DNA of 64,000 nucleotides, from assembly GCF_940670685.1 (NCBI RefSeq), contig NZ_OW711693.1, forward strand, positions 496,001 through 560,000. Reading direction: 5' to 3'. The position numbers were made by a program, and so were the translations under genes. This DNA is from Anaeropeptidivorans aminofermentans. Lineage in GTDB: Bacteria > Bacillota > Clostridia > Lachnospirales > UBA5962. Positions 1 through 64,000 of the stretch are shown piece after piece. The notes beneath the pieces were generated by a model, which saw only the letters and a list, made by a program, of their open reading frames with translations, was not told the origin of the DNA and searched no databases. The stretch's first letter is position 1; each line of letters begins with the position of its first letter.

Positions 1-2
1 AG

Positions 3-494
3 GCCGCTTTCATGGGTCGGTTCTATGGCTTTGACAAAGAAGAGCAGGCAAAGCTATATCTTGCAGGGGCCCTCCATGATATAGGAAAGCTTGTAGTAAA
101 CAGCGATATTTTGGAAAAGCCGGATAAGCTTACGGAAGACGAATATATATATGTACAAACCCATGCGTATTATACATATGCAATACTTAAAAAGGTAAGG
201 GGTTTTGAAGAAATAACAAGATGGGCAGCCCTCCATCATGAAAAGCTGAACGGGAAAGGCTACCCCTTTGGGCTTACGGCAAAGGATTTAAAGTTTAACG
301 AGAGGCTTATGGGCTGCCTTGACATCTATCAGGCCCTTGTGGAAGAAAGGCCTTATAAGAAGGTATATTCCCATGAAGAAGCCATTGCCATTCTTAGGAA
401 AATGGGCAGTTCAGGATATATAGATAAAAATATTACAGAAGATATTAACGAGGCCTTCGGTAAAAATCAAGGACAGTATAGTAAAGAAGCTTGA
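3..494 (+). CDS. HD-GYP domain protein, C-terminal part (5' end outside window)
   Basis: The frame is open from base 3, so the gene begins upstream and only about 163 residues are seen. Visible HD-GYP features are HDIGK near residue 26, a conserved His in the QTHAYY segment, HHEKLNGKGYP near residue 80 and LDIYQAL near residue 105. This family hydrolyses cyclic-di-GMP to pGpG or GMP in the cytosol or as the output of a sensor protein. The signature has GKGYP, a good match to GxGYP, so catalysis is plausible. The N-terminal sensor region cannot be seen. An ATG at base 12 could serve as a start but lies within the conserved helical part of the domain, so it is probably internal. Confidence 0.85.
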   Translation, partial: AAFMGRFYGFDKEEQAKLYLAGALHDIGKLVVNSDILEKPDKLTEDEYIYVQTHAYYTYAILKKVRGFEEITRWAALHHEKLNGKGYPFGLTAKDLKFNERLMGCLDIYQALVEERPYKKVYSHEEAIAILRKMGSSGYIDKNITEDINEAFGKNQGQYSKEA

Positions 495-597
495 ATTACG
501 ATAGGCTGAAAGAAGGCTTATGGTACTTAAAAACAAAAAGGCTTTTTCTAAGCTTAATACAAATTGCAATAAACGAATAATTTGCAGCTGCAGCCGA

Positions 598-832
598 ATT
601 ATCTTGAAACCGAAGTGACAAAGTACTGCAAAATATTCTCTGATATTTTGCAGTTTATAGTAAATTTATCATGAAGAAGCAGCAAAAGCCTATTCCCTTA
701 AAGCTTAAAAACACGGACTTCCTTCGGAAACGGTACATTTTTGAGCCTTCGTGAATATACGGCTTTGCTATTATTTAACTTTAAATTTACTATAAGCGAT
801 AGGCACTTCGGGTGAAATAAATTCTACGATAA
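598..832. repeat. CCGAAGTG palindromic repeat interrupted by a family A element
   Basis: The segment starting near base 608 (CCGAAGTGAC) and its inverted partner CACTTCGG near base 809 also occur close together at about 52,085-52,135. Here the halves are pushed apart by the family A element at 656-794. This explains most of the 354-bp gap between the HD-GYP gene and the HIT gene; no coding sequence is seen there. Confidence 0.6.
656..794. repeat. Family A MITE-like element, copy 1
   Basis: About 139 bp, bounded by TATAGTAAATTT and its complement AAATTTACTATA, with an internal long imperfect palindrome (GCAGCAAAAGCC on one side, GGCTTTGCTATT on the other) and a CTTCGGAAACGG core. Copies with the same ends and core lie at 19338, 39665, 58815 and 62321. 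The short size, terminal inverted repeats and TA borders fit a non-autonomous element mobilised by an IS630/Tc1-mariner type transposase; that mechanism is inference. Confidence 0.7.
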
Positions 833-848
833 ATGAAAGGAGATTTTT

Positions 849-1262
849 ATGGACCATTGTATTTACTGCAAAATCATCAAAGGGGAATTACCGAGCTATA
901 CCATATATGAAGATGATAATTTTAAGGCTATACTTGATATTTTTCCATCTTCTCTGGGGCATACGCTGATTATTCCAAAGCATCATTATCAGGGCCTTTT
1001 TGATTTAGGAGAAAAGGAGTCTAAAGAGATTATCAACTTTTCAAAGAAAATAGCAGGGGTATTGAAAGAGGTACTGGGCTGCGACGGTATGAATATCCTT
1101 CAAAATAACGGACAAGCTGCCGGCCAAACAGTATTTCACTACCACATGCACCTGATACCAAGATATGAAAATGATACGATTAATATGGGCTGGAAGCCCC
1201 TGGAGCCTACCCAGGAGGAGCTAAAACTTACTCTTGATAAAATAAAAAGCGCAATAAAATAA
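849..1262 (+). CDS. HIT family nucleotide hydrolase (HinT-like)
   Basis: A 137-residue protein of typical histidine-triad length. The N-terminus has CIYCKIIKGELPS, where the two cysteines probably belong to the zinc site common in firmicute Hit proteins. The catalytic triad motif HYHMHLIP is near residue 97, after GQAAGQTVFHYH. Family members hydrolyse purine nucleoside phosphoramidates or related nucleotides in the cytosol. The start is supported by AAAGGAG seven bases upstream. The gene stands alone and ends in a strong terminator. Confidence 0.93.
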   Translation: MDHCIYCKIIKGELPSYTIYEDDNFKAILDIFPSSLGHTLIIPKHHYQGLFDLGEKESKEIINFSKKIAGVLKEVLGCDGMNILQNNGQAAGQTVFHYHMHLIPRYENDTINMGWKPLEPTQEELKLTLDKIKSAIK

Positions 1263-1270
1263 ACAAAAAA

Positions 1271-1310
1271 AGAGACTGCCGCAAAATTTATTTTGCGGCA
1301 GTCTCTTTTT
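1271..1310 (+). terminator. Rho-independent terminator after the HIT gene
   Basis: A perfect 16-bp stem (AGAGACTGCCGCAAAA and its complement, 4-base loop) is followed by a T run, nine bases after the HIT stop codon. Confidence 0.93.
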
Positions 1311-1361
1311 GTTTGAAGCCCTTTGGGCTTTAAATAAGATAATATAGGAATATACTTGAAT

Positions 1362-1491
1362 TATAGTAAATTTCACACAAGGATGTAATAAAAATCTATT
1401 TTTCATAAACGGCTTAAATATATAGAATCCCTATATTTAAGCCATTCAAAATATACGATTTTTATTACTGTTTCATTTGAATTTTACTATA
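1362..1491. repeat. Family B palindromic element, copy 1
   Basis: About 130 bp with ends TATAGTAAATTTC and GAATTTTACTATA. The conserved interior reads CTATTTTTCATAAACGGC, then TTAAGCCATTCAAAATATAC. Close relatives lie at 19488, 22867, 30697, 32190 and 62455, with a fragment at 7667. The rest of the gap to base 1759 holds no gene; bases 1560-1650 resemble another short repeat (TTCTTATTTTATGCC) also seen near 58,030 and 62,945. Confidence 0.65.
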
Positions 1492-1759
1492 ATATGAAAC
1501 AGCAGCATTGTCAGATGGAACAGGAAAAAGTCCTGACTGGATTAAAATACTCTTTACGGTATTTTGCGGAGCAAAATTCTTATTACTTTTTTTCTTATTT
1601 TATGCCCTCACAGAGCCTAATCCTTATTGTAGAATTAATTTTTCCTCCGGTAACCGGGCTATGTTGAAGTTATGAGTTCTGGTTTTGCAAGAACCCCTTT
1701 TATGGGAATAGGGGCCGCCTTTTGAGGTATGCATAATCATTTGGATTTTACTGCTTTAT

Positions 1760-2731
1760 TTAATTATAATCTTTTTCTATAAGCTCTATTTTATCCCATA
1801 TGGAAGAGATTTTTACAATCTCTGTATTATTTAAAAGCCTTTGGTATTTGCTGTCTATAAATTCCTCTGCTTCTTTCTGCTGGCTGTTTTTTATATCTGA
1901 TTTGAGGCTTTCCATATCCGGTGCGTTCATCAGCTTTATAATATAAATCTCACCGTTATTCATAATAGGAGGATAAACACTTAATAAATCAAGGTATAAA
2001 ATATTAAGCTTATCGCTGTCTGGAATATTGATTTCATTGAGGTTCCCCGTATACACTTCCACATCGGCATGGGCCTTTACAGCATCGCTGAAATTTCCGT
2101 CGCCCTTTCCTTCATCTGCAATGACAAGAGCGTCTTCTTTTGAAATACTTTTTTCCGGAAGCATTACATATTCTACGGAGATATCTAAATCTGCCATGTG
2201 GCTGATTAAATAATCATGAAAATATTCTTCAAAAGCTTCTCCTTCTTTTATGGATTTTTTAAGGAGAAATTCCCTGTATTTTTGAACAAGGGCCGTTTCT
2301 TTTATCGCCGTAAGGGCTGTATCATAATCGATATATCTTTTATCATTTACAGTGAGGTCATTATAATATTGAAGGGCTATATCGGTATATTCCTTTATTT
2401 CTTCTTCCGTAAGAGAAACATTGTCTTTTTTGGCCTCAATAGACATAATTTTTATATAAGTCAAGCTGTCAAGGGCATATTGCTTTGCAATAGAAAAGGT
2501 AGGCTCACCGTAAATTTTAGTCTCCCAGATGTCAAGGCCGCCTATTTTTTCAAAATTAAGCTGCTGCTCACGAAAATATACCATGTATTCGCTTAACGAT
2601 ACCTCGTAAGAGCCTATTTTGGCTACGTAAGCACTATCGGCGGTTTTATTCCATGCGAAGAATACCGCCGATAATAATGCGATTAAGAATATGATGATAA
2701 AAATATATTTTATTTTCTTATTCTGCATCAT
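1760..2731 (-). CDS. SurA/PrsA-like secreted foldase (peptidylprolyl isomerase type)
   Basis: A 323-residue protein with one N-terminal hydrophobic segment (residues 9-26), probably an anchor or signal sequence, followed by a SurA_N-like helical region containing VAKIGSYEVSLSEYM. The C-terminal part matches the general layout of parvulin foldases that help exported proteins fold outside the membrane, but the parvulin domain itself is weak, so it may only be a chaperone. There is no lipobox, unlike classical PrsA. The start at 2731 is chosen because GGAGG sits eight bases before ATGATG; an upstream ATG lacks a site. It is the last gene of the glmU-prs-pth-mfd group, the position often taken by such foldases in Clostridia. 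Confidence 0.7.
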   Translation of the reverse strand: MMQNKKIKYIFIIIFLIALLSAVFFAWNKTADSAYVAKIGSYEVSLSEYMVYFREQQLNFEKIGGLDIWETKIYGEPTFSIAKQYALDSLTYIKIMSIEAKKDNVSLTEEEIKEYTDIALQYYNDLTVNDKRYIDYDTALTAIKETALVQKYREFLLKKSIKEGEAFEEYFHDYLISHMADLDISVEYVMLPEKSISKEDALVIADEGKGDGNFSDAVKAHADVEVYTGNLNEINIPDSDKLNILYLDLLSVYPPIMNNGEIYIIKLMNAPDMESLKSDIKNSQQKEAEEFIDSKYQRLLNNTEIVKISSIWDKIELIEKDYN

Positions 2732-2900
2732 AGCCCTTGCCTCCAAACCGATTATGTCTTTAAGATTAGACGTAATTATAAACAATGAACTTTAAAGGAA
2801 CATTAAACAGGTTCCGAATAACTAAAATATTAGCATAGAAAGGCTTAAGTTAAAAGCAAAAAACAAAGTCTGTTTCATTACAAAAAGATAACTTTTTATT

Positions 2901-3089
2901 AGGGTGTGTTCCCGCTAGTCTAAGCAAGCATCTAAAATGGCCCTATTACGCCGTACTATATCAGCGTTTCCTAGCAGACTCCTTCCGGTATGCGTCGTCA
3001 ACAGGATACAAACGCATGAAGCGTTTGTATCTGTCCGGCTAGATACTGCCTATTTTATCTGCATGTTTATATAATGAGAACACGCCCTA
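2901..3089. repeat. Family D MITE-like element, copy 1
   Basis: About 189 bp with imperfect terminal inverted repeats AGGGTGTGTTCCC and GAGAACACGCCCT. The interior carries CTAAGCAAGCATCTA and a perfect hairpin built on GATACAAACGC. Related copies are at 17716 and 22719. It fills the gap between the foldase gene and mfd. Confidence 0.65.
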
Positions 3090-3140
3090 GTATAGTACAT
3101 ATACGGTTTTTGCTGCCATTATTTCTTTTTTTTTACTTAA

Positions 3141-6100
3141 CTACAGAAAGCTTTCCAGAAGCTTTCTTATTTTATCTAATGTATTGGAAGTAATTTCATC
3201 TCCGGCCTTATAGGTAATATAAGGGTTTGGCGCAACAGTAAACATAAGCCCTCTGTTTTTTGAAGCTGCCTGTGTAATTTTATCCGGGTCAGCCTTTGCA
3301 TCATTTTTAAAGGTAATTACTATATTCTTGCCTTTTTGTATGATAGATATAACGCCGCATTTTTGAGCTGCCGCCTTTAAAAGAGCAATATCCAGAAGCT
3401 TTTGAACGGCGGAAGGAATGTTACCGTACCGGTCTTCGATTTCTTCCTGAATGTCGTAGAAATCCTCAAGGGTTTTAATCTGGGATATTTTCTTGTATAT
3501 TTCAAGTTTCTGTTCGCTGTTTCTGATATAAGAAGCAGGAATATAGGCGGATATATTAATATCTATGGTGGTTTCAAATTCCTTTTCAACAACTTCTCCT
3601 TTAAGCTCTGATACGGCTTCCGCAAGAAGCTTACAGTAAAGGTCGTAGCCGATGGCGTCCATATGGCCGTGCTGCTGCTGGCCCAGAAGGTTTCCAGCGC
3701 CTCTGATTTCAAGGTCCCGCATGGCTATTTTAAAGCCTGAGCCGAATTCCGTAAAATCCCTTATGGTTTGAAGCCTTTTCTCGGCCTTTTCCTGAAGAAC
3801 CTTATCTTTTCTGTACATGAGATAGCAGTAGGCTATTCTGGAAGAACGTCCTACGCGGCCTCTCAGCTGATAAAGCTGGGAAAGACCCATAGTGTCCGCA
3901 TCGTGGATAATGATGGTGTTTACGTTTGAAATGTCAAGGCCTGTTTCTATGATAGTGGTGCATACGAGAACATTGATATTTCCGTCAATAAATTCAAGCA
4001 TAATGGCTTCAAGCTCTTTTTCGCTCATTTGACCGTGGGCATAGCTTACGTTTGCCTCGGGAACAAGATTTTGTATCCTTGCGGCGATATCATGAATGCT
4101 TCTTACTCTGTTATAAAGATAATAAACCTGGCCGCCTCTTGAAAGCTCCCTATGAATTGCATCTTTCACAAGCTCAGGATTATATTCCATTACATAGGTT
4201 TGTACCGGCTTTCTTTCCTCCGGAGGCTCGTCAAGAACGCTCATATCCCTGATGCCTGTAAGGCTCATGTGGAGTGTCCTTGGAATAGGGGTAGCCGTGA
4301 GGGTCATAACGTCTACGTTTTCCTTCATTTTTTTGAGCTTTTCTTTATGGGCGACGCCGAAGCGCTGTTCTTCATCTACGATAATAAGGCCTAAATCCTT
4401 AAATTGAATATCCTTTGAAAGTATCCTGTGGGTGCCGATGACGATATCGGTACTGCCGTTTTTAAGATTGCTGAGCGTTTCCTTCAGCTGCTTCGGGGTT
4501 CTGAAACGGCTCATCATTTCCACCTGAACGGGAAAGTCCTGCATTCTCTGAACAAAGGTATTGTAATGCTGCTGGGCAAGAATCGTCGTGGGAACAAGGT
4601 AAGCCACCTGCTTTGAATCCTGGACGGCTTTAAATGCTGCCCTTATGGCAACCTCCGTCTTTCCGTAGCCTACGTCGCCGCATATGAGCCTATCCATAAC
4701 CCTTTCGGATTCCATATCCCTTTTTGCGTCCTTGATGGCTAGAAGCTGGTCGTCTGTTTCTTCAAAGGGGAAATTATCTTCAAATTCCTTCTGCCATACG
4801 GAATCTTTGTTAAAAACATGGCCTGTTTTTGTTTCTCTTTTGGCATAGAGCTCCAAAAGGTCTTTCGCAAGTATTTCAACTGCGCCTTTGGCCCTAAGCT
4901 TTGTTTTGGCCCATTCGGCTCCTCCAAGCTTATGGATTTTAGGCTTTGCCGATTCTCCGCCGATATATTTCTGCACAAAGTCAAGCTGGTTTGCAGGGAC
5001 ATATAAGCATCCGCCGTCGGCATAGGTAAGCTTTAGATAATCTCTTTTTACATTGTCTGTAATAATATTTTCTATGCCGCTATAGATACCGATACCATGA
5101 TTTTCATGAACCACATAGTCTCCAATTTTAAGGTCTGAAAGGCTTTCGATTTTCTGGCCTTTTTTATGTTTTTTAAATGTCCGTACTTTCTTTTTAGAGG
5201 AAAAAAGCTCCTTGTCGGAAAGGACGGCAAAGCGAATATCCGTATATTCAAAGCCTCTTAATATGCTCCCCGGTGCAAGAACTACCGTTTCAAGGCCTAC
5301 TTCTATTTCGCTGAGGTCCTCATAATATTTTGCGCTGATATCGTTATTTAAAAATTCAAGGCATATTTTTTCTCCCCGGACCTTGTTTCCGCAGAGCATC
5401 AGTATGCGGTAGCCGTTGGATTTAAGATAGTTGATATCGTCCATGAGCAAATCTATGCGGTTTTGAAAGGAAGCGGAAAGCTTAACATTAAAATTCGCAA
5501 TTTCTTTTATTTTAAAATCCTTTATGGTAACGGCTATGGAGCAGAAAAGCACTGTAAAGAAATCCGCGGATTTTTTAATGATTTCCTCATAGGAAAAGAC
5601 CATATTTATTTGATTCGGGAGTAAATATCCCTTTAAAATACGGTTCTTTATGCTTTCTCCGAACTCCAGAAAAACATTTTCCACATGCTGGCGTATCCTT
5701 GGGGGTTCGTCAAAATAAATGTGGCTGTTTTTCGGCAGATAGTCGAGAAGGCTTATGCCATTTTCGTAAAAATACTGTATAAATCGGTCTGCACTTTGGC
5801 AGTTTTTATCTTCTTTCAGCCGTGAGAGCACTTCTCCTACAGCGTATTTAAGCTGTGCCGCTTCTTCGTAAAGGCCTTTCTTCTCATAATCCGAAAGAAA
5901 TTTAAGATATTCTTTTTCTATGGAGGAAACGGCATTTTTCAGATGATCTTCGTCAAAAACCAGCTCTCTCATAGGGAATATGCGGATATTGTCAATTTTT
6001 TCTATGGACCGCTGGCTTCTGCTGTCCAAAAGCCGTATGCTGTCTATTTCGTCACCGAAAAATTCAAGCCTTAAGGCATTGTCGTATATGGTAGTAAAAA

Positions 6101-6662
6101 TATCAACGATTCCGCCTCTGATGCTGAACTGGCCTTCTCCCTCTACTAAATCCCTGCGTTCATATCCGAGGGCCACAAGCTTTCTGGCAAGCAGAGAAAC
6201 GGATATTTCGTCTCCTGTGCTGAGTTCTACTATAGAGCCCTTAAATATATCGGGCGGGCTTAGCTTATCCAAAAGAGCCTCAATAGAAAGAACGATAATT
6301 GGGTTATTCCCCAAGATAAGGGAATTTATGATATCAAAGCGCTGTTTCGTAATGGCAGAGCTTCTTACGTCGGCGGAATAAAAAACAATATCTTTTGCAG
6401 GATAAAAATAGATTTCCCGATTGTCTCTTAAAAATGCTTGTAAATCCTCAATAATTTCCTTTGCCCGAAGCTCGGAATAGGTAATTAGAAGAGCGGTATT
6501 TTCATTCAGCTCTCTTACACCGGCAATTAGATGGGCCTTTTGAGAATCGCTTACCCCTGTGGCAAGAACAGGGGAAGCATTTTTTATGTCCGATACAAGG
6601 CTAAAACCTTTCAGCTCCGAAAGGGGTTTTAAGGCTCCGTTTATAAATTTATTCGTCTTCAC
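3141..6662 (-). CDS. mfd: Transcription-repair coupling factor Mfd
   Basis: A 1173-residue protein of full family length. It displaces stalled RNA polymerase with ATP-driven translocation and recruits UvrA to damaged DNA. Seen in order: a UvrB-like N-terminal module (residues 1-250), the RNA polymerase interaction domain around residue 519 (GDYVVHENHGIGIYSG), Walker A CGDVGYGKTE near 660, DEEQ near 761, TATPIPRTLHMSLTG, and the motif VI region QLRGRVGRS, then the TRCF C-terminal domain. Translation starts at GTG 6662, six bases after AGGAGG, and overlaps the end of pth by 14 bp, which suggests translational coupling. Confidence 0.98.
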   Translation of the reverse strand: MKTNKFINGALKPLSELKGFSLVSDIKNASPVLATGVSDSQKAHLIAGVRELNENTALLITYSELRAKEIIEDLQAFLRDNREIYFYPAKDIVFYSADVRSSAITKQRFDIINSLILGNNPIIVLSIEALLDKLSPPDIFKGSIVELSTGDEISVSLLARKLVALGYERRDLVEGEGQFSIRGGIVDIFTTIYDNALRLEFFGDEIDSIRLLDSRSQRSIEKIDNIRIFPMRELVFDEDHLKNAVSSIEKEYLKFLSDYEKKGLYEEAAQLKYAVGEVLSRLKEDKNCQSADRFIQYFYENGISLLDYLPKNSHIYFDEPPRIRQHVENVFLEFGESIKNRILKGYLLPNQINMVFSYEEIIKKSADFFTVLFCSIAVTIKDFKIKEIANFNVKLSASFQNRIDLLMDDINYLKSNGYRILMLCGNKVRGEKICLEFLNNDISAKYYEDLSEIEVGLETVVLAPGSILRGFEYTDIRFAVLSDKELFSSKKKVRTFKKHKKGQKIESLSDLKIGDYVVHENHGIGIYSGIENIITDNVKRDYLKLTYADGGCLYVPANQLDFVQKYIGGESAKPKIHKLGGAEWAKTKLRAKGAVEILAKDLLELYAKRETKTGHVFNKDSVWQKEFEDNFPFEETDDQLLAIKDAKRDMESERVMDRLICGDVGYGKTEVAIRAAFKAVQDSKQVAYLVPTTILAQQHYNTFVQRMQDFPVQVEMMSRFRTPKQLKETLSNLKNGSTDIVIGTHRILSKDIQFKDLGLIIVDEEQRFGVAHKEKLKKMKENVDVMTLTATPIPRTLHMSLTGIRDMSVLDEPPEERKPVQTYVMEYNPELVKDAIHRELSRGGQVYYLYNRVRSIHDIAARIQNLVPEANVSYAHGQMSEKELEAIMLEFIDGNINVLVCTTIIETGLDISNVNTIIIHDADTMGLSQLYQLRGRVGRSSRIAYCYLMYRKDKVLQEKAEKRLQTIRDFTEFGSGFKIAMRDLEIRGAGNLLGQQQHGHMDAIGYDLYCKLLAEAVSELKGEVVEKEFETTIDINISAYIPASYIRNSEQKLEIYKKISQIKTLEDFYDIQEEIEDRYGNIPSAVQKLLDIALLKAAAQKCGVISIIQKGKNIVITFKNDAKADPDKITQAASKNRGLMFTVAPNPYITYKAGDEITSNTLDKIRKLLESFL

Positions 6663-7290
6663 AGAAGACCTCCTTATTATTTGGGGAAGCTTTTTCCTGT
6701 GGCGGCTCCTCTTTTTCAGCTTTTTTCTTTTTCTTATTATATTTATTCATGGCGGCCTCTACGCCTTCTTTTAAAATAATTTCCAATGCGTCGGTTGCCT
6801 TTGTGATGCCTTCTATTATTTTATCCATATCTTTTCCGTGGAAACGGGATAAAACAAAAGCGGCAAGGTCCATTTCCTTAGGTTTTTGGCCGATACCAAT
6901 GCGTATTCTTGTAATTTCGTCGGTTTCAAGCTGGTAAATAATATTTTTCATGCCCTTTTGACCGCCGGAGGTCCCGCCTTTTCGAATGCGTATTTCACCG
7001 ACGTCAAGGTCTGTATCGTCAAATATGACAATGAGATTTTCGGGAGGAAGCTTATAGAAATGAAGTATATCTCTTACGGCTTCTCCGCTTAAATTCATGT
7101 AAGTCTGGGGCTTTACGAGAAGTATTTTTTTACCTCCGAAATGGCCTTCGCCTAAATGGGCGCGAAACTTTGCCCTATTGATATCTATATTATGATCATA
7201 GGCAAATTTATTTACCGCTTCAAAGCCGACATTATGCCGTGTTCCTTTATAATCTTTTTCAGGATTTCCAAGGCCTGCGATAACTATCAT
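6649..7290 (-). CDS. pth: Peptidyl-tRNA hydrolase
   Basis: A 213-residue protein that releases tRNA from prematurely dropped peptidyl-tRNA in the cytosol. The N-terminus GLGNPEKDYKGTRHNVGF holds the conserved Asn and catalytic His; IFDDTDLDVGEIRIRKGG and GLGQ-like GIGQKPKEMD follow. It is about 20-25 residues longer than usual because of a charged Lys/Glu-rich tail (from NKYNKKKKKAEKEE onward). The last bases overlap the start of mfd. Upstream the family E element and an IS200-type element separate it from prs, its usual neighbour. Confidence 0.97.
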   Translation of the reverse strand: MIVIAGLGNPEKDYKGTRHNVGFEAVNKFAYDHNIDINRAKFRAHLGEGHFGGKKILLVKPQTYMNLSGEAVRDILHFYKLPPENLIVIFDDTDLDVGEIRIRKGGTSGGQKGMKNIIYQLETDEITRIRIGIGQKPKEMDLAAFVLSRFHGKDMDKIIEGITKATDALEIILKEGVEAAMNKYNKKKKKAEKEEPPQEKASPNNKEVFCEDE

Positions 7291-7317
7291 GTTTAACCTC
7301 TCTCTTTTACACTTAAA

Positions 7318-7501
7318 TTAACGTGAGTTTGACGGAATAAAAATTCCATCGTTATGACTACTATGCATGCAAATTCGCAGAAGAATACCGCAATGCGTAC
7401 ACCTAAAGGTGTATTTAAAGCTTTATACGCATAAAACGTGAAAGGTCCTTCGGGCCTCCCTTGGTTTACCAAGGGGTCCGGCTTCGCCGAACTCACGTTA
7501 A
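7318..7501. repeat. Family E MITE-like element, copy 1
   Basis: A 184-bp unit with terminal inverted repeats TTAACGTGAGTTTGACG and TTAACGTGAGTTCGGCG (15 of 17 identical). A short palindrome around TACACCTTTAGGTGTA lies in the middle. Related copies are at 12955, 26704 and 51846. An open frame of 67 codons across it has no ribosome site and is treated as accidental. Confidence 0.75.
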
Positions 7502-7666
7502 ATTATACTCAAATACCTTAAGCCCCGTTTTTTATACCGGGGCACTGAAATTTATATTTAATTATTTCTGCATCTAGGGTTCATAACTCTAGTATATCAT
7601 AAAATCATGATAATTTATACATTGCAGGCTTTTTTGAAAAAATAAATTATAAAAACATAGTTTAAA

Positions 7667-7738
7667 GTAATAACAAACCCTATTTTTCATAAGAGACTTA
7701 AATATACAATTTTTATTACCATAATTAATTTTTACTAT
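7667..7738. repeat. Family B fragment
   Basis: The stretch shares AGTAATAACAAACCC, CTATTTTTCATAAGAGAC and TTTTTATTACC with family B but lacks the middle portion. It lies in the gap between pth and the IS200-type element. Confidence 0.45.
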
Positions 7739-7958
7739 ATAAAATATCAGAATTTAGGACTTTTTGTATCAAGGAACCTTCTTTTAGCAATCCGGACTTG
7801 AATATTCAAATCATGACCACCCTTAAAAGGGTGGTTTGAGCTAGGCCTGTAAGGCCTTGTTACCGGCCAGCATCTCAAGATGCTGGCTTTCACTTAAGTT
7901 CAAGCCCCTATGCCCTTGCCTCTTTTGCTTAGCCCTTAAGGGCTATTTGTATTACCAG

Positions 7959-8414
7959 CTAACCCCTAAAGGGGTCTTCATATTCTTTGACACTCAGCTT
8001 ATCTAGAGCAATGTCATGTTGCTCTTGTTCTCTGATGTATTTCTGGATGGTAGCTTCGTTCAGTCCTACCGTACTGACATAATAGCCAACTGACCAAAAA
8101 TGCCGATTCCCAAACTTGTACTTCAAATTTGCATGTCGATCGAAAATCATCAGGGCACTTTTCCCTTTTAGATATCCCATAAAACTTGAAATGCTGATCT
8201 TTGGTGGAATGCTCACTAACATATGCACATGATCTGGCATCAGGTGACCTTCGATCAGTTCTACGCCTTTGTAGCCGCATAACTCTCGAAGAATTTTCCC
8301 AATCGACTCTCGATATTGATTGAAGATGATTTTACGTCTATACTTTGGAGTGAACACAATGTGATATTTGCACATCCACTTTGTGTGGGACAAACTATTA
8401 TGTTGGTTTGCCAT
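7959..8414 (-). CDS. tnpA: IS200-type Y1 transposase TnpA
   Basis: A 151-residue HUH/Y1 single-strand transposase of the usual IS200 length. It shows YHIVFTPKYRRKIIF near the N-terminus, the HUH motif in MPDHVHMLVSIPP near residue 63, and the nucleophile region with YIREQEQHD near residue 126. It cuts and joins single-stranded element ends. It appears intact. The ribosome site AAAGG lies inside a long hairpin stem (8415-8477), the arrangement known to repress IS200 transposase translation. Confidence 0.95.
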   Translation of the reverse strand: MANQHNSLSHTKWMCKYHIVFTPKYRRKIIFNQYRESIGKILRELCGYKGVELIEGHLMPDHVHMLVSIPPKISISSFMGYLKGKSALMIFDRHANLKYKFGNRHFWSVGYYVSTVGLNEATIQKYIREQEQHDIALDKLSVKEYEDPFRG

Positions 8415-8477
8415 TGAAACACCTTTCCTTTCTGCATAGTGGCTTGAACACTCACTATTCTATTGGAAAGGTGTTTC
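8415..8477 (-). promoter_or_regulatory. RBS-sequestering hairpin of the IS200-type element
   Basis: GAAACACCTTTCC at 8415-8427 is perfectly complementary to GGAAAGGTGTTTC at 8465-8477, and the ribosome site of tnpA lies in this stem. Known IS200 elements block transposase translation this way. Confidence 0.6.
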
Positions 8478-8801
8478 TTGTGGTAGAACCTTTTGGTCCT
8501 CTACCCGCATAGCGGGTAGTTTTTTGTTTCGCACGCTATGCGAGCTCAACTGGCTTAAGCCATAATAAAATCGCCAAAGGCACATTGTGCCTTTGACGCA
8601 GAGTGAAGACAAAAGAAGATTTCTTCCAATTATTTTAGTGCCGCAGGCTTTATTTGCAGGGGCGGCTTTAAAGGTCCTATACTTGAATAAATGCGAAACA
8701 GCAGCATTATCAATTTACTTTTTAACTTTAAACTACCCGAAGCGTAATATTCACTTGAGGATAAAAGCACATTAGCTATAGTGGGCCGCCTTCGCTTTTG
8801 A

Positions 8802-8837
8802 GAAAAAAATAGGTGTTGCAAAGTAAATTGCAACACC
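8802..8837 (-). terminator. Terminator downstream of prs
   Basis: Read on the minus strand: a 10-bp perfect stem (GGTGTTGCAA and complement, loop TTTACT), then a run of seven T after TA. It ends the glmU-prs transcript, so pth and mfd probably need their own promoter here. Between 8530 and 8800 no gene is seen. Confidence 0.88.
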
Positions 8838-8843
8838 ATTTTT

Positions 8844-9800
8844 TTAATCAAACATAACAGAAACGGCCTTGCCGTCATGGATACGGCATATAGCCTCTGC
8901 AAATACGTCTGCTACCGTAAGATATTTAATCTTATCAATAGAGCCGTGGCAGCTTTCGGCTATGGTATCAAGCATAACAAGTTCGGAAATAGGAGATTTT
9001 TCAAGTCTTTCAAGAGCGGGGCCGGAAAGCACGCCATGGGTACAGCAGGCAAATATTTCCGTAGCACCTTTATTCTTTAAAGCTACCGCGGCGTTTGTTA
9101 TGGAACCGGCAGTATCTATCATATCGTCAAGAAGAAGGACTTTCCTTCCCGATACGTCTCCGATGATGTTCATAACTTCGCTTTCATTGGGCTTTGCGCG
9201 CCTTTTATCGATGATGGCAATGGGTACGTTTAATTTGTCTGCAAGGCTTCTTGCTCTGGCAACGCTTCCAAGGTCGGGAGATACGACAACCACATCGCTC
9301 ATATCCTTAAACTTATCCATGTAATATTTTCTGAATTTAGGCATACCTACTAAATGGTCAAGGGGTATGTCAAAGAATCCCTGAATCTGAGCGCAGTGAA
9401 GGTCCATGGTTATAACCCTGTCGCAGCCGGCAGAAGTGATAAGGTTTGCTACAAGCTTTGCGCTGATTGGGTCTCTGGCTCTGCTTTTCCTATCTTGCCT
9501 CGCATAGCCGTAATAAGGGATAACGGCAGCTATTGTTCCGGCGGAAGCTCTTTTCATAGCGTCAATCATGATTAAAAGCTCCATTAAGTTCTCATTTACA
9601 GGCATTGATATAGGCTGAATAATGTAAACGTCTGCATTTCTGACGGACTCATTAATTTTAAGAGAAATTTCACCGTCGCTGAATCTGCCTACTTCTGATT
9701 TACCAAGCTCAACATTAAGTAAAGAGGCTATGCTTTTTGCAAGTTCAACATGAGCGTTGCCGCTAAAGATCTTAATATTTCCGCCATTGCCTAAGTTCAT
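8844..9800 (-). CDS. prs: Ribose-phosphate pyrophosphokinase
   Basis: A 318-residue class I PRPP synthetase, which makes PRPP from ribose 5-phosphate and ATP for purine, pyrimidine, histidine and NAD synthesis. Visible landmarks are VGRFSDGEISLKI, the flexible-loop region YARQDRKSRARDPIS, TMDLHCAQIQGFFDIP, and the PRPP-binding motif VLLLDDMIDTAGSI near residue 218. AGGAGG precedes ATG 9800. It follows glmU in the classic firmicute pair; the 200-bp spacer contains a hairpin (9922-9946) without a clear T tail. Confidence 0.98.
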   Translation of the reverse strand: MNLGNGGNIKIFSGNAHVELAKSIASLLNVELGKSEVGRFSDGEISLKINESVRNADVYIIQPISMPVNENLMELLIMIDAMKRASAGTIAAVIPYYGYARQDRKSRARDPISAKLVANLITSAGCDRVITMDLHCAQIQGFFDIPLDHLVGMPKFRKYYMDKFKDMSDVVVVSPDLGSVARARSLADKLNVPIAIIDKRRAKPNESEVMNIIGDVSGRKVLLLDDMIDTAGSITNAAVALKNKGATEIFACCTHGVLSGPALERLEKSPISELVMLDTIAESCHGSIDKIKYLTVADVFAEAICRIHDGKAVSVMFD

Positions 9801-10000
9801 TTTAAAAAAACCTCCTAAGTAGTTTTATACATACGGGACTTGCCCGAGGGGTAATATTAAATTTACTTTCAATTTACATATATAAAAAGTAAATTCACAG
9901 CCGAATGTAAGACTATTACATAACGAAGCTTACAGGAGGCTTCGTTATAAAATAATGGGTATTTTGAAACCTTTAAAAGGCTTAAAATATATTCTTATTG

Positions 10001-11350
10001 TTACTTTTCCTTAAGCTTCCAGTCGAGTTTAAGCACCTGTCTTGCTCTTGCGATGGCAAGGGCATTATTTGGTACATCGTCTGTTATGGTGGAGCCTGCG
10101 GCAATATAAGCGCCTTCGTTTACTGTAACAGGGGAAAGCAAATTGCTGTTGCAGCCTATGAAGACGTTGTCTTTAATGATGGTTTTATATTTATGTTTGC
10201 CGTCGTAATTAACTACTACGGTTCCGCAGCCGAAATTAATGTTCTTGCCTACTTCGGCATCCCCTATGTAAGTAAGATGGGCGGCTTTCGTCCCGTCGCC
10301 TATGGTGGATTTTTTAATCTCTACAAAATCACCTATTTTAACATTATCTCCCAGTACGCAGTCAGGCCTTATATGGGAAAATGGGCCGATGCTAACGTGG
10401 TTTCCTATTTGTGAGTTCAGGATAATGCTCGACTGAATAGTACATTCATTTCCAATAACAGCGTCTTTAATACGTGAGTTTACGCCGATTTCACAATCTT
10501 TTCCTATGGCAGTATTGCCCTCTATCAGTACGCCCGGGTATATAATTGTATCTTCTCCTATTGTAACGTCAGGGCCTATGTAGGTATTATCTCTATCTAT
10601 TATGGTAACGCCGTTAAGCATGTGTTTTTCATTGATTCTTTTCTGCATGATTTTTGTGGCTTCAAAAAGCTGAACTCTTGTATTGATGCCGTAGAAATCC
10701 TCAGCGGAATCTGCAACAAAGACACCTGCACTGTACTTTGCCTTCAAAAGAATTTCAAGGGTATCCGTAAGATAGTATTCCTTTTGGGCGTTATTGTTAT
10801 CAAGCTTTGAAAGGGCATATTTAAGCTCCTTTGCTTTATAGCAGTACACGCCTGTGTTTATTTCTTTTACAATGGCTTCTTCAGGGCTTGCGTCCTTTTG
10901 CTCAACTATTTTCTTAAAAGTACCGTTTTCTCTTATAACCCTGCCGTAACCGTAAGGGTTTTCAACTATGGCAGAAGTCATTGTTACATGATATCCGCCT
11001 TCCTTATGGTAGTCATAGATGGCTTTAATGCATTCAGCAGTAATAAGCGGAATGTCCCCGTATAAAACGATAACGTCACCCTCGTCGTCAAGGTGGTCTG
11101 CGGCCATCATTGCGGCGTGTCCCGTTCCAAGTCTTTCGTTTTGCATGGCGTAGATAAGATCAGGAAAGGTGTCCTGAATCTGCTCTGAACAGCTCCCCAC
11201 AACAGCTATAATTTCAGAAACATTTAAGCTTTTTAATACGTCTATTTCATAGCCGAGAATCGTCTTATCGAATATTTTATGTAAAACCTTATGGGTTTTG
11301 CTTTTCATTCGTGTTCCTTCGCCTGCGGCAAGTAAAACAGCTTTTAACAT
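10001..11350 (-). CDS. glmU: Bifunctional GlmU: GlcNAc-1-P uridyltransferase / GlcN-1-P acetyltransferase
   Basis: A 449-residue enzyme making UDP-GlcNAc for peptidoglycan and other envelope polymers. The N-terminal uridyltransferase begins KAVLLAAGEGTRMKS; the C-terminal half is a left-handed beta helix of hexapeptide repeats (from about residue 240) with the acetyltransferase motif around HLTYIGDAEVGKNINFG. The start is set at ATG 11350, nine bases after GAGGTGG; a GTG six codons upstream overlaps that ribosome site and is rejected. It heads the leftward cluster. Confidence 0.98.
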   Translation of the reverse strand: MLKAVLLAAGEGTRMKSKTHKVLHKIFDKTILGYEIDVLKSLNVSEIIAVVGSCSEQIQDTFPDLIYAMQNERLGTGHAAMMAADHLDDEGDVIVLYGDIPLITAECIKAIYDYHKEGGYHVTMTSAIVENPYGYGRVIRENGTFKKIVEQKDASPEEAIVKEINTGVYCYKAKELKYALSKLDNNNAQKEYYLTDTLEILLKAKYSAGVFVADSAEDFYGINTRVQLFEATKIMQKRINEKHMLNGVTIIDRDNTYIGPDVTIGEDTIIYPGVLIEGNTAIGKDCEIGVNSRIKDAVIGNECTIQSSIILNSQIGNHVSIGPFSHIRPDCVLGDNVKIGDFVEIKKSTIGDGTKAAHLTYIGDAEVGKNINFGCGTVVVNYDGKHKYKTIIKDNVFIGCNSNLLSPVTVNEGAYIAAGSTITDDVPNNALAIARARQVLKLDWKLKEK

Positions 11351-11718
11351 AGACAGCTTCCACCTCACACACTTTTTTCAATTATATTATATAATACTTT
11401 AAATTAATATGAAATATGTATTTTGACACAATAGAACAACAAATTACATTCTTATTTGTTTAATATTTTTGAATTTGCGAACATATTAATATTTATCCCT
11501 TATAATATAGAGACGTGAATAAGGAAATAATTTGTTAGTTTGGCACAAGGTTTCTGCTGGTTTTGAGATAAAGTATTGTATTTTTACAATTTATAGCAGC
11601 TAATTAAATATAGTCAATTGCTTTTATTCTGCTAAACAGCCATTTGAACCCTGCCTTATTTAAGCAAGCTGCTGTAAATTTTGTTAGAAGTTTTTAGAAT
11701 TATCAGAAGGGGGATGTC

Positions 11719-12786
11719 ATGAAGGACCAAATAAAGGCAGGAGTAAAAATTGCCGCGGTTTTTGCCTCTATTGTTCTGGGCGCCGGCTTTGCATCGGGGA
11801 AGGAAATTATAAGCTTTTTTGTTAACTACGGAATGGCGGGATATATGGGGCTTTTGCTTTCAGGAATCATATTTGCTGCGGCAGGTACTGCCGTAATGTG
11901 TACCTGTTTAAGAGAAAAAATGAAGGATTATAACAGGTATATGGAAAATGTTGCCGGAAATAAAATAGGCGGTTTTATGGAGGCGGTGCTGGGACTTTTT
12001 ATGTTTGCTATATTTGCCGCCATGACCTCTGCCTTTGGGGCTTCCTTTGTAGAATCTTTTAATCTGCCTTTTACAGCAGGCATTATAGTTTCGGGGGTAT
12101 TATGCCTTTTATGCTTTTTATACGGTATGGAAGGCATTATTAAGCTCAATGCTTTTTTATCCCCCCTTATGATCATAGGCTGTATATTCATAGGGCTTTT
12201 TACCTTTTTCTTTAAAGCCGAAGGCGCCGGAACCATCAGCACAAGCCCGGGAGAAGGGGGCCCATGGTATGCTTCTGCTATTATATATGCAAGCTATAAT
12301 ATTGTTACGGCAGTTACCATATTAAGCTCTCTTAAAGAAAATATAAAATCAAAAACCAGTGCCGTTATAGCAGGGGTTTTCGGAGGTTTTCTCATAGCTT
12401 TAATAGGCCTTTGCCTGGCCCTCACCTTAGATGTTCATAAGGAACTGATAAGCTTTTATGAAATTCCCCTTTTGGCTCTTGCCAAAACTTACGGAAAGAC
12501 CATCGAAATACTTTTTCTCATCGTATTTATGACAGTTATATTTACATGTGCCGCGACAAACGGATATGCCGTAATCAGATGGTTTTCTACAAGGTTTCAT
12601 TTAAAGGTCATGCCTGTAAGCATAGGGATTACCGTTCTTGCGTGTATATGCGCTTATGGAGGGTTCTCTAATTTTATAAATGTGGTTTATCCGGTTTTTG
12701 GAATCGTAGGTTTTTTAGAAATAATTTTAATTATGCGATATTTTATTAAGGGCAAGAAGACGGTTGTGCAAAAAAGAAAAAGATAG
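11719..12786 (+). CDS. YkvI-type multi-pass membrane protein
   Basis: A 355-residue membrane protein with about ten hydrophobic segments and the family start AAVFASIVLGAGFASGKEI, where a glycine-rich broken first helix resembles amino acid/sodium symporters of the LeuT fold. Substrate is unknown for the family. GGGGG lies seven bases upstream of the ATG. It is transcribed divergently from glmU across a 368-bp gap holding AT-rich promoter-like sequence (TTGACA near 11432) but no gene. Confidence 0.8.
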   Translation: MKDQIKAGVKIAAVFASIVLGAGFASGKEIISFFVNYGMAGYMGLLLSGIIFAAAGTAVMCTCLREKMKDYNRYMENVAGNKIGGFMEAVLGLFMFAIFAAMTSAFGASFVESFNLPFTAGIIVSGVLCLLCFLYGMEGIIKLNAFLSPLMIIGCIFIGLFTFFFKAEGAGTISTSPGEGGPWYASAIIYASYNIVTAVTILSSLKENIKSKTSAVIAGVFGGFLIALIGLCLALTLDVHKELISFYEIPLLALAKTYGKTIEILFLIVFMTVIFTCAATNGYAVIRWFSTRFHLKVMPVSIGITVLACICAYGGFSNFINVVYPVFGIVGFLEIILIMRYFIKGKKTVVQKRKR

Positions 12787-12796
12787 TATTATTACA

Positions 12797-12969
12797 AATA
12801 TACAAATTCAATTTGAATTCTGCTAAACTTTTCCAAAAAAATTGGTTTAGTACAGCATTATGCCAAAGGGGAGCTTACCATTCCTCAGACGAAAATTGGC
12901 GATAAAAGCTTTAAAAAAATATGGAAGTATGCGGTAAATTTCATTAATATTAATTTAACGGGATTTTGA
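12797..12969 (+). pseudogene. Short coding-like remnant truncated by a family E element
   Basis: Codons from about 12821 read HYAKGELTIPQTKIGDKSF then KKIWKYAVNFI before a stop at the family E border. The amino-acid makeup looks protein-like, but no start codon or ribosome site is visible and no family is recognised. It may be chance. Confidence 0.2.
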
Positions 12970-13125
12970 CGGAGCTGAACTTCTTGCACAGCAAGGGAAA
13001 GTCCGCAGGAGCTTCCGCATTATGAGTATAAAACTCTAAGTACACCTTTAGGTGTACGCAATGCAGTGATTTTTGCTGATTTATACGAATATTATCTTAA
13101 TTTCAATGAAGCTTCGGCATGAAAC
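12955..13125. repeat. Family E MITE-like element, copy 2 (right end degraded)
   Basis: The left end TTAACGGGATTTTGACGG and the interior (CTTGCACAGCAAGGG, TACACCTTTAGGTGTACG, TTATACGAATATTAT) match copies at 7318 and 26704. The right terminal repeat is poorly preserved. It occupies most of the gap between the YkvI-type gene and the DUF5711-type gene. Confidence 0.65.
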
Positions 13126-13173
13126 CATACGTATATAATTAAAGATGTTACCTAAGATAGAGAGGCACTATAT

Positions 13174-14571
13174 ATGAACGGATCGAAAAAAGGGCATGAA
13201 ATGAGGGTTAAATCAATGATGGTTGCCCTTGGCCTTATTGTGCTTGCCGTATTTTTATATTTTAAATGGGGAATGAACGATTTAGGCGCCGGAAAAAACC
13301 TTTCCTATATGGGCTTTATTCCATTGGGGGAGGGCTTTCAATACGATTACGGAAAAACCCCGGATATATATTATTCCAATAAAGGCATTTTTTTAAGCAC
13401 TCAAGACGGAGTAAAGCGCCTTGATACGGAAGGCGCTTTAAAGTGGGACTATCCTTTAAGCTTTAATTCACCGAGAATGCAGGGGGAAGGAGGCTATGTA
13501 ATAATTTCTGAAAGCAAGGGCCTTGACGCCTATGTGTTTTCGGAAGAAGGGTTTCTTTATAAAATAGGTCTTGAAAATCCTTTATTAAGCTGCGGCATCA
13601 ATAAAAAGGGACATGCCTTCGTCATAACCTCAACCGACACCGGAAGCTATACAGTAAATACATATAATGAAAAAGGCGCTCTTGTTTCTCAGGATTTAAA
13701 AGAAGACGAAGGGATATACCCTATCTCTGCGGACATATCCGATGACGGAAGAATATTAGCCGTAAGCGCATTAAGCACAAGAGGAATCAATATAAGCTCC
13801 GTAATATCCTTTTACTACATAAATTCTGCGGAAGCTGCAAGCTTTACCGACGGCCTTTTTGCCACAGCATCGGATTTCGATAATGAAATCGTATCAAAAA
13901 TTAATTTCACCGACGGAAATAAGCTTATGTATTTAAGCGATCAATCTATAGGCGCTATAGAAACAGGAACAGATAATTACCTTAAAGAGCTATGGCGGGC
14001 AGAGCTTAAAAATGAAATAGAACGGTCTTCCTTTGTAAACGGCAGTATTTATGCCATCTCCATGGGAAAGGTCCTTAACAATAAAGACGGATACAAAGAA
14101 GGCACATTATTATACTACGATATTTTATCGGGAGAAATAAAGCTTCAATTGGAAACCGGCAGCAGTATTAACTATATGAGCGGCGGAAACGGCTCTCTTA
14201 TAATATCCGGCGGGGCATCGGGAAAGGATTTCACTGCATTGAATGCCAAGGGGGATAAGCTTTGGGAGTACCGGGGAACTGCCGACAGCATGAAAATAAT
14301 TATCCTTGATAAAACAGACAAAATAGCATGTACCACCCCTTTGAAGTTTGAGATAATGCAAAGAGGAAGGGTTTCTTCTTCCAATCCTTCTGATAACAAA
14401 GAAGAAGCATTGACAGAAGAAGAAATGAACTTCCTCCCCATAGAAGGCATAGATGAAAACAGCCCTTCGGAAACACCTGAAACGCCTTCGGAAGCGCCTG
14501 CTGAAACAGAAAGCGCTGAACCTTCCGGGGAAAACGCCGCTGTTCCTGAAAATAGCCCTGAAGCACCCTAG
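13174..14571 (+). CDS. DUF5711-type membrane-anchored beta-propeller protein
   Basis: A 465-residue protein with one N-terminal transmembrane segment (residues 13-31), then a large extracellular region rich in short beta-strand repeats such as DGVKRLDTEGALKWDYP and ALNAKGDKLWEYRG, typical of PQQ-like propellers. The tail (about residue 415 on) is a Glu/Pro/Ser-rich low-complexity stretch. Function is unknown; family members commonly sit beside CvpA-type genes in Clostridia, as here. GAGAGG precedes the ATG by eight bases. Confidence 0.7.
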   Translation: MNGSKKGHEMRVKSMMVALGLIVLAVFLYFKWGMNDLGAGKNLSYMGFIPLGEGFQYDYGKTPDIYYSNKGIFLSTQDGVKRLDTEGALKWDYPLSFNSPRMQGEGGYVIISESKGLDAYVFSEEGFLYKIGLENPLLSCGINKKGHAFVITSTDTGSYTVNTYNEKGALVSQDLKEDEGIYPISADISDDGRILAVSALSTRGINISSVISFYYINSAEAASFTDGLFATASDFDNEIVSKINFTDGNKLMYLSDQSIGAIETGTDNYLKELWRAELKNEIERSSFVNGSIYAISMGKVLNNKDGYKEGTLLYYDILSGEIKLQLETGSSINYMSGGNGSLIISGGASGKDFTALNAKGDKLWEYRGTADSMKIIILDKTDKIACTTPLKFEIMQRGRVSSSNPSDNKEEALTEEEMNFLPIEGIDENSPSETPETPSEAPAETESAEPSGENAAVPENSPEAP

Positions 14572-14631
14572 AAAGACGTTGAATTTTTTATTTTAATAAT
14601 ACTGTATTGATGCTTTGAACAGGAGAGTAAA

Positions 14632-15357
14632 ATGATTATAGATAGTATTATCCAAATGAAAAGTATTAATTTTCTTGATATCATAGTGATTATCATCATG
14701 GCTTACTGCCTTATTTCAGGCTATATGAAGGGCCTTGTGAGAACGATTTTCGACCTTTTCTCCTATATCATAGCCCTTGCCGCCGCAAATAAGGCCTATC
14801 CTTATGTAAGTAAGCTCCTGCGCTATGAAAACGGGCCTTACGACAGAGTAAAAATAAGCATCATAGAGACTTTAAACCTCAGTGAAGTCATAGAAAAAAA
14901 CATATCCCAAGGCTCGGAAAAAATAATAAACACCCTTCCTTTCCCGGATTTTATAAACAATAAGCTCATAGAAATGAATAATCCGGAAATATATAAGCTT
15001 CTGGGGGTTTCTACCCTTGAGGACTATATAGGGGGATATTTTGCTAATATATTCATTAATATCCTTGCGGGAATCATTGTATTTATTGTTGTTACTGTAG
15101 CGATGAAAGTCATCATATTTACAATGGATATTTTATGCAAGCTTCCCGTAATTAATAAATTCAATAAAACAGGGGGGCTTATTGCAGGCCTTTTCACAGG
15201 GGCGCTGTATATATGGATAGGGCTTATTATATATACCTTGTTTTTTATAAATCCCCAAAGCGGAAGCATCGATTTGCTTAAAAATTCTATAATCGCTATA
15301 CATTTTTACGAAAACAACCTTCTTTTTAAATTTCTTCTAAAAATATTGACAGGCTGA
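14632..15357 (+). CDS. CvpA family membrane protein
   Basis: A 241-residue protein with four to five membrane segments and the CvpA signature at the start: FLDIIVIIIMAYCLISGYMK followed by GLVRTIFDLFSYIIA. CvpA proteins have been tied to colicin V production, envelope homeostasis and, by linkage to purF, purine metabolism. The middle contains an amphipathic loop (residues 70-125). AGGAGAG precedes the ATG. It is followed by a terminator and then purC, so it is close to but not clearly in the pur transcript. Confidence 0.82.
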   Translation: MIIDSIIQMKSINFLDIIVIIIMAYCLISGYMKGLVRTIFDLFSYIIALAAANKAYPYVSKLLRYENGPYDRVKISIIETLNLSEVIEKNISQGSEKIINTLPFPDFINNKLIEMNNPEIYKLLGVSTLEDYIGGYFANIFINILAGIIVFIVVTVAMKVIIFTMDILCKLPVINKFNKTGGLIAGLFTGALYIWIGLIIYTLFFINPQSGSIDLLKNSIIAIHFYENNLLFKFLLKILTG

Positions 15358-15360
15358 TAA

Positions 15361-15399
15361 TTGTGTGAAAAAGCATTTTTGCTTTTTCACACAATTTTT
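15361..15399 (+). terminator. Rho-independent terminator after the CvpA gene
   Basis: A perfect 14-bp stem (TTGTGTGAAAAAGC and complement, 6-base loop) followed by TTTTT, four bases after the stop codon. Confidence 0.92.
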
Positions 15400-15439
15400 A
15401 TGTAGTTCGACAAAAATATTTTTTAACTAACAGATTTTA

Positions 15440-15463
15440 TGATATAATCAGCCTATATAGGCT
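15440..15463 (+). promoter_or_regulatory. Extended -10 promoter and palindrome upstream of purC
   Basis: TGATATAAT (15440-15448) is an extended -10 box. Directly behind it the perfect 14-bp palindrome AGCCTATATAGGCT (15450-15463) covers the expected transcription start, a position suited to an operator. No clear -35 box is seen. Confidence 0.5.
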
Positions 15464-15503
15464 CCTTAAATATATATTTAAAAAATCAAAGGTGGGATAC
15501 TTG

Positions 15504-16220
15504 ATGAAAAAGCTCGAAATGCTTTATTCCGGAAAGGCAAAAATGGTATTTAAAACCGACGACCCTGACGTATACGTAATTGAGTACAGAGACGACGCCA
15601 CGGCATTTAACGGCCAGAAGAAAGGCTCCTATGAAAATAAGGGCATTTTAAACAACAAAATAGCCAATATTATTTTTAAAGAAATTGAAAAGCACAATGT
15701 ACCCACTCATCTCATAGAAGAAATTTCAGACAGGGAAACCGTCGTTAAAAAAGTCGAAATCATACCTCTTGAAGTCATCATAAGAAACGTTGCCGCCGGC
15801 AGTTTTTCAAAAAGATATGGGGTTCCTGAGGGAACAGCCCTTAAATGCACCATTCTGGAATTCAGCTATAAAAATGACGAGCTTAACGACCCCCTAATAA
15901 ACGATTATCATGCCATGGCCCTTTCCATTGCCACAAGAGAAGAGCTTGATGAAATAAGTGAAATGGCCTTTAAAATAAACGAAATCATTACGGAAATATT
16001 TAAAAAGATAAATTTAAGGCTCATTGATTTTAAAATAGAATTCGGTAAAACAAGCGATGGCAAAATCATACTTGCAGATGAAATATCTCCCGATACCTGC
16101 AGGCTTTGGGAGATCGGCACAGATGAAAAAATGGATAAAGACAGATTCAGAAGAGACATGGGAGGCTTTATGGAGGCCTATAACGAGGTTTACAAAAGGC
16201 TCTCCGAAACTGCTTTTTAA
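15504..16220 (+). CDS. purC: SAICAR synthetase
   Basis: A 238-residue enzyme joining aspartate to CAIR in purine synthesis. Hallmarks are LYSGKAKMVF at the N-terminus, IIRNVAAGSFSKRYG near residue 96, and LADEISPDTCRLW near residue 190. The start is ATG 15504 with AGGTGG eight bases upstream; a GTG four codons earlier overlaps that site. purF follows after 16 bp. Confidence 0.97.
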   Translation: MKKLEMLYSGKAKMVFKTDDPDVYVIEYRDDATAFNGQKKGSYENKGILNNKIANIIFKEIEKHNVPTHLIEEISDRETVVKKVEIIPLEVIIRNVAAGSFSKRYGVPEGTALKCTILEFSYKNDELNDPLINDYHAMALSIATREELDEISEMAFKINEIITEIFKKINLRLIDFKIEFGKTSDGKIILADEISPDTCRLWEIGTDEKMDKDRFRRDMGGFMEAYNEVYKRLSETAF

Positions 16221-16236
16221 TCGCTAGGAGGACAAA

Positions 16237-17601
16237 ATGGATAAGCTACATGAAGAATGCGGTGTTTTCGGAATTTTCGATATGACAAGAGACGATGTGG
16301 CCCAGACTGCTTATTACGGCCTTGTGTCATTGCAGCACAGAGGGCAGGAAAGCTGCGGAATCGCCGTAAACAAAGACAGAGACATTTATCATTACAAGGA
16401 TTTGGGTCTTGTAAACGATGTTTTTAACAATAAAATACTGGATTCCCTACAGGGGAACATGGCAGTAGGCCACGTAAGATACGGAACCACGGGAGGAAAG
16501 GGCAGAGAAAACGCCCAGCCCTTGGTTTTAAGATATTTAAAGGGAAACCTTGCCATTGTCCATAACGGAAATTTAAGAAATACAGACGAGCTTAAAACAG
16601 AATATGAGAGAACAGGCGCTATTTATCAGACTACTTCTGATACAGAAATCGTAGCCTACACCATAGCAAGACAGAGAGCTCAGAGCAAAAGCATAGAAGA
16701 AGCCATAGAGCGTTCCATGTCTATCCTGAAAGGGGCTTATTCCCTTATCGTTATGAGCCCTCAGAAACTGATAGCCGCCAAGGACCCATGGGGCTTCAGG
16801 CCCCTTTGCATGGGAAAGCTGAATGACGGCTATGTATTTGCATCGGAAAGCTGCGCCTTTGATGCCATCGGAGCAGAATATATCAGAGAGCTTGAACCGG
16901 GAGAAATCGTTATAGCCGATAAAAACGGCATAAGGGAAATTAAAGCTGCCTGCGGAAGAGAAAAGGAAAAGCTTTGTATATTTGAATATATTTATTTTTC
17001 AAGGCCCGACAGTAAAATCGGCGGCCAGCTTGTTTACGAATCCAGAAAGCTTGCAGGAAGGATTCTCGCAAAAGAACACCCGGTAGAAGCGGATATCGTT
17101 TTCGGCGTTCCCGATTCGGGGGTTGCATCCGGTATGGGTTACAGCGTAGAATCCGGCATTCCCTATGAAGACGGTTTTGTAAAGAGCAGATATATCGGCA
17201 GAACCTTTATAAAGCCCAATCAGATTGACAGGGAAATCGGCGTTCGAATGAAGCTGAACCCCCTTAAAACTAATATTGAAGGCAAAAGGGTCGTTATGGT
17301 AGACGACTCTATTGTCAGAGGGACAACCTGCGCCATTATCGTAAAGCTTTTAAGAAAAGCCGGTGCAAAAGAAGTCCATGTGCGTATTTCTTCGCCGCCT
17401 TTCTTATGGCCCTGCTATTTCGGAACAGATATTCCTTCAAGAGATGCACTGATTGCCAATAAGCTTTCCCTTGAGGAAATAAGAAAGTTCATAGATGCCG
17501 ACAGCCTTGGGTATTTAAGCATTGAAAATTTGAATGCCATCGTGCCCAATTCCGACAGAACCTTCTGCAACGCATGCTTTACCGGAGATTACGCCATATA
17601 G
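16237..17601 (+). CDS. purF: Amidophosphoribosyltransferase
   Basis: A 454-residue enzyme that converts PRPP and glutamine to phosphoribosylamine, the first purine step. MDKLHEE is a likely propeptide before catalytic Cys8 (CGVFGIF). The PRPP loop is VVMVDDSIVRGTTCA. Cysteines in KLCIFEYIYF, LWPCYFGT and RTFCNACF match the Fe-S cluster ligands of the Bacillus-type enzyme. The TAG stop lies inside a TATAGTAAATTT sequence, the same string that begins family A repeats. AGGAGG precedes the ATG. Confidence 0.98.
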   Translation: MDKLHEECGVFGIFDMTRDDVAQTAYYGLVSLQHRGQESCGIAVNKDRDIYHYKDLGLVNDVFNNKILDSLQGNMAVGHVRYGTTGGKGRENAQPLVLRYLKGNLAIVHNGNLRNTDELKTEYERTGAIYQTTSDTEIVAYTIARQRAQSKSIEEAIERSMSILKGAYSLIVMSPQKLIAAKDPWGFRPLCMGKLNDGYVFASESCAFDAIGAEYIRELEPGEIVIADKNGIREIKAACGREKEKLCIFEYIYFSRPDSKIGGQLVYESRKLAGRILAKEHPVEADIVFGVPDSGVASGMGYSVESGIPYEDGFVKSRYIGRTFIKPNQIDREIGVRMKLNPLKTNIEGKRVVMVDDSIVRGTTCAIIVKLLRKAGAKEVHVRISSPPFLWPCYFGTDIPSRDALIANKLSLEEIRKFIDADSLGYLSIENLNAIVPNSDRTFCNACFTGDYAI

Positions 17602-17617
17602 TAAATTTTAAGCTTAT

Positions 17618-17653
17618 CTAGTGAATAAAGATAAAAACATCTTTATTCACTAG
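17618..17653. other. Perfect hairpin after purF
   Basis: A perfect 15-bp stem (CTAGTGAATAAAGAT and its complement) with a 6-base loop follows purF by 16 bp. It has no T run on either strand, so it is more likely an RNA-processing or stabilising hairpin, or a repeat remnant, than a terminator. Confidence 0.5.
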
Positions 17654-17715
17654 AAGGAAATACTATTTAAAACCTATTTACAAGATAACTTTTGTATAGC
17701 TTTTGAAGTTCGCCT

Positions 17716-17866
17716 AGGGCGAGTTGACATGAATCTAAGCAAGCATCTAGAATAATATATTATTACGCCATACTTTGTTAGCGTTTTCTAGTGTTGTCAA
17801 CGCTTCCGCGTCTGGCTAAATACGGCTTATTTTATCAGCATATTTATATAGTGTGAACACGCCTTA
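17716..17866. repeat. Family D MITE-like element, copy 2
   Basis: Matches the 2901 copy in CTAAGCAAGCATCTAG, ATTACGCCATACT, TAGCGTTTTCTAG and GAACACGCCTTA, but lacks the internal GATACAAACGC hairpin. It lies between purF and purB. Confidence 0.6.
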
Positions 17867-17914
17867 ATATAAATTATATTAAATAATGGTTTTAATAAAA
17901 TTCGGAGGAGAAAA

Positions 17915-19342
17915 ATGGATAAATATCAATCCCCCTTTAATACCCGTTACGCCAGCAAGGAAATGTCCTTTTTATTTTCAGAGGATATGAAGTTTAAAAC
18001 ATGGAGAAAGCTTTGGATTGCCCTTGCGGAAGCCGAAAAGGACCTTGGCCTTAATATTGCCGACGAGCAGATTGAAGATTTAAAGAAGTTTGCCGACAAT
18101 ATTAATTACGAGGACGCGGTGGAAAGAGAAAAAGTTGTCCGCCATGACGTTATGAGCCATATTTACGCCTACGGCCTTCAGGCTGAAAAGGCAAAGCCCA
18201 TCATTCACCTTGGGGCCACCAGCTGCTACGTTACGGACAATACGGATATTATTATTATGAGAGAAGCGCTTTTACTTACCTGCCGGAAGCTTGCTTCCGT
18301 AATCAATAAGCTTAAAGACTTCGCTCTTCAATATAAAGACATGCCTACCTTGGGCTTTACCCATTTTCAGCCTGCCCAGCTTACCACCGTAGGCAAAAGG
18401 GCAACCTTATGGATACAGGAATTTATCATGGACCTTTCCGAAGCGGAGCATATCGTTGAAAATATGGTGCTTCTTGGCTCCAAAGGCACAACAGGAACCC
18501 AGGCAAGCTTTATGGAGCTTTTCGATAACGACAGCGCTAAGGTTAAAGAGCTTGATGCCCTTATCGCCAAGAAGCTTGAATTTAAAGGGGTATTCCCCGT
18601 GAGCGGCCAGACTTACCCCAGAAAGCTTGATTCTATTGTTTTAAATGTTCTTTCCTTAATCGCCCAGAGTGCCCATAAGTTTTCCAATGATATCAGGCTT
18701 TTACAGCATTTGAAAGAGATTGAAGAGCCTTTTGAAAAAGAGCAGATTGGTTCTTCCGCCATGGCCTATAAAAGAAATCCCATGCGCTGTGAAAGAATTA
18801 CCGGCCTTTCCCGTTTTGTCATAGCAAATGCCCAGAATGGGGCCATGACGGCGGCGGAACAGTGGTTTGAAAGAACCCTTGACGATTCTTCCAACAAAAG
18901 GCTTGCAGTGTCCGAATGCTTCCTTGCCATAGATTCTATTTTAGGCATACTCCTTAACGTAACAGGAGGCCTTGTGGTATATCCTAAAATTATAAACAAG
19001 CATATTATGGAGGAGCTTCCCTTTATGGCCACGGAAAACATTATTATGCAGGCCGTAAAAAAAGGCGGAGACAGGCAGGAGCTTCACGAAAGCATCAGAA
19101 AGCATTCTATGGACGCAGGCAGAAATGTGAAAGAAGAAGGCGGGCAAAACGACCTGATTGAAAGAGTATTAAAAGACCCTCAGTTTAAGCTTGACGAAGA
19201 AGCCTTGATGGCCGCCCTTACCCCCTCCCATTATGTGGGAAGGGCACCGGAGCAGACGGAAGAATATATTAACGATTACGTAAACAAGGCAATTGAAAAA
19301 TATCAGGGGCTTTTTTTAGAAGACGAAAAGCTTAGGGTATAG
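17915..19342 (+). CDS. purB: Adenylosuccinate lyase
   Basis: A 475-residue fumarase-superfamily lyase acting twice in purine synthesis (SAICAR to AICAR; adenylosuccinate to AMP). It shows HLGATSCYVTDNTD, GFTHFQPAQLTTVGKR, and the signature GSSAMAYKRNPMRCERI near residue 282. CGGAGG lies six bases before the ATG. Its last two codons are GTA TAG, and the TAG belongs to the terminal repeat of the family A element that follows. Confidence 0.97.
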   Translation: MDKYQSPFNTRYASKEMSFLFSEDMKFKTWRKLWIALAEAEKDLGLNIADEQIEDLKKFADNINYEDAVEREKVVRHDVMSHIYAYGLQAEKAKPIIHLGATSCYVTDNTDIIIMREALLLTCRKLASVINKLKDFALQYKDMPTLGFTHFQPAQLTTVGKRATLWIQEFIMDLSEAEHIVENMVLLGSKGTTGTQASFMELFDNDSAKVKELDALIAKKLEFKGVFPVSGQTYPRKLDSIVLNVLSLIAQSAHKFSNDIRLLQHLKEIEEPFEKEQIGSSAMAYKRNPMRCERITGLSRFVIANAQNGAMTAAEQWFERTLDDSSNKRLAVSECFLAIDSILGILLNVTGGLVVYPKIINKHIMEELPFMATENIIMQAVKKGGDRQELHESIRKHSMDAGRNVKEEGGQNDLIERVLKDPQFKLDEEALMAALTPSHYVGRAPEQTEEYINDYVNKAIEKYQGLFLEDEKLRV

Positions 19343-19476
19343 TAAATTTAAAGTTAAACAGTAGCAAAGCCGTATATGAACACAGGCTCAAAAATGTACC
19401 GTTTCCGAAGGAAAACCGTATTTTTGAGCCTAGTGGGAGTAGGCTTTTGCTACTTCTTTATATAAAATTTACTATA
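19338..19476. repeat. Family A MITE-like element, copy 2, overlapping the purB stop
   Basis: Ends TATAGTAAATTT and AAATTTACTATA with the core TACCGTTTCCGAAGGAAA, opposite in orientation to the copy at 656. The left end supplies the purB TAG stop. Removing the element and one TA would leave GTA TAA, so the protein end would be the same. Confidence 0.75.
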
Positions 19477-19487
19477 TAATAAGATTT

Positions 19488-19617
19488 TAAAGTAAATTTT
19501 ACTCAAGGATGTAATAAAAGTCTATTTTTCATAAACAGCTTAAACATATAAAATCCCTATATTTAAGCCATTCAAAACATACGATTTTTATTACTGTTTA
19601 ATTTGAAATTTACTATA
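19488..19617. repeat. Family B palindromic element, copy 2
   Basis: Nearly the same sequence as the copy at 1362 (CAAGGATGTAATAAAA, CTATTTTTCATAAACAGC, GATTTTTATTACTG). The remaining bases up to the gerS-like gene contain no gene that I can support. Confidence 0.65.
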
Positions 19618-19863
19618 AATGTGAAGGGCAGAGGAGAGATTGATGATTTCTTACTCTGCCTGAAATTTTATGAATCTTATTCACAGTACAATACTAAATT
19701 ATTAAATTGCAAGTTTTCTCGCTTTTATTTCCTGTGGTATCACAGTCCTTTATCATAACTAAAACATCTGTCTTAAACAAAACCAACATAAAAAACCCTG
19801 TACGAAAGTATACTATTATAAGACTTTATTGAAGGGTCTAAAAATGTTCGGAGGTATTTTGTT

Positions 19864-20529
19864 ATGAGAAGATTATTGAAAGCCTTAAGACCCGCAGTAA
19901 TATTTACAACATTATTTCTTTGCGGGTGCAGTGTTTTTTCAGGAGGCAATGAGGTGTCTACTGATGCCTCTACATATGAAAAGGTCCAGAATAAGCTCAT
20001 CAACATGAAAAGCTTTGAGACAGATGCTACAGTAAGGTACATATCAAACAGAAACGAAATAGAGTATGATACCCACCAAGTGGGAAGAAGCACCGGGGAG
20101 TACAGAATAGAGCTTACCGCTCCCGAGGACGCTGCCGGCAGCGTAACCATATTTGACGGGGAAACCATTTATCAGTTTAATCCCCGCTTAAGCTCCGAAA
20201 TAGCTGTTGGTGTACCCGAAACTCCTGAAAGATCGGAAATATTGATTACAAGCTTTATAAAAAATTATCTTGCAAGCCAGGAAGTATCCGTAAGTGCCGC
20301 AAATATTGACGAAGGAACAGCCACCATCCTTGAAGCCCAGATACCCGGTGACCACCCTTATATGACCACGGAAAAGCTCTGGGTTGACAATAAGACCTTG
20401 AAGCCTTTAAAGCTTGTGGTTTATGACCCCGACGGCGTGGAAAGGCTTGTAGTAACCTTTCGGAATTTTGAATATGACGTAGAGCTTGACGACAGTCTTT
20501 TTACAATACCTAATTTACAAGAGCAATAA
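19864..20529 (+). CDS. gerS: GerS-like germination lipoprotein
   Basis: A 221-residue lipoprotein: positively charged start, hydrophobic helix and lipobox-like LCGC near residue 21. The mature part has a LolA/LppX-like shape with repeated beta strands, ending in LKPLKLVVYDPDGVERLVVT. In Clostridioides difficile GerS, encoded next to alr2, is needed for the CwlD-dependent spore cortex modification that permits cortex hydrolysis. The same gene pair here supports the call; sequence alone would only say LolA-like lipoprotein. GGAGGT precedes the ATG by seven bases. Confidence 0.72.
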   Translation: MRRLLKALRPAVIFTTLFLCGCSVFSGGNEVSTDASTYEKVQNKLINMKSFETDATVRYISNRNEIEYDTHQVGRSTGEYRIELTAPEDAAGSVTIFDGETIYQFNPRLSSEIAVGVPETPERSEILITSFIKNYLASQEVSVSAANIDEGTATILEAQIPGDHPYMTTEKLWVDNKTLKPLKLVVYDPDGVERLVVTFRNFEYDVELDDSLFTIPNLQEQ

Positions 20530-20710
20530 AACCGGAGTAAAATATAGTAAATAAACCTAAAAGCAGGCTATTTTACTACAGACAAAAGAAATAAATCTTT
20601 TAAAGCAATTTATTAAGCAACCGGCTATTTTTGCGGATTGCTGTAAAGTGTGTGAACTTAAGAAGTTCCGGTGCTATTTAATTAAATTGCGATATATTGG
20701 AGGCTTTAAT

Positions 20711-21865
20711 TTGCTAAAAAACCAAAGAGTGTGGGCGGAGGTCGATTTAGACAGAATAGCCCATAATACAAGAATAATCAAAGAGCTTTCACAAAAGGCA
20801 GAGCTTATGGCTATCGTAAAAGCCGACGGATACGGCCACGGGGCCCTTGAGGTTTCAAAGGTCATGCTCTTTAGCGGGGCGGAAAGCCTTGGGGTAGCCA
20901 TACTGGAAGAAGGAATAGACCTTCGGAAAAATAATATCTGCGAACCTATCCTTATTTTAGGCTATACCCCGGAAAATAAGCTTTCTCAAACGATAAACTA
21001 CGATTTGATACAGACTGTATTTCATAAAGAAATGGCGAAGAAGCTTTCGGAAGAAGCCGTAAGGCTTCATAAGCTTTCCCAAATCCATATCAAGCTGGAT
21101 ACGGGTATGGGAAGGCTTGGCTTTCTTCCGTCGGAAAAGTCCATAGATGAAATCATGGAAATATCCAAGCTGCCAAACATAAAGCTTATGGGAATCTATA
21201 CCCATTTGGCAGACTCTGATTCAAAGGAAAGGGAGTTTACCGAAACCCAGTATAAAATATTTAAGGATTTTAACGATGCCCTTTATGAAAGAGGGGTTAA
21301 AGGCCTTAAAAGGCATATCTCAAATTCAGGGGGCATTGCCCAGTATCCCCATATGGGCATGGATATGGTAAGGTCCGGTATTCTTCTTTATGGCATTGCC
21401 CCTTCCTTTGATGTAAACGTAAAGGAATTGGGCCTTTTGCCTGCTATGAGCTTTAAAACAAAAGTAAGCTATATAAAGGAGCTTGAACAAGGCGTAAGCA
21501 TAAGCTATTCGAGAACTTATTTCACAAGCAGAAAAACAACTGTTGCAACGGTTCCGGTAGGCTATGCCGACGGCTACAGCAGGCTTCTTTCAAATAAAGC
21601 AAAAGTGATAATAAACGGCGCTTATGCCCCTGTTATCGGTAATATCTGCATGGACCAGTTTATGATAGACGTAACGGATATTGACGGAGTAACGGAAGGC
21701 ACTGAAATTGTGCTTATGGGAGAAGAGAAGGGTTTAGAAATAACTGCTGAGGATATTGCCCGTATAGAAGGGAAAATAAGCTATGAGGTCCTTTGCTGTA
21801 TCGGCAAGAGAGTACCCAGGATATATAAGAAAAACGGCCGGGAGATAAAAATGGTAAACCTGTAA
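20711..21865 (+). CDS. alr: Alanine racemase
   Basis: A 384-residue PLP enzyme making D-alanine for peptidoglycan. The PLP lysine lies in AIVKADGYGHGALEV near residue 38; the catalytic Tyr region VGYADGYSRLLSNKA and NICMDQFMIDVT follow. The start is TTG 20711, eight bases after GGAGG and in frame with LKNQRVWAEVDLD; a longer reading begins at a GTG with no ribosome site. It sits 181 bp behind the gerS-like gene; the gap holds a short hairpin with TAGTAAATA-type ends (20545-20575). Confidence 0.96.
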   Translation: MLKNQRVWAEVDLDRIAHNTRIIKELSQKAELMAIVKADGYGHGALEVSKVMLFSGAESLGVAILEEGIDLRKNNICEPILILGYTPENKLSQTINYDLIQTVFHKEMAKKLSEEAVRLHKLSQIHIKLDTGMGRLGFLPSEKSIDEIMEISKLPNIKLMGIYTHLADSDSKEREFTETQYKIFKDFNDALYERGVKGLKRHISNSGGIAQYPHMGMDMVRSGILLYGIAPSFDVNVKELGLLPAMSFKTKVSYIKELEQGVSISYSRTYFTSRKTTVATVPVGYADGYSRLLSNKAKVIINGAYAPVIGNICMDQFMIDVTDIDGVTEGTEIVLMGEEKGLEITAEDIARIEGKISYEVLCCIGKRVPRIYKKNGREIKMVNL

Positions 21866-22121
21866 AAGCAATGTATAGGGCGGGCCCATTTGGAAATACT
21901 ATATTTATAATTTAGTTTAGGGCTAAATTAAATATTATTGTATTTGGACATGGGAAGAAATGTTTAATATCAAAGCAGGCCCACCTTTTTAAAAACTACA
22001 TATGGCGGGAATAAGCTGCGTATACTATCTGAATTTTAATAGGCCTGTCGGCTTCTTAATCTTTATTTAGTATGAATGCGTATTAAATGAACCTTTGTCT
22101 TAATCTTACGGAGTGGTTACA

Positions 22122-22466
22122 GTGTTAGTTAAACGAGGTGACGTTTTTTATGCGGATTTAAGCCCTGTAGTAGGCTCTGAGCAGGGCGGCATACGGCCGG
22201 TCCTTATTATTCAAAACGATGTGGGAAACAGATACAGCCCGACAATCATATGCGCTGCCATAACCAGCCAGATTAATAAGGCGAAGCTTCCCACCCATAT
22301 TGAGATAGATTGCGTTCAGGCTCTTTTGGTAAAGGATTCGGTAGTGCTCTTAGAGCAGGTAAGAACCATCGATAAAAAAAGGCTTAGGGAAAAAATATGC
22401 CGGCTAAACGACGAACTTATGAAAAAGGTTGATAAAGCGCTGATGATAAGCTTTGGTTTGAAATAA
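22122..22466 (+). CDS. ndoA: MazF/EndoA-type mRNA interferase toxin
   Basis: A 114-residue toxin that cuts mRNA at short sequence motifs. It shows [19 protein letters not shown], the catalytic Arg in [12 protein letters not shown], the conserved Thr in [16 protein letters not shown] and [16 protein letters not shown]. The start is GTG 22122, nine bases after ACGGAG, matching the family N-terminus; an earlier GTG touches the ribosome site. Location behind alr is typical, but the MazE/EndoAI antitoxin gene expected just upstream is missing: the 256-bp gap has no suitable frame. Confidence 0.95.
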
Positions 22467-22534
22467 TACATAAAAGCAGCGGGTATATGGCATACAGACC
22501 TTTAACATGAGTAAAGCCGGAAATCCTCATATTT

Positions 22535-22615
22535 GCTGCCATATAGTAAATCAGTTTTTGCGAAAGCTTAGAATTCAAGTAAGGGTTTGTTACTTCTTTA
22601 TAAAATTTACTATAT
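22535..22615. repeat. Miniature family A-type element
   Basis: About 80 bp with ends ATATAGTAAAT and AAATTTACTATAT and a short interior (TTTTTGCGAAAGC, GGGTTTGTTACTTC). It could be a deletion derivative of family A. Confidence 0.5.
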
Positions 22616-22718
22616 AGGCTTTATTTCGGCTATGTAATTTTAAGAAAGGTCGAAGCATATCTAAAAATACGATTTTTTGGCGGAGAGCCTTAAAATCGTA
22701 TTTTTATTTTTATATATC

Positions 22719-23057
22719 AGGAGATGTTTCCGCAAATCTAAACAGGCATCTGAAAGGCGTTATTATGCCATGCTTTATCCGCGTCTCTTGGCAGCCCTAT
22801 TGCTATCCTGCATTATATGAATAAGCAGTAAATACGTTTTGACCAGTATTTAGTTCTGAACATAATTATAGCAAAACAATGAATTAGCGTAACAAAAACC
22901 GTATATTTTGAATGGCTTAAAATAGAGATTCTATAGTTTAAGCCGTTTATAAAAAATAGGTTTTTGTTCCTGCCTTAATCTTGTTTTGCTATAAATTATA
23001 TATTTAGCTGAATGCCGCTTCTTTTATGTGCTTACTTATATAGTGGGAACACATCTA
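22719..23057. repeat. Family D element copy 3, split by a family B element
   Basis: The left part (22719-22866) carries AGGAGATGTTTCCGC, AACAGGCATCTGAAAG and ATTATGCCATGC. The right part (22995-23057) carries CTTATATAGTGGGAACACATCT. Both match family D, and the family B copy at 22867-22994 interrupts it. This explains much of the 1-kb gap between the toxin and LCP genes. Confidence 0.6.
22867..22994. repeat. Family B palindromic element, copy 3 (inverted, nested)
   Basis: Reverse orientation relative to the copy at 1362. The ends read TATAGCAAAACA and TGTTTTGCTATA, a variant shared with the copy at 32190. The core ATTTTGAATGGCTTAAAAT is conserved. Confidence 0.65.
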
Positions 23058-23284
23058 AGAATAAATTACAAATATTTAATTATTTATCTCAATTATTGTA
23101 AAGAAAAGAAATATTTGTTATACTTTTAAAAACTTTGTATGTTCCTTGTAAATAATTTACTTTTATGTGAATAAGGCGGCTTTAAGAATAAAAGTAAGCC
23201 GAGGGGATATTTTATACTTAATGAACTAAAAAATGGGGCAAGTGTAAGAGTACAAATCACTTTGCTTTATTGTGTCGTAAGCAT

Positions 23285-23367
23285 AAGTTCTGCTGATGCA
23301 TTTTCTTTCAGAAAATGTATTCGTGACGGAATTCAGACAAAGCCTGAACTTAGGTATAGTATATGAA
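23285..23367 (-). promoter_or_regulatory. Double-hairpin leader element, orphan copy
   Basis: Read on the minus strand: a -10-like TATACT (23363-23358), a small hairpin TTCAGGCTTTGTCTGAA, then GAATACATTTTC paired with GAAAATGCAT (23322-23295) and AGAACTTA. The second hairpin and AGAACTTA match the elements before the diguanylate cyclase gene. No minus-strand gene follows, so this copy is an orphan. From 23060 to 23540 I see no gene. Confidence 0.45.
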
Positions 23368-23551
23368 TAAATTTGTTTTCAGTTTTGTGAACAATAATAT
23401 TAAATTCAGTATCTATTAAACTTCAAAATACTTTTTTATTTTGAAGTTTAATAATGTTTTAATGGAGATTTGAAATTACGGTGATACTTAAAAGCTATAA
23501 TAAAACGATTGCCGTGACAAAGGGACTATAAGAGCGGGAGTGAAAAATAAA

Positions 23552-24865
23552 ATGGCTAAAATGAGCAGGCAGAAGAATGGCTCTAAAAATTTTATGAAAA
23601 AATATTTTATTATTGTTGCATCGATAGTAGGGGTCTTTATCCTGATATCAAGCATAGGTCTTTACGCTTTTTCCAAGTTTTCAAAGCCGGCGTCAAAGCC
23701 TGTGGACTATACGAAAATCGATTCAAATAATGATAAGAATAATGAAAGCTCCGATAAAAGCGGTCTTTTGGACAATCTTCTTCCGCCGGCAAAAACCAAT
23801 GTGCTTCTTTTGGGAACGGACAAAAGCAAGCATCTTTCAGACGTTATTATTGTAGGCTCCTTCGATAGGGATACGGCCTCCATTAACCTTATCAATGTGC
23901 CGAGAGATACCTATTGCTCTGTTCTTCCTGAGATAAAGACAGAAGTTAAAGAAAAAGCAGGCAAGTCAATTCCGTCGGAGGTTAAAATGACGGATCTGCA
24001 CTCCTGGGCAGGAAGGGAAATGGGCCCATGGGCAGTAAAAACTCAGATTGAAAGCTATATGGGTATCGCCATCGATTATACTGTAAGAATCGATTTAGAG
24101 GCATTTAAAAAAATTGTAGACCTTTTAGGCCCTGTTACAATGGAAATTCCTGAAGGGGGCCTTTCCTACTGGGACCCTGAGCAGGACCTTACCATTAATG
24201 TGCCGGGGGGCGTTCAAGAGCTTGACGGAGAAATGGCCGAAGGGGTCGTAAGATACAGGGCGACCTATAGAATGGGCGACCTTCAAAGAATAGAGGTCCA
24301 GCAGGAATTTATGAAATGCTTTTTTGAACAGGCCCTTAAAAAGGAAAATTTAATCAGCAATGCTCCCGGGCTTTTTTCAGCCGTATATGAATACGTTGAA
24401 ACAGATTTCAAGCTTTCGGATATGTATAAATACATAACGTATATCCCCAAGCTTTCTCCAAGTAAGTTCGATATGACTACTTTGCCCGGTGAGCCGAGAG
24501 ACGTTTATTATAACAACAACGAAGACAAGATTTCCTATTATTTCTATGACCCTGTCGAGACAGCAAAGCTCGTTGACGAAGTATTTTACAGCAAACCTTC
24601 TGAAATAAAATCAAAAATACAGATATTTAACGCCGGAATGGATAAAGAAAAAACCGACGCCATCATAAAGAATCTTACAGAAGCCGGCTTTATCGTGACT
24701 TTAAGTGAAACCTATGAAGAGGAGAAGCCTGAGGAAAGCATTATCATAACCGATGATGAGGATTTAGGCGAAAAGCTTAAGGAATATGTAAAGGATGTTA
24801 AGATTGAAAGCGGCAAAGAAATTGATGAAGAATATGACGCAGTCATTGTATTTGCCGAAGGATAG
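23552..24865 (+). CDS. LytR-CpsA-Psr (LCP) family protein
   Basis: A 437-residue membrane-anchored protein with one N-terminal transmembrane helix (about residues 20-43). The LCP domain shows NVLLLGTDKSKHLSDVIIVG, NLINVPRDTYCSV and the conserved Arg-rich VVRYRATYRMGDLQRIEVQQ. A C-terminal LytR_C-type domain (from IQIFNAGMDKEKTDA) ends in an acidic tail. LCP enzymes attach anionic polymers to peptidoglycan outside the membrane. ATG 23552 is preferred: GCGGGAG lies 11 bases upstream, while the in-frame GTG at 23540 overlaps it. Confidence 0.92.
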   Translation: MAKMSRQKNGSKNFMKKYFIIVASIVGVFILISSIGLYAFSKFSKPASKPVDYTKIDSNNDKNNESSDKSGLLDNLLPPAKTNVLLLGTDKSKHLSDVIIVGSFDRDTASINLINVPRDTYCSVLPEIKTEVKEKAGKSIPSEVKMTDLHSWAGREMGPWAVKTQIESYMGIAIDYTVRIDLEAFKKIVDLLGPVTMEIPEGGLSYWDPEQDLTINVPGGVQELDGEMAEGVVRYRATYRMGDLQRIEVQQEFMKCFFEQALKKENLISNAPGLFSAVYEYVETDFKLSDMYKYITYIPKLSPSKFDMTTLPGEPRDVYYNNNEDKISYYFYDPVETAKLVDEVFYSKPSEIKSKIQIFNAGMDKEKTDAIIKNLTEAGFIVTLSETYEEEKPEESIIITDDEDLGEKLKEYVKDVKIESGKEIDEEYDAVIVFAEG

Positions 24866-25122
24866 CAGGCATTCGCGCAGGGTGAGCGGCGAGCATTTAT
24901 AGACAATTTATAAAATATTTGTTATAGTATTATATATAGTCAATTTACTTTTATTCCTTCATAAATATTTGGCAGGGGAAGGCTTAAAATAAAATTAAAG
25001 TAAAGACAATGCTATCGTTTCAACGCAATTTAGGTATAGTATAAAAGCTTTGGCTTGGATAAATAATGCCCTGAAAGGCGAAGCTTTTTGGGGCTTTATA
25101 GTTTAAAGACGACGGTGATCAA

Positions 25123-25788
25123 ATGCTTTTAAGATATAAGACTGTTTATAAAGGCCATGAAGCGGAAATAACCGAGAAAAAGTCAAGGTTTATTGCCGAA
25201 CTTTCTTATGCGCAAAATGAGGAAGAGGCCGCAGCATTTATAAACTTAGTTAAAAAAAAGCATAACAATGCCAGCCATCATACATTTGCTTACAGGTATT
25301 TCGATAAAATCATTATGGAAAGACAATCTGACGACGGAGAGCCCAGCGGAACGGCAGGCCTTCCCATATTGAGCCTTTTAAGAGGTGACGATCTTGTAAA
25401 TATGGTGGTGGTTGTCACAAGATACTTTGGCGGTACGCTTCTTGGAACAGGGGGCCTTGTAAGAGCCTATTCCAAGGCGGCGGCAAAAGCGATTAAGGAA
25501 TCTGTTATAATTGAAAAAATCCTTTACAGAAACCTTATTATTAAAGTAGATTATAATATGTCCGGCAAGGTTCAGCATGATATACTTACCGGCGGAGAAG
25601 TTTTAGAAAACATACGCTATACGGAAAACGTGGAATTTGTCGTCTATATAGAAATAGGCCTTGAAGAGGCTTTTATAAAAAGGATACAGAATCTTACTTC
25701 TGCAAGGGCTGAGATATATTCCGGTGACAGCGTATATGCTGCATTGATAGACGGAGAATTTGTAAAGCTCGAAACAGAACCAACTTGA
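25123..25788 (+). CDS. YigZ/IMPACT family protein
   Basis: A 221-residue two-domain protein. The N-terminal UPF0029 domain has EKKSRFIAEL, NNASHHTFAYR, QSDDGEPSGTAGLPIL and VTRYFGGTLLGTGGLVRAY; the C-terminal half fits DUF1949. Bacterial YigZ is structurally related to ribosome-binding proteins and to the mammalian GCN2 regulator IMPACT; its precise role is unresolved. ACGGTGA precedes the ATG. It appears to be a single-gene unit upstream of yebC. Confidence 0.93.
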   Translation: MLLRYKTVYKGHEAEITEKKSRFIAELSYAQNEEEAAAFINLVKKKHNNASHHTFAYRYFDKIIMERQSDDGEPSGTAGLPILSLLRGDDLVNMVVVVTRYFGGTLLGTGGLVRAYSKAAAKAIKESVIIEKILYRNLIIKVDYNMSGKVQHDILTGGEVLENIRYTENVEFVVYIEIGLEEAFIKRIQNLTSARAEIYSGDSVYAALIDGEFVKLETEPT

Positions 25789-25862
25789 AAAGATATTTAA
25801 GATACAGCTTATTGATGTTATTTCAAGTTCCCTTAGGATAAATTAATTATTGGAGGATTTTT

Positions 25863-26597
25863 ATGTCGGGACATTCTAAATTTGCAAATATTAAGCATAA
25901 GAAAGAAAAAAATGACGCCCAAAGAGGAAAGATATTTACCAGGCTTGGCAGAGAAATCGCCGTTGCCGTAAAGTCCGGCGGGCCGGATTTAAGTGTAAAC
26001 TCAAAGCTTAGAGATATTGTGGCAAAGGCGAAATCCAGCAATATGCCAAATGACACCATAGAAAGGTCCATTAAAAAAGCTGCCGGTGACTTAAACGGCG
26101 TAAATTATGAGAGCATCGTTTACGAAGGATACGGACCAAACGGTGTTGCCGTTATCGTTGAGATACTTACAGACAATAGAAACAGAGCGGCTGCAAACGT
26201 TAGAAACGCTTTTACAAAAGGCGGCGGCAATATGGGTACTACCGGCTGCGTTTCTTTCATGTTTGATGAAAAGGGCCTTATCATGGTTGAAAAGGACGAC
26301 AACATAGACGAAGATGAACTTATGATGCTTGCCTTAGATTCAGGGGCTGAAAACTTTGAAGCTGTTGAAGAAGGATATGAAATAGTGACATTGCCGGAGG
26401 ACTTTTCTTCTGTCAGAGAGGCTTTTGAAAAGGCTGGAATCCCCATGGTTTCTGCGGAGGTAACCATGATTCCCCAAACATATACGGAAATCAATAATGA
26501 AGACGACATAAAGAAAATGAATAAGCTCTTGGCACTTCTTGATGAAGAAGACGATGTTCAAAATGTTTACCATAACTGGGAAAACGAAGACGAATAA
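25863..26597 (+). CDS. yebC: YebC/PmpR family regulator (TACO1-like)
   Basis: A 244-residue protein with the family start [20 protein letters not shown], then [36 protein letters not shown] and [19 protein letters not shown]. YebC proteins act as DNA-binding regulators or, as shown for relatives, help ribosomes translate proline-rich stretches. TTGGAGG precedes the ATG by six bases. A strong terminator follows directly. Confidence 0.96.
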
Positions 26598-26605
26598 AAT
26601 CTTTC

Positions 26606-26636
26606 AACCGCCTGCCCTTAAGGGCAGGCGGTTTAG
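26606..26636 (+). terminator. Terminator after yebC
   Basis: A perfect stem AACCGCCTGCCCTT with its complement directly abutting, so the innermost pairs open as a TTAA loop. It starts nine bases after the stop; the T run is short (TTT). Confidence 0.75.
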
Positions 26637-26703
26637 TATATATAGAAGGATTTTTTCACTGCTACCTGTAACCCATTGGACTTCCCTGAATAAATATATA
26701 TTA

Positions 26704-26885
26704 TAATATGAGTTCGACGGAGTTGAACCCCTTGCACAGCAAGGGAAAATCCGTAGGATTTTTCACGTTATGAGTATAAAATCTTAAGTGCACCTTTAGA
26801 TGTATGCATTGCAGTGAATTTCTGCAAATTTGTACGAATATTATCTAAGGTTCGCGGAATTTTAATTTCGTTGAGCTCATGTTAG
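26704..26885. repeat. Family E MITE-like element, copy 3
   Basis: About 182 bp. Ends AATATGAGTTCGACGG and CGTTGAGCTCATGTT are inverted repeats related to TTAACGTGAGTTCGGCG. The interior has CTTGCACAGCAAGGGAAA, GTGCACCTTTAGATGTATGC and TGTACGAATATTATCT. It lies between yebC and the 59-residue gene. Confidence 0.7.
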
Positions 26886-26941
26886 TATAGCAGACATGGG
26901 ATACGCCTATCCTTAAATATATATTTAAAAGGAAGATTGTT

Positions 26942-27121
26942 ATGAATAAAAAGCAGATTACAAATAAGCTTGCCAGCTCCTTTTACAGGCCTAAGAAGAA
27001 AAAGGCATCAGATAAAAAGAAAGAGATTAGTAAAGAGCTTGAAGAACTGGAAAAGAAAATAGATAAAGCAACCAGAAGGGTAAGAAACACGATGAAATCC
27101 TTATCAAAACAATTGGAATAA
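26942..27121 (+). CDS. Small basic coiled-coil protein, unknown function
   Basis: A 59-residue frame starting ATG 26942 with AAGGAAG six bases upstream. It opens MNKKQITNKLASSFYRPKKK and continues with a heptad-like stretch EISKELEELEKKIDKATRRV, suggesting a basic N-terminus and a short amphipathic helix or coiled coil. It stops 6 bp before the convergent end of the CPBP gene. No family is recognised. The good ribosome site and non-repetitive composition favour a real gene; conservation would settle it. Confidence 0.55.
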   Translation: MNKKQITNKLASSFYRPKKKKASDKKKEISKELEELEKKIDKATRRVRNTMKSLSKQLE

Positions 27122-27127
27122 TAATTA

Positions 27128-28009
27128 TTAAAAAGAATTTATTATTAAAAGATAAATATATGCCAAAAATGTCAAAATGAACAAAGGATTAATTAATTTC
27201 CTGGAACTTATATCAAAATCATTCAAGTTATTCAAAGCCTTCTTGTTATATGATATAAACTTGTTTAAAATATAAGTGAAAGGAAATACGGTTAATATGA
27301 ATATTGCCATAAGAGAGATAAGCATCTCCTTTGTACTTATATTTACGGCAGACTGAAGGCCGTTATCATTTAAGCCGATATATGATATACAACAGGAGGT
27401 AAAATTTATCACAAAATGCGCTATCACAGAGGAGTAAATAGATTTTGTAGAGCTTACTAAAATAGAGAATATAAAACCTATGAAAAAAGCATAGGAAAAC
27501 TGCTGAAGGTTCAGATGGACAAGTCCGAAAAATAAGCCGTTTAAAAGGGCGGCTTTGATAATATTCATATTTTTATATTGAGAAAAAAGAACCCCTCTAA
27601 AGGCAGCTTCCTCAAGCACAGCAGGTATGACTGCAAGGGAAAACGCAATATAATAAAAAGAATAGCCTTTAAGCTCCATTATCGTATCCGAAACATAATT
27701 TTTAAAAAATAAAGAAGAAAATCCGGCTACGGAATTCATCATAGGATACATAAAAAGGGTTATGGCAAGGATATAGCCTATGTTTTTGAAACTTAAGGGA
27801 TTGAGCATCAATAATTCAGTGAATTTCTTTCCGCTTATTAATTTATAAAGAAAAATAGGAACAACAAAGCTAAATGTGCTGTTGAGTATCAGTGATCCGG
27901 GCACAGAAATATCAATACGGGATTTTATATAATATAGAACGAAGCTTGCCATAAGCTGAGAAAAAAGCACCAATGGCATAAAATCAATTTTATATCTGAA
28001 TTTATTCAA
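27128..28009 (-). CDS. CPBP family intramembrane metalloprotease
   Basis: A 293-residue protein with about eight hydrophobic segments. CPBP (Abi) motifs are present: EEAAFRG near residue 140, FFGLVHLNLQQ near residue 173, and VIAHFVINF near residue 212, supplying the Glu, Arg and His residues of the membrane metal site. Substrate is unknown; relatives process CAAX-like proteins or protect against bacteriocins. Translation probably starts at TTG 28009, eight bases after AAGGAGG. Confidence 0.88.
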   Translation of the reverse strand: MNKFRYKIDFMPLVLFSQLMASFVLYYIKSRIDISVPGSLILNSTFSFVVPIFLYKLISGKKFTELLMLNPLSFKNIGYILAITLFMYPMMNSVAGFSSLFFKNYVSDTIMELKGYSFYYIAFSLAVIPAVLEEAAFRGVLFSQYKNMNIIKAALLNGLFFGLVHLNLQQFSYAFFIGFIFSILVSSTKSIYSSVIAHFVINFTSCCISYIGLNDNGLQSAVNISTKEMLISLMAIFILTVFPFTYILNKFISYNKKALNNLNDFDISSRKLINPLFILTFLAYIYLLIINSF

Positions 28010-28190
28010 TTATATGCCTCCTTAGAGTAATTAGAAATATTATACAATTATTTATAGATTGTGTATAGTAAATTTACTTTTATCATAAATATTGCCCCAG
28101 ACTCTTTGTTACCGTTGGTGATAAAGGTAAATTTACATCTTTGATTTTAATATAAGTTTAAAAAGGATAAACGTATAGTGGGGTGATTAT

Positions 28191-29321
28191 TTGAACGGTA
28201 ATATATCACAGACAGAAAATAAAAAGATTGACCTAGAAAATGTACGCCCGGGAATGGTTACGGCCAAGGAAGTAGTTTCCCAGTCGGGCACGGTGCTTCT
28301 TGCAAAGAATGTATTAATAAGCCAAGCAACCCTCAAAAAGCTTTTTGAAAGTGATGTAAAAGAAATAGTCGTAAAAAGAGTTAATATAAATATAGATAAA
28401 TTAGCTCAGAAAAAGGGAATGCAGGATTTTAACGAAGGTCCCGCCAAGCCGGTGGTTCCCGTTTCTGTTGCTGAAAGGCCTGATTTTCGAGAATTTGAGC
28501 AGGAATACGATAAAAAGTTCGAAGTGGCAAAGGATACCCTTAAAGCCATAAGCGACGGGGCCCAAATTGACCTTGATGAGCTTACTGAGTTTACAGACGG
28601 CATTATAAACAAGCTTAAATGTAAATCAGATATATTGACATTCATCGGCTTTTTAAAATCCTATGATGAATATACTTTTAGCCACAGCAGCAACGTCGCC
28701 CTTTTATGCAATCTTTTTGCTTCATGGCTTCGTTTAAGCGATGAAGAAACAACTTATCTTACCGCCGCAGGATTTTTGCATGACATAGGAAAGCTTAAAA
28801 TCCCTCACTCTATCCTTAATAAGCAAACAAGGCTTACGGATAAGGAATATGAAATAATGAAAAAGCATACGATTTTAGGCTATCGTATTTTACAAACTCA
28901 AAATATACCAAATGAAATAAAGCTGGGCGCTCTTATGCACCATGAGAAAATAGACGGAACAGGTTACCCTTTGGGGGTTACCCATGAAAAAATAAGCAAA
29001 TATGCAAGAATTATTGCCATATGCGACATATATGACGCCATGACCTCCGACAGGGTATATAGAGGGCGCATATGTCCTTTTGAGGTAATAAAGAAATTTC
29101 AAATATCAAGCTACGGCGAACTGGATACTACATATCTTTTGGTTTTTCTTAAAAATATCGCCTATACCTATTATGGCAGCTGGGTTAAATTAAACGACGG
29201 AAGAAGCGGTGAAATTGTTTTCATAAACCCTACAGATCTTTCAAGGCCTATGGTAAGAGTCGGCGAGGAAATAATAGACCTTCACGAAAGAGAAGAATTG
29301 GATATTATAGGGGTTATATAA
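28191..29321 (+). CDS. HD-GYP domain cyclic-di-GMP phosphodiesterase
   Basis: A 376-residue cytosolic protein. Residues 15-70 resemble the DUF3391-like segment often found before HD-GYP domains (VRPGMVTAKEVVSQSGTVLL). The HD-GYP domain has HSSNVALLCN, FLHDIGKLKIPHSILNK, KKHTILGYRIL, HHEKIDGTGYPLG and CDIYDAMTSDRVYRG. All metal ligands look intact, so it should degrade cyclic-di-GMP. The start is TTG 28191 with GGGGTGA five bases upstream. The upstream gap holds a TAGTAAATTTAC-ended repeat (28069-28135). Confidence 0.92.
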   Translation: MNGNISQTENKKIDLENVRPGMVTAKEVVSQSGTVLLAKNVLISQATLKKLFESDVKEIVVKRVNINIDKLAQKKGMQDFNEGPAKPVVPVSVAERPDFREFEQEYDKKFEVAKDTLKAISDGAQIDLDELTEFTDGIINKLKCKSDILTFIGFLKSYDEYTFSHSSNVALLCNLFASWLRLSDEETTYLTAAGFLHDIGKLKIPHSILNKQTRLTDKEYEIMKKHTILGYRILQTQNIPNEIKLGALMHHEKIDGTGYPLGVTHEKISKYARIIAICDIYDAMTSDRVYRGRICPFEVIKKFQISSYGELDTTYLLVFLKNIAYTYYGSWVKLNDGRSGEIVFINPTDLSRPMVRVGEEIIDLHEREELDIIGVI

Positions 29322-29343
29322 TCTTATCAATGCTAAAAATAAA

Positions 29344-29371
29344 GGGCAGGTTTTAGACCTGTCTTTTTTGT
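29344..29371 (+). terminator. Terminator after the HD-GYP gene
   Basis: GGCAGGT and ACCTGTC form a stem with a TTTTAG loop followed by TTTTTT, 22 bases after the stop codon. Confidence 0.82.
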
Positions 29372-29595
29372 TTTCAGGTGGCTGTGAGCCAAGGATAAAC
29401 GCATGAAAGCATTTGTCCTGGAGCCAAAATAAAATTTTGGCGATACACTGTAGGAAGATTTACAAAGTTCCAAGAGAAACTTTGTAAATCTTTGCAATTT
29501 GATGGAAGTAAGTCCCATCAAATTGCTTAAAGTCTGCGACGCTAAAATCAAAATCTTGTTTAGGATTTTTCATGCATTTGTCGTATTATAAGGCC
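29372..29595. repeat. Multi-hairpin repeat, copy 1
   Basis: At least five successive perfect or near-perfect hairpins: GGATAAACGC region, GCCAAAAT/ATTTTGGC, GATTTACAAAGT/ACTTTGTAAATC, GCAATTTGATGG/CCATCAAATTGC and AAAATC/GATTTT. A degraded second copy lies at 58985-59190. From 29600 to 29836 two further hairpins occur (TGCTTTACAA type) but no gene. Confidence 0.55.
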
Positions 29596-29836
29596 GCTTG
29601 CTTAAAAAAGATTTATAAGCATGGGATTATGTCTTTTTTAAGTTCACCCACTTTGCTTTACAAGCATATATTTGTAAAGCATTTTAAGCCAGCTTAGTAT
29701 AAATTGACTTTTTCTCCCGATGCTAATATAATTAAGCCCATAATCAAAAGACCGATGCTTTATATCTATAAAAGGCGCCTATACTGGCCTTAAATAGATA
29801 TTCAGCCATCGGTTTAAAATATGCTTGGAGGTAATC

Positions 29837-30607
29837 ATGCTGGATTTTGGTAATATAAATATTTATGTTTTTGATTCTGCGGAGGAAATAGGCGTAAAGG
29901 CGGCGATGCTCCTTTCGGAAACCATAAAGGAAAATCATAAAAGCAATGTTTGCTTTGCCACGGGAGGCTCTCCTGTAGGTATGTATAAGGAGCTTATAAA
30001 GCTTTATAATGAAAAGGCTGTGGACTTTTCAGGCATCAGGGCTTTTAACCTTGACGAATATTATCCTATTCAGAAATCCAATTCCCAGTCCTATGACTAT
30101 TTTATGAAAGACAATCTTTTTAACCATATTAATATTGATTTTAACAATCAATTTATTCCTAACGGTGAGACGAAAGACGTGGATAAAGAATGCAAAGACT
30201 ATGACAAGCTCATAGAAGAAAACGGCGGCATCGACTTTCAAATATTAGGCATCGGAACAAACGGCCATATAGGCTTTAACGAGCCTTCCAAGTCCTTTAA
30301 GGCCAATACTCATTTGGTAGAGCTTGCGGAAAGCACAATAAACGCCAATTCAAGGTTTTTTGATTCTATGGAAGAGGTTCCAAAATATGGTATCACCATG
30401 GGTATAAAATCCATTATGATGAGCAAGAGAATTATTCTGATAGCTTATGGGGAGAATAAGGCAGAAGCCATCTATAAGGCTTTTTTTGAAGATGTAACCC
30501 CCGAAATGCCCGCTTCCATACTTCAGTTTCACCGTAATGTTACGGTGCTTTTAGATAAGGGGGCCGCAAAGCTTGTAGAGGAAAAATTTAAAGCCCGAAA
30601 TAAGTAA
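29837..30607 (+). CDS. nagB: Glucosamine-6-phosphate deaminase
   Basis: A 256-residue enzyme converting glucosamine 6-phosphate to fructose 6-phosphate and ammonia. It shows CFATGGSPVGMYKELI, AFNLDEYYPI with the catalytic Asp, and GIGTNGHIGFNEPSKSF near residue 135. The start is ATG 29837, five bases after TTGGAGG; an in-frame TTG four codons upstream overlaps that site. Its partner nagA is 18 kb away on the other strand. Confidence 0.97.
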   Translation: MLDFGNINIYVFDSAEEIGVKAAMLLSETIKENHKSNVCFATGGSPVGMYKELIKLYNEKAVDFSGIRAFNLDEYYPIQKSNSQSYDYFMKDNLFNHINIDFNNQFIPNGETKDVDKECKDYDKLIEENGGIDFQILGIGTNGHIGFNEPSKSFKANTHLVELAESTINANSRFFDSMEEVPKYGITMGIKSIMMSKRIILIAYGENKAEAIYKAFFEDVTPEMPASILQFHRNVTVLLDKGAAKLVEEKFKARNK

Positions 30608-30636
30608 TCAGGCAGGAAATAAATATAATGAAATAT

Positions 30637-30670
30637 AAGGCAGATAGCAAAGGCGCTATCTGCCTTTATT
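30637..30670 (+). terminator. Terminator after nagB
   Basis: AAGGCAGATAGC and GCTATCTGCCTT form a 12-bp stem with a short loop, followed by TATT. The T run is weak but the stem is strong. Confidence 0.7.
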
Positions 30671-30696
30671 GATTACGAAAAGGCAAATTTATATAA

Positions 30697-30925
30697 TTTT
30701 AGTAAAATAGATTTAAGGCAGTAACAAGAAACGATTTTTCATAAACGGCTTAATACAATAGAAACGCTTATATTAAGCCATTCATAGCCAACAAAGATGA
30801 AAAGAACTTTGGCTATAAGGGAACGTTCACCTGAAAACACTTTTATAGCTTTGCTGTAAGTATTTTCAGGTTTACTAAGTATAAAATATACGGTTTTTGT
30901 TCCTCCAATCAAATTATTTTACTGC
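30697..30925. repeat. Composite family B element with inserted hairpin module
   Basis: Family B ends (TTTTAGTAAAATA and TATTTTACTG) and core (ATTTTTCATAAACGGC) are split, after the string GCCATTCA, by a 100-bp module beginning TAGCCAACAAAGATG and ending TTTACTAAGTATA. The copy at 62455 carries the same module at the same point. Confidence 0.6.
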
Positions 30926-31083
30926 CTGCCTTATTTAAAGAAACAGCTGAAGAAAAGAGGGCGGAATGGTTTAAGAAAGCACTGTGGACTTTAGAAAGTA
31001 ACGGTTTGATGTCTTTCCAGTCCAGATGTCATTTTCAGATTATATTATTTTTTAAATTATAGAGGGGTATGTAAAAAAGTTTT

Positions 31084-31160
31084 CGTCAATTTACTTTTAT
31101 TTGATTTCATGCTGTTTCGGGCCATAGCGGTACAGATGAAATAAAAGTAAATTAACTATA
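31084..31160. repeat. Short palindromic repeat upstream of superoxide dismutase
   Basis: GTCAATTTACTTTTATTT and AAATAAAAGTAAATTAAC form long inverted arms around about 40 bases. Similar arms occur at 28069 and 37880. The gap between nagB and this gene has no other coding sequence. Confidence 0.5.
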
Positions 31161-31249
31161 TTATTTTGGGCAGGCCTTTTGTTTTACACGTATTTAATTT
31201 CCATGAATATACTATATATAGAGAAAATTATAAAATGAAAGGTGATTCT

Positions 31250-31897
31250 ATGAATGAACACTATCCCTTCGTAAATCCGCCCCTGCCTTACGCATATGAT
31301 GCCCTTGAGCCTTTTATCGATACAAAGACCATGCATCTCCATCATGACAGACATTTGCAGACCTATGTAAATAATCTTAATGATGCCCTTAAGGATTATC
31401 CCCAGCTCCAAAGCTGGTCTCTGGAGAGGCTTATATATAATGCAGGGAGACTTCCTCTTGCTGTCCGCCAGACTATAATAAATAACGCAGGCGGTGTCTA
31501 TAACCATATTTTATATTTTAACGGCATGATAAACCCGTCGGAAGGCCTTCGAAGAGGAAAGCTTTATTCGGCTATTGTAAAGGACTTCGGCACTGTTGAT
31601 AATTTTTTAGAAGAACTTAAGAATCAAGCATTATCCGTATTTGGTTCAGGGTATGCATGGCTTGTAGTTACGCCCTGGGGAAATCTGAGAATAGTGACAT
31701 CGGCAAACCAGAACACGCCCATTGCCCAAAACCTTTGCCCTGTTTTAACGACCGATGTGTGGGAGCATGCTTATTATCTTAAGCATTATAATGAAAGAGC
31801 GGCCTACATTGACGATTGGCTCAAAGTAGTGAACTGGAAGAAGGCGGAGGAGCTTTACAATAATTGTATTTCAGGTACAAAAGGTACTCAAAGGTAA
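31250..31897 (+). CDS. Iron/manganese superoxide dismutase family protein
   Basis: A 215-residue protein. PPLPYAYDALEPFIDTKTM and HLHHDRHLQTYV give the first metal His; NHILYFNGM the second; TDVWEHAYYLKHYNERAAY the conserved Asp and His. Arms and spacing fit the family that dismutates superoxide in the cytosol. GNLRIVTSANQNTPIAQ replaces the more usual ending, so metal choice is not predictable. The start is ATG 31250, seven bases after AAAGG; a longer reading has no ribosome site. Confidence 0.93.
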   Translation: MNEHYPFVNPPLPYAYDALEPFIDTKTMHLHHDRHLQTYVNNLNDALKDYPQLQSWSLERLIYNAGRLPLAVRQTIINNAGGVYNHILYFNGMINPSEGLRRGKLYSAIVKDFGTVDNFLEELKNQALSVFGSGYAWLVVTPWGNLRIVTSANQNTPIAQNLCPVLTTDVWEHAYYLKHYNERAAYIDDWLKVVNWKKAEELYNNCISGTKGTQR

Positions 31898-31972
31898 TTG
31901 GCCGGTTTTAGAAGGTTTGTATTATTCTTTGGGGCTGCAGTATTTAATGTATCATTGAACAAAAGGAAAGCA

Positions 31973-32068
31973 GCCGCAAAAGCCTATTCCGAATATAAGC
32001 CTTTTGTGGCATTTATTTGCTTATTTTATTATAATTTGCCTTTTCGGGTCGGATAAATCCGGCCCGAA
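31973..32068 (+). terminator. Two terminator-like hairpins after superoxide dismutase
   Basis: The first pairs GCCGCAAAAG with CTTTTGTGGC (31973-32010) and is followed by a T-rich stretch. The second pairs TTCGGGTCGGAT with ATCCGGCCCGAA (32043-32068). Either could end the transcript. Confidence 0.5.
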
Positions 32069-32189
32069 GGTCATTTTACCGAGCAGCGGGGGCTTTCGAA
32101 CCCTTAGTAAGGTATTTCTTGAAATATAATTGATGTTTCATACTTTTCCAGTAAAAATTATAAGGTTTTAAAATATAATTTATAGCAAC

Positions 32190-32315
32190 TATAGCAAAAC
32201 AATGAATTAGCGTAACAAAAACCGTATATTTTGAATGGCTTAAAATAGCGATTCTATATTTTAAGCCGTTTATGAAAAATAGGTTTTGTTTCTGCCTTAA
32301 TCTTGTTTTGCTGTA
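32190..32315. repeat. Family B palindromic element, copy 4 (inverted)
   Basis: Almost identical to the nested copy at 22867: TATAGCAAAACAATGAATTA at one end and CTTGTTTTGCTGTA at the other. The rest of the 823-bp gap before iscR (32320-32640) is AT-rich and empty of genes. Confidence 0.7.
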
Positions 32316-32642
32316 AATAAAGTAATGCAAGAATATGTTCTTAGTATTATTTTATTCAGCCTGCGCATCTTATGGCATTTGTGGAAAAAGCTGATAATTT
32401 GATATTTGCCTTATTTAAGCAAACGGCTCTAGTACAGAATTATATTTATATTAAGCCAACTTAATAATATAAGTTAAAGCCTATGAATGGTTGTTAAGTA
32501 AATGTCTTTTTATAGTAAACAAAGAAGCTTTATTTTTGTTAGCTATAAAATAGCATTTAAATATGTAAATCTTTATAATATCAGGTTTATTTCTTCAAAT
32601 TTATCCACTATATTTTCTTTTTTTTAATTCCTACTAAAATAC

Positions 32643-32671
32643 TTGACATTGAAAATGTTAGATGATATTCT
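32643..32671 (+). promoter_or_regulatory. Probable promoter of the iscR operon
   Basis: TTGACA (32643-32648), 17-base spacer, then TATTCT (32666-32671), 49 bases before the iscR start. The spacing is ideal for the housekeeping sigma factor. IscR self-regulation at this site is plausible but no operator was defined. Confidence 0.7.
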
Positions 32672-32720
32672 GTAAAAGATGAATTCCCAGTGCTTTGGTA
32701 GGATATAATGAGGTGATGAA

Positions 32721-33158
32721 ATGAAAATTTCCACAAAGGGCAGATATGGCTTAAAAGCAATGATAGATATTGCCGCGTGGAGCGACGATAAATGTGTGAG
32801 CTTGAAAAGTGTTGCCGAAAGGATTGGAATATCGGAAAGCTATCTTGAGCAGCTTGTGATGAAGCTCAGGAAGGCGGGCCTTGTGGAAAGCATCAGAGGT
32901 GCTCAAGGGGGCTATATGCTTGCGAAGGAGGCTTCTCAAATAACTGTCGGAGATATTTTGACGGTGATGGAAGGCTCTCTTTTTCCCGTGGAATGCCTTG
33001 ATGAAAATTCTGAATGTTCCTGCGGAATCGGCTTATGTGATACCTGTGTTACAAGGCCTGTATGGGAGAAAATATATGATTCCTTATGGGGTGTAGTTGA
33101 TTCTATTACCATTAAGGATCTTGCAGAACAATATAAATTAGGTAAAAGCTATATTTAG
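32721..33158 (+). CDS. iscR: Rrf2-family transcriptional regulator, IscR-like
   Basis: A 145-residue winged-helix regulator starting [18 protein letters not shown]. The recognition helix region is [18 protein letters not shown], followed by [11 protein letters not shown]. Cysteines in [20 protein letters not shown] could bind an Fe-S cluster as in IscR, so it probably senses Fe-S status and controls the genes that follow. GAGGTGATGAA precedes the ATG. nifS begins 11 bp after its stop. Confidence 0.93.
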
Positions 33159-33169
33159 GGAGTGGAGCA

Positions 33170-34351
33170 ATGAAAACAAATATTTATTTTGACAATGCCG
33201 CAACAACAAAAGTGCGGGAAGAAGTTTTCAACGAAATGAGACCTTTTCTGGAAAGTCAATACGGAAACCCTTCAAGCATTTACACCATTGCAAGAGAAAG
33301 CAAAATTTCTATGGAAAAGGCAAGAGAGCAGGTTGCCAAGGCTTTGGGGGCAGAGCCTATGGAAATCTACTTTACAGGAAGCGGAACAGAAGCGGATAAC
33401 TGGGCTATAAAAAGCATTGCCGAGTCTAAAAAGCCCAAAGGAAATCATATTATAACAACGAATATAGAGCATCACGCTGTTTTGCATACCTGTGAATATC
33501 TTGAGAAAAACGGCTATGAGGTAACGTATCTTCCCGTTAACGAAGAGGGATTGGTAACTGCGGAGCAGGTAAAGGACGCCATAAAGGACGAGACTATACT
33601 CATTTCCATCATGTTTGCAAATAATGAAATCGGAACGATTATGCCTATAAAAGAAATCGGAAAAATTGCAAAAGAAAAGGGCATTCTGCTCCACACTGAC
33701 GCCGTTCAGGCAGTGGGCCATGTGCCCATAGACGTAAATGCGCTTAATATTGACCTTCTTACTTTATCTGCTCATAAGCTTTACGGGCCTAAGGGCGTAG
33801 GCGCGCTTTACGCAAGAAAGGGCATCGTTTTAAGGCCCTTTATTCACGGCGGCGCGCAGGAAAGAGGAAGGCGTGCCGGAACGGAAAATGTAGCCGGAAT
33901 CGTAGGTCTTGGGAAAGCTATAGAGCTTATGGGAGAAGAAATGGAAGAGGAAATAACAAGGCTTACGGCACTTAGAAACAGGGCTATTGACGGCCTTACT
34001 TCTAAAATACCCTACTGCCGTTTAAACGGTGACAGAGACAGCAGGCTTCCCGGGAACTTAAATCTTTCCTTTGAGTTTATTGAAGGTGAATCCATGCTTT
34101 TGCTTTTGGATATGAAGGGCATAGCGGCATCAAGCGGCTCTGCCTGCACATCGGGAAGCCTTGATCCTTCCCATGTTCTTCTGGCAATTGGCCTCCCTCA
34201 TGAAAAGGCCCACGGCTCCTTAAGAATATCCTTGGGAAGATATAACACAAAAGAAGAAATTGAATATCTCATAGAGACTCTTCCCCCTATTGTTGAAAGA
34301 TTAAGGGAAATGTCTCCTTTGTATGAAGATTTTTTAAATAAAGATAAATAA
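33170..34351 (+). CDS. nifS: Cysteine desulfurase (NifS/IscS type)
   Basis: A 393-residue PLP enzyme that removes sulfur from cysteine for Fe-S clusters and tRNA thiolation. It shows [14 protein letters not shown], the PLP lysine in [12 protein letters not shown] near residue 202, and the mobile catalytic Cys loop in [17 protein letters not shown] near residue 322, typical of group I enzymes. It lies in the iscR-nifS-nifU-mnmA operon. Confidence 0.97.
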
Positions 34352-34360
34352 GAAATAAAA

Positions 34361-34385
34361 TGCGGAACAGGCCGCCTGTTCCGCA
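34361..34385. other. Hairpin between nifS and nifU
   Basis: TGCGGAACAG and CTGTTCCGCA form a perfect stem. On the plus strand it is followed by AAAAAG, so it should not stop transcription of the operon; on the minus strand it is followed by TTTTATTT. An intercistronic processing or stability role is possible. Confidence 0.5.
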
Positions 34386-34422
34386 AAAAGCCTTATTATA
34401 CACACGACAAGGAGAGAAAGAT

Positions 34423-34860
34423 ATGATGTACAGCGAAAAGGTAATGGATCATTTCAGCAATCCCAGAAATATGGGTGAGATAAAAGATGCAAGCGGCGTA
34501 GGAACCGTAGGAAATGCCAAATGCGGAGATATAATGAAAGTATACCTTAAAATAGAAAATAATATTGTTGAGGACGTTAAATTTAAAACCTTTGGCTGCG
34601 GTGCAGCCGTAGCAACAAGCAGTATGGCTACGGAGCTTATTAAAGGAAAATCTGTTGAAGATGCTTTGAAAATAACAAATAAGGCTGTTATGGAAGCTCT
34701 TGACGGGCTTCCCCCTGTAAAGGTTCATTGTTCTGTTCTCGCGGAAGAGGCGATTCATGCCGCTCTTTGGGATTACGCGCAAAAAAATAATCTTGTGATC
34801 GCAGGTTTAAAGCCTCCTTCAGACGAGGAGCATGATCACGGGGATATTTTTCAGGAATAG
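34423..34860 (+). CDS. nifU: Fe-S cluster scaffold, NifU/IscU N-terminal type
   Basis: A 145-residue scaffold on which Fe-S clusters are built with sulfur from NifS. MMYSEKVMDHFSNPRNMGEI opens the protein; the three cluster cysteines are in NAKCGDIM, FGCGAAVA and VHCSVLAEEAI. It lacks the ferredoxin and C-terminal domains of full NifU. The start is ATG 34423 with AAGGAGAG six bases upstream. mnmA begins 8 bp after the stop. Confidence 0.95.
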   Translation: MMYSEKVMDHFSNPRNMGEIKDASGVGTVGNAKCGDIMKVYLKIENNIVEDVKFKTFGCGAAVATSSMATELIKGKSVEDALKITNKAVMEALDGLPPVKVHCSVLAEEAIHAALWDYAQKNNLVIAGLKPPSDEEHDHGDIFQE

Positions 34861-34868
34861 GTGAAGAA

Positions 34869-35951
34869 ATGGCTGAAAAGGTAGTAATGGCAATGTCCGG
34901 CGGAGTTGACAGCTCCGTCGGCGCCTATCTTTTAAAAAAGCAGGGCTATGACGTAATAGGCGTAACCATGCAAATATGGCAGGACGAAAAAAGATGCGAT
35001 ATCGAGGATAAGGGCGGTTGCTGCGGCTTGAGTGCCGTTGAAGATGCAAGAAAAGTATGCGCTGACCTGGATATTCCTTTTTATGTATTTAATTTTAAAC
35101 AGATTTTCAAGGATAAGGTAATTAATTATTTTATAGATGAGTATTATTTGGGAAGGACGCCCAATCCCTGTATTGCATGCAATAAACATGTAAAATGGGA
35201 AGCTCTTCTTGCAAGAGCTCTTTTCATGGAGGCCCAATATATTGCTACAGGCCATTATGCTAAAATAACAGAGCTTAAAAATGGGCGATATGCCCTTCAA
35301 ATGGATTTTAATAATCCAAAGGATCAGACATATGCGCTCTATGGCCTAACGCAGTTCCAATTGAAACATACGCTGATGCCTCTTTCAGGAATAGAAAAAG
35401 ATGAGGTGCGTTCCATTGCAAAGGAAATCGGCCTAAAGGTATTTAATAAGCCCGACAGTCAAGAGATATGCTTTATAAGCGATAATAATTACGGCGGATT
35501 TATTGAGGAAGAAGGGGGTAAAAAAATACTTCCCGGAAACTTCGTAAATACAGACGGGGATATTATAGGAAAACACAAAGGTATAGTCCACTATACGGTC
35601 GGTCAAAGAAAGGGTCTTGGCATCGCTTTTGGAAAGCCTATGTTTGTAAAGGAAATCAACCCGTTAACAAATGAGGTTGTGCTTTCTGAAAATAAGGAGC
35701 TTTTTTCTGAAGGCCTTATGGCATCGGATATAAATTATATGGCGGTTGAATCTGTAAAGGAGCCTATGGAGGCCTACGCAAAAATTCGATACTCCCATAA
35801 GCCTGTATTATCCGAAATTACTGCTCAAGGGGAAAATATTCTCTGTAAATTTAAGGAGTCCCAAAGAGCCGTAACCCCCGGTCAGGCAGCGGTATTTTAC
35901 GATAAAGACGGAAATATTCTCTGCGGCGGGGTTATAGAGAGGGCTGTGTAA
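34869..35951 (+). CDS. mnmA: tRNA-specific 2-thiouridylase MnmA
   Basis: A 360-residue enzyme that thiolates U34 of Lys, Glu and Gln tRNAs using sulfur from the desulfurase upstream. It has the PP-loop AMSGGVDSSVGAYLL, the catalytic cysteines in GRTPNPCIACNKHVKW and QEICFISDNNYGGF, and HYTVGQRKGLGI. An extra CCGLSAVEDARKVC segment is a normal family feature. TAGGTGA precedes the ATG. Confidence 0.97.
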   Translation: MAEKVVMAMSGGVDSSVGAYLLKKQGYDVIGVTMQIWQDEKRCDIEDKGGCCGLSAVEDARKVCADLDIPFYVFNFKQIFKDKVINYFIDEYYLGRTPNPCIACNKHVKWEALLARALFMEAQYIATGHYAKITELKNGRYALQMDFNNPKDQTYALYGLTQFQLKHTLMPLSGIEKDEVRSIAKEIGLKVFNKPDSQEICFISDNNYGGFIEEEGGKKILPGNFVNTDGDIIGKHKGIVHYTVGQRKGLGIAFGKPMFVKEINPLTNEVVLSENKELFSEGLMASDINYMAVESVKEPMEAYAKIRYSHKPVLSEITAQGENILCKFKESQRAVTPGQAAVFYDKDGNILCGGVIERAV

Positions 35952-35975
35952 TTATACTTAAAGATAGGTTACAAA

Positions 35976-36012
35976 AAAGAAGGTCGCACGTAAAACGTGC
36001 GGCCTTCTTTTG
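35976..36012. terminator. Bidirectional terminator between mnmA and the thioredoxin-repeat gene
   Basis: AGAAGGTCGCACGT and ACGTGCGGCCTTCT form a strong stem (one G-T pair) with a T run on the plus strand and a TTTTTTGT tail on the minus strand. It lies between convergent genes. Confidence 0.88.
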
Positions 36013-36019
36013 TATTCAT

Positions 36020-37705
36020 CTATTTTTCTTTGCTTTTAAGGAAGTTTTCTATATCGCTGGTACTTGTAGCATCGGAAAGCTTACTGTCATACTTGCCGTT
36101 TTTGTAGTACAGCAATGCAGGGAATCTGCTGGTTGACGGTGCATTGTCCAAAAGCCAGTTATAATCCTCCCAGTCTGAATTATCATGAGTGTTGGAAGAG
36201 ATATTTAATCCGTAATAAAAACGGGTATATGAAAACCTGTCATCAGTTCTTAAGATATCGGCGATTCTTTCAACATCTTCCTGGCTGTCCTTATCGGAGC
36301 TATCATATAAAACGACGATAAAGCTTTCATTGTCTCTGTAATATTCATCAAGCTGTTCAATGCTTGCGTTGTTAAGGATTGAATTCTTTATATCATCATA
36401 TCTTGATGAGCTTGAAGTACTCTTATGGTTATTAAATTCATCTATAATGGATTTTACCTTTTCAAGGGTCTTAGGCTGCTTATAGGTTTCCATATCGTCT
36501 TTGTCTTTATACATAAGGAACATAACAGGAAGCTCATCTGTTGCGTCATATCTATAATTCTTCAGAAAATCTACATTTTTATAGAAGTTAGGATATTTAT
36601 CGATATCAAGGCCGTAAACTAAAGCCTTTTTCTCTTTTGCTGCAGCCTTGATTACCGGGATATATTGCTTTGAATCCTCGTCTGTACGGTCATAGAGAAC
36701 CACGATAAACTCATTTTTATTGTTGTATTCTTTTTGAATCGTTGTGTCGGATTTTGACTTGAAATAAGTTGTATCGTCAAAATCTGCATAGTCGTATTCA
36801 GTGGAAGCTACCGTTGCAAACTTTGCTATTTCCTTTTGAAGCTTATCCATATCTGTAGGAGCCTGCATCTGAGTAACGTCAGATTTGGATTTTACAAAAT
36901 AAACTGTCGGGTCTTTAAATTCTCTTTCTCTGAAGAAACCGTTCCAAAGCCAATTGTTATCGGAAGCCTTGTTATTGGAATCATTCATATCCACGCCGTA
37001 AATTCTGTATTTTTCATCTTGAGCAGCGTCCTGAATATTTGGAACCATCATTTTTGAGCTTTCTTCGGAACTATCGTAAAGAACAAAAATAAATGGGTAT
37101 TTATTGCTGTCCTGGTACATTTCCTTAATAGCGGAAGAGGATATGATTCTGAAATAAGAGGTATTTGAAAAATCACCGTAATTATCGGGGATTTCAACCT
37201 CAGGTTCAGGGGGTACAGGGTCAGCAACAGCATTTGCAGTTATATATGCCGTATTTGTAGCAGCGTCCCATGAAACGGTTGCGCCGAGGGTTTCAGCTAT
37301 GCTTCTTACAGGGATATAGGTCCAGTTATTAATAATAACAGGAGCTACGGGGAGGAACTCAGTTTTTTCACTGGTGTATTGTTTATAGCCAAGGGAATCT
37401 ATTGTAAATTCACCGTATGTAACTACAGAGCTGCCAATATTCATAAAGGAATAGCGGTTGCCTCTGAATGCCATAACCTTTCTTTCAGGCTCATACCATT
37501 CAACGGTGGCGCCCATGGCTTCTCCTATTTCACGATAAGGAAGAAGTATTCTGTCGCTGATGTTTTGTATTTGGTTTTGAGTTGTAAGAACTCTACCGTT
37601 TAAATTAATTTTATACTTTGTGTCGGCTAAAGCTTGAGACTGCATGGCGGGTATTGCCATAAGGGCAGCCAAAGCAAATGCCAATGGCCTAGCAAATTTC
37701 TTCAT
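36020..37705 (-). CDS. Secreted protein: copper-amine-oxidase-like N domain plus three Cys-free thioredoxin-like repeats
   Basis: A 561-residue exported protein with a signal peptide (residues 1-28, ending QALA). Residues 30-155 are a copper amine oxidase N-terminal (stalk) domain with VLTTQNQIQNISDRILLPYR and WTYIPVRSIAETLGATVSW. Then come three related blocks, each with a thioredoxin-like strand: FIFVLYDSSEESSK, FIVVLYDRTDEDSK and FIVVLYDSSDKDSQ, followed by YGVDM, YGLDI or YGLNI. The position where thioredoxins have CxxC holds D-S/R-S/T instead, and no cysteine is present, so disulfide chemistry is excluded. It may bind envelope partners. A complete function is unknown. AGGAGG precedes the ATG. 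Confidence 0.75.
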   Translation of the reverse strand: MKKFARPLAFALAALMAIPAMQSQALADTKYKINLNGRVLTTQNQIQNISDRILLPYREIGEAMGATVEWYEPERKVMAFRGNRYSFMNIGSSVVTYGEFTIDSLGYKQYTSEKTEFLPVAPVIINNWTYIPVRSIAETLGATVSWDAATNTAYITANAVADPVPPEPEVEIPDNYGDFSNTSYFRIISSSAIKEMYQDSNKYPFIFVLYDSSEESSKMMVPNIQDAAQDEKYRIYGVDMNDSNNKASDNNWLWNGFFREREFKDPTVYFVKSKSDVTQMQAPTDMDKLQKEIAKFATVASTEYDYADFDDTTYFKSKSDTTIQKEYNNKNEFIVVLYDRTDEDSKQYIPVIKAAAKEKKALVYGLDIDKYPNFYKNVDFLKNYRYDATDELPVMFLMYKDKDDMETYKQPKTLEKVKSIIDEFNNHKSTSSSSRYDDIKNSILNNASIEQLDEYYRDNESFIVVLYDSSDKDSQEDVERIADILRTDDRFSYTRFYYGLNISSNTHDNSDWEDYNWLLDNAPSTSRFPALLYYKNGKYDSKLSDATSTSDIENFLKSKEK

Positions 37706-37879
37706 TAATTAAAACCTCCTTATAATTTTTATTAGGACAAGTTTATTCTAAGGTAATTATGCAGATAATCTTATTTGCATAATTCTTAGGATAAGAAGTC
37801 CGGGCTATTTAACAATGCGAAAACCAGTTGCTCTTTCAGTATATCCCCCTAAGCAATTCAAATTAAGTATGTCTTATAA

Positions 37880-37931
37880 TCAATTTACATTTATTCCGAC
37901 TACGAAGTACAGTAAAAGTAAATTGATAAGG
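37880..37931. repeat. Short palindromic repeat
   Basis: ATCAATTTACATTTATT and AGTAAAAGTAAATTGAT form inverted arms, as at 31084. The surrounding stretch 37706-38280 has no gene. Confidence 0.45.
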
Positions 37932-38284
37932 GGCTTTTTAAAAGCTCCTGTTATAATTAAAACCTAATATTGAACTGCTGAGTAAAAAGCCATAGATATA
38001 TTATATACTAAACTTATAAAATTTTCTTCAGTTTGTTCAAAAGTAATATATTTTTAATATAACTGAAACATTGGAAGACAAATAGCAAACTTAATGGAAG
38101 ATTTCGGAAAATTCATATTTTTGCAAAACGGAGTAATAATAAAAACATGGCATTAGGTAAAATAATAGATTGATTTTAAAAAAGTATTCTATATATATTA
38201 TCAAAATTATTTTTGCCACGAAATTATAAGATTAAAATAGCATTATTTTTAACAATAAGAAGCCTTTATATCAATAGAGTTTTG

Positions 38285-38390
38285 TAAGATGCTCCAAAGG
38301 TTAAAAATCTGGAGGGATGCGACGGCTGCAAGCCTTAGCAACACTTGTTTGCAGGTGCAAAACATGGTAGAATATAATGGAAAAAGAGCT
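38285..38390 (+). ncRNA. Structured leader upstream of pgk, faintly S-box-like
   Basis: The stretch is GC-richer than its surroundings and can form CTCCA/TGGAG, AAGG/CCTT, GGC/GCC and CACTT/AGGTG pairings. CTGGAGGGA, then GCCTTAGCAAC, then GGTGCAAAAC resemble the order of conserved SAM-I riboswitch segments (GGAGGGA, GCAACC, GGTGC, AA). Closing stem P1 and the typical terminator are not obvious and pgk is not a methionine gene, so the class is unsettled. It ends about 45 bases before the pgk start. Confidence 0.3.
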
Positions 38391-38434
38391 TATTTGTTAA
38401 TTCATTAACAAAGCTTTAAGAAGGGAGCTAAAAT

Positions 38435-39625
38435 ATGCTTAAGAAAAGGTCTGTAGAGGATTTGGCGCCAAAAGGCAAGAGAGTGCTTGTAAGGTGCGAT
38501 TTTAATGTTCCTTTAAAGGATGGAGTAATTACCGATGACACTAGGATTGTGGCTGCCGTTCCCACTATAAAGAAATTGATTTCAGAAGGCGCGAGGGTTA
38601 TACTTTGTTCTCATCTCGGAAAGCCCAAGGGCTTTGACCCAAGCCTTTCATTAGGTCCTGTTGCAGCAAGGCTTTCAGAGCTTTTAAATAAGGAAGTTAC
38701 TTTTGCCTGCGATGAAGCGGTTGTAGGCGAAAATGCAAGAAGTGCTGTTGAAAAAATGCAAGACGGAGATATTGTGCTTCTTGAAAATACCCGTTTTAGA
38801 AAAGAAGAGACAAAAAACGAAGAAGCATTTTCAAAAGACCTTGCTTCCCTATGTGATTTATTCGTTAACGACGCTTTTGGTTCTTCTCACAGGGCTCATT
38901 GCTCCACCGTGGGCGTTACTGAATTTGTAAAGGAATCCGCCGTAGGCTATTTAATGGAAAAAGAAATAGAATATCTCGGCAATGCCGTAAATAACCCCAA
39001 CCGTCCTTTTGCCGCCATCTTAGGAGGGGCAAAGGTATCAGATAAAATTGCTGTTATTAATAACCTTCTTGATAAAGTGGATATTTTAATTATAGGCGGC
39101 GGCATGGCCTATACCTTCTTTAAAGCAAAAGGTTATGAAGTAGGAAATTCTCTCCTTGAAGAAGATAAAATTCCCTATGCGAAGGAAATGCTTGAAAAGG
39201 CTGAAAGAAACAATATAAAGCTTCTTCTTCCAGTAGACACGGTAGTTGTGAAGGAGTTTAAAAACGATACGGAATATAAAACGGTTCTTTCTTCTGAAAT
39301 AGAAAACGGCTGGATGGGCGTTGATATCGGCGAGGAATCAAGAAAGATTTTTGCCGAGGCCCTTAAGGAAGCAAAGACTGTTATTTGGAACGGACCTATG
39401 GGCGTATTTGAATTTGAAAACTTCGCCAAGGGAACCATTGCCGTAGCCGAAGCTCTTGCCAATATTGAAGCCACCACCATCATAGGCGGGGGAGATTCTG
39501 CCGCTGCCGTTACCCTTTTAGGATATAAAGATAAAATGAGCCATATCTCAACCGGCGGAGGCGCAAGCCTTGAGTTCCTTGAAGGAAAGGAACTTCCGGG
39601 GGTTATGGCGGTACAGGATAAATAA
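38435..39625 (+). CDS. pgk: Phosphoglycerate kinase
   Basis: A 396-residue glycolytic enzyme passing phosphate from 1,3-bisphosphoglycerate to ADP. It shows [52 protein letters not shown] and the nucleotide motif [11 protein letters not shown] with [13 protein letters not shown] near the end. AAGGGAG precedes the ATG. It heads the lower-glycolysis genes; gapA, usually just upstream, is not present here. Confidence 0.98.
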
Positions 39626-39664
39626 GTTTAAAGACTTCTGTTAATTTGCTTTATAAAATTATAC

Positions 39665-39800
39665 TATAGTAATTTTTTAAAAAAGAAGCAATAAGAGCTT
39701 ACGCTAAAGACTTAAAATACAGATTTCCTTCGAAAACCATATAATTTTGAGTCTGGGTAAATGTATGGTTTTGTTATTGTTTGACTTTAAATTTACTATT
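39665..39800. repeat. Family A MITE-like element, copy 3 (diverged)
   Basis: Left end TATAGTAATTTTT, right end TTGACTTTAAATTTACTATT; interior GATTTCCTTCGAAAACC. It lies between pgk and tpiA and so splits the glycolytic gene run. Confidence 0.6.
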
Positions 39801-39857
39801 AAAGCTAATTGACTTTTAAAAGGCTTATGAGCCCAATTCTACAAAGAGGTGTGTATT

Positions 39858-40601
39858 TTGAGAAAAAGACTTGTTGCAGGAAATTGGAAGATGAATTTAA
39901 CCCCTTCCGAAGCAAAGAAATTTGTATCCGAGCTTAAAGGCGCTTTAATTAATAAGGATGCGGAAGTATTAGTATGCGTACCGGACATTGATATCACAGC
40001 AGTTTCAGAAGCCGTTTCAGGAAGCGATATTAAAGTAGGCGCTCAAAATATGTATTTTGAGGAAAAGGGTGCCTTCACGGGAGAAACCTCTCCGCTGATG
40101 CTGAAAGATGCTGGGGTTTGCTATGTCGTTATCGGCCATTCTGAGAGAAGAGCCTATTTCCACGAAACCGATGAAATCGTAAACAAAAAGGTATTAAAGG
40201 CAGTTGAGCAGGGAATAGTTCCTATAGTATGCGTAGGAGAAACTTTAGACCAAAGAGAACAGGGCATAACCGTTGACCTTGTAAGGCTTCAGACGAAAAT
40301 TGCCCTGAAAGGCCTTACAGAAAAGCAGGTTGCTGAAATCGTTGTGGCCTATGAGCCTGTATGGGCAATTGGTACAGGAAAAACGGCTACCAGTGAACAG
40401 GCGGAGGAAGTGTGTGCCGCCATAAGAAATGTTATCGGAGAAGTTTATGGAAAAGAGACTGCCGAGAAGACAAGAATTCTTTACGGAGGAAGCGTGAACG
40501 GAAAGAATGCGGCAGAGCTTTTCGCCATGGAAAACATTGACGGGGGTCTTGTAGGAGGCGCAAGCCTTAAGCTTGAATTTGCCGACATTGTGAATTGTTA
40601 G
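39858..40601 (+). CDS. tpiA: Triosephosphate isomerase
   Basis: A 247-residue TIM-barrel enzyme interconverting dihydroxyacetone phosphate and glyceraldehyde 3-phosphate. [18 protein letters not shown] gives Asn and Lys, [12 protein letters not shown] the catalytic His, and [16 protein letters not shown] the catalytic Glu and flexible loop. The start is TTG 39858, six bases after GAGGTG; the GTG three codons upstream lies within that site. gpmI follows after 9 bp. Confidence 0.97.
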
Positions 40602-40610
40602 GAGATTTTT

Positions 40611-42149
40611 ATGGAAAAAAAGACAACTGTTTTAATGATTTTAGACGGCTTTGGCCTTACGGATAAAACTGAGGGCAATGCCATAAAAATGGCTAAAACC
40701 CCCAATATAGACAAGATTTTTGAAAATTACCCTTGGGCAGAAGGACAAGCTTCCGGTTTAAACGTAGGCCTTCCCGACGGTCAAATGGGGAATTCGGAAG
40801 TAGGCCATACCAATATCGGCGCCGGAAGAATCGTCTATCAGGAACTTACAAGAATAACAAAAAGCATAGAAGACGGAGATTTCTTTGAAAACCCCGAATT
40901 CCTTCAGGCTGTTGAAAATTGTAAGGCAAATGATTCAGCACTACATTTTCTTGGTTTATTGTCTGACGGCGGCGTTCATAGCCATATAGAGCACCTTTAC
41001 GGCCTTTTAGAGTTTGCAAAGAGAAATGGCCTTCATAAAGTTTACGTTCATTGCTTTATGGACGGAAGGGATACGCCCCCAAGATCAGGCCTTCAATATA
41101 TCAAACAGCTTGAAGAAAAGATGAAGGAATTAGGCGTAGGAGAAATCGCCACCGTATCCGGCAGATATTACGCCATGGATAGGGACAACAGATGGGAAAG
41201 AATTGAAAAGGCCTATGATGCAATGGTTTACGGAAAGGGCAGCAGCTTTTCTTCCGCTTCAGAGTGCATGGAGGCTTCTTATAAAGAAGATGTTACAGAC
41301 GAGTTTATCATTCCTTCTGTTATAACAAAAGCTAGCGAGCCTATAGCTAAAATACAGGAAAATGACGCTATCATATTCTATAATTTCCGCCCGGACAGGG
41401 CAAGGGAGATTACAAGAGCCCTTGTTGATCCTGAATTTAAAGGCTTTGAATGCCCTAAAATGAAGCTTAAATACATCTGCTTTACAGAATACGATGTAAC
41501 CATACCAAACAAATTAGTTGCATTCCATGCAGGCGGGCTTAACAATACCATGGGAGAATATATTGCTTCCCTTGGCCTTACCCAGCTTCGTCTTGCGGAA
41601 ACAGAAAAATACGCCCATGTGACATTTTTCTTTAACGGCGGTGTAGAAGCGCCTTATAAAGGAGAAGACAGAATACTCATTCCTTCCCCTAAGGTAGCAA
41701 CCTATGACCTTAAGCCTGAAATGAGCGCCGAAGGGGTTACGGAAGCTTTAGTAAATGCCATTGAGTCTAAAAAATATGATTTAATTGTTATAAACTATGC
41801 CAACCCCGATATGGTAGGCCATACGGGAGATATTCCGGCCGCAGTAGCTGCAGTTGAATACGTAGACGGCTGTGTAGGCAGAGCATTAGACGCTTTAATA
41901 AAGGCCGGAGGCCAGATGTTCTTATGCGCCGACCATGGAAACAGCGACAAAATGGTGGATTATGATACGAAAGAGCCTTTTACGGCCCATACCACGAACC
42001 CCGTGCCTTTTGTAATCATAAACTGCCCTTCCTGCAAGGCCGTTAAGGAAGGCGGAAAGCTCTGTGATATTTCACCGACCCTCCTTGATATGATGGGTAT
42101 AGAAAAGCCTGCGGAAATGACAGGCCATTCTCTTTTGGAAAGGCATTAA
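40611..42149 (+). CDS. gpmI: 2,3-bisphosphoglycerate-independent phosphoglycerate mutase
   Basis: A 512-residue manganese enzyme of the alkaline phosphatase superfamily converting 3- to 2-phosphoglycerate. It has MILDGFGLTDKTEGNAI, the catalytic Ser in GQMGNSEVGHTNIGAGRI near residue 62, HCFMDGRDTPPRSG, FYNFRPDRAREITRA and LCADHGNSDKM. TAGGAG lies seven bases upstream. Confidence 0.98.
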   Translation: MEKKTTVLMILDGFGLTDKTEGNAIKMAKTPNIDKIFENYPWAEGQASGLNVGLPDGQMGNSEVGHTNIGAGRIVYQELTRITKSIEDGDFFENPEFLQAVENCKANDSALHFLGLLSDGGVHSHIEHLYGLLEFAKRNGLHKVYVHCFMDGRDTPPRSGLQYIKQLEEKMKELGVGEIATVSGRYYAMDRDNRWERIEKAYDAMVYGKGSSFSSASECMEASYKEDVTDEFIIPSVITKASEPIAKIQENDAIIFYNFRPDRAREITRALVDPEFKGFECPKMKLKYICFTEYDVTIPNKLVAFHAGGLNNTMGEYIASLGLTQLRLAETEKYAHVTFFFNGGVEAPYKGEDRILIPSPKVATYDLKPEMSAEGVTEALVNAIESKKYDLIVINYANPDMVGHTGDIPAAVAAVEYVDGCVGRALDALIKAGGQMFLCADHGNSDKMVDYDTKEPFTAHTTNPVPFVIINCPSCKAVKEGGKLCDISPTLLDMMGIEKPAEMTGHSLLERH

Positions 42150-42222
42150 AATATTAGCTTGATAGAAGCCTTATCAAAGGCTTGCAGATTATATACATTC
42201 TAAGTGATGAAGGGAGCAATAA

Positions 42223-43554
<1,332 letters not shown>

Positions 43555-43566
43555 AGATTATCAAAA

Positions 43567-43597
43567 GGGTAAAGGCTGCAGGCCTTTACCCTTTTTA
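43567..43597 (+). terminator. Terminator after eno
   Basis: GGGTAAAGGC and GCCTTTACCC form a 10-bp stem with a TGCAG loop, then TTTTT, 12 bases after the stop. It also serves the convergent racemase end. Confidence 0.9.
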
Positions 43598-43599
43598 AT

Positions 43600-44283
43600 T
43601 TAACCTAATACTGTTTCTATGGCCTTTCTTGCCAGCACTTCCGTAGGGTTAATGGTGGGGGCTTCAATATGAAATTCCTTAAAGCCTATGGGAAGCTCTG
43701 TGCAGCCTAAAATAAAGGCTTCTGCTCCTAAGACCGAAAGGGCCGAAAGCGCTTTTTCTACAGGCTCTATAGGGTAATGCCAATTGCCGGACTTTACACC
43801 GTCATAAATAAAGCCCATAATGCTTTTTTGTCCTTCTTCATCAGGGGTGATGATTTCAACGCCGGAATTTCCAAAGGCATTAGAATATACGCCTGATTTG
43901 ATGGTGCCGTCGGTAGCCAAAAGCGCCACCTTTTTATATCCTTTTTGGCGGGCGTATTCTGCTGTAAGTTTGGGCATATGAAGCAAAGGAATATGGATGT
44001 TTTCTGCAATGTCATCGTAGAAATAATGGGCAGTATTGCAGGACATCAGAAGATAATCGGCTCCTGCCTCCTGAAGACGCTTTGCTGAATGAATCATTTC
44101 AGGACGGGGGTCCTTACCGCAGCTAAGGATAGCAGCGGTGCGGTCGGGGATATTAGTATTGCTGTCAATTAAAACAGGGATGTGCTCCTGATCGGATTTA
44201 GCCGGTGTAAGCTCGATAATCATTTTAAACAAATCGGCTGTTGCCAGAGGGCCCATACCGCCTATAATGCCAAGGGTCTTCAT
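43600..44283 (-). CDS. Aspartate/glutamate racemase family protein
   Basis: A 227-residue cofactor-free racemase type protein. LGIIGGMGPLATADLFKMI opens the fold; the two catalytic cysteines are in LLMSCNTAHYFYDD near residue 75 and ILGCTELPIGFKE near residue 185. It probably interconverts D- and L-forms of an acidic amino acid; the exact substrate is not decided by sequence. ATG 44283 is 10 bases after GGAGG; a longer reading starts 14 codons earlier without a site. Confidence 0.88.
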   Translation of the reverse strand: MKTLGIIGGMGPLATADLFKMIIELTPAKSDQEHIPVLIDSNTNIPDRTAAILSCGKDPRPEMIHSAKRLQEAGADYLLMSCNTAHYFYDDIAENIHIPLLHMPKLTAEYARQKGYKKVALLATDGTIKSGVYSNAFGNSGVEIITPDEEGQKSIMGFIYDGVKSGNWHYPIEPVEKALSALSVLGAEAFILGCTELPIGFKEFHIEAPTINPTEVLARKAIETVLG

Positions 44284-44597
44284 AAATATTGCGCCTCCAT
44301 ATGAATTCGGCAGATGATTAAGCAAAACAGGGCATGCAATTTAACCAGATAAAAATAAAAGGTTGATTTGATTTATGAGTGCATCGATTTATTCACTAAT
44401 GAATCGCCCTTATATTATTTGCTTTTGGTATGTTCTGAATTTAGGAAACATACTTGAATTAGCCGTATATATTTTAAATTTATAGTAGAATAAATATTTT
44501 TCATTGTCAATAACTGCATTTATAAAATAGTGACGGAAAATTAGAGGCATTTAATCTAAAACTTAATTTATTTGCAGAATAAACGCCGGCTTATTAA

Positions 44598-45428
44598 TTA
44601 TTCTTTATTTTCTATTCTGCAAAGAACTGCTCCTATGGCTGTGGCAAAAACGCTGTTTTCCGGAATAATAAATGTTTTATGATGGAGAGCCCCCAGTTCT
44701 TCAAATACTTTCTCTGCCTGATGCAGAGTGGTCAGGGTCCCCGTAAGAACGATGCTTTGAGGCTCCGTATGGATGCAGGCAAAAACAGCCATCATGCCTA
44801 CAGTTTGAAGCACCATATTAATAAGGGCATAAGCCATATCTTCTCTGGAAGCTGTATGCTCTATCTTGCCGAAGTTGGCTGCCGTGGTATAAGGCGGCAA
44901 GGAAGGAATGGTAATTTTACTGATATCGCCTACGGAAAGATCTACATTTCTCAAATTTCCCTTAAGGGCCATAGAAGAAACCAAAGGAATATTATCTTCT
45001 TTTAGAAGTTTCCATGAAAGGCCGACTAAGGTTCCGCCGCCGACGCCTGTTCCCCCTATGTGGCGAAAGGTACTCTGATCTGCCTGTACATAGGCGGTGC
45101 CTGTTCCCATACTTACGATAAGGGCTCTGGAAAGGCCGGAAAGAAAAAGACCGCCTTTACCAATAGCCTCAAATTCGTTTACTTTAAACGTGGGAATATT
45201 ATAAATATTTTCATCCATAAGGCTTGCCCCAACACCCGTAAGGGCTATCTCAGAAATATCCGTTAATGAAAGATTGTTTATTTTAAGGAAATGGCCCAAT
45301 GCACCGTAAAGAGAAGTAAGCTGATCGCCTGCCTTTACCTGAAGGGTGCCTTTACTATTTTTATTGCGGTCAAAGGCTACAATTTTTGTAGTAGAACCGC
45401 CTACATCAATTCCAAGAATTAATTCCAA
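44598..45428 (-). CDS. coaW: Type II pantothenate kinase
   Basis: A 276-residue ASKHA-fold kinase starting the CoA pathway by phosphorylating pantothenate. It shows LGIDVGGSTTKIVAF (phosphate 1), GVGASLMDENIYNIPTFKV with the conserved Glu following in NEFEAIGKGG, VSMGTGTAYVQ and HIGGTGVGGGTLVGLSWKLL. Type II enzymes are known from staphylococci and some Clostridia and resist CoA feedback. It starts at TTG 45428, seven bases after GGAGG. The 314-bp gap to the racemase has no gene. Confidence 0.9.
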   Translation of the reverse strand: MELILGIDVGGSTTKIVAFDRNKNSKGTLQVKAGDQLTSLYGALGHFLKINNLSLTDISEIALTGVGASLMDENIYNIPTFKVNEFEAIGKGGLFLSGLSRALIVSMGTGTAYVQADQSTFRHIGGTGVGGGTLVGLSWKLLKEDNIPLVSSMALKGNLRNVDLSVGDISKITIPSLPPYTTAANFGKIEHTASREDMAYALINMVLQTVGMMAVFACIHTEPQSIVLTGTLTTLHQAEKVFEELGALHHKTFIIPENSVFATAIGAVLCRIENKE

Positions 45429-45688
45429 TTTAATTCCTCCATAGCAAATTTATATAGCAGAATAAGTGAGTATCATCTTGCCGGTTAAAAAATTATTTTC
45501 ATCTTTTATAGTTACAAGGATGAAAAGACGTTTGTTAACTATCAGAAGATGCTCCTTAAAAAACTATTCATAAGCTGATTATTGTATAATTTTTCAAGTT
45601 TGTTTGGTATATTTTACATGAATCCAAGTATTAGCATTAAAAAGGCAATAAATATAGTTTTCAGTATAACAACAGATAGAAATAATGT

Positions 45689-45716
45689 AAAGGCCCGGCT
45701 TATGCCGGGCCTTTTT
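45689..45716. terminator. Terminator at the end of the Gfo/Idh gene
   Basis: AAAGGCCCGGC and GCCGGGCCTTT form an 11-bp stem with a TTAT loop. The T run is better on the plus strand, but its position just after the minus-strand oxidoreductase stop fits that gene. Confidence 0.75.
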
Positions 45717-45720
45717 AAAA

Positions 45721-46719
45721 TTAAATCTCCTTTACTTTATCAGCCGGAAAGATAATTCCTGCTTCTTCTCTTGCTTTTTGGCATACCTTCATTACGTTTA
45801 TGCTATGGTCGAGCATTTTATGGCAGAAGCTGAAATCTCTTTCTTTAATGCATTTATCAAAGGCTTTAAATTCAGGAATCATGATTTCGGGATATAAATT
45901 ATGGTTTTTCGTATCCGTATATTCATTGTATATGTTCAGGGTATAGCTTTTGCACATGCTGGTAGGGGAATTCACGGTAATGGCCCCTTCTGTTCCAAGG
46001 ATTTTACCGGAGGATTGGGAAGCGCAGTCCTTTGAAGCCACCAAAGAAGCCTTGAAATCCTTATAGGAGAGGATTAATATGCCCGAGGTATCGATTCCCC
46101 TTTCCATATTGGGGTAATATTTTATTTCTTCCGGAAGGCCGAAAAGACCTACGGTAAAATGGATATTATAAATATTAAGGTCCATCAGAGCGCCGCCGGA
46201 ATAAAGCGGATCGAAGGCTATGGGCGTTTCTCCCTGTTTAAAATTATTGTAACGGCTGGAGTATTGGGAAAAGTCCAACTGCAATATCTTAACCCGGCCT
46301 ATTCTATTTAAATCCTCTTTAATTGAAAAATAATTCTCAAGATACATAGGGATGATTGCTTCAAAGAGAAAAAGGGATTTCTTTTTTGCTATGTCTATTA
46401 AGTGGAGAAGCTCTTTCATATTTGATGTAAAGGGCTTTTCACAAATTACATTTTTTTCGGCGTTAAGGGCTAAAAGGCTGTTTTCATAATGCAAAGAGTT
46501 GGGAAGGGCCACGTAGATTTCCGTTATCTCGTCGTCCTTTAGCATTTCGTCGTAATCATAATAGATTTTTTTAATATGATACTGCAAGGACAGCTTTTCA
46601 AGGGTGTCTTTGCTTTTTTTCCTTCCGCATATGGCGCATAATTCTATTTCGTTTGTTTTTGAAATCTGGGAAAGAAAAGTGTGAACGATGGCCCCAGAGC
46701 CTAAAATACCAAGCTTCAT
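45721..46719 (-). CDS. Gfo/Idh/MocA family oxidoreductase
   Basis: A 332-residue NAD(P)-dependent oxidoreductase with a Rossmann start LGILGSGAIVHTFLSQI and the family motif NVICEKPFTSN with the catalytic Lys near residue 95. The C-terminal domain includes SGGALMDLNIYNIHFTVGLF. Members act on sugars, inositols or trans-dihydrodiols; the substrate here is unknown. It begins 11 bp after the stalk-domain gene ends, so both share a transcript. Confidence 0.9.
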   Translation of the reverse strand: MKLGILGSGAIVHTFLSQISKTNEIELCAICGRKKSKDTLEKLSLQYHIKKIYYDYDEMLKDDEITEIYVALPNSLHYENSLLALNAEKNVICEKPFTSNMKELLHLIDIAKKKSLFLFEAIIPMYLENYFSIKEDLNRIGRVKILQLDFSQYSSRYNNFKQGETPIAFDPLYSGGALMDLNIYNIHFTVGLFGLPEEIKYYPNMERGIDTSGILILSYKDFKASLVASKDCASQSSGKILGTEGAITVNSPTSMCKSYTLNIYNEYTDTKNHNLYPEIMIPEFKAFDKCIKERDFSFCHKMLDHSINVMKVCQKAREEAGIIFPADKVKEI

Positions 46720-46730
46720 GATCTGCTCCC

Positions 46731-47555
46731 TTATTTTACTATTTTTACGTTAAATTTATCGTCTATTTCAATATTGCACTTTATGACTTGAAGAAAATAG
46801 GAAGAGGAAACATAGCTTAACCCCGACCTGTTTATTACGGGATATTTTTTATTTATCTGAGTATCGTAAAGAAGGTGGCTGTAAAAATCGCCGTTGGGGC
46901 TTGAAACCGTAACCATTTGGTCTCTTTCAGACCAGCTTACTTTATAGCCCAGAGCCTCGCAGACCTCTCTTACGGGTATGTACACCATATTGTTTACTGT
47001 GGGGTAGGCGGCGTTTTTCATCATTTTGCCGTTTACGTAGACGACGTTTGACGCTGTGTTGCCCCCTTCAAAATTAATATAGGTTTTAAGAAAATAATCG
47101 TTATTTGCTTCTTTCAGCATGTCCTCATATCTTATTTTATCGCTTCCGAAACTAAAGGGGATAGAGGTAGAGGTTGAAATAGCCATAACATGGCTTCCCG
47201 ATTCGGATATTTTTCTAAAGCCGCTTTGATTGCTCCACTTGTCCTTATCGTATACGCAGAGGGTCATTAAAACCGTCTGCTTAACGGGAGCGTCAACAGC
47301 CTGATAATATACTATTATTTTTTCCGTAAAGTCGGATTTTTTCCCCGGCATTTCTCTTTTAAGCGAAACGTATTTCTGCCAGGAATAAGGGATCATAAAT
47401 GTATATTCTACATTTTCCCCTTTAATAAGTTTATTGGTATTCAGCATCTCAAACCTTTTTACGTCAAATTCGCCCCCATATACTGTAGAGGCCGAAAATA
47501 CCGTTGAAAGAGAAAGAAAAATTAATACCAGAGATTTTGATAAGCTTTTTTTCAT
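46731..47555 (-). CDS. Secreted stalk-domain (copper amine oxidase N-like) protein
   Basis: A 274-residue exported protein with a signal peptide ending near STVYGGE (residue 28). The C-terminal half carries a stalk domain: VYVNGKMMKNAAYPTVNNMV, YIPVREVCEALGYKVSW and MVTVSSPNG. The middle resembles no family known to me. Such domains are common on Clostridia surface proteins and do not bind copper by themselves. ATG 47555 follows GGAGGAG by four to five bases. Confidence 0.75.
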   Translation of the reverse strand: MKKSLSKSLVLIFLSLSTVFSASTVYGGEFDVKRFEMLNTNKLIKGENVEYTFMIPYSWQKYVSLKREMPGKKSDFTEKIIVYYQAVDAPVKQTVLMTLCVYDKDKWSNQSGFRKISESGSHVMAISTSTSIPFSFGSDKIRYEDMLKEANNDYFLKTYINFEGGNTASNVVYVNGKMMKNAAYPTVNNMVYIPVREVCEALGYKVSWSERDQMVTVSSPNGDFYSHLLYDTQINKKYPVINRSGLSYVSSSYFLQVIKCNIEIDDKFNVKIVK

Positions 47556-47864
47556 AAGCTCCTCCGAAAAAAAGAGTCTATATATTACAAATAAATTAAG
47601 TATAAGCCTATTCCATATAATTTCAATTGAAATTATATGGAATTTATTCATTATGAAAAGGTACAAATTTAGAAAACAAGGCCGCCAGGCTTTAGGCGCC
47701 GATTGCAAACTTAGTAAGTGTCAATCTGGATTTGTGAACCAACGTCAGATTATATTCTAAAAGCACAAAACTGCTATCCATAACTGCATCAAACAGTTTT
47801 ACAGAGCAAAAATTAAAATCATTACAAAACTAAGACGCTTTTGTTACAAAAAAAGTTCCACATA

Positions 47865-49010
47865 TTATAAATTTATTTTTATCTGTCCGTTTACCATGAC
47901 AAATTTAATATTCATATTAGGGTCTGTTGCGATGATGTCTGCAAATTTCCCTTCTTTAATGCTTCCGGTATATTTGTCTATTTGCAGCGCCTTTGCAGGG
48001 TTTAAGCTTGCCATATTCAGGGCTTGCAGAACATTTTGCCCCGAATGGGCATAGGTATTGTAAACAGCTTTTGAAAGGCTTAAGGTGCTTCCGGCCAAAG
48101 CCCCTTCAAAGGTTCTTGCGATGCTGTTTTCAACCTTTACAGGAAGCTCGCCTAAGGTATATTCTCCGTCTTTAAGGCCGCCCGCCATCATGCAGTCTGT
48201 CACAAGGACTGTTTTATCCTTGGGCTTTGCATTCATGAGTATTTTTACAGATGCAGGGTGCACATGGATGGTATCGCATATGATTTCCGCGTAAAGCTCA
48301 TCTTTAGCCATAGCGGCCCCTAGAAGCCCCGGTTCTCTTGATTTAAGCTGGGTCATGGCGTTATAGGCATGGATCACGATTTTTGCACCGGATTCAAAGG
48401 CCTTTAAAGCTTCTTCGTAGGTGGCGGCGCTGTGGCCTATCCGTATTATAATTCCCTCTTGGGAAAGTCTTTCTATAAGCTTCATTGCGCCCTTTTTTTC
48501 AGGAGCTATGGCAAAGGATACAATGCCTTTACATTCCTTTATCAAAGCATAAATTTCTTCTTCGTTTATATCCCTGATGCTTTTTTCCGGGTGGGCGCCT
48601 TTATAGCTTTCATTTATATAGGGTCCTTCAAGAAAGGGGCCTATGATTTTTGCGCCGTCTACACCTTTTTCCATAGCCTCGTTTATGGCTTTTATGGCTT
48701 TAACCGTATGGGGAAGGCTTGCAGTAACTGTAGTAGGGCAGAAAGAGGTTACCCCTTCTTTAAGTTTGAAAAGGGATATTTGGTTTAATGAATGATAGGA
48801 GGCATCCATTGTGTCATAGCCGTTTCCGCCGTGGACATGAATATCGATAAGCCCCGGCATAAGCCTTAAATCACCTAAATCTATGACTTCTCCAGAATCA
48901 GTTGACGGGGCAATCTCTGCGATTATGCCCTTTTCGTTTACAGCAATTGAGGAATTATATAAAATCTGGTTTTCAAGATATATTTCAGATGCCTTTAAAG
49001 TATATAGCAT
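47865..49010 (-). CDS. nagA: N-acetylglucosamine-6-phosphate deacetylase
   Basis: A 381-residue metal-dependent amidohydrolase that removes acetyl from GlcNAc-6-P, providing substrate for NagB. It has LMPGLIDIHVHGGNGYDTMD, FLEGPYINESYKGAHP with the metal Glu, RIGHSAATYEEALKAF and LVTDCMMAGG. The start is ATG 49010, six bases after AAAGGGTG; an upstream open frame of 44 codons crosses the double-hairpin leader and is not used. Confidence 0.95.
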   Translation of the reverse strand: MLYTLKASEIYLENQILYNSSIAVNEKGIIAEIAPSTDSGEVIDLGDLRLMPGLIDIHVHGGNGYDTMDASYHSLNQISLFKLKEGVTSFCPTTVTASLPHTVKAIKAINEAMEKGVDGAKIIGPFLEGPYINESYKGAHPEKSIRDINEEEIYALIKECKGIVSFAIAPEKKGAMKLIERLSQEGIIIRIGHSAATYEEALKAFESGAKIVIHAYNAMTQLKSREPGLLGAAMAKDELYAEIICDTIHVHPASVKILMNAKPKDKTVLVTDCMMAGGLKDGEYTLGELPVKVENSIARTFEGALAGSTLSLSKAVYNTYAHSGQNVLQALNMASLNPAKALQIDKYTGSIKEGKFADIIATDPNMNIKFVMVNGQIKINL

Positions 49011-49079
49011 AAAATCACCCTTTATTATACATTGTTTGTGAATAGCTCTATTCATGTAAAGTCTTCGGGAAAGTCTTAG

Positions 49080-49172
49080 AAAGTATAGGTTTTGCTCATA
49101 CATTTTACAAAGTGAAATGTATTCGTGAATAAAACTAAGCAAAGCTTAGTTTTATTCATATTATATCATAAA
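49080..49172 (-). promoter_or_regulatory. Double-hairpin leader element before nagA
   Basis: Minus strand: extended -10 TGATATAAT (49168-49160), then after two bases a perfect 14-bp hairpin GAATAAAACTAAGC/GCTTAGTTTTATTC (49157-49127), then ACGAATACATTT paired with AAATGTAT (49122-49098). The order and second-hairpin sequence match the copies before tdh and the diguanylate cyclase gene. The transcript would begin at or in the first hairpin. Confidence 0.6.
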
Positions 49173-49431
49173 GTATATCATTTTGATTTTTTAATAGCAA
49201 ATAAATAAGGCTTAAGCTTATTAAAATTTTATTAACATTTTATTCCTTCAAAGACAAGTTATTTATTACGGCGTATTATATATTAATAAGCGAACTTAAA
49301 AATGATACAGGCGGAAGCTTGTAAATCTTTTTAACTGAGCGCCCCTTTATAGTTACTAAACTTATGTTAAAGGTTCGTAACTATAATAAGCAGCGATTGC
49401 TTTTGAATCTTCTTTTTTGGAGGGATCATAA

Positions 49432-50115
49432 ATGGATAAGGCTTTTAGGAAAACAGCGTCGAATTACAGTCACGGCTTAAGCGTCATACCTTATTTATTA
49501 TGTCTTGTATGGTTTTTTATTTTGGAACAGGTGGTTCTTGAGCCGGAATTTCTCATAGGAACGAAAATAGATAAGGTTATCCCTTTTTCAGAGGTATTTG
49601 TTATACCCTATGTGTTTTGGTATCTTTATGTGGCTGTTCCCGCCGTATATTTTTTCTTTAAGGCTCCCGATGATTTCAGAAAGCTCATGAGCTTTATGAG
49701 TTTTTCCATGATAATTGCCTGCCTGATATTTACTTTTTTTCCTAACGGACAGGCACTGCGTCCTTATATAAGACCTGATGGGCTGCTTGACAGCATTATA
49801 TCTAAAATATATAAGGCGGATACCCCGACGAATTCCTTGCCGAGCATTCATGTGATGTTTTCGGTAGGCGTCCATACGGCTCTTGTTCATTATAAGGATG
49901 CCAGCAGAAAAATATTGAACTTTTCCTTTGTATCTATGGTATTGATCTGTATCTCAACGGTATTTGTAAAACAGCATTCTATAGTGGATGTGATGGCGGG
50001 AATCATTTTTTCGGAGCTTCTATACATATTGGTATATATTAAAGGAATTACTGTGGACGATATCTGGAAAAAGGTAAGACTTTTTACAAAAAGAGGTATT
50101 TCTCTAAGAATGTAG
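49432..50115 (+). CDS. PAP2-superfamily membrane phosphatase
   Basis: A 227-residue protein with six predicted membrane segments. PAP2 motifs are NSLPSIHVMFSVGVH (residues 141-155) and VKQHSIVDVMAGII (near residue 184), giving the catalytic His and Asp. The layout resembles inositolphosphotransferase-like PAP2 proteins acting on lipid phosphates. GGAGGG precedes the ATG by seven bases. Confidence 0.85.
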   Translation: MDKAFRKTASNYSHGLSVIPYLLCLVWFFILEQVVLEPEFLIGTKIDKVIPFSEVFVIPYVFWYLYVAVPAVYFFFKAPDDFRKLMSFMSFSMIIACLIFTFFPNGQALRPYIRPDGLLDSIISKIYKADTPTNSLPSIHVMFSVGVHTALVHYKDASRKILNFSFVSMVLICISTVFVKQHSIVDVMAGIIFSELLYILVYIKGITVDDIWKKVRLFTKRGISLRM

Positions 50116-50342
50116 TAGGAATTGCGGACAAATTGATTTATTATAAAAATCCTAACACACGCAAATTTGGATAAAACAGCATTTATAAAAGATATTTTTA
50201 GCATTTTGGAACCATCATGAAAGGACAATTTAAAAAGCAAGGCAAAAGGACAAAAATAATCCTAGAATATAATTTATTTTATACAGTTTGCATTATTTTG
50301 TTTTAAATACTCCTGTGTTCGGATTCAATACACAAGGCATTG

Positions 50343-50376
50343 AAGAGGGCTTTCTTTAACGAAAAGCCTTCTTTTT
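50343..50376 (+). terminator. Terminator downstream of the PAP2 gene
   Basis: AAGAGGGCTTT and AAAGCCTTCTT pair (one G-T) and are followed by TTTT. It lies 228 bp beyond the PAP2 stop; no gene is seen between. Confidence 0.6.
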
Positions 50377-50551
50377 AATATCCATTAACCCATAAAAGAC
50401 TAAATGACAAATATGATGATTTTAATTAAAAATATTATAAAAATATATGCAAATTAAATAATGACACCTGGCCTACTGTAAAAATTATACATTTATTTAC
50501 ACAATTCATAACAGAATATTTTGCGAAAAATAATATTTTTATATATAAAGT

Positions 50552-50712
50552 GTGGTATAATGGAAGGGAAGCAAAGCTTTGGCTTTGCTTCCCTTCCGAA
50601 TACATTCTTCGAAAAGGAATGTATGAGTGGAAACTCTGCAGTTATGATACTTAGTGAAATAAAGTTTTGCTTTACTTTCATCATATATTTTTCAAAAGAA
50701 ATATATGAGTAA
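50552..50712 (+). promoter_or_regulatory. Double-hairpin leader element before tdh (two tandem copies)
   Basis: First copy: TGGTATAAT (50553-50561), a 16-bp perfect hairpin GGAAGGGAAGCAAAGC with complement (50562-50597), then TACATTC/GAATGTA (50601-50623). Second, diverged copy: TGAAATAAAG/CTTTACTTTCA, then ATATATTTTTC with GAAATATAT (to 50708). It lies 92 bases upstream of tdh. Confidence 0.6.
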
Positions 50713-50803
50713 AAATTAAGATTATGGTGCAATAATATCACTATAAAATAAGGGCAACTAAAATCAAACGCTCAAAAAGAGCAGAAACTGAAAGGAGATT
50801 TAT

Positions 50804-51844
50804 ATGAAGAGTACAATGAAGGCAATTGTTAAAAAATATCCTCAGTTTGACGGCCTTGTTCTTGAGGATGTGCCTATTCCGGAGATAGGTGACGATGAGG
50901 TTCTTGTTAAAATAAAAAGAACCGCTATCTGCGGAACAGATGTGCATATTTACGATTGGAACGAGTGGGCTCAAAGGACTATAAAAACTCCTATGACCAT
51001 AGGCCATGAATTTGTAGGAACAATCGTTCAGGTAGGAAAGCATGTTAAAAATCTGTCAGAAGGAACCCTTGTTTCCGCCGAAGGCCATGTTATATGCCAT
51101 ACCTGCCGTAACTGCCTTGCCGGAAAAGGGCACCTTTGCAAAACAGCACAGGGTATCGGCGTTAACCGTACGGGTATTTTTGCGGAATATGCCGCAATAC
51201 CTGCCGCTAATATCTGGGTAGCGGATGAAAATATACCCCTTGATCTTCTTGCATGTTTCGACCCCTTAGGCAACGCAACTCATACTGCCCTTAGCTTTAA
51301 CATGGTAGGAGAGGACGTTCTTGTTACGGGAGCAGGCCCTATAGGTATTATGGCAGTTGCCATAGCCCGCCACGTAGGCGCAAGAAACATCGTTGTTACA
51401 GACGTGAACCCTTATAGGCTTGATATGGCCATGGAATTTGGAGCAACCGCTGCTCTCGATGTTCGTACTGAAAAAATAGAAGATTGCTTTAAAAAGCTTA
51501 ATATAAAAGAGGGCTTTGATATAGGTCTTGAAATGAGCGGAAACGGCAGAGCCTTTAACGATATGATAAACGCCATGTATAACGGCGGAAAAATCGCCCT
51601 TTTAGGTCTTATCAATAACGATACAGTGATTGACTGGGACAAAGTAATATTTAATGGACTTACCATAAAGGGAATCTACGGAAGAGAGATTTTTGAAACA
51701 TGGTACAAAATGAGCGCCATGATTCAAAGCGGCCTTGACCTTGAAAAAATCATCACCCACAGATTCAGCTATAAAGACTTCCATGAAGGCTTTGAAACCA
51801 TGAGAAGCGGAAAATCAGGCAAAATCGTGTTAAACTGGGAGTAA
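50804..51844 (+). CDS. tdh: L-threonine 3-dehydrogenase
   Basis: A 346-residue zinc alcohol-dehydrogenase family enzyme oxidising threonine to 2-amino-3-ketobutyrate. It has TAICGTDVHIYDWNEW with the catalytic zinc Cys, GHEFVGTIVQVG, the structural zinc region CHTCRNCLAGKGHLC, and the Rossmann VTGAGPIGIMAVAIARH. kbl, coding for the next enzyme, follows. AAAGGAG lies seven bases before the ATG. Confidence 0.96.
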   Translation: MKSTMKAIVKKYPQFDGLVLEDVPIPEIGDDEVLVKIKRTAICGTDVHIYDWNEWAQRTIKTPMTIGHEFVGTIVQVGKHVKNLSEGTLVSAEGHVICHTCRNCLAGKGHLCKTAQGIGVNRTGIFAEYAAIPAANIWVADENIPLDLLACFDPLGNATHTALSFNMVGEDVLVTGAGPIGIMAVAIARHVGARNIVVTDVNPYRLDMAMEFGATAALDVRTEKIEDCFKKLNIKEGFDIGLEMSGNGRAFNDMINAMYNGGKIALLGLINNDTVIDWDKVIFNGLTIKGIYGREIFETWYKMSAMIQSGLDLEKIITHRFSYKDFHEGFETMRSGKSGKIVLNWE

Positions 51845-51845
51845 T

Positions 51846-52194
51846 TTAACATGAGCTCGGCGAAGCCTGCCCCCTTGATTTGCCAAGGAAAAGTCTGGAG
51901 GGATTTTCACGTTATAGGTATATAGACAACAAACCTGAAAAAAGTTTGCTGTCTATAAGGAAACGCTCACCTAAAAATGTTTTTACAGTTTTACTGTAAG
52001 CATTTTTGGGTTCACTAAGTATGAATTTGCAGTGTTTTTCTGCAAATTGTACGAATAGGCTCTATAGTCGGCTTACCTTGAAACCGAAGTGACAGCGTAC
52101 TGTAAAATGTCAGATAAGCCATAGGCACTTCGGATTGAAATGAATTCTGCTATAAAGTTCGGCGGAATTTTAATTCCGTCGGATTCTCAGTAAT
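51846..52194. repeat. Family E element, copy 4, with nested hairpin modules
   Basis: Left end TTAACATGAGCTCGGCGAAG and right end GAATTTTAATTCCGTCGG match family E. Two other modules are embedded: the TAGACAACAAACC...CACTAAGTAT hairpin pair (51921-52020), also found in composite family B copies, and the CCGAAGTG palindrome (52085-52135). It fills the gap between tdh and kbl. Confidence 0.65.
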
Positions 52195-52212
52195 TTAATA
52201 GGAGGTTTATAA

Positions 52213-53394
52213 ATGAAATCCGCATATAATATCTGGAACGAAACCATAAACGAAATCAGAGATGCAGGGCTTTGGAAGGACGAAAGAGTAATAACCACCC
52301 GCCAGTCCTCCTCCATCGATACAACTCAGAAAAACGACGTTATTAATATGTGCGCCAATAATTACCTTGGCCTTTCAGGAAACAAGGAAATAGCGGAAGC
52401 TGCAAAAGCAGGCATTGACAAATGGGGCTACGGCCTTTCATCAGTTCGCTTTATCTGCGGAACCCAGCAGGTGCATAAGGACCTTGAAAAGAAAATAAGT
52501 GAATTTCTCTATACGGAAGATACAATACTTTATTCCTCATGCTATGATGCCAACGGCGGGCTTTTTGAAACTCTGCTTACAGATCAGGACGCAGTAATAA
52601 GCGACGAGCTGAACCATGCAAGTATTATAGACGGCGTAAGGCTTTGCAAGGCCAAAAGATACAGATATAAAAATAATGACATGGCAGACCTTGAAGAACA
52701 GCTGAAGCAGGCCATGGACCAGAGAATCCGTCTTATAATTACAGACGGCGTATTCTCCATGGACGGTTATATTGCAAACCTTAAGGGCATATGCGATTTA
52801 GCTGAAAAATACGATGCCATCGTAGCCGTAGACGACAGCCACGGTGTTGGCGTAGTAGGGGAAAACGGCAGAGGAACCCACGAACACTGCGGCGTTATCG
52901 ATAGAGTTGATATCATCACAGGTACCCTTGGAAAAGCCCTCGGCGGCGCCAGCGGCGGATATACTTCCGGCCGGAAAGAAATCATTGATATTTTAAGACA
53001 GCGTTCAAGGCCTTACTTATTCTCCAATACTCTTGCTCCGGTGATTGCTTCTGCTTCCATCAAGGTTCTTGATATGCTTATGAAAGACAATAGCTATAAA
53101 AATACCCTTGACGAAAATATGAAATACTACAGGCAGAGGCTTACAGAAGAAGGATTTTCTCTTCTTGACGGCTGCCACCCCATTATACCTATTATGGTAT
53201 ACGATGAAATCATCGCCCAGAAAATGGCTGCGATTCTTTTAGAAAAGGATATTTATGCAGTGGGCTTCTTCTATCCCGTTGTTCCAAAGGGAAAAGCAAG
53301 AATAAGAACTCAGGTTTCCGCCGCCCATACAAAAGAGCAGCTTGACAGGGTTGTAAAAGCATTTGTTGAAGCTAAAAATGAATTAGGACTATAA
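52213..53394 (+). CDS. kbl: Glycine C-acetyltransferase (2-amino-3-ketobutyrate CoA ligase)
   Basis: A 393-residue PLP enzyme splitting 2-amino-3-ketobutyrate with CoA to glycine and acetyl-CoA. It shows [39 protein letters not shown] and the PLP lysine in [14 protein letters not shown] near residue 241. AGGAGG precedes the ATG by eight bases. The family E element between tdh and kbl carries no evident terminator, so the two may still be cotranscribed. Confidence 0.96.
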
Positions 53395-53400
53395 AATAAA

Positions 53401-53427
53401 AAAAACAGCCGAAAGGCTGTTTTTTTA
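53401..53427 (+). terminator. Terminator after kbl
   Basis: AACAGCC, GAAA loop, GGCTGTT, then TTTTTT, nine bases after the stop. Confidence 0.93.
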
Positions 53428-53544
53428 TGTACAGAAAATTTTAAGCGAAATTTTATAGATTTTATATTTAATTTGAATAATATAAAATATAAGAACATTA
53501 TTAACTTACAGGAAGAATTACATGTAGTCAATTCATACACAAAC

Positions 53545-53880
53545 GTGGTATAATGTAAACAAAATCAAACGCTGTTTGATTTTGTTTATGAATACATTTT
53601 CCGAAGGGAAATGTATGAATAGAACTTAGGTGAGCTATATATGGTGAAAATCAAACGCTGTTTGATTTTGTTTATGAATACATTTTCCGAAGGGAAATGT
53701 ATGAATAGAACTTAGGTGAGCTATATATGATGAAAATCAAACGCTGTTTGATTTTGTTTATGAATACATTTTCCGAAGGGAAATGTATGAATAGAACTTA
53801 GGTGAGCTATATATGGTGAAAATCAAACGCTGTTTGATTTTGTTTATGAATACATTTTCTGAAGGGAAATGTATGAAAAA
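53545..53880 (+). repeat. 86-bp tandem array of the double-hairpin leader element
   Basis: Units begin at 53561, 53647, 53733 and 53819 (AAAATCAAACGC), an exact 86-bp period with almost no differences; the last unit is cut after the second hairpin. Each unit holds hairpin AAAATCAAA/TTTGATTTT and hairpin TACATTTTCC/GGAAATGTA. The first is preceded by TGGTATAAT (53546-53554), the extended -10 shared with the tdh leader. It lies upstream of the diguanylate cyclase gene. Confidence 0.85.
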
Positions 53881-53989
53881 AGTAAATGACTTATTTAATT
53901 TTAAGATATATTATTACGGCCCTACATTTAAGTTTTAGCAAAATTTCGTAATAACTTTAAGCATAAGCAATAATTGACTGGGGTGCTTT

Positions 53990-55210
53990 ATGGGGCGGAA
54001 ATATAAAGCTGGAATCTACTCTTTTGAAAAAATGTTTTTTAATGAACTTAACTCTGATTACAGGTCTGAATTTTGTAAAATGTGTGCCGACAGAAACATC
54101 GGGCGTTTAAAGACGATGCTTACATTAAATATATTTCTCCAGATAGGCCTTAATTTTATAATGAGAAATATGAATCCCCATATGTACTTTTATAAAATAG
54201 AGTGGGATATGGAACTTCGTCTCTTTTTTTCGGCAACTTATGTCCTTTATAATGTCATTTCTTTATTGATTATACTTAAACTTGAAGAGCTTCGAAAAGA
54301 AACTATGTATTCTTCCAGCCTGAACTTATTTGCTGTTTTGGCAATAATGATAGGATTTGGTTTTTATGAAGCATTTCATTCTGTTCTTGAAATTGCCTAT
54401 TCAGGCAGTGTATACAGGCTTATTGCAAGTATTCTTATTATAGTTTTTGTTCCTTTGCTGGATAGAAGAATAAAAGCAGGGCTTCTTCTTTATTATATGC
54501 TTGCAGTCGAATCTGCCGCATTTTATATCCCTAAGGAAAGCATATATTTTTCAAATATCAGAATTTTTATGGTGGCAATTACGATTTTAAGCTTTATTTC
54601 ATGGAGTATTGTGCATTCAAATGCTATAAAAGATTTTTATATATGGCAGGAAATGCTTGAAAAAATAAAAAGGCTTGAAAACGCCATAAATGACCTTGAG
54701 TATTTAAGCGAAACAGACCCGCTTGTTCAAATAGCAAACAGAAGATTTATCAATTCCTATCTTGAACGGGTATGGAATCAGGCCAGACGGGATCGGACAA
54801 AAGTATTTTTTATGATGGCGGATATCGACCGGTTTAAAAGCTATAATGATACCTATGGCCATACCCAGGGAGATGAATGCCTTAAAATCGTTGCAGCCAC
54901 GATGAAGAAAAGCCTTAAAAGGTCCACAGATATTGTAGGCAGGTTCGGCGGAGAGGAATTTGCCGTTATACTCACCAGCGTAACCGATGAGGGGTTTGAA
55001 AAAACAGCGGAGAAAATCAGAAAAGATGTAGAGATGCTAAAAATCCCAAACGAAGGCAATATTCCCTACGGCTTTGTAACCATAAGCATAGGCGCATCTT
55101 CTATGATACCTTTGGGAGAAGAGACCTATGAAGCACTTATTGAAAGAGCAGATAAAGCCCTTTACGAAGCAAAGGATACAGGAAGAAACAAGGTCTGTTT
55201 TTATAGATAA
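53990..55210 (+). CDS. Membrane diguanylate cyclase (GGDEF)
   Basis: A 406-residue protein. About six membrane segments occupy residues 35-215, a linker helix (EMLEKIKRLENAINDLEYLS) follows, then a GGDEF domain (240-405) with DPLVQIANRRFI, ADIDRFKSYNDTYGHTQGD and active site GGEEF. RSTD five residues upstream of GGEEF is a canonical inhibitory I-site, so product feedback is likely. It makes cyclic-di-GMP. The sensor has no named domain I recognise. GGGGTG lies six bases before the ATG. Confidence 0.92.
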   Translation: MGRKYKAGIYSFEKMFFNELNSDYRSEFCKMCADRNIGRLKTMLTLNIFLQIGLNFIMRNMNPHMYFYKIEWDMELRLFFSATYVLYNVISLLIILKLEELRKETMYSSSLNLFAVLAIMIGFGFYEAFHSVLEIAYSGSVYRLIASILIIVFVPLLDRRIKAGLLLYYMLAVESAAFYIPKESIYFSNIRIFMVAITILSFISWSIVHSNAIKDFYIWQEMLEKIKRLENAINDLEYLSETDPLVQIANRRFINSYLERVWNQARRDRTKVFFMMADIDRFKSYNDTYGHTQGDECLKIVAATMKKSLKRSTDIVGRFGGEEFAVILTSVTDEGFEKTAEKIRKDVEMLKIPNEGNIPYGFVTISIGASSMIPLGEETYEALIERADKALYEAKDTGRNKVCFYR

Positions 55211-55215
55211 AAAGT

Positions 55216-55542
55216 ATGCCGCTCATGCTGCGGCATAAATTATTATAGGCCTTTTCGTGATAAGATAATACAGATTATTTAAATAGAGGCATGCTATGTT
55301 TGAAGATGCAGATACAAAAAAAGATATTGCAATTAAAATATTAAATGATGAATCAGGCATAATCTTAATATACCGGAAAAGATATAAGAGAAGTATATGG
55401 GGTCAGAGTGAATATACGGTTTTATTACTGTTTGACTTTAAATTTACTATAATGGACCTTTATCTGTACAGAAGGATAAGTTTACTAATTTACGTCGGAA
55501 GAGCATTAAAAAGCCGCTTTAAGCGGCTTTTTAATTGCTTTT
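55216..55542. other. Intergenic region with repeat end and hairpins
   Basis: A hairpin ATGCCGC/GCGGCAT (55217-55237) without a T run follows the cyclase gene. A solitary family A/B right end (GAATATACGGTTTTATTACTG, then AAATTTACTATA) lies at 55410-55452. A 106-codon open frame across this region includes the repeat and the terminator and is not believed. Confidence 0.5.
55508..55536. terminator. Bidirectional terminator
   Basis: AAAAAGCCGCTT and AAGCGGCTTTTT form a perfect stem with T runs on both strands, just past the end of the minus-strand histidine phosphatase gene. Confidence 0.88.
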
Positions 55543-56190
55543 CTATGCTAACGGTGCAGGGTGTTCCCCCTCATAAGAAAAATAACCGTCCTTATATACT
55601 ATTTTTAAAAGAGTAAGATTTGGTATGACCTTGCCTGCCATATCGTCACCTGTTATTTCATTAAGTATCGTAAGAATTGCCATGCCATGAGTCACTACAA
55701 GAATATCCTTCCAGCTGTTTTTTTCGGCCGTAAATGCAGCGCCTTTCATGGTGGACATGATCCTGTCCCTGGCTTTTTCATATGTTTCGGCTTTTTTTGA
55801 TGCGTCTCGTTCTCTTGCGGATATGGCGAAGTTTTCAAGAAAGTTTCTTGTGTTTGAGCTGTCTTTGCATCGGTCCAAAGCGGCAGTGATTACGCTTACG
55901 TAAGATACGGTTCCTTCGAGGCTTCCAAGGCCCCATTCTCTTAATCCCTGTTCCGTAAAAAAGGGGGCGGGATAATGGTTTTTTTCCATAATAAGCTCTG
56001 AGGTTTTTACGGCCCTTCCTAAATCGCTTGTAAATACTGCATCAAATCTAAAGTTCTTAAGGCTTTCGCCTAATTGAGAGGCCTTTTTTTCTCCTTTTTC
56101 CGTCAAGGGAGAGTCAGACCAGCCCTGCATTCTTTTTTCCGTATTGTATACTGTTTCACCATGTCTTAAAATATAAAAGTTAATTTCCAT
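55543..56190 (-). CDS. Histidine phosphatase family protein (phosphoglycerate mutase-like)
   Basis: A 215-residue protein with FYILRHGETVYNTEKRMQGW at the N-terminus holding the RHG catalytic motif, FTSDLGRAVKTSELIM, and the second His in ILVVTHGMAILTIL. This superfamily includes cofactor-dependent mutases, cobalamin pathway phosphatases and general phosphatases; the substrate is not predictable. GGAGATACCG precedes the ATG. It is 20 bp downstream of the cardiolipin synthase gene. Confidence 0.9.
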   Translation of the reverse strand: MEINFYILRHGETVYNTEKRMQGWSDSPLTEKGEKKASQLGESLKNFRFDAVFTSDLGRAVKTSELIMEKNHYPAPFFTEQGLREWGLGSLEGTVSYVSVITAALDRCKDSSNTRNFLENFAISARERDASKKAETYEKARDRIMSTMKGAAFTAEKNSWKDILVVTHGMAILTILNEITGDDMAGKVIPNLTLLKIVYKDGYFSYEGEHPAPLA

Positions 56191-56210
56191 CGGTATCTCC
56201 TTATATAAAA

Positions 56211-57710
56211 TTACATAAGCGGGGCAATGAGCCTTAAAACCCCTTCAGAAAGCCTTGTGAATATATTTCGTTTTTTAAATTCCTCAGGGTCTATTTTTTT
56301 GCTCTTTTTCATATCCTCCTCAAATATTTTTCTGCAATCTATAGAAACCTTTTCATCATAAATAAAAGCGTTAATTTCAAAATGAATACTGAAGCTTCGC
56401 ATATCCATATTACAAGTCCCTATGGTTGCGATTTCATCGTCTATGACAATCATTTTTGAATGAAGAAAGCCGTTATAGCAATATACCTCTATGCCGTAAT
56501 CCAAAAGGTCCTGAATATAGGATAAGGTTACTTGATAAACCGTCTTTTTGTCGGGAATCCCGGGAATCATTACCTTAACGTTTATTCCTGAAGAGGCGGC
56601 TATTTGAAGGCTTTGGATAAAGGCTCTGTCAGGGATAAAATAAGGGGTTTGTATCAATATGGATTTTTTCGCCATGCCAAACATTTTAATAAACCCTATT
56701 AGTATCTGGTCTGTTTTTGTATCCGGGCCGCTGGATACAATCTGCATTCCTACGCTTCCGCCCAAATCCTTAGGAACGGAAGGAAAAAACGGTGTAAGCT
56801 CCTCTATGGTTGTTATACGCTTGTCCTTTGAAGCGTAGTACCAGTCCATAAGAAACCTAGCTTGAAGGGCATATACTGCATGGCCAGTTATTCTGATATG
56901 GGTGTCCCGCCAAGGGGAGGTTCTTTTTCTAAGGCCTAAATATTCGTCCCCGATATTTGTTCCGCCGGTATAACCTATTTTACCGTCGATTACTGCTATT
57001 TTTCTATGGTTTCTATAATTGGCCCGTATAAAGGTTTTAAAATTAAGAGGAAAGAATCTGCATACGCTTCCGCCGGCATTTATAAGAGGGGCAAATGCTT
57101 TGTGGCGTGTTAAAATGCTTCCCATGTCATCATAAATTACCCTGACTTCAACCCCTTCCGATGCTTTTTTGGTGAGGGCATTAATGAACCTTTCGCCTGT
57201 TGCATCGTTTTGGAATATGAAATAAAGTAAATTTATGCTTTTTTCAGCATTTTCTATATCTTTAATGAGCGCATCGTATTTATCCTTAGCGTCTACATAT
57301 ATCTCTATGCTGTTATCTTGGGTATAAGCGTCATTACCCAAAAGATAATGGAGCTTTATAAGCGGAAGATAATCCTTTGTTTTAGGGTCGCAGAAGCAGA
57401 AAGACGAATCGAGGGCATTGGTGATGCCGAAATATTCGCTGTCGATTTTATCGGCAGCTTCATGAAGATTTTCATCGTCCCGAAGCTTTGCTTCAAGGGT
57501 TTTTTTAGCGCTTATTTTAAACCCTCTTCCTAAGAAGATATATAGGATTACGCCTACAACCGGAAGAAAGACGATTACAAGAATCCAGCTCATGGTCTGA
57601 ACAGGCTCTTTTCTTTCTACAAATAAAAGCATAATAAGGCTTAATATATTGAGAATATATAATATTAAGGCAATTAATCCCGGAATATTCAAATTAGTGA
57701 TTGCCTCCAT
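56211..57710 (-). CDS. cls: Cardiolipin synthase
   Basis: A 499-residue membrane phospholipase D-superfamily enzyme condensing two phosphatidylglycerols. Two N-terminal helices (about 10-60) are followed by two HKD sites: NHRKIAVIDGKIGYTGGTNIG near residue 236 and HSKMIVIDDEIATIGTCNMD near residue 417. AGGAGG precedes the ATG. It is probably cotranscribed with the phosphatase gene behind it. Confidence 0.96.
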   Translation of the reverse strand: MEAITNLNIPGLIALILYILNILSLIMLLFVERKEPVQTMSWILVIVFLPVVGVILYIFLGRGFKISAKKTLEAKLRDDENLHEAADKIDSEYFGITNALDSSFCFCDPKTKDYLPLIKLHYLLGNDAYTQDNSIEIYVDAKDKYDALIKDIENAEKSINLLYFIFQNDATGERFINALTKKASEGVEVRVIYDDMGSILTRHKAFAPLINAGGSVCRFFPLNFKTFIRANYRNHRKIAVIDGKIGYTGGTNIGDEYLGLRKRTSPWRDTHIRITGHAVYALQARFLMDWYYASKDKRITTIEELTPFFPSVPKDLGGSVGMQIVSSGPDTKTDQILIGFIKMFGMAKKSILIQTPYFIPDRAFIQSLQIAASSGINVKVMIPGIPDKKTVYQVTLSYIQDLLDYGIEVYCYNGFLHSKMIVIDDEIATIGTCNMDMRSFSIHFEINAFIYDEKVSIDCRKIFEEDMKKSKKIDPEEFKKRNIFTRLSEGVLRLIAPLM

Positions 57711-57954
57711 TAAGCACCTCCTGTTTCATAAGGCAAATATAATTCTATTTTACCATACTTTTGGTTTTTCTCATACAAACTTATTAAACTTAAAAGTGTC
57801 TTTTAACTTTTAAGCTTAATGCGTTTTACATATAAGCCTATAGATAAATAAACTTGGTATTTTTAAATTTATTTACCGTGTTCAGCTGCTCAATTATGCA
57901 GGGGGAATTCTTTATGCATTTGCCCTGATTCGCATATTAAATCAAGGTTAAAGT

Positions 57955-58197
57955 AAATTTCTTATAAAAAGTAACAAACCGTATATTCACTAAATCCATA
58001 TAAAATAGGAGTATTGTCAATTTGTCTTTCTCTTATTTTATGCCTTCTAAAACCAAATGCTTATAGAGGTACAAAAGCAAATTGACTTATATATTGACTT
58101 AACAATCTGCTGTTTCTGAAGAAACCCTATATTTTTAAGTCTACAGTACACAGATTGCGTTTACTTTTTATGAGAAATTTACTATCATATAGTTTGT
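57955..58197. repeat. Nested palindromic repeats upstream of the SLOG gene
   Basis: Outer arms AGTAAATTTCTTATAAAAAG and CTTTTTATGAGAAATTTACT enclose an inner element GTCAATTTGTC...GCAAATTGAC with TCTTATTTTATGCCTTCT, which recurs near 62,938 and more weakly near 1,590. No gene is seen in 57711-58256. Confidence 0.5.
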
Positions 58198-58256
58198 ATT
58201 GCAAACAGAAAGTTTATTCTATATAATAATTCTAATATTGCCCAAGGAGGTAATAA

Positions 58257-58733
58257 ATGAAGGAAATAAGCTGCTGTTTTACGGGCCACAGGATAATTTC
58301 ATTAAAAGATAGGATAAAAATAAGAGAAATCCTTTCATCAGAGCTTGATTTTCTTTACGCCATGGGAAAAAGGCGGTTTATTTCCGGCGGCGCTTTAGGC
58401 TTTGACCAGATTGCGGCTCAGGAAGTAATCTTTAAGAAAAAGAAATATCCTGATATGGAGCTTATATTTGTGCTTCCCTGTAAAGATCAGGATAAGCTCT
58501 GGAAGGAAAGTCAGCAGGACGAATATATGGCGATGCTTTCTCTTGCAGATAAAATTATTTATATTCAGGAAAGCTACAGCAAAGATTGCATGAGAAAAAG
58601 AAACCGGTTTATGGTAGAGAATTCTTCGGCCTGCGTATGCTTTTTAAAAAAACAAAGGGGCGGCACATACCAAACGGTGCTTTATGCCGTCTCAGAAGAT
58701 ATTCCCATCATAAATATTGCCCAAAGGCTTTAA
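58257..58733 (+). CDS. SLOG-family (DUF1273/YpsA-like) protein
   Basis: A 158-residue Rossmann-like protein. It starts SCCFTGHRIISLKDR and has FISGGALGFDQIAAQEVI, LPCKDQDKLWKESQQDEY and ENSSACVCFLKKQRGGTYQT, typical of SLOG proteins related to DprA and lysine decarboxylase-like folds. SLOG domains bind nucleotide derivatives; the role here is unknown. AAGGAGG precedes the ATG by six bases. Confidence 0.8.
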   Translation: MKEISCCFTGHRIISLKDRIKIREILSSELDFLYAMGKRRFISGGALGFDQIAAQEVIFKKKKYPDMELIFVLPCKDQDKLWKESQQDEYMAMLSLADKIIYIQESYSKDCMRKRNRFMVENSSACVCFLKKQRGGTYQTVLYAVSEDIPIINIAQRL

Positions 58734-58814
58734 TAGGACAGGGCATGAAAGTCTTTGTCAAGCATCACATATACCAGGCAAACTTAAAAAGTTATATAAG
58801 CGCAAGCTTGTAAA

Positions 58815-58953
58815 TATAGTAAATTTCATATAAAGAAGCAGCAAAAGCCTATTCCCTTAAGGCTCAAAAACACGGATTTCCTTCGGAAACGGTACATCTT
58901 TGAGCCTTCGTGAATATACGGCTTTGCTGCTGCTTAACTTTAAATTTACTATA
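58815..58953. repeat. Family A MITE-like element, copy 4
   Basis: Ends TATAGTAAATTTC and TTTAAATTTACTATA; core CACGGATTTCCTTCGGAAAC. It is very similar to the copy at 656 in the same orientation. Confidence 0.75.
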
Positions 58954-58984
58954 ATCTCCTCCTTATAGGCAACAATTGATTTTT

Positions 58985-59190
58985 TCTCTTTGTCAGCTAT
59001 GGATTTTTGGCGAAGCATTGCAGGAAGAGTTATAAAGTTTCTAACTTTGTAAATCTTATATTTTAACAAAAGGTATTTTTTCTTTGCAAAGTATCATGAA
59101 GTTAAACACCGTTTACGGTATTTAATTTAGGCCGGTTTTTTGACTGTACCAAATGAATTTTGCCAAAATGATTAAAGTCTGGATTTTTCA
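58985..59190. repeat. Multi-hairpin repeat, copy 2 (degraded)
   Basis: GATTTTTGGCGAAGCATTGC, ACTTTGTAAATCTTA, TTAAAGTCTG and TTTCAAACAAGC correspond in order to parts of the 29372-29595 unit. The stretch 58734-59437 otherwise holds no gene. Confidence 0.4.
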
Positions 59191-59437
59191 AACAAGCCTT
59201 AAGATAAAAATTGTGCGGTGATTTTTCACAGGTCTTACATGAAGGAGATATAAATTTATTGACAAGAAGAAACTTATTGGTTATAGTATTTTTAATGCTG
59301 TATTATAATAAATAAACTTTAAAAAGAATGAGTTTATTTATTATGAACCGAAGGGAAACTTATTAAACTTAAAAAAGAGTTTTCAAGCTTAATAATATAC
59401 GGCATTAAATCATTTTCCATTGAAAGGCGGTGAAAGC

Positions 59438-59635
59438 ATGAAACAAGGTCTTAATTCCTGCGGAAGCTTATTAAATACCCTGAACCATTTCGGCATCTCA
59501 TTTAAAGCACAATCTGCACCAAGGGATCGTTATGCCCTTTTACTCCTGTCAGGATTAGTAAAAGATACAAGGGATAACTCTGCCCATTTTAAGACTTTAA
59601 ATGAATGCTTTATACGCCGTGAAGGGTCTTTTTAG
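59438..59635 (+). CDS. Small protein, unknown function
   Basis: A 65-residue frame with start MKQGLNSCGSLLNTLNHFGI and an amphipathic middle with YALLLLSGLVKDTR. The ribosome site AAAGGCGG is eight bases upstream of ATG 59438. A strong terminator closes it, so it forms its own short transcript just before the ABC transporter genes. No family is recognised; it could be a leader, a regulator or chance. Confidence 0.45.
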   Translation: MKQGLNSCGSLLNTLNHFGISFKAQSAPRDRYALLLLSGLVKDTRDNSAHFKTLNECFIRREGSF

Positions 59636-59654
59636 GCTTTTATTTTGATTTTAC

Positions 59655-59682
59655 GCAGGGCGTGTAAACGCCCTGCTTTTTT
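59655..59682 (+). terminator. Terminator between the small ORF and the ABC genes
   Basis: GCAGGGCGT, GTAA loop, ACGCCCTGC, then six T, with the ABC permease ribosome site only 12 bases further on. It could limit read-through into the transporter, as an attenuator would. Confidence 0.88.
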
Positions 59683-59706
59683 ATGCTTAAATTTAGGAGA
59701 ATGATC

Positions 59707-60474
59707 ATGATGAAATACATTAAAACCATTGAAATATCCATGCGGTCAAAATTTAACGAAGGCGTCGCTTATATGATGCCTGAAATATTCATACAGGTTT
59801 TTAACCTTATTATATTAAGCATTTTCTGGAGAACCTTTTTAAAGGCTCAAGGGGAAGGGGAAGCTTATATCGGAAAGCTTCTTGCCTATACTTATCTTTC
59901 TATTATATTAAAGGATTTTTTAAATATTGAAAGCCCGGCCTCAAGCTGGAATTATGAAGGGATATTCAATAAGCTCTTCATACGGCCCATGAATGTGCTG
60001 ATGGATTTGGCGGCCGAAACCATAGGAAAAATGCTTCCAAAGCTTTTATTTTTTACTGTGCCTATGCTTATCATAGCGCCTTTTATGGGGATTGACCTTA
60101 TGCCGGAAAATGGATACTTTTTACTGAGCTTTATTTTAAGCGTGAGTCTTGGCTTTGCCATAGACTATATTTTTGCATGCCTTACCATACGGCTTATGAG
60201 CCTTAGCTGGGCGGTCTATTCCGTAAGGATGGCCCTTGTGGGAATTCTTTCGGGGGGGCTCATTCCTTTTTCACTTATGCCGGAGAAAATAGGCAGGATA
60301 CTGATGTATCAGCCCTTTGCGTCTCTCAGCGGAGGCTTCCTTTCAATTTACACAGGGCTTGAACCACCCTTTGAAATTATTATTACTCAATTGCTATGGA
60401 ATATCGTGCTTTGGCCTTTAGCTATTTTTTGGTTCAGGCATTCAAGAGAGGAGATTGTAAGCTATGGGGGATAA
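59707..60474 (+). CDS. ABC-2 type transporter permease (COG4587-like)
   Basis: A 255-residue integral membrane protein with six hydrophobic segments, beginning KYIKTIEISMRSKFNEGVAY, a typical start for this permease class. With the next two genes it forms a three-gene exporter of unknown substrate; related systems have been annotated as daunorubicin- or multidrug-like. ATG 59707 is six bases after AGGAGA. It overlaps the next gene by 11 bp. Confidence 0.85.
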   Translation: MMKYIKTIEISMRSKFNEGVAYMMPEIFIQVFNLIILSIFWRTFLKAQGEGEAYIGKLLAYTYLSIILKDFLNIESPASSWNYEGIFNKLFIRPMNVLMDLAAETIGKMLPKLLFFTVPMLIIAPFMGIDLMPENGYFLLSFILSVSLGFAIDYIFACLTIRLMSLSWAVYSVRMALVGILSGGLIPFSLMPEKIGRILMYQPFASLSGGFLSIYTGLEPPFEIIITQLLWNIVLWPLAIFWFRHSREEIVSYGG

Positions 60475-61315
60475 GAAAGAAAATTTAAAAAGATATTTAA
60501 GGCTTTATAAACTTTATTTTCAAATGGATTTCAGATGGCTTTTCAGAAACTTTAAAATATCCTTTATCTTTATTTTAGCTGAAATTATTGTCTGTATTTC
60601 CTCTACTGTAGGGGTATTTCTCCTAGGGGTAAAATTCGGTAACATCGGCGGCCTTTCAAAATACGAGGTCTTATTCATGCTTGCCTACAATACGATTTTA
60701 AACGGGCTTTTTTCTGTGTTTTTTTCAGGGAATAATGTCGGCCATATCAGCAGAATCATCGGCAGGGGGCAGCTTGAGCATATGCTGATTCAGCCTTTGA
60801 GCCTAAAGGCTCAGATTCTTACGGCTGGCTTTATGCCGGTTTCAGGCGGCGGAAATCTGATTTCAGGATTGATGCTTTTGAGTATTTCGCTTTTAAATTT
60901 AGAGTTGGCCTTTAGCCACCTCTGGTTTTTAAAGCTCGGAGGAAGCCTGATTATCACCACGATATTTCTTCTGGGGCTTTCTTATTTAGCTTCGTCCTTT
61001 GCTTTTTACGCCCCCGTTGCAGGGGAGGAAATTTCTTATTACGTTCTTAATATGACGGAGCAGATTTCCTCCTTTCCCTTAAACGGAATGCCGAAACTTG
61101 TGAAAACGGCTTTGATTACGATTTTGCCTACGGGGCTCATGGCGTGGCTGCCTTCCATGATTCTTCTGGAAAAGACCCCCAAGGGCATCGGGAATTTTTA
61201 TCCCCTTTTTGCCCTAATTATTGTTCTAGCTCTTGCAAATATATTTTTTAGAAAAGGAATGAGTCATTATGTCAAATATGGAATTAATCGATACAGTGCC
61301 ACAGGCCACCGCTAA
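60464..61315 (+). CDS. ABC-2 type transporter permease (COG3694-like)
   Basis: A 283-residue membrane protein with about six hydrophobic segments and the typical segment SRIIGRGQLEHMLIQPLSL. It is the partner permease of the previous gene; together with the ATPase they form one transporter. The start is ATG 60464 within the end of the preceding gene, AGAGGAG being 10 bases upstream. It overlaps the ATPase gene by 47 bp. Confidence 0.85.
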   Translation: MGDKKENLKRYLRLYKLYFQMDFRWLFRNFKISFIFILAEIIVCISSTVGVFLLGVKFGNIGGLSKYEVLFMLAYNTILNGLFSVFFSGNNVGHISRIIGRGQLEHMLIQPLSLKAQILTAGFMPVSGGGNLISGLMLLSISLLNLELAFSHLWFLKLGGSLIITTIFLLGLSYLASSFAFYAPVAGEEISYYVLNMTEQISSFPLNGMPKLVKTALITILPTGLMAWLPSMILLEKTPKGIGNFYPLFALIIVLALANIFFRKGMSHYVKYGINRYSATGHR

Positions 61316-62291
61316 TACTGCAGTTAAATTTGAAAACGTATCTAAATACTATACGAGGCTTCACGGGGTAACAGGTAAAAACTTTATAAAAAACTTATTC
61401 AAGCCTGAAAAAACCTTGATAAAGGCTTTAGATAATATCAGCTTTGAAATAAAAAAGGGTGAATTTGTTGCCTATGCCGGCCCCAACGGCGCAGGAAAAT
61501 CCACCACCATGAAAATCATATCGGCTATGCTTTACCCATCCTCAGGCGCTATAGAGGTTTTAGGTTTTGACCCGAAGAAAAGCCGCATAGAACTTATGCG
61601 GAAAATAGGGGTTCTTTTCGGGAACAGAACGGAGCTTTGGTGGGATCATCCTGTAAAACAAAGCTTTGAATGGAAAAAGGTCGTCTGGGATATTGACGAT
61701 AAGGTCTATGAAGAAAGCCTTGCTATGGTTACGGAGCTTTTCGACCTGAAAGAAATCCTTAAAACCTATGCCAGAGAGCTTAGCCTCGGCCAGCGAATGA
61801 AGGCCGATATTGCTATGATGCTCCTTCATCAGCCGGAGCTTATTATTCTTGATGAGCCTACTTTGGGCCTTGATGTTTCCGCCAAAAGAAGAATGATTAA
61901 CGCCCTTAAAACCGTAAACAGCGAAAAAAATACCACAATTTTTGTAACAAGCCACGATATGGACGACTTAGAGGAAATGGCCAGAAGAATTATCATGGTT
62001 TCAGGGGGAAAGCTTGTTTTTGACGGGGGATTTGACGGCTTAAGGAAGCTTACGGGGGATTTATCCAGGGTAAAAATATCTTCGGACCTTAATATCAACG
62101 GTCTGAATATAGGCAAGGTCATATCCAAAGAGGAAAACACGGCAGAATTTGAAATTGATTTAAGCTGTATATCCTTGCCGGAGCTTTTGAATAAAATTTC
62201 CCTTATGAAAGGCATCAGAGATATTGAAATAAAAAAAGCCCCCATAGAACAGATAATTGATACCCTCTATGAAAGCTGGAAATGCAGTTAA
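61269..62291 (+). CDS. ABC transporter ATP-binding protein (COG4586-like)
   Basis: A 340-residue ATPase. Walker A is YAGPNGAGKSTTMKI near residue 74, followed by a Q-loop region FGNRTELWWDHP, signature LSLGQRMKADIAMML and Walker B LIILDEPTLGLD, with the H-loop VTSHDMDDLEEMA. The long N-terminal extension and the WWDHP segment are characteristic of this subgroup. It should drive the two preceding permeases. AAAAGGAA precedes the ATG by nine bases. Confidence 0.95.
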   Translation: MSNMELIDTVPQATANTAVKFENVSKYYTRLHGVTGKNFIKNLFKPEKTLIKALDNISFEIKKGEFVAYAGPNGAGKSTTMKIISAMLYPSSGAIEVLGFDPKKSRIELMRKIGVLFGNRTELWWDHPVKQSFEWKKVVWDIDDKVYEESLAMVTELFDLKEILKTYARELSLGQRMKADIAMMLLHQPELIILDEPTLGLDVSAKRRMINALKTVNSEKNTTIFVTSHDMDDLEEMARRIIMVSGGKLVFDGGFDGLRKLTGDLSRVKISSDLNINGLNIGKVISKEENTAEFEIDLSCISLPELLNKISLMKGIRDIEIKKAPIEQIIDTLYESWKCS

Positions 62292-62320
62292 AGAAAAGCA
62301 GCCCATCGTAAGTTTAAAGT

Positions 62321-62458
62321 ATAGTAAATTTAAAGTTAAATAGTAGCAAAGCTGTATATTCCCGAAGACTCAAAAATGTACCGTTTCCGAAGGAAATCCG
62401 TGTTTTTGAGCCTTAAGGGAATAGGCTTTTGCTGCTTCTTCACAATAAATTTACTATA
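62321..62458. repeat. Family A MITE-like element, copy 5
   Basis: Ends TATAGTAAATTTAAAG and AATAAATTTACTATA; core ATGTACCGTTTCCGAAGG. Orientation as at 19338. It abuts the composite family B copy, sharing the TATA at 62455-62458. Confidence 0.75.
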
Positions 62459-62672
62459 AATTTCACAGAAGGAAGCAATAAAAATCTATTTTTCATAAGC
62501 GGCTTAAACATATAGAATCCCTATGTTTAAGCCATTCATAGCCAACAAAGATTAAAATATCTTTGTTGGCTATAAGGGGGCGTTCGCTTGAAAACACTTT
62601 AACAGTTTCTAGGCTCACTAAGCATAAAATATACGATTTTTATTACTGTTTCATTTGAAATTTAATATAAAG
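62455..62672. repeat. Composite family B element with inserted hairpin module, copy 2
   Basis: Family B sequence (CTATTTTTCATAAGCGGC, GATTTTTATTACTG) is split after GCCATTCA by TAGCCAACAAAGAT...TCACTAAGCATA, at the same site as in 30697-30925. The inner part holds GCCAACAAAGAT/ATCTTTGTTGGC. Confidence 0.65.
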
Positions 62673-62799
62673 TGAAACAACAGACATGTTGGTTCAAAAA
62701 TGAGGTTTAGAAGAAATACAATAGATGGCTTTTTGCGAAATTGTCTTTATTTGATATATTGAAGGCCTTATGATTTATTGCGGCATAAAGACAATTTCA

Positions 62800-63012
62800 T
62801 TGTGTTTCCGAAGAAAATCCATGTTTTTGAAACTTTAATAGATAGGATTTGCTTTTTCTTTGTAAGAAATTTTCAATAACAAAAGCCCTATTCTGGGTAT
62901 ATACCCGAATAAAAGTAAAGTAAAACAGTAGGGTTATAAATTTGCTTTTCCTTGATTTTATGCCTTCTTGGGGCCTGTTCCTTACTGCAGAAGAAAAGCA
63001 AATTTACTATAA
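62800..63012. repeat. Degraded family A-like and short palindromic repeat
   Basis: GTTTCCGAAGAAAATCCATG at 62801 resembles the family A core. From 62938, AAATTTGCTTTTCC and AAAAGCAAATTT bracket a unit with TGATTTTATGCCTTCT like that near 58,030. There is no gene from 62292 to 63095. Confidence 0.4.
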
Positions 63013-63051
63013 GTCTTTTAGTATTTATTTACTACAGCTTTAAATAAGAAA

Positions 63052-63086
63052 ATACGCCTGGGCTTTAGGCTCAGGCGTATTTTTTA
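63052..63086. terminator. Terminator after the GH18-type gene
   Basis: AATACGCCTG and CAGGCGTATT form a 10-bp stem with an 11-base loop; T-rich tails are present on both strands. It lies 10 bases past the minus-strand stop. Confidence 0.85.
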
Positions 63087-63095
63087 TTTTAATAT

Positions 63096-64000
63096 TTAAT
63101 TATTGAAAAGATATTCCTTCACATTCAAATAATATTCTTTTTCATAATCGGGTATGGTTCCGAGGCGCCAAAGGGAAATGTCTTCTATGCCGAAAAGGCG
63201 GGCAAGCTTAAGTTTTGCGGCAATGCTTCTTGTATCTTCATACCAGATAATATTATCTGTGCCGTCGAGAGTGTTTTTAAACACAATATAGGGGCTTTCA
63301 TAGGTTTTTGAATATTTTATTTCTGCCGATGGGTCTGTTTTTATACGGCTGATTAAGGCGTCGTAATCGGGAGTAAACGGGGTTTCGTTGATAATTTTAT
63401 TATTGATGGATTTCCACTGGCATGTACCGAAGGAAAGCTGGAGCATTATTTTGCTCTTGTCGGAAACGCCTGTACTTTTATCTGTAATGGCCTTTAGAGC
63501 ATAATAAATTTCATTAATGGGAGAAAGGGGCGTCGTAGTTAAGTTCTGCTCCATTTCATCTGCCGAAAGTTTTTTAGGGTTATAGTCGTGGGCCATGAGG
63601 ATGACCTTGTCGGAGAGTTCTCCTATGGTTTTAAAATCATAGCCGTTATAATATTCAAGGCCTGTACGCCTTTCAGGGTGCACGGCTGTGAATATTTTTT
63701 TGTTTCCTACGATACCCCTTAAGTCCCTGAGAAATGAATTGAAGCTATTCTTTGTTTCAGAACCTTTAAGGGTTTCAAAGTCTACTACAACCCCGTCAAA
63801 GGTCAAGGTGTTTCCATTGTGGGTTATACCGTTATTTACGGCGTCCCCGATGAGGACAGCCGCCTTTTGCCTGAGAGCCGTATCATTAATAATAGCTCTG
63901 GAATCTTCGTCTTTAACGGATACGAAAATAAGCTTTTCTTTTGCCATACCGTAAGGATCACTGAAGCCTTCGGGTATTCGATATTCATTGTTATTTTGAG
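63096..64000 (-). CDS. Glycoside hydrolase family 18-type protein, C-terminal part (5' end outside window)
   Basis: The frame is open to the window edge: codons upstream of the ATG at 63947 read NNNEYRIPEGFSDPYG, so that ATG is internal and about 301 residues are seen. The GH18 signature is FDGVVVDFETLKG with the catalytic Glu, followed by ILMAHDYNPKKL, MLQLSFGTCQW and IIWYEDTRSIAAKLKLARLF, as in spore- or envelope-associated GH18 proteins. It probably hydrolyses amino-sugar polymers. The N-terminus, likely with export or binding domains, is not visible. Confidence 0.8.
   Translation of the reverse strand, partial: QNNNEYRIPEGFSDPYGMAKEKLIFVSVKDEDSRAIINDTALRQKAAVLIGDAVNNGITHNGNTLTFDGVVVDFETLKGSETKNSFNSFLRDLRGIVGNKKIFTAVHPERRTGLEYYNGYDFKTIGELSDKVILMAHDYNPKKLSADEMEQNLTTTPLSPINEIYYALKAITDKSTGVSDKSKIMLQLSFGTCQWKSINNKIINETPFTPDYDALISRIKTDPSAEIKYSKTYESPYIVFKNTLDGTDNIIWYEDTRSIAAKLKLARLFGIEDISLWRLGTIPDYEKEYYLNVKEYLFNN

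Follow-up and report, generated by a model that had tools for sequence, protein, structure and literature searches.

The locus examined here raises the question of what role an exported bacterial protein might play when it carries three repeats reminiscent of thioredoxin and not a single cysteine. It lies in a 64,000-nucleotide stretch (hereafter, the window) of the single-contig genome (3,757,330 bases) of Anaeropeptidivorans aminofermentans, the type strain of which, the anaerobic M3/9T, came from a biogas reactor (PMC9682168).

Gene context, export signal and stalk domain

The gene occupies positions 36020..37705 of the window, exactly as originally delimited, and is encoded on the minus strand, which had not been specified; its product consists of 561 amino acid residues. 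Reading of the sequence revealed a ribosome binding site, AGGAGG (37715..37720, minus strand), 9 nt upstream of the ATG. A terminator-like hairpin is located just past the stop codon (35985..36001, minus strand), a signal that is weak by itself, two such hairpins being found versus 1.6 expected in shuffles. The gene is flanked on one side by genes for an Rrf2 regulator, a cysteine desulfurase, an IscU-like protein and MnmA, and on the other by the glycolysis genes pgk-tpiA-gpmI-eno, all of them on the plus strand and named by reading. The divergent arrangement with pgk spans positions 36020-38434 of the window, with an intergenic region of 729 bases. Of the seven genomes in the organism's own family, four (G000, G001, G002 and G005) show it; the Rfam search of positions 35500-38600, this intergenic region included, gave no match. 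In another of these genomes (G006), the orthologue (L064, 7452-9215, plus strand) is found 28 bases after ftsW, in an mraY-murD-ftsW cluster and on the same strand. The neighbourhoods revealed no partner gene kept across the family.

The deduced protein begins with a signal peptide read from the sequence (residues 1-27; 37625..37705, minus strand), with likely cleavage after A-L-A (25-27), and neither a lipobox nor an LPXTG motif was seen when the 561 residues were read. It is followed by a Cu_amine_oxidN1, or stalk, domain (PF07833; residues 35-155; 37241..37603, minus strand), matched in Pfam with 81.2 bits against a gathering cut-off of 24.2 (E 6.5e-23) and carried by the orthologues as well. 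The suggestion of a surface-attachment type of domain fits this assignment, given that binding to secondary cell wall polymers has been reported for the PF07833-type domain of Clostridium thermocellum OlpC and that non-covalent wall anchoring of OlpC has been shown (PMC4582956). By analogy with OlpC, we infer that the stalk domain would serve as the wall anchor of the 561-residue protein. About 20 PF07833 proteins are encoded in the genome, and a second match to this domain is present inside the window (46890-47036, minus strand; E 3.6e-9).

Three thioredoxin-like repeats devoid of cysteine

Residues 178-561 are covered by three repeats of about 125 residues each, with a period of ~128 amino acids, namely residues 178-303 (36797..37174), 307-432 (36410..36787) and 436-561 (36023..36400), all on the minus strand. 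The three motif blocks first noticed in this protein were located at residues 205-239 (FIFVLYDSSEESS then YGVD), from residue 333 (FIVVLYDRTDEDS then YGLD) and from residue 462 (FIVVLYDSSDKDS then YGLN), respectively. Smith-Waterman comparison of the repeats with each other gave scores of 155, 82 and 73, whereas shuffled sequences averaged 34-36 (Z 19, 7 and 6). Since no shuffle of 1000 attained any of these three scores, the proposed triplication is real; in the control comparison, the repeats aligned with the stalk domain at chance level.

The AlphaFold2 model, built from a 13-row alignment, has a mean pLDDT of 82.4 and a pTM of 0.55, so that each domain can be trusted individually but the placement of the domains relative to one another cannot. 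In this predicted model, every repeat superimposes on solved thioredoxins with a Z of about 12 over 102-117 residues, where, according to the fold-comparison tool, values of 7-8 are typical of models without a clear match: repeat 1 (model residues 175-295) has a Z of 12.3 to 1zma, repeat 2 (307-427) of 12.6 to 3apq_B and repeat 3 (441-561) of 12.3 to 6q6u_A. The top Foldseek chains are multi-thioredoxin proteins, namely ERdj5, PDILT, ERp44 and calsequestrin, and the order of strands and helices also recurs in a single-sequence model of low confidence. The thioredoxin-like nature ascribed to the repeats is thus borne out by structure prediction and fold comparison in all three of them. We consider this fold well supported. 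The claim rests on predicted structure, the repeats resembling thioredoxins only very faintly in sequence. The PF00085 match stays below the gathering cut-off (18.3 bits versus 23.5) and comprises a C-terminal fragment only, hhalign to thioredoxins returned a probability of 4%, and Thioredoxin_6 (PF13848) matched three of 37 repeats at E <= 0.1 (best 5.8e-5) and did not match repeat 1 of the window. A weak match to SarA, obtained in a profile search against the sequences of solved structures (E 0.005), was rejected as contradicted by the fold comparison, and NCBIfam and PHROGs yielded nothing useful for the 561-residue protein. The repeats are without a model in the domain databases searched. 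As neither Pfam nor NCBIfam recognizes them over the cut-off, such proteins probably go under the bare annotation 'stalk domain-containing'.

The conserved motif had been predicted to occupy the site where thioredoxins carry CxxC, and it does sit at the former redox loop: YDSSEESS in repeat 1 (residues 210-217; 37055..37078), YDRTDEDS in repeat 2 (338-345; 36671..36694) and YDSSDKDS in repeat 3 (467-474; 36284..36307), all on the minus strand. In a gapless register with the CGYS of a distant homologue (L072, described below), which falls on E214-S217, E214 corresponds to the first and S217 to the second, resolving cysteine; hhalign with the thioredoxins of the same genome likewise places Ser at the second cysteine of CxxC. 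Across 62 repeats from 27 loci, a set from which the weak profile matches L111-L115 were omitted, no cysteine occurs at either position and Ser occupies the second in 33. None of the homologues found has an intact CxxC, the sole partial case being the distant CxxS protein. The position assigned from the alignment to the cis-Pro, before strand 3 of the fold, appears to be retained, with Pro in 61 of the 62 repeats (P266, 36908..36910; P393, 36527..36529; and P529, 36119..36121, minus strand, in repeats 1, 2 and 3, respectively). In thioredoxins this residue is probably part of the substrate site (PMC2757866). The conserved polar positions lie mostly at the old active pole, with D/N211 in 84%, S/T212 in 89% and S/T217 in 58%; D/N239 is conserved at 98%, and the conserved F205, Y210 and W252 look like core packing. 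Compared with redox-active thioredoxin (PF00085), the repeats therefore have the fold and the cis-Pro position, but neither the CxxC nor a score above the Pfam cut-off.

That the whole protein lacks cysteine was also correct, with none among its 561 residues. This total absence is not remarkable by itself, nor is it by itself a sign of repurposing, because it is common in exported proteins of the same kind. Cysteine is missing from about half of the other stalk proteins that were examined in the genome, and, in statistics that cover the window and the stalk-domain loci and recognize signal peptides by a crude rule, the probability of finding no cysteine in 561 residues is 0.15 at the rate of these proteins versus 0.001 at that of those proteins of the window that have no signal. 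In obligate anaerobes, cysteine tends to be excluded from exported proteins (PMC12453122).

Distribution and evolution of the repeat family

Orthologues are present in all seven genomes of the organism's own family, and the repeat was found at convincing scores in 20 of 392 sampled genomes of the order (these seven and 13 others). Apart from the window itself, a search of 391 genomes of the class gave one match, L072, and a search of 398 genomes of the phylum gave none. The search of genome contigs with the single protein sequence gave no relative. The named relatives are metagenome-assembled genomes labelled Defluviitaleaceae and an uncultured Clostridia bacterium. The number of repeats ranges from one to six overall; it is two in most members from other families, and in the own family it is three in five members and five and six in the remaining two. 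Copies of repeat 1 from different members of the family fall into one clade (support 0.999) and those of repeat 2 into another (0.997), which indicates that both are old and have kept their identity; repeats 3 and up multiplied separately within lineages. One relative (L056) has a stalk-like N-terminus, a single cysteine-free thioredoxin repeat and then, as judged by eye, an apparent SCP/CAP domain. In three genomes, a two-repeat stalk protein is encoded beside a Peptidase_S8 (subtilase) gene with a product of 573-574 residues (L144, 1202-2923; L150, 2947-4668; L151, 3208-4932).

The distant homologue L072 (1021-1860, minus strand), from another family of the class (genome G558), is exported and consists of a thioredoxin domain with CGYS, followed by PF07833. 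Its gene adjoins recA, and pgk begins nearby. It matches the repeat profile at E 1.7e-5; when used as query, it retrieved, besides itself, stalk-domain matches only. Like the window protein, it joins a homologous thioredoxin domain to PF07833; it differs in having one repeat, the reversed domain order and the first active-site cysteine still present. Its CGYS is a possible intermediate in the loss of CxxC.

Phage sequences gave no match and plasmids matched by the stalk domain only. In the viral structure library, the top entries are phage proteins annotated as copper amine oxidase, which may match mainly by the stalk domain; the first of them, BFVD A0A8S5SPM7 (Phage sp. ctPjm15), comes from a phage contig and is possibly a phage-borne stalk protein.

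Possible roles of the array

All three thioredoxin folds are without the cysteines needed for chemistry, and the protein is therefore probably a binding or display module. Non-catalytic thioredoxin domains, lacking CxxC, serve in protein binding or structure (PMC7687155). Taken together with the wall binding of OlpC, the roles of such CxxC-less domains, the cis-Pro and the conserved polar loop lead us to favour, tentatively and at slightly less than even confidence, an exported, wall-anchored and redox-dead thioredoxin array that binds a protein or peptide at the old substrate pole. The N-terminal stalk domain would anchor the protein to the wall; the three folds would point outward as a non-redox array; in each repeat, a protein or peptide would be held at the old substrate pole, made of the former redox loop and the cis-Pro loop, much as by the b/b' domains of PDI and by ERp27/ERp29; and the number of repeats, variable in the family, would set reach or avidity. 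Binding by the repeats is suggested by the conserved positions.

Known systems offer partial parallels. The non-catalytic domains of the PDI family (b/b', ERp27, ERp29) share with the repeats the thioredoxin fold, the loss of CxxC, the tandem layout and an exported compartment, and some of them bind proteins or peptides. Unlike them, the repeats are bacterial, are joined to a stalk domain, have no catalytic thioredoxin domain in the chain and show no sequence similarity passing Pfam cut-offs. OlpC and ScaG of clostridia likewise couple a copper-amine-oxidase-like domain (PF07833) to a protein-binding module, which is a cohesin in their case, whereas the modules displayed by the window protein are thioredoxin folds.

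The main rival, to which we give roughly one chance in three, is that the repeats are a pure spacer, lengthening a rod and so keeping the stalk domain, or a C-terminal surface, at a distance from the wall, with no ligand pocket in use and with cysteine lost through general avoidance. It owes this standing to the fact that the same conserved residues might only cap a helix, as D/N211-S/T212 simply could, and it agrees with the general cysteine avoidance in exported proteins noted above, with the range of one to six repeats and with the lineage-specific amplification of the C-terminal ones. Against a spacer, the polar positions of the former redox loop are conserved across families sharing only about 20-30% identity, and the separate identities of repeats 1 and 2 have been kept, which a plain spacer would not need.

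Calcium buffering in the manner of calsequestrin, through acid groups on the surface, is unlikely because the acidity is not conserved. Calsequestrin too is built of three tandem thioredoxin folds without CxxC, calsequestrins are among the ten best Foldseek matches, and the repeat part of the window protein has a net charge of -21; however, the six other family genomes show no more than -2 to -14, which gives a span of -2 to -21 over the seven, the pI reaches 7.1, and the window protein has no acidic tail. The family also differs from calsequestrin in its variable repeat number and in its location, the bacterial envelope versus the sarcoplasmic reticulum. Slightly less probable still is an accessory role in envelope proteolysis, in which the repeats would retain peptides for a secreted subtilase or keep that enzyme in check: the two-repeat version directly adjoins the Peptidase_S8 gene in the three genomes, all of a related family, yet neither the window nor the other examined members of the family showed this neighbourhood, the gene there being mostly divergent to pgk. 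Finally, a redox enzyme without the canonical pair, acting for instance via selenocysteine or the thiol of a partner, would account for the kept fold and cis-Pro and for the CxxS of the distant homologue, but is extremely improbable: the gene contains neither a cysteine codon nor an in-frame TGA, the active-site cysteine is absent from all 62 repeats, separate CxxC thioredoxins are encoded in the genome, and the sequence already excludes that the protein carries out thiol redox chemistry of its own.

The surface-displayed, non-redox binding array thus remains the favoured reading. Thioredoxin arrays devoid of redox activity are known best from the endoplasmic reticulum of eukaryotes (PMC7687155). 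Non-catalytic arrays of this kind are known as such; the one described here belongs to a stalk protein of a bacterium and has no curated domain model. More doubtfully, and with the odds rather against it, these proteins may constitute a new wall-anchored family in which the redox pole of thioredoxin has been turned into a ligand pocket (Y-[DN]-[ST]-x4-S plus cis-Pro) and repeated in tandem; they would then be the bacterial equivalent of the non-catalytic PDI domains, and the CxxS relative may record an intermediate step. As a bacterial surface family of variable repeat number, in which the cis-Pro is kept and CxxC is systematically replaced, it would offer a simple system in which to study the role of the thioredoxin substrate groove once its chemistry is gone.

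Follow-up and report, generated by a model that had tools for sequence, protein, structure and literature searches.

Why do four nearly identical copies of an 86-bp sequence stand in front of a diguanylate cyclase gene, and is the arrangement private to that gene? The array lies in a 64,000-nucleotide stretch of the Anaeropeptidivorans aminofermentans genome (hereafter the window, whose positions are used throughout), and a first-pass annotation had described it as a recently expanded, structured leader whose unit number might phase-vary cyclic-di-GMP output. TRF returned it as the sole tandem array in the whole window (53561-53877: period 86 bp, 3.7 copies, 98 % matches, no indels, score 620), confirming the four near-identical units. 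Units 1-3 show one base of difference among them, while unit 4 has one base different and then departs from the repeat directly past hairpin 2 (Table 1); near-identity of this kind implies recent amplification or homogenization, in line with the recent expansion proposed. Each unit contains two palindromes, and the folded leader is considerably more stable than its shuffled counterparts (-122.4 vs a shuffle mean of -79.7 kcal/mol, z -8.0, 0/100 shuffles as stable); with a GGDEF domain encoded downstream, the description as a structured leader of a cyclase gene holds.

As the first-pass annotation had stated, TATAAT precedes unit 1 alone. It forms part of the top promoter match in 53340-54050 (TG-TATAAT, 53546-53554; 10/12 with TG), whereas matches downstream of 53880 reach at most 9/12 and are without TG, so that sequence matching favours a promoter upstream of the array over one lying only downstream of 53880. 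If the seventh base after TATAAT is taken as +1, a spacing that we assume, the predicted transcription start is 53561, 7 nt past the box, where the periodic tract begins. The start proposed previously, 53545, agrees with that of the conserved element (TGGTATAAT from 53546) but not with that of the periodic tract. On the 5′ side, a terminator-like palindrome (53399-53426) is predicted to isolate the cyclase unit from transcription coming from the upstream gene. This gene and the dehydrogenase gene listed in Table 1 were identified by their aminotransferase and zinc dehydrogenase domains, and we presume them to be kbl-like and tdh-like, respectively.

Table 1. Coordinates of the cyclase array, its surroundings and the other family copies in the window
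Feature	Position	Strand	Remarks
Terminator-like palindrome 3′ of the upstream aminotransferase-family (kbl-like) gene	53399..53426		Reported on the - strand; symmetric
Extended -10 box TGGTATAAT, conserved 5′ edge of the family	53546..53554	+	TATAAT at 53549-53554
Hairpin 1 of the leading unit (15 perfect pairs, loop GCT)	53556..53588	+	Lower five pairs at predicted -5 to -1
Repeat unit 1 (hairpin 1, hairpin 2, linker)	53561..53646	+	Left edge is the predicted +1
Hairpin 2 of unit 1 (11 pairs, loop GAA)	53592..53616	+	
Repeat unit 2	53647..53732	+	
Repeat unit 3	53733..53818	+	
Repeat unit 4 (59 bp, without linker)	53819..53877	+	Stops after hairpin 2
Downstream gene, GGDEF diguanylate cyclase (406 aa)	53990..55210	+	GGDEF domain E 8.6e-50; translation has GGEEF
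Second family copy, comprising two units, upstream of the zinc dehydrogenase gene at 50804	50553..50709	+	Hairpin 1 sequence quite different, still a palindrome
Single copy at the start of an amidohydrolase gene	49095..49168	-	Start codon probably called too early
Single, weaker copy	23293..23366	-	50 bits

Short reading frames were also observed in 53641-53935, where each inner unit makes a Shine-Dalgarno-like AGGTGAG followed by a small ORF (24, 24 and 41 aa), the last of which reaches to ~50 nt before the cyclase start. We rejected a tandem small-peptide gene because the linker that supplies these starts is private to the cyclase array (between-array linker identity 0.61), and on the same ground the ORFs are probably a product of chance, though possibly an upstream ORF.

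The repeat itself recurs throughout the genome. Searching the organism's own genome (3.757 Mb, one contig) with 53540-53990 returned 57 matches (67-100 % identity), typically spanning 53546-53877 or a part of it that ends at a unit boundary. Stretches around the matches were taken, 41 diverse units were aligned, and the covariance model built from them was used to search the genome again, giving at least 120 matches at E <= 0.001 (150 of 7785 first-look candidates scored). Across 420 kb around the sites, 167 raw matches resolved into 134 sense units at 67 sites, both lower bounds: 132 sense matches were kept (lowest 31.5 bits), two units at site L052 were added with a placeholder score, and the 35 left out were antisense partial matches and the weakest matches, including a few full-length matches in sense orientation at around 29-30 bits. 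The site list appears near complete, as 399 kb chosen away from known sites gave weak matches only (best 35 bits). Forty-five sites carry a single unit, and the other 22, about a third, are tandem arrays of 2-10 units (six of 2, two of 3, six of 4, five of 5, two of 6 and one of 10), the longest of which stands before ftsZ.

Most of these sites are intergenic: 57/67 lie clear of every called ORF, and for 9 of the remaining 10 the overlap is confined to ORFs of 72-166 aa, 8 of these on the opposite strand (gene context was taken from a mechanical ORF caller, not from annotation, with minimum lengths of 70 aa for sites and 100 aa for background). For the 66 sites with a neighbour on both sides, we counted 31 tandem co-oriented, 6 tandem against, 25 divergent and 4 convergent, and hence elements in tandem gene pairs point with the genes in 31/37 cases (p 4e-5). 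Background gaps of at least 120 bp (n=180; 125 tandem, 30 divergent and 25 convergent) show that divergent sites are enriched (25/66 vs 30/180, p 9e-4), while the shortage of convergent sites relative to these gaps does not reach significance (p 0.12). The 56 sense downstream genes lie at a median distance of 111 nt. Pfam scanning of 51 of these returned a match for 48, including DnaX, prolyl- and glutamyl/glutaminyl-tRNA synthetases, FtsZ (10 units), FtsK, ClpP, IMP dehydrogenase (guaB), PurH, DXP synthase (dxs), IspF, LexA, superoxide dismutase, rubrerythrin and RecX, with no shared pathway evident among the scanned genes.

This census bears directly on the reading from which we started, namely that the array is a private phase-variable switch of c-di-GMP output. 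Exact tandem units do precede a GGDEF gene, but ftsZ, ftsK, dxs and further genes have the same arrays in front of them, and the cyclase array is one of at least 67 sites found mostly before ordinary or housekeeping genes; a special connection with c-di-GMP is not upheld, and we consider a private switch highly improbable.

The family layout consists of an extended -10 box (TGnTATAAT), a 15-bp triloop hairpin (hairpin 1), an 11-bp hairpin (hairpin 2) and a linker, in units of 86-90 bp. The upstream edge is sharp, with conservation beginning at ttaTGnTATAAT and none before it (61 leading units of at least 45 bits). Many single copies carry a tail, GAGCAnAACnTA...TTATGATATAAT, after hairpin 2, which amounts to a second box; an exact TGnTATAAT was present upstream in 21/45 singles, downstream in 11/45 and at both edges in 8/45. 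The aligned edges, judged by eye, display direct TTATGnTATAAT repeats rather than inverted ones.

Pairing is kept in 93.9 % of cells of the alignment, a level reached by 0/500 shuffles and far above that of slid controls, and compensatory changes occur at 14/15 pairs of hairpin 1 and 5/11 pairs of hairpin 2, the latter being conserved in both sequence and pairing. The hairpin 1 sequences at window 50553 and at L052 are entirely different, yet both remain palindromic. The L052 array (L052:2944-3140, -) has a 61-bp spacing; hairpin 1, which in the leading unit is rich in G+C and of unrelated sequence, has been lost from the inner units.

Structure and position together raise the possibility of a cis-regulatory RNA common to a regulon, in which a protein or ligand would bind the double hairpin and control all the genes, with unit number setting the response. 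The sense leader position, the covarying structure and the sequence conservation of hairpin 2 in addition to its pairing are consistent with such an RNA. We nevertheless find it very unlikely, given the lack of a common pathway among the downstream genes (51/56 scanned), the complete replacement of the hairpin 1 sequence at some sites (e.g. window 50553) and the outcome of an Rfam 15 search of the window, which gave 0 matches at gathering score. Identity with an Rfam family was likewise rejected, as the region around the array, searched with a loose cut-off, matched unrelated families alone and always below threshold.

The lower stem of hairpin 1 deserves separate consideration. Its five pairs are Watson-Crick in 300/329 lettered cells of leading units vs 124/225 of inner units, and the arm covaries, being paired in 97 % of cells at 25 divergent sites. 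If TATAAT is the promoter, this arm lies at -5 to -1 and outside the RNA, and its covariation is not explained by an RNA made from that promoter, since the arm is upstream of the predicted start and read-through is unlikely at divergent sites. G-U pairs outnumber A-C mismatches in leading units (42:29 in hairpin 1 and 40:22 in hairpin 2, in an alignment that had been fitted to the structure), an excess that leans only mildly toward selection at the RNA level.

Palindromes of this kind could also be produced by mutation without selection, if template switching during replication corrected imperfect palindromes and so generated apparent covariation. The near-equal numbers of G-U and A-C mismatches in hairpin 1, together with pairs at -5 to -1 that covary despite lying outside the predicted RNA, fit this explanation; correction should act equally on inner units, however, and their lower stem stays unpaired (the 124/225 vs 300/329 above). 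As an account of the palindromes we regard it as quite unlikely, and for the lower stem itself the pattern suggests that either the DNA palindrome matters or template-switch correction maintains it.

The same asymmetry between leading and inner units marks the box. Among 13 homogeneous arrays of at least three units, TATAAT is present in 12/13 leading units vs 2/53 inner units, one of the latter two being the start of a second array inside L035 (these counts omit L041, L047 and L054, 3/16 arrays of at least three units, in which units are dissimilar or mixed). The ten units before ftsZ (L035:2942-3812, -) are two back-to-back arrays, the second with its own intact TATAAT. Over all sites, a perfect TATAAT occurs in 49/67 leading units and 8/67 inner units. 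When the leader was compared with the first inner unit in 20 of the 22 arrays (L054 and L033:3376, the latter without TATAAT, being omitted), identity was 0.15-0.60 at -16 to -1 and 0.60-1.00 at +2 to +20. This drop upstream of the predicted +1, with the tract of the cyclase array starting exactly there (53561), indicates that only the transcribed part has been multiplied, the promoter part being present once.

How such polarity arose can be read in two ways. Ordinary duplication with subsequent loss is suggested by L034 and L035, in whose inner linkers a decayed promoter (TACAAT) can still be recognized. In 12 arrays, at least 41/45 positions are identical between the leader and the first inner unit; there the shared sequence begins within a few bases of the predicted start, and both the promoter and the arm of the palindrome at -5 to -1 remain single. 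Conceivably, then, arrays grow by copying of the transcribed segment, with duplication anchored at the start site through an R-loop, a promoter-proximal hairpin or reverse transcription of leader RNA. Were this so, the family would represent a type of leader that grows by entire hairpin units downstream of a single promoter, but the decayed-promoter linkers of L034 and L035 count against it and we hold the idea to be highly improbable.

Inner units are on average more alike within an array than between arrays (0.92 vs 0.82), as are linkers (0.90 vs 0.61), indicating that arrays expanded or were homogenized in place. Across sites, the nearest-neighbour identity of leading units has a median of 0.85 and is at most 0.95, and flanks are unshared; we therefore see no signs of recent dispersal.

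Beyond this genome the family was scarcely encountered. The 6 further genomes of the taxonomic family (7 including its own) yielded no match to the element, and the partly overlapping sets of order (196) and class (391) genomes, own included, gave only two single marginal matches outside its own genome (G021, 40.3 bits; G453, 37.3 bits), in searches that scored 12-150 candidates per genome and would miss a much diverged family. Viral contigs gave no match to the family. Taken together, these searches suggest that the family is lineage-restricted, with next to no trace of it in the other genomes searched. Scanning named genomes revealed one contig of MAG UBA11329 that is 99.8 % identical to the superoxide dismutase site, although this MAG as a whole represents another organism, matching 49400-58000 at only 67-70 % and over genes. 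At least three UBA11329 contigs are 99-99.8 % identical to the species studied (L101, L112 and L114), a probable case of binning contamination in the public MAG. The family sites on the three same-species contigs are not homogeneous arrays, and the named-genome scan, in which they were the only other same-species DNA, yielded no second strain with a homogeneous array. At L089:3877-4190, ~315 bp are present here and absent from a near-identical UBA11329 contig (L112).

A literature search combining tandem repeats in leaders with diguanylate cyclases, phase variation and clostridia turned up no paper; nor did searches for a novel repeat family in Firmicutes or for 'UBA11329', and further papers judged by title or abstract held nothing describing the element. 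Going by these searches, the family may be undescribed.

Several other repeats were noticed. Window 8025-8381 and 25 other places in the genome match an IS200-type Y1 transposase, several with identical score and length, which suggests recent activity. A second dispersed repeat (window 1387-1468, L114, L038, L050, L095 and L096) consists of short stretches 82-94 % alike, and its window copy contains a long AT-rich palindrome. Finally, a promoter-like stretch at 55407-55453 (TTGACTTTAAATTTACTATAAT) recurs at 82-94 % in many UBA11329 contigs and partly upstream of two sites in the organism's own genome.

A short, palindromic, interspersed family found in one lineage only might be a mobile miniature element of MITE or REP type, moved by a transposase of the genome; its position near genes would then reflect target choice or tolerance, and the array would have no function at the cyclase gene. 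The 26 Y1 transposase matches, several equal in score and length, would supply a candidate enzyme, and the second TTATGATATAAT in which many singles terminate leaves both edges with direct repeats of fixed sequence. Yet none of the 8 IS200-type loci searched has the element at its ends, one of them having an unrelated copy ~400 bp off, and an origin from IS200-type insertion ends was rejected on this count (0/8). The absence of terminal inverted repeats from the aligned edges (by eye) and of recent dispersal (leading units median 0.85, maximum 0.95, with unshared flanks) also argues against mobility, as do the strong sense bias and the few convergent sites, unlike pneumococcal BOX. We judge this reading unlikely.

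The reading that we consider probable makes the cyclase array one member of a lineage-restricted family of interspersed repeats, which combines a portable promoter with a structured, tandemly expandable leader; a promoter and leader function of the family is well supported by the sequence comparisons. At the cyclase gene, RNA polymerase would start at about 53561 and produce a transcript bearing four double hairpins over ~430 nt ahead of the cyclase start. Units would be gained or lost through slippage or unequal recombination, hairpin number may tune the stability of the mRNA or the translation of the cyclase, and loss of inner promoters by drift or selection would leave a single start serving the whole array. 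Counting against this model are the 6/37 tandem sites that face the wrong way, the 4 convergent sites, the 18/67 leading units without a perfect TATAAT, the covariation of the lower stem at -5 to -1 and the mildness of the G-U excess.

Should the promoter-and-leader model be correct, a large share of ordinary genes (ftsZ, ftsK, dnaX, clpP, guaB and dxs) would lie behind one repeat that provides both a promoter and a length-variable leader, and the natural series of 1 to 10 units could show the effect of leader hairpins on expression directly. A stem that covaries upstream of the start also raises the question of whether a DNA palindrome at -5 to -1 is relevant to extended -10 promoters.

With regard to known repeats, the family appears to be a variant of the promoter-bearing interspersed repeats of the Correia and BrickBuilt kind and to work like them: it has many intergenic copies in one genome (67 sites) and a predicted promoter within the element (TGnTATAAT at the 5′ edge), and two features of MITEs, terminal inverted repeats and ends common to an autonomous transposon, were absent from the aligned edges and from the 8 IS200-type loci searched, respectively. 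REP and REPIN sequences with their RAYT transposase are short intergenic palindromes that occur at many sites and have a usual boundary tetranucleotide. The present family shares with them the palindromes, the many intergenic sites and the presence of Y1 transposases in the genome; it differs in its sense leader position, with no link to the 8 transposase loci searched and without the usual REP tetranucleotide having been noticed.

BOX of Streptococcus pneumoniae is outlined as a modular interspersed repeat with a variable number of inner units, predicted hairpins and known effects on neighbouring genes (PMC3049150), and interspersed modules, inner units that vary in number among sites and predicted hairpins are all found here. 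According to the same account BOX is over-represented between convergent genes, whereas the present family, with 4/66 such sites, points at downstream genes, and its anatomy differs from the boxA-boxB-boxC modules. Correia repeat enclosed elements of Neisseria are interspersed and can carry sigma70-like promoters just upstream of genes (PMC2649163, PMC10969869), and the present family likewise places promoter sequence directly upstream of genes; as these sources describe them, Correia elements are bounded by inverted repeats and are not tandem-unit arrays, and it is by description that the two are set apart. BrickBuilt of Porphyromonas gingivalis is presented as a promoter-active, species-restricted intergenic MITE with 19 copies in one genome, in which tandem 23-bp units without spacers lie between a leader and a tail and the ends are small inverted repeats (PMC4596501). 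Judged against that description, the units here are longer (86-90 bp), contain two covarying hairpins and lack terminal inverted repeats, and the box stands on the first unit only; what the two have in common is a restricted lineage, intergenic tandem units and a promoter, predicted in the present case.
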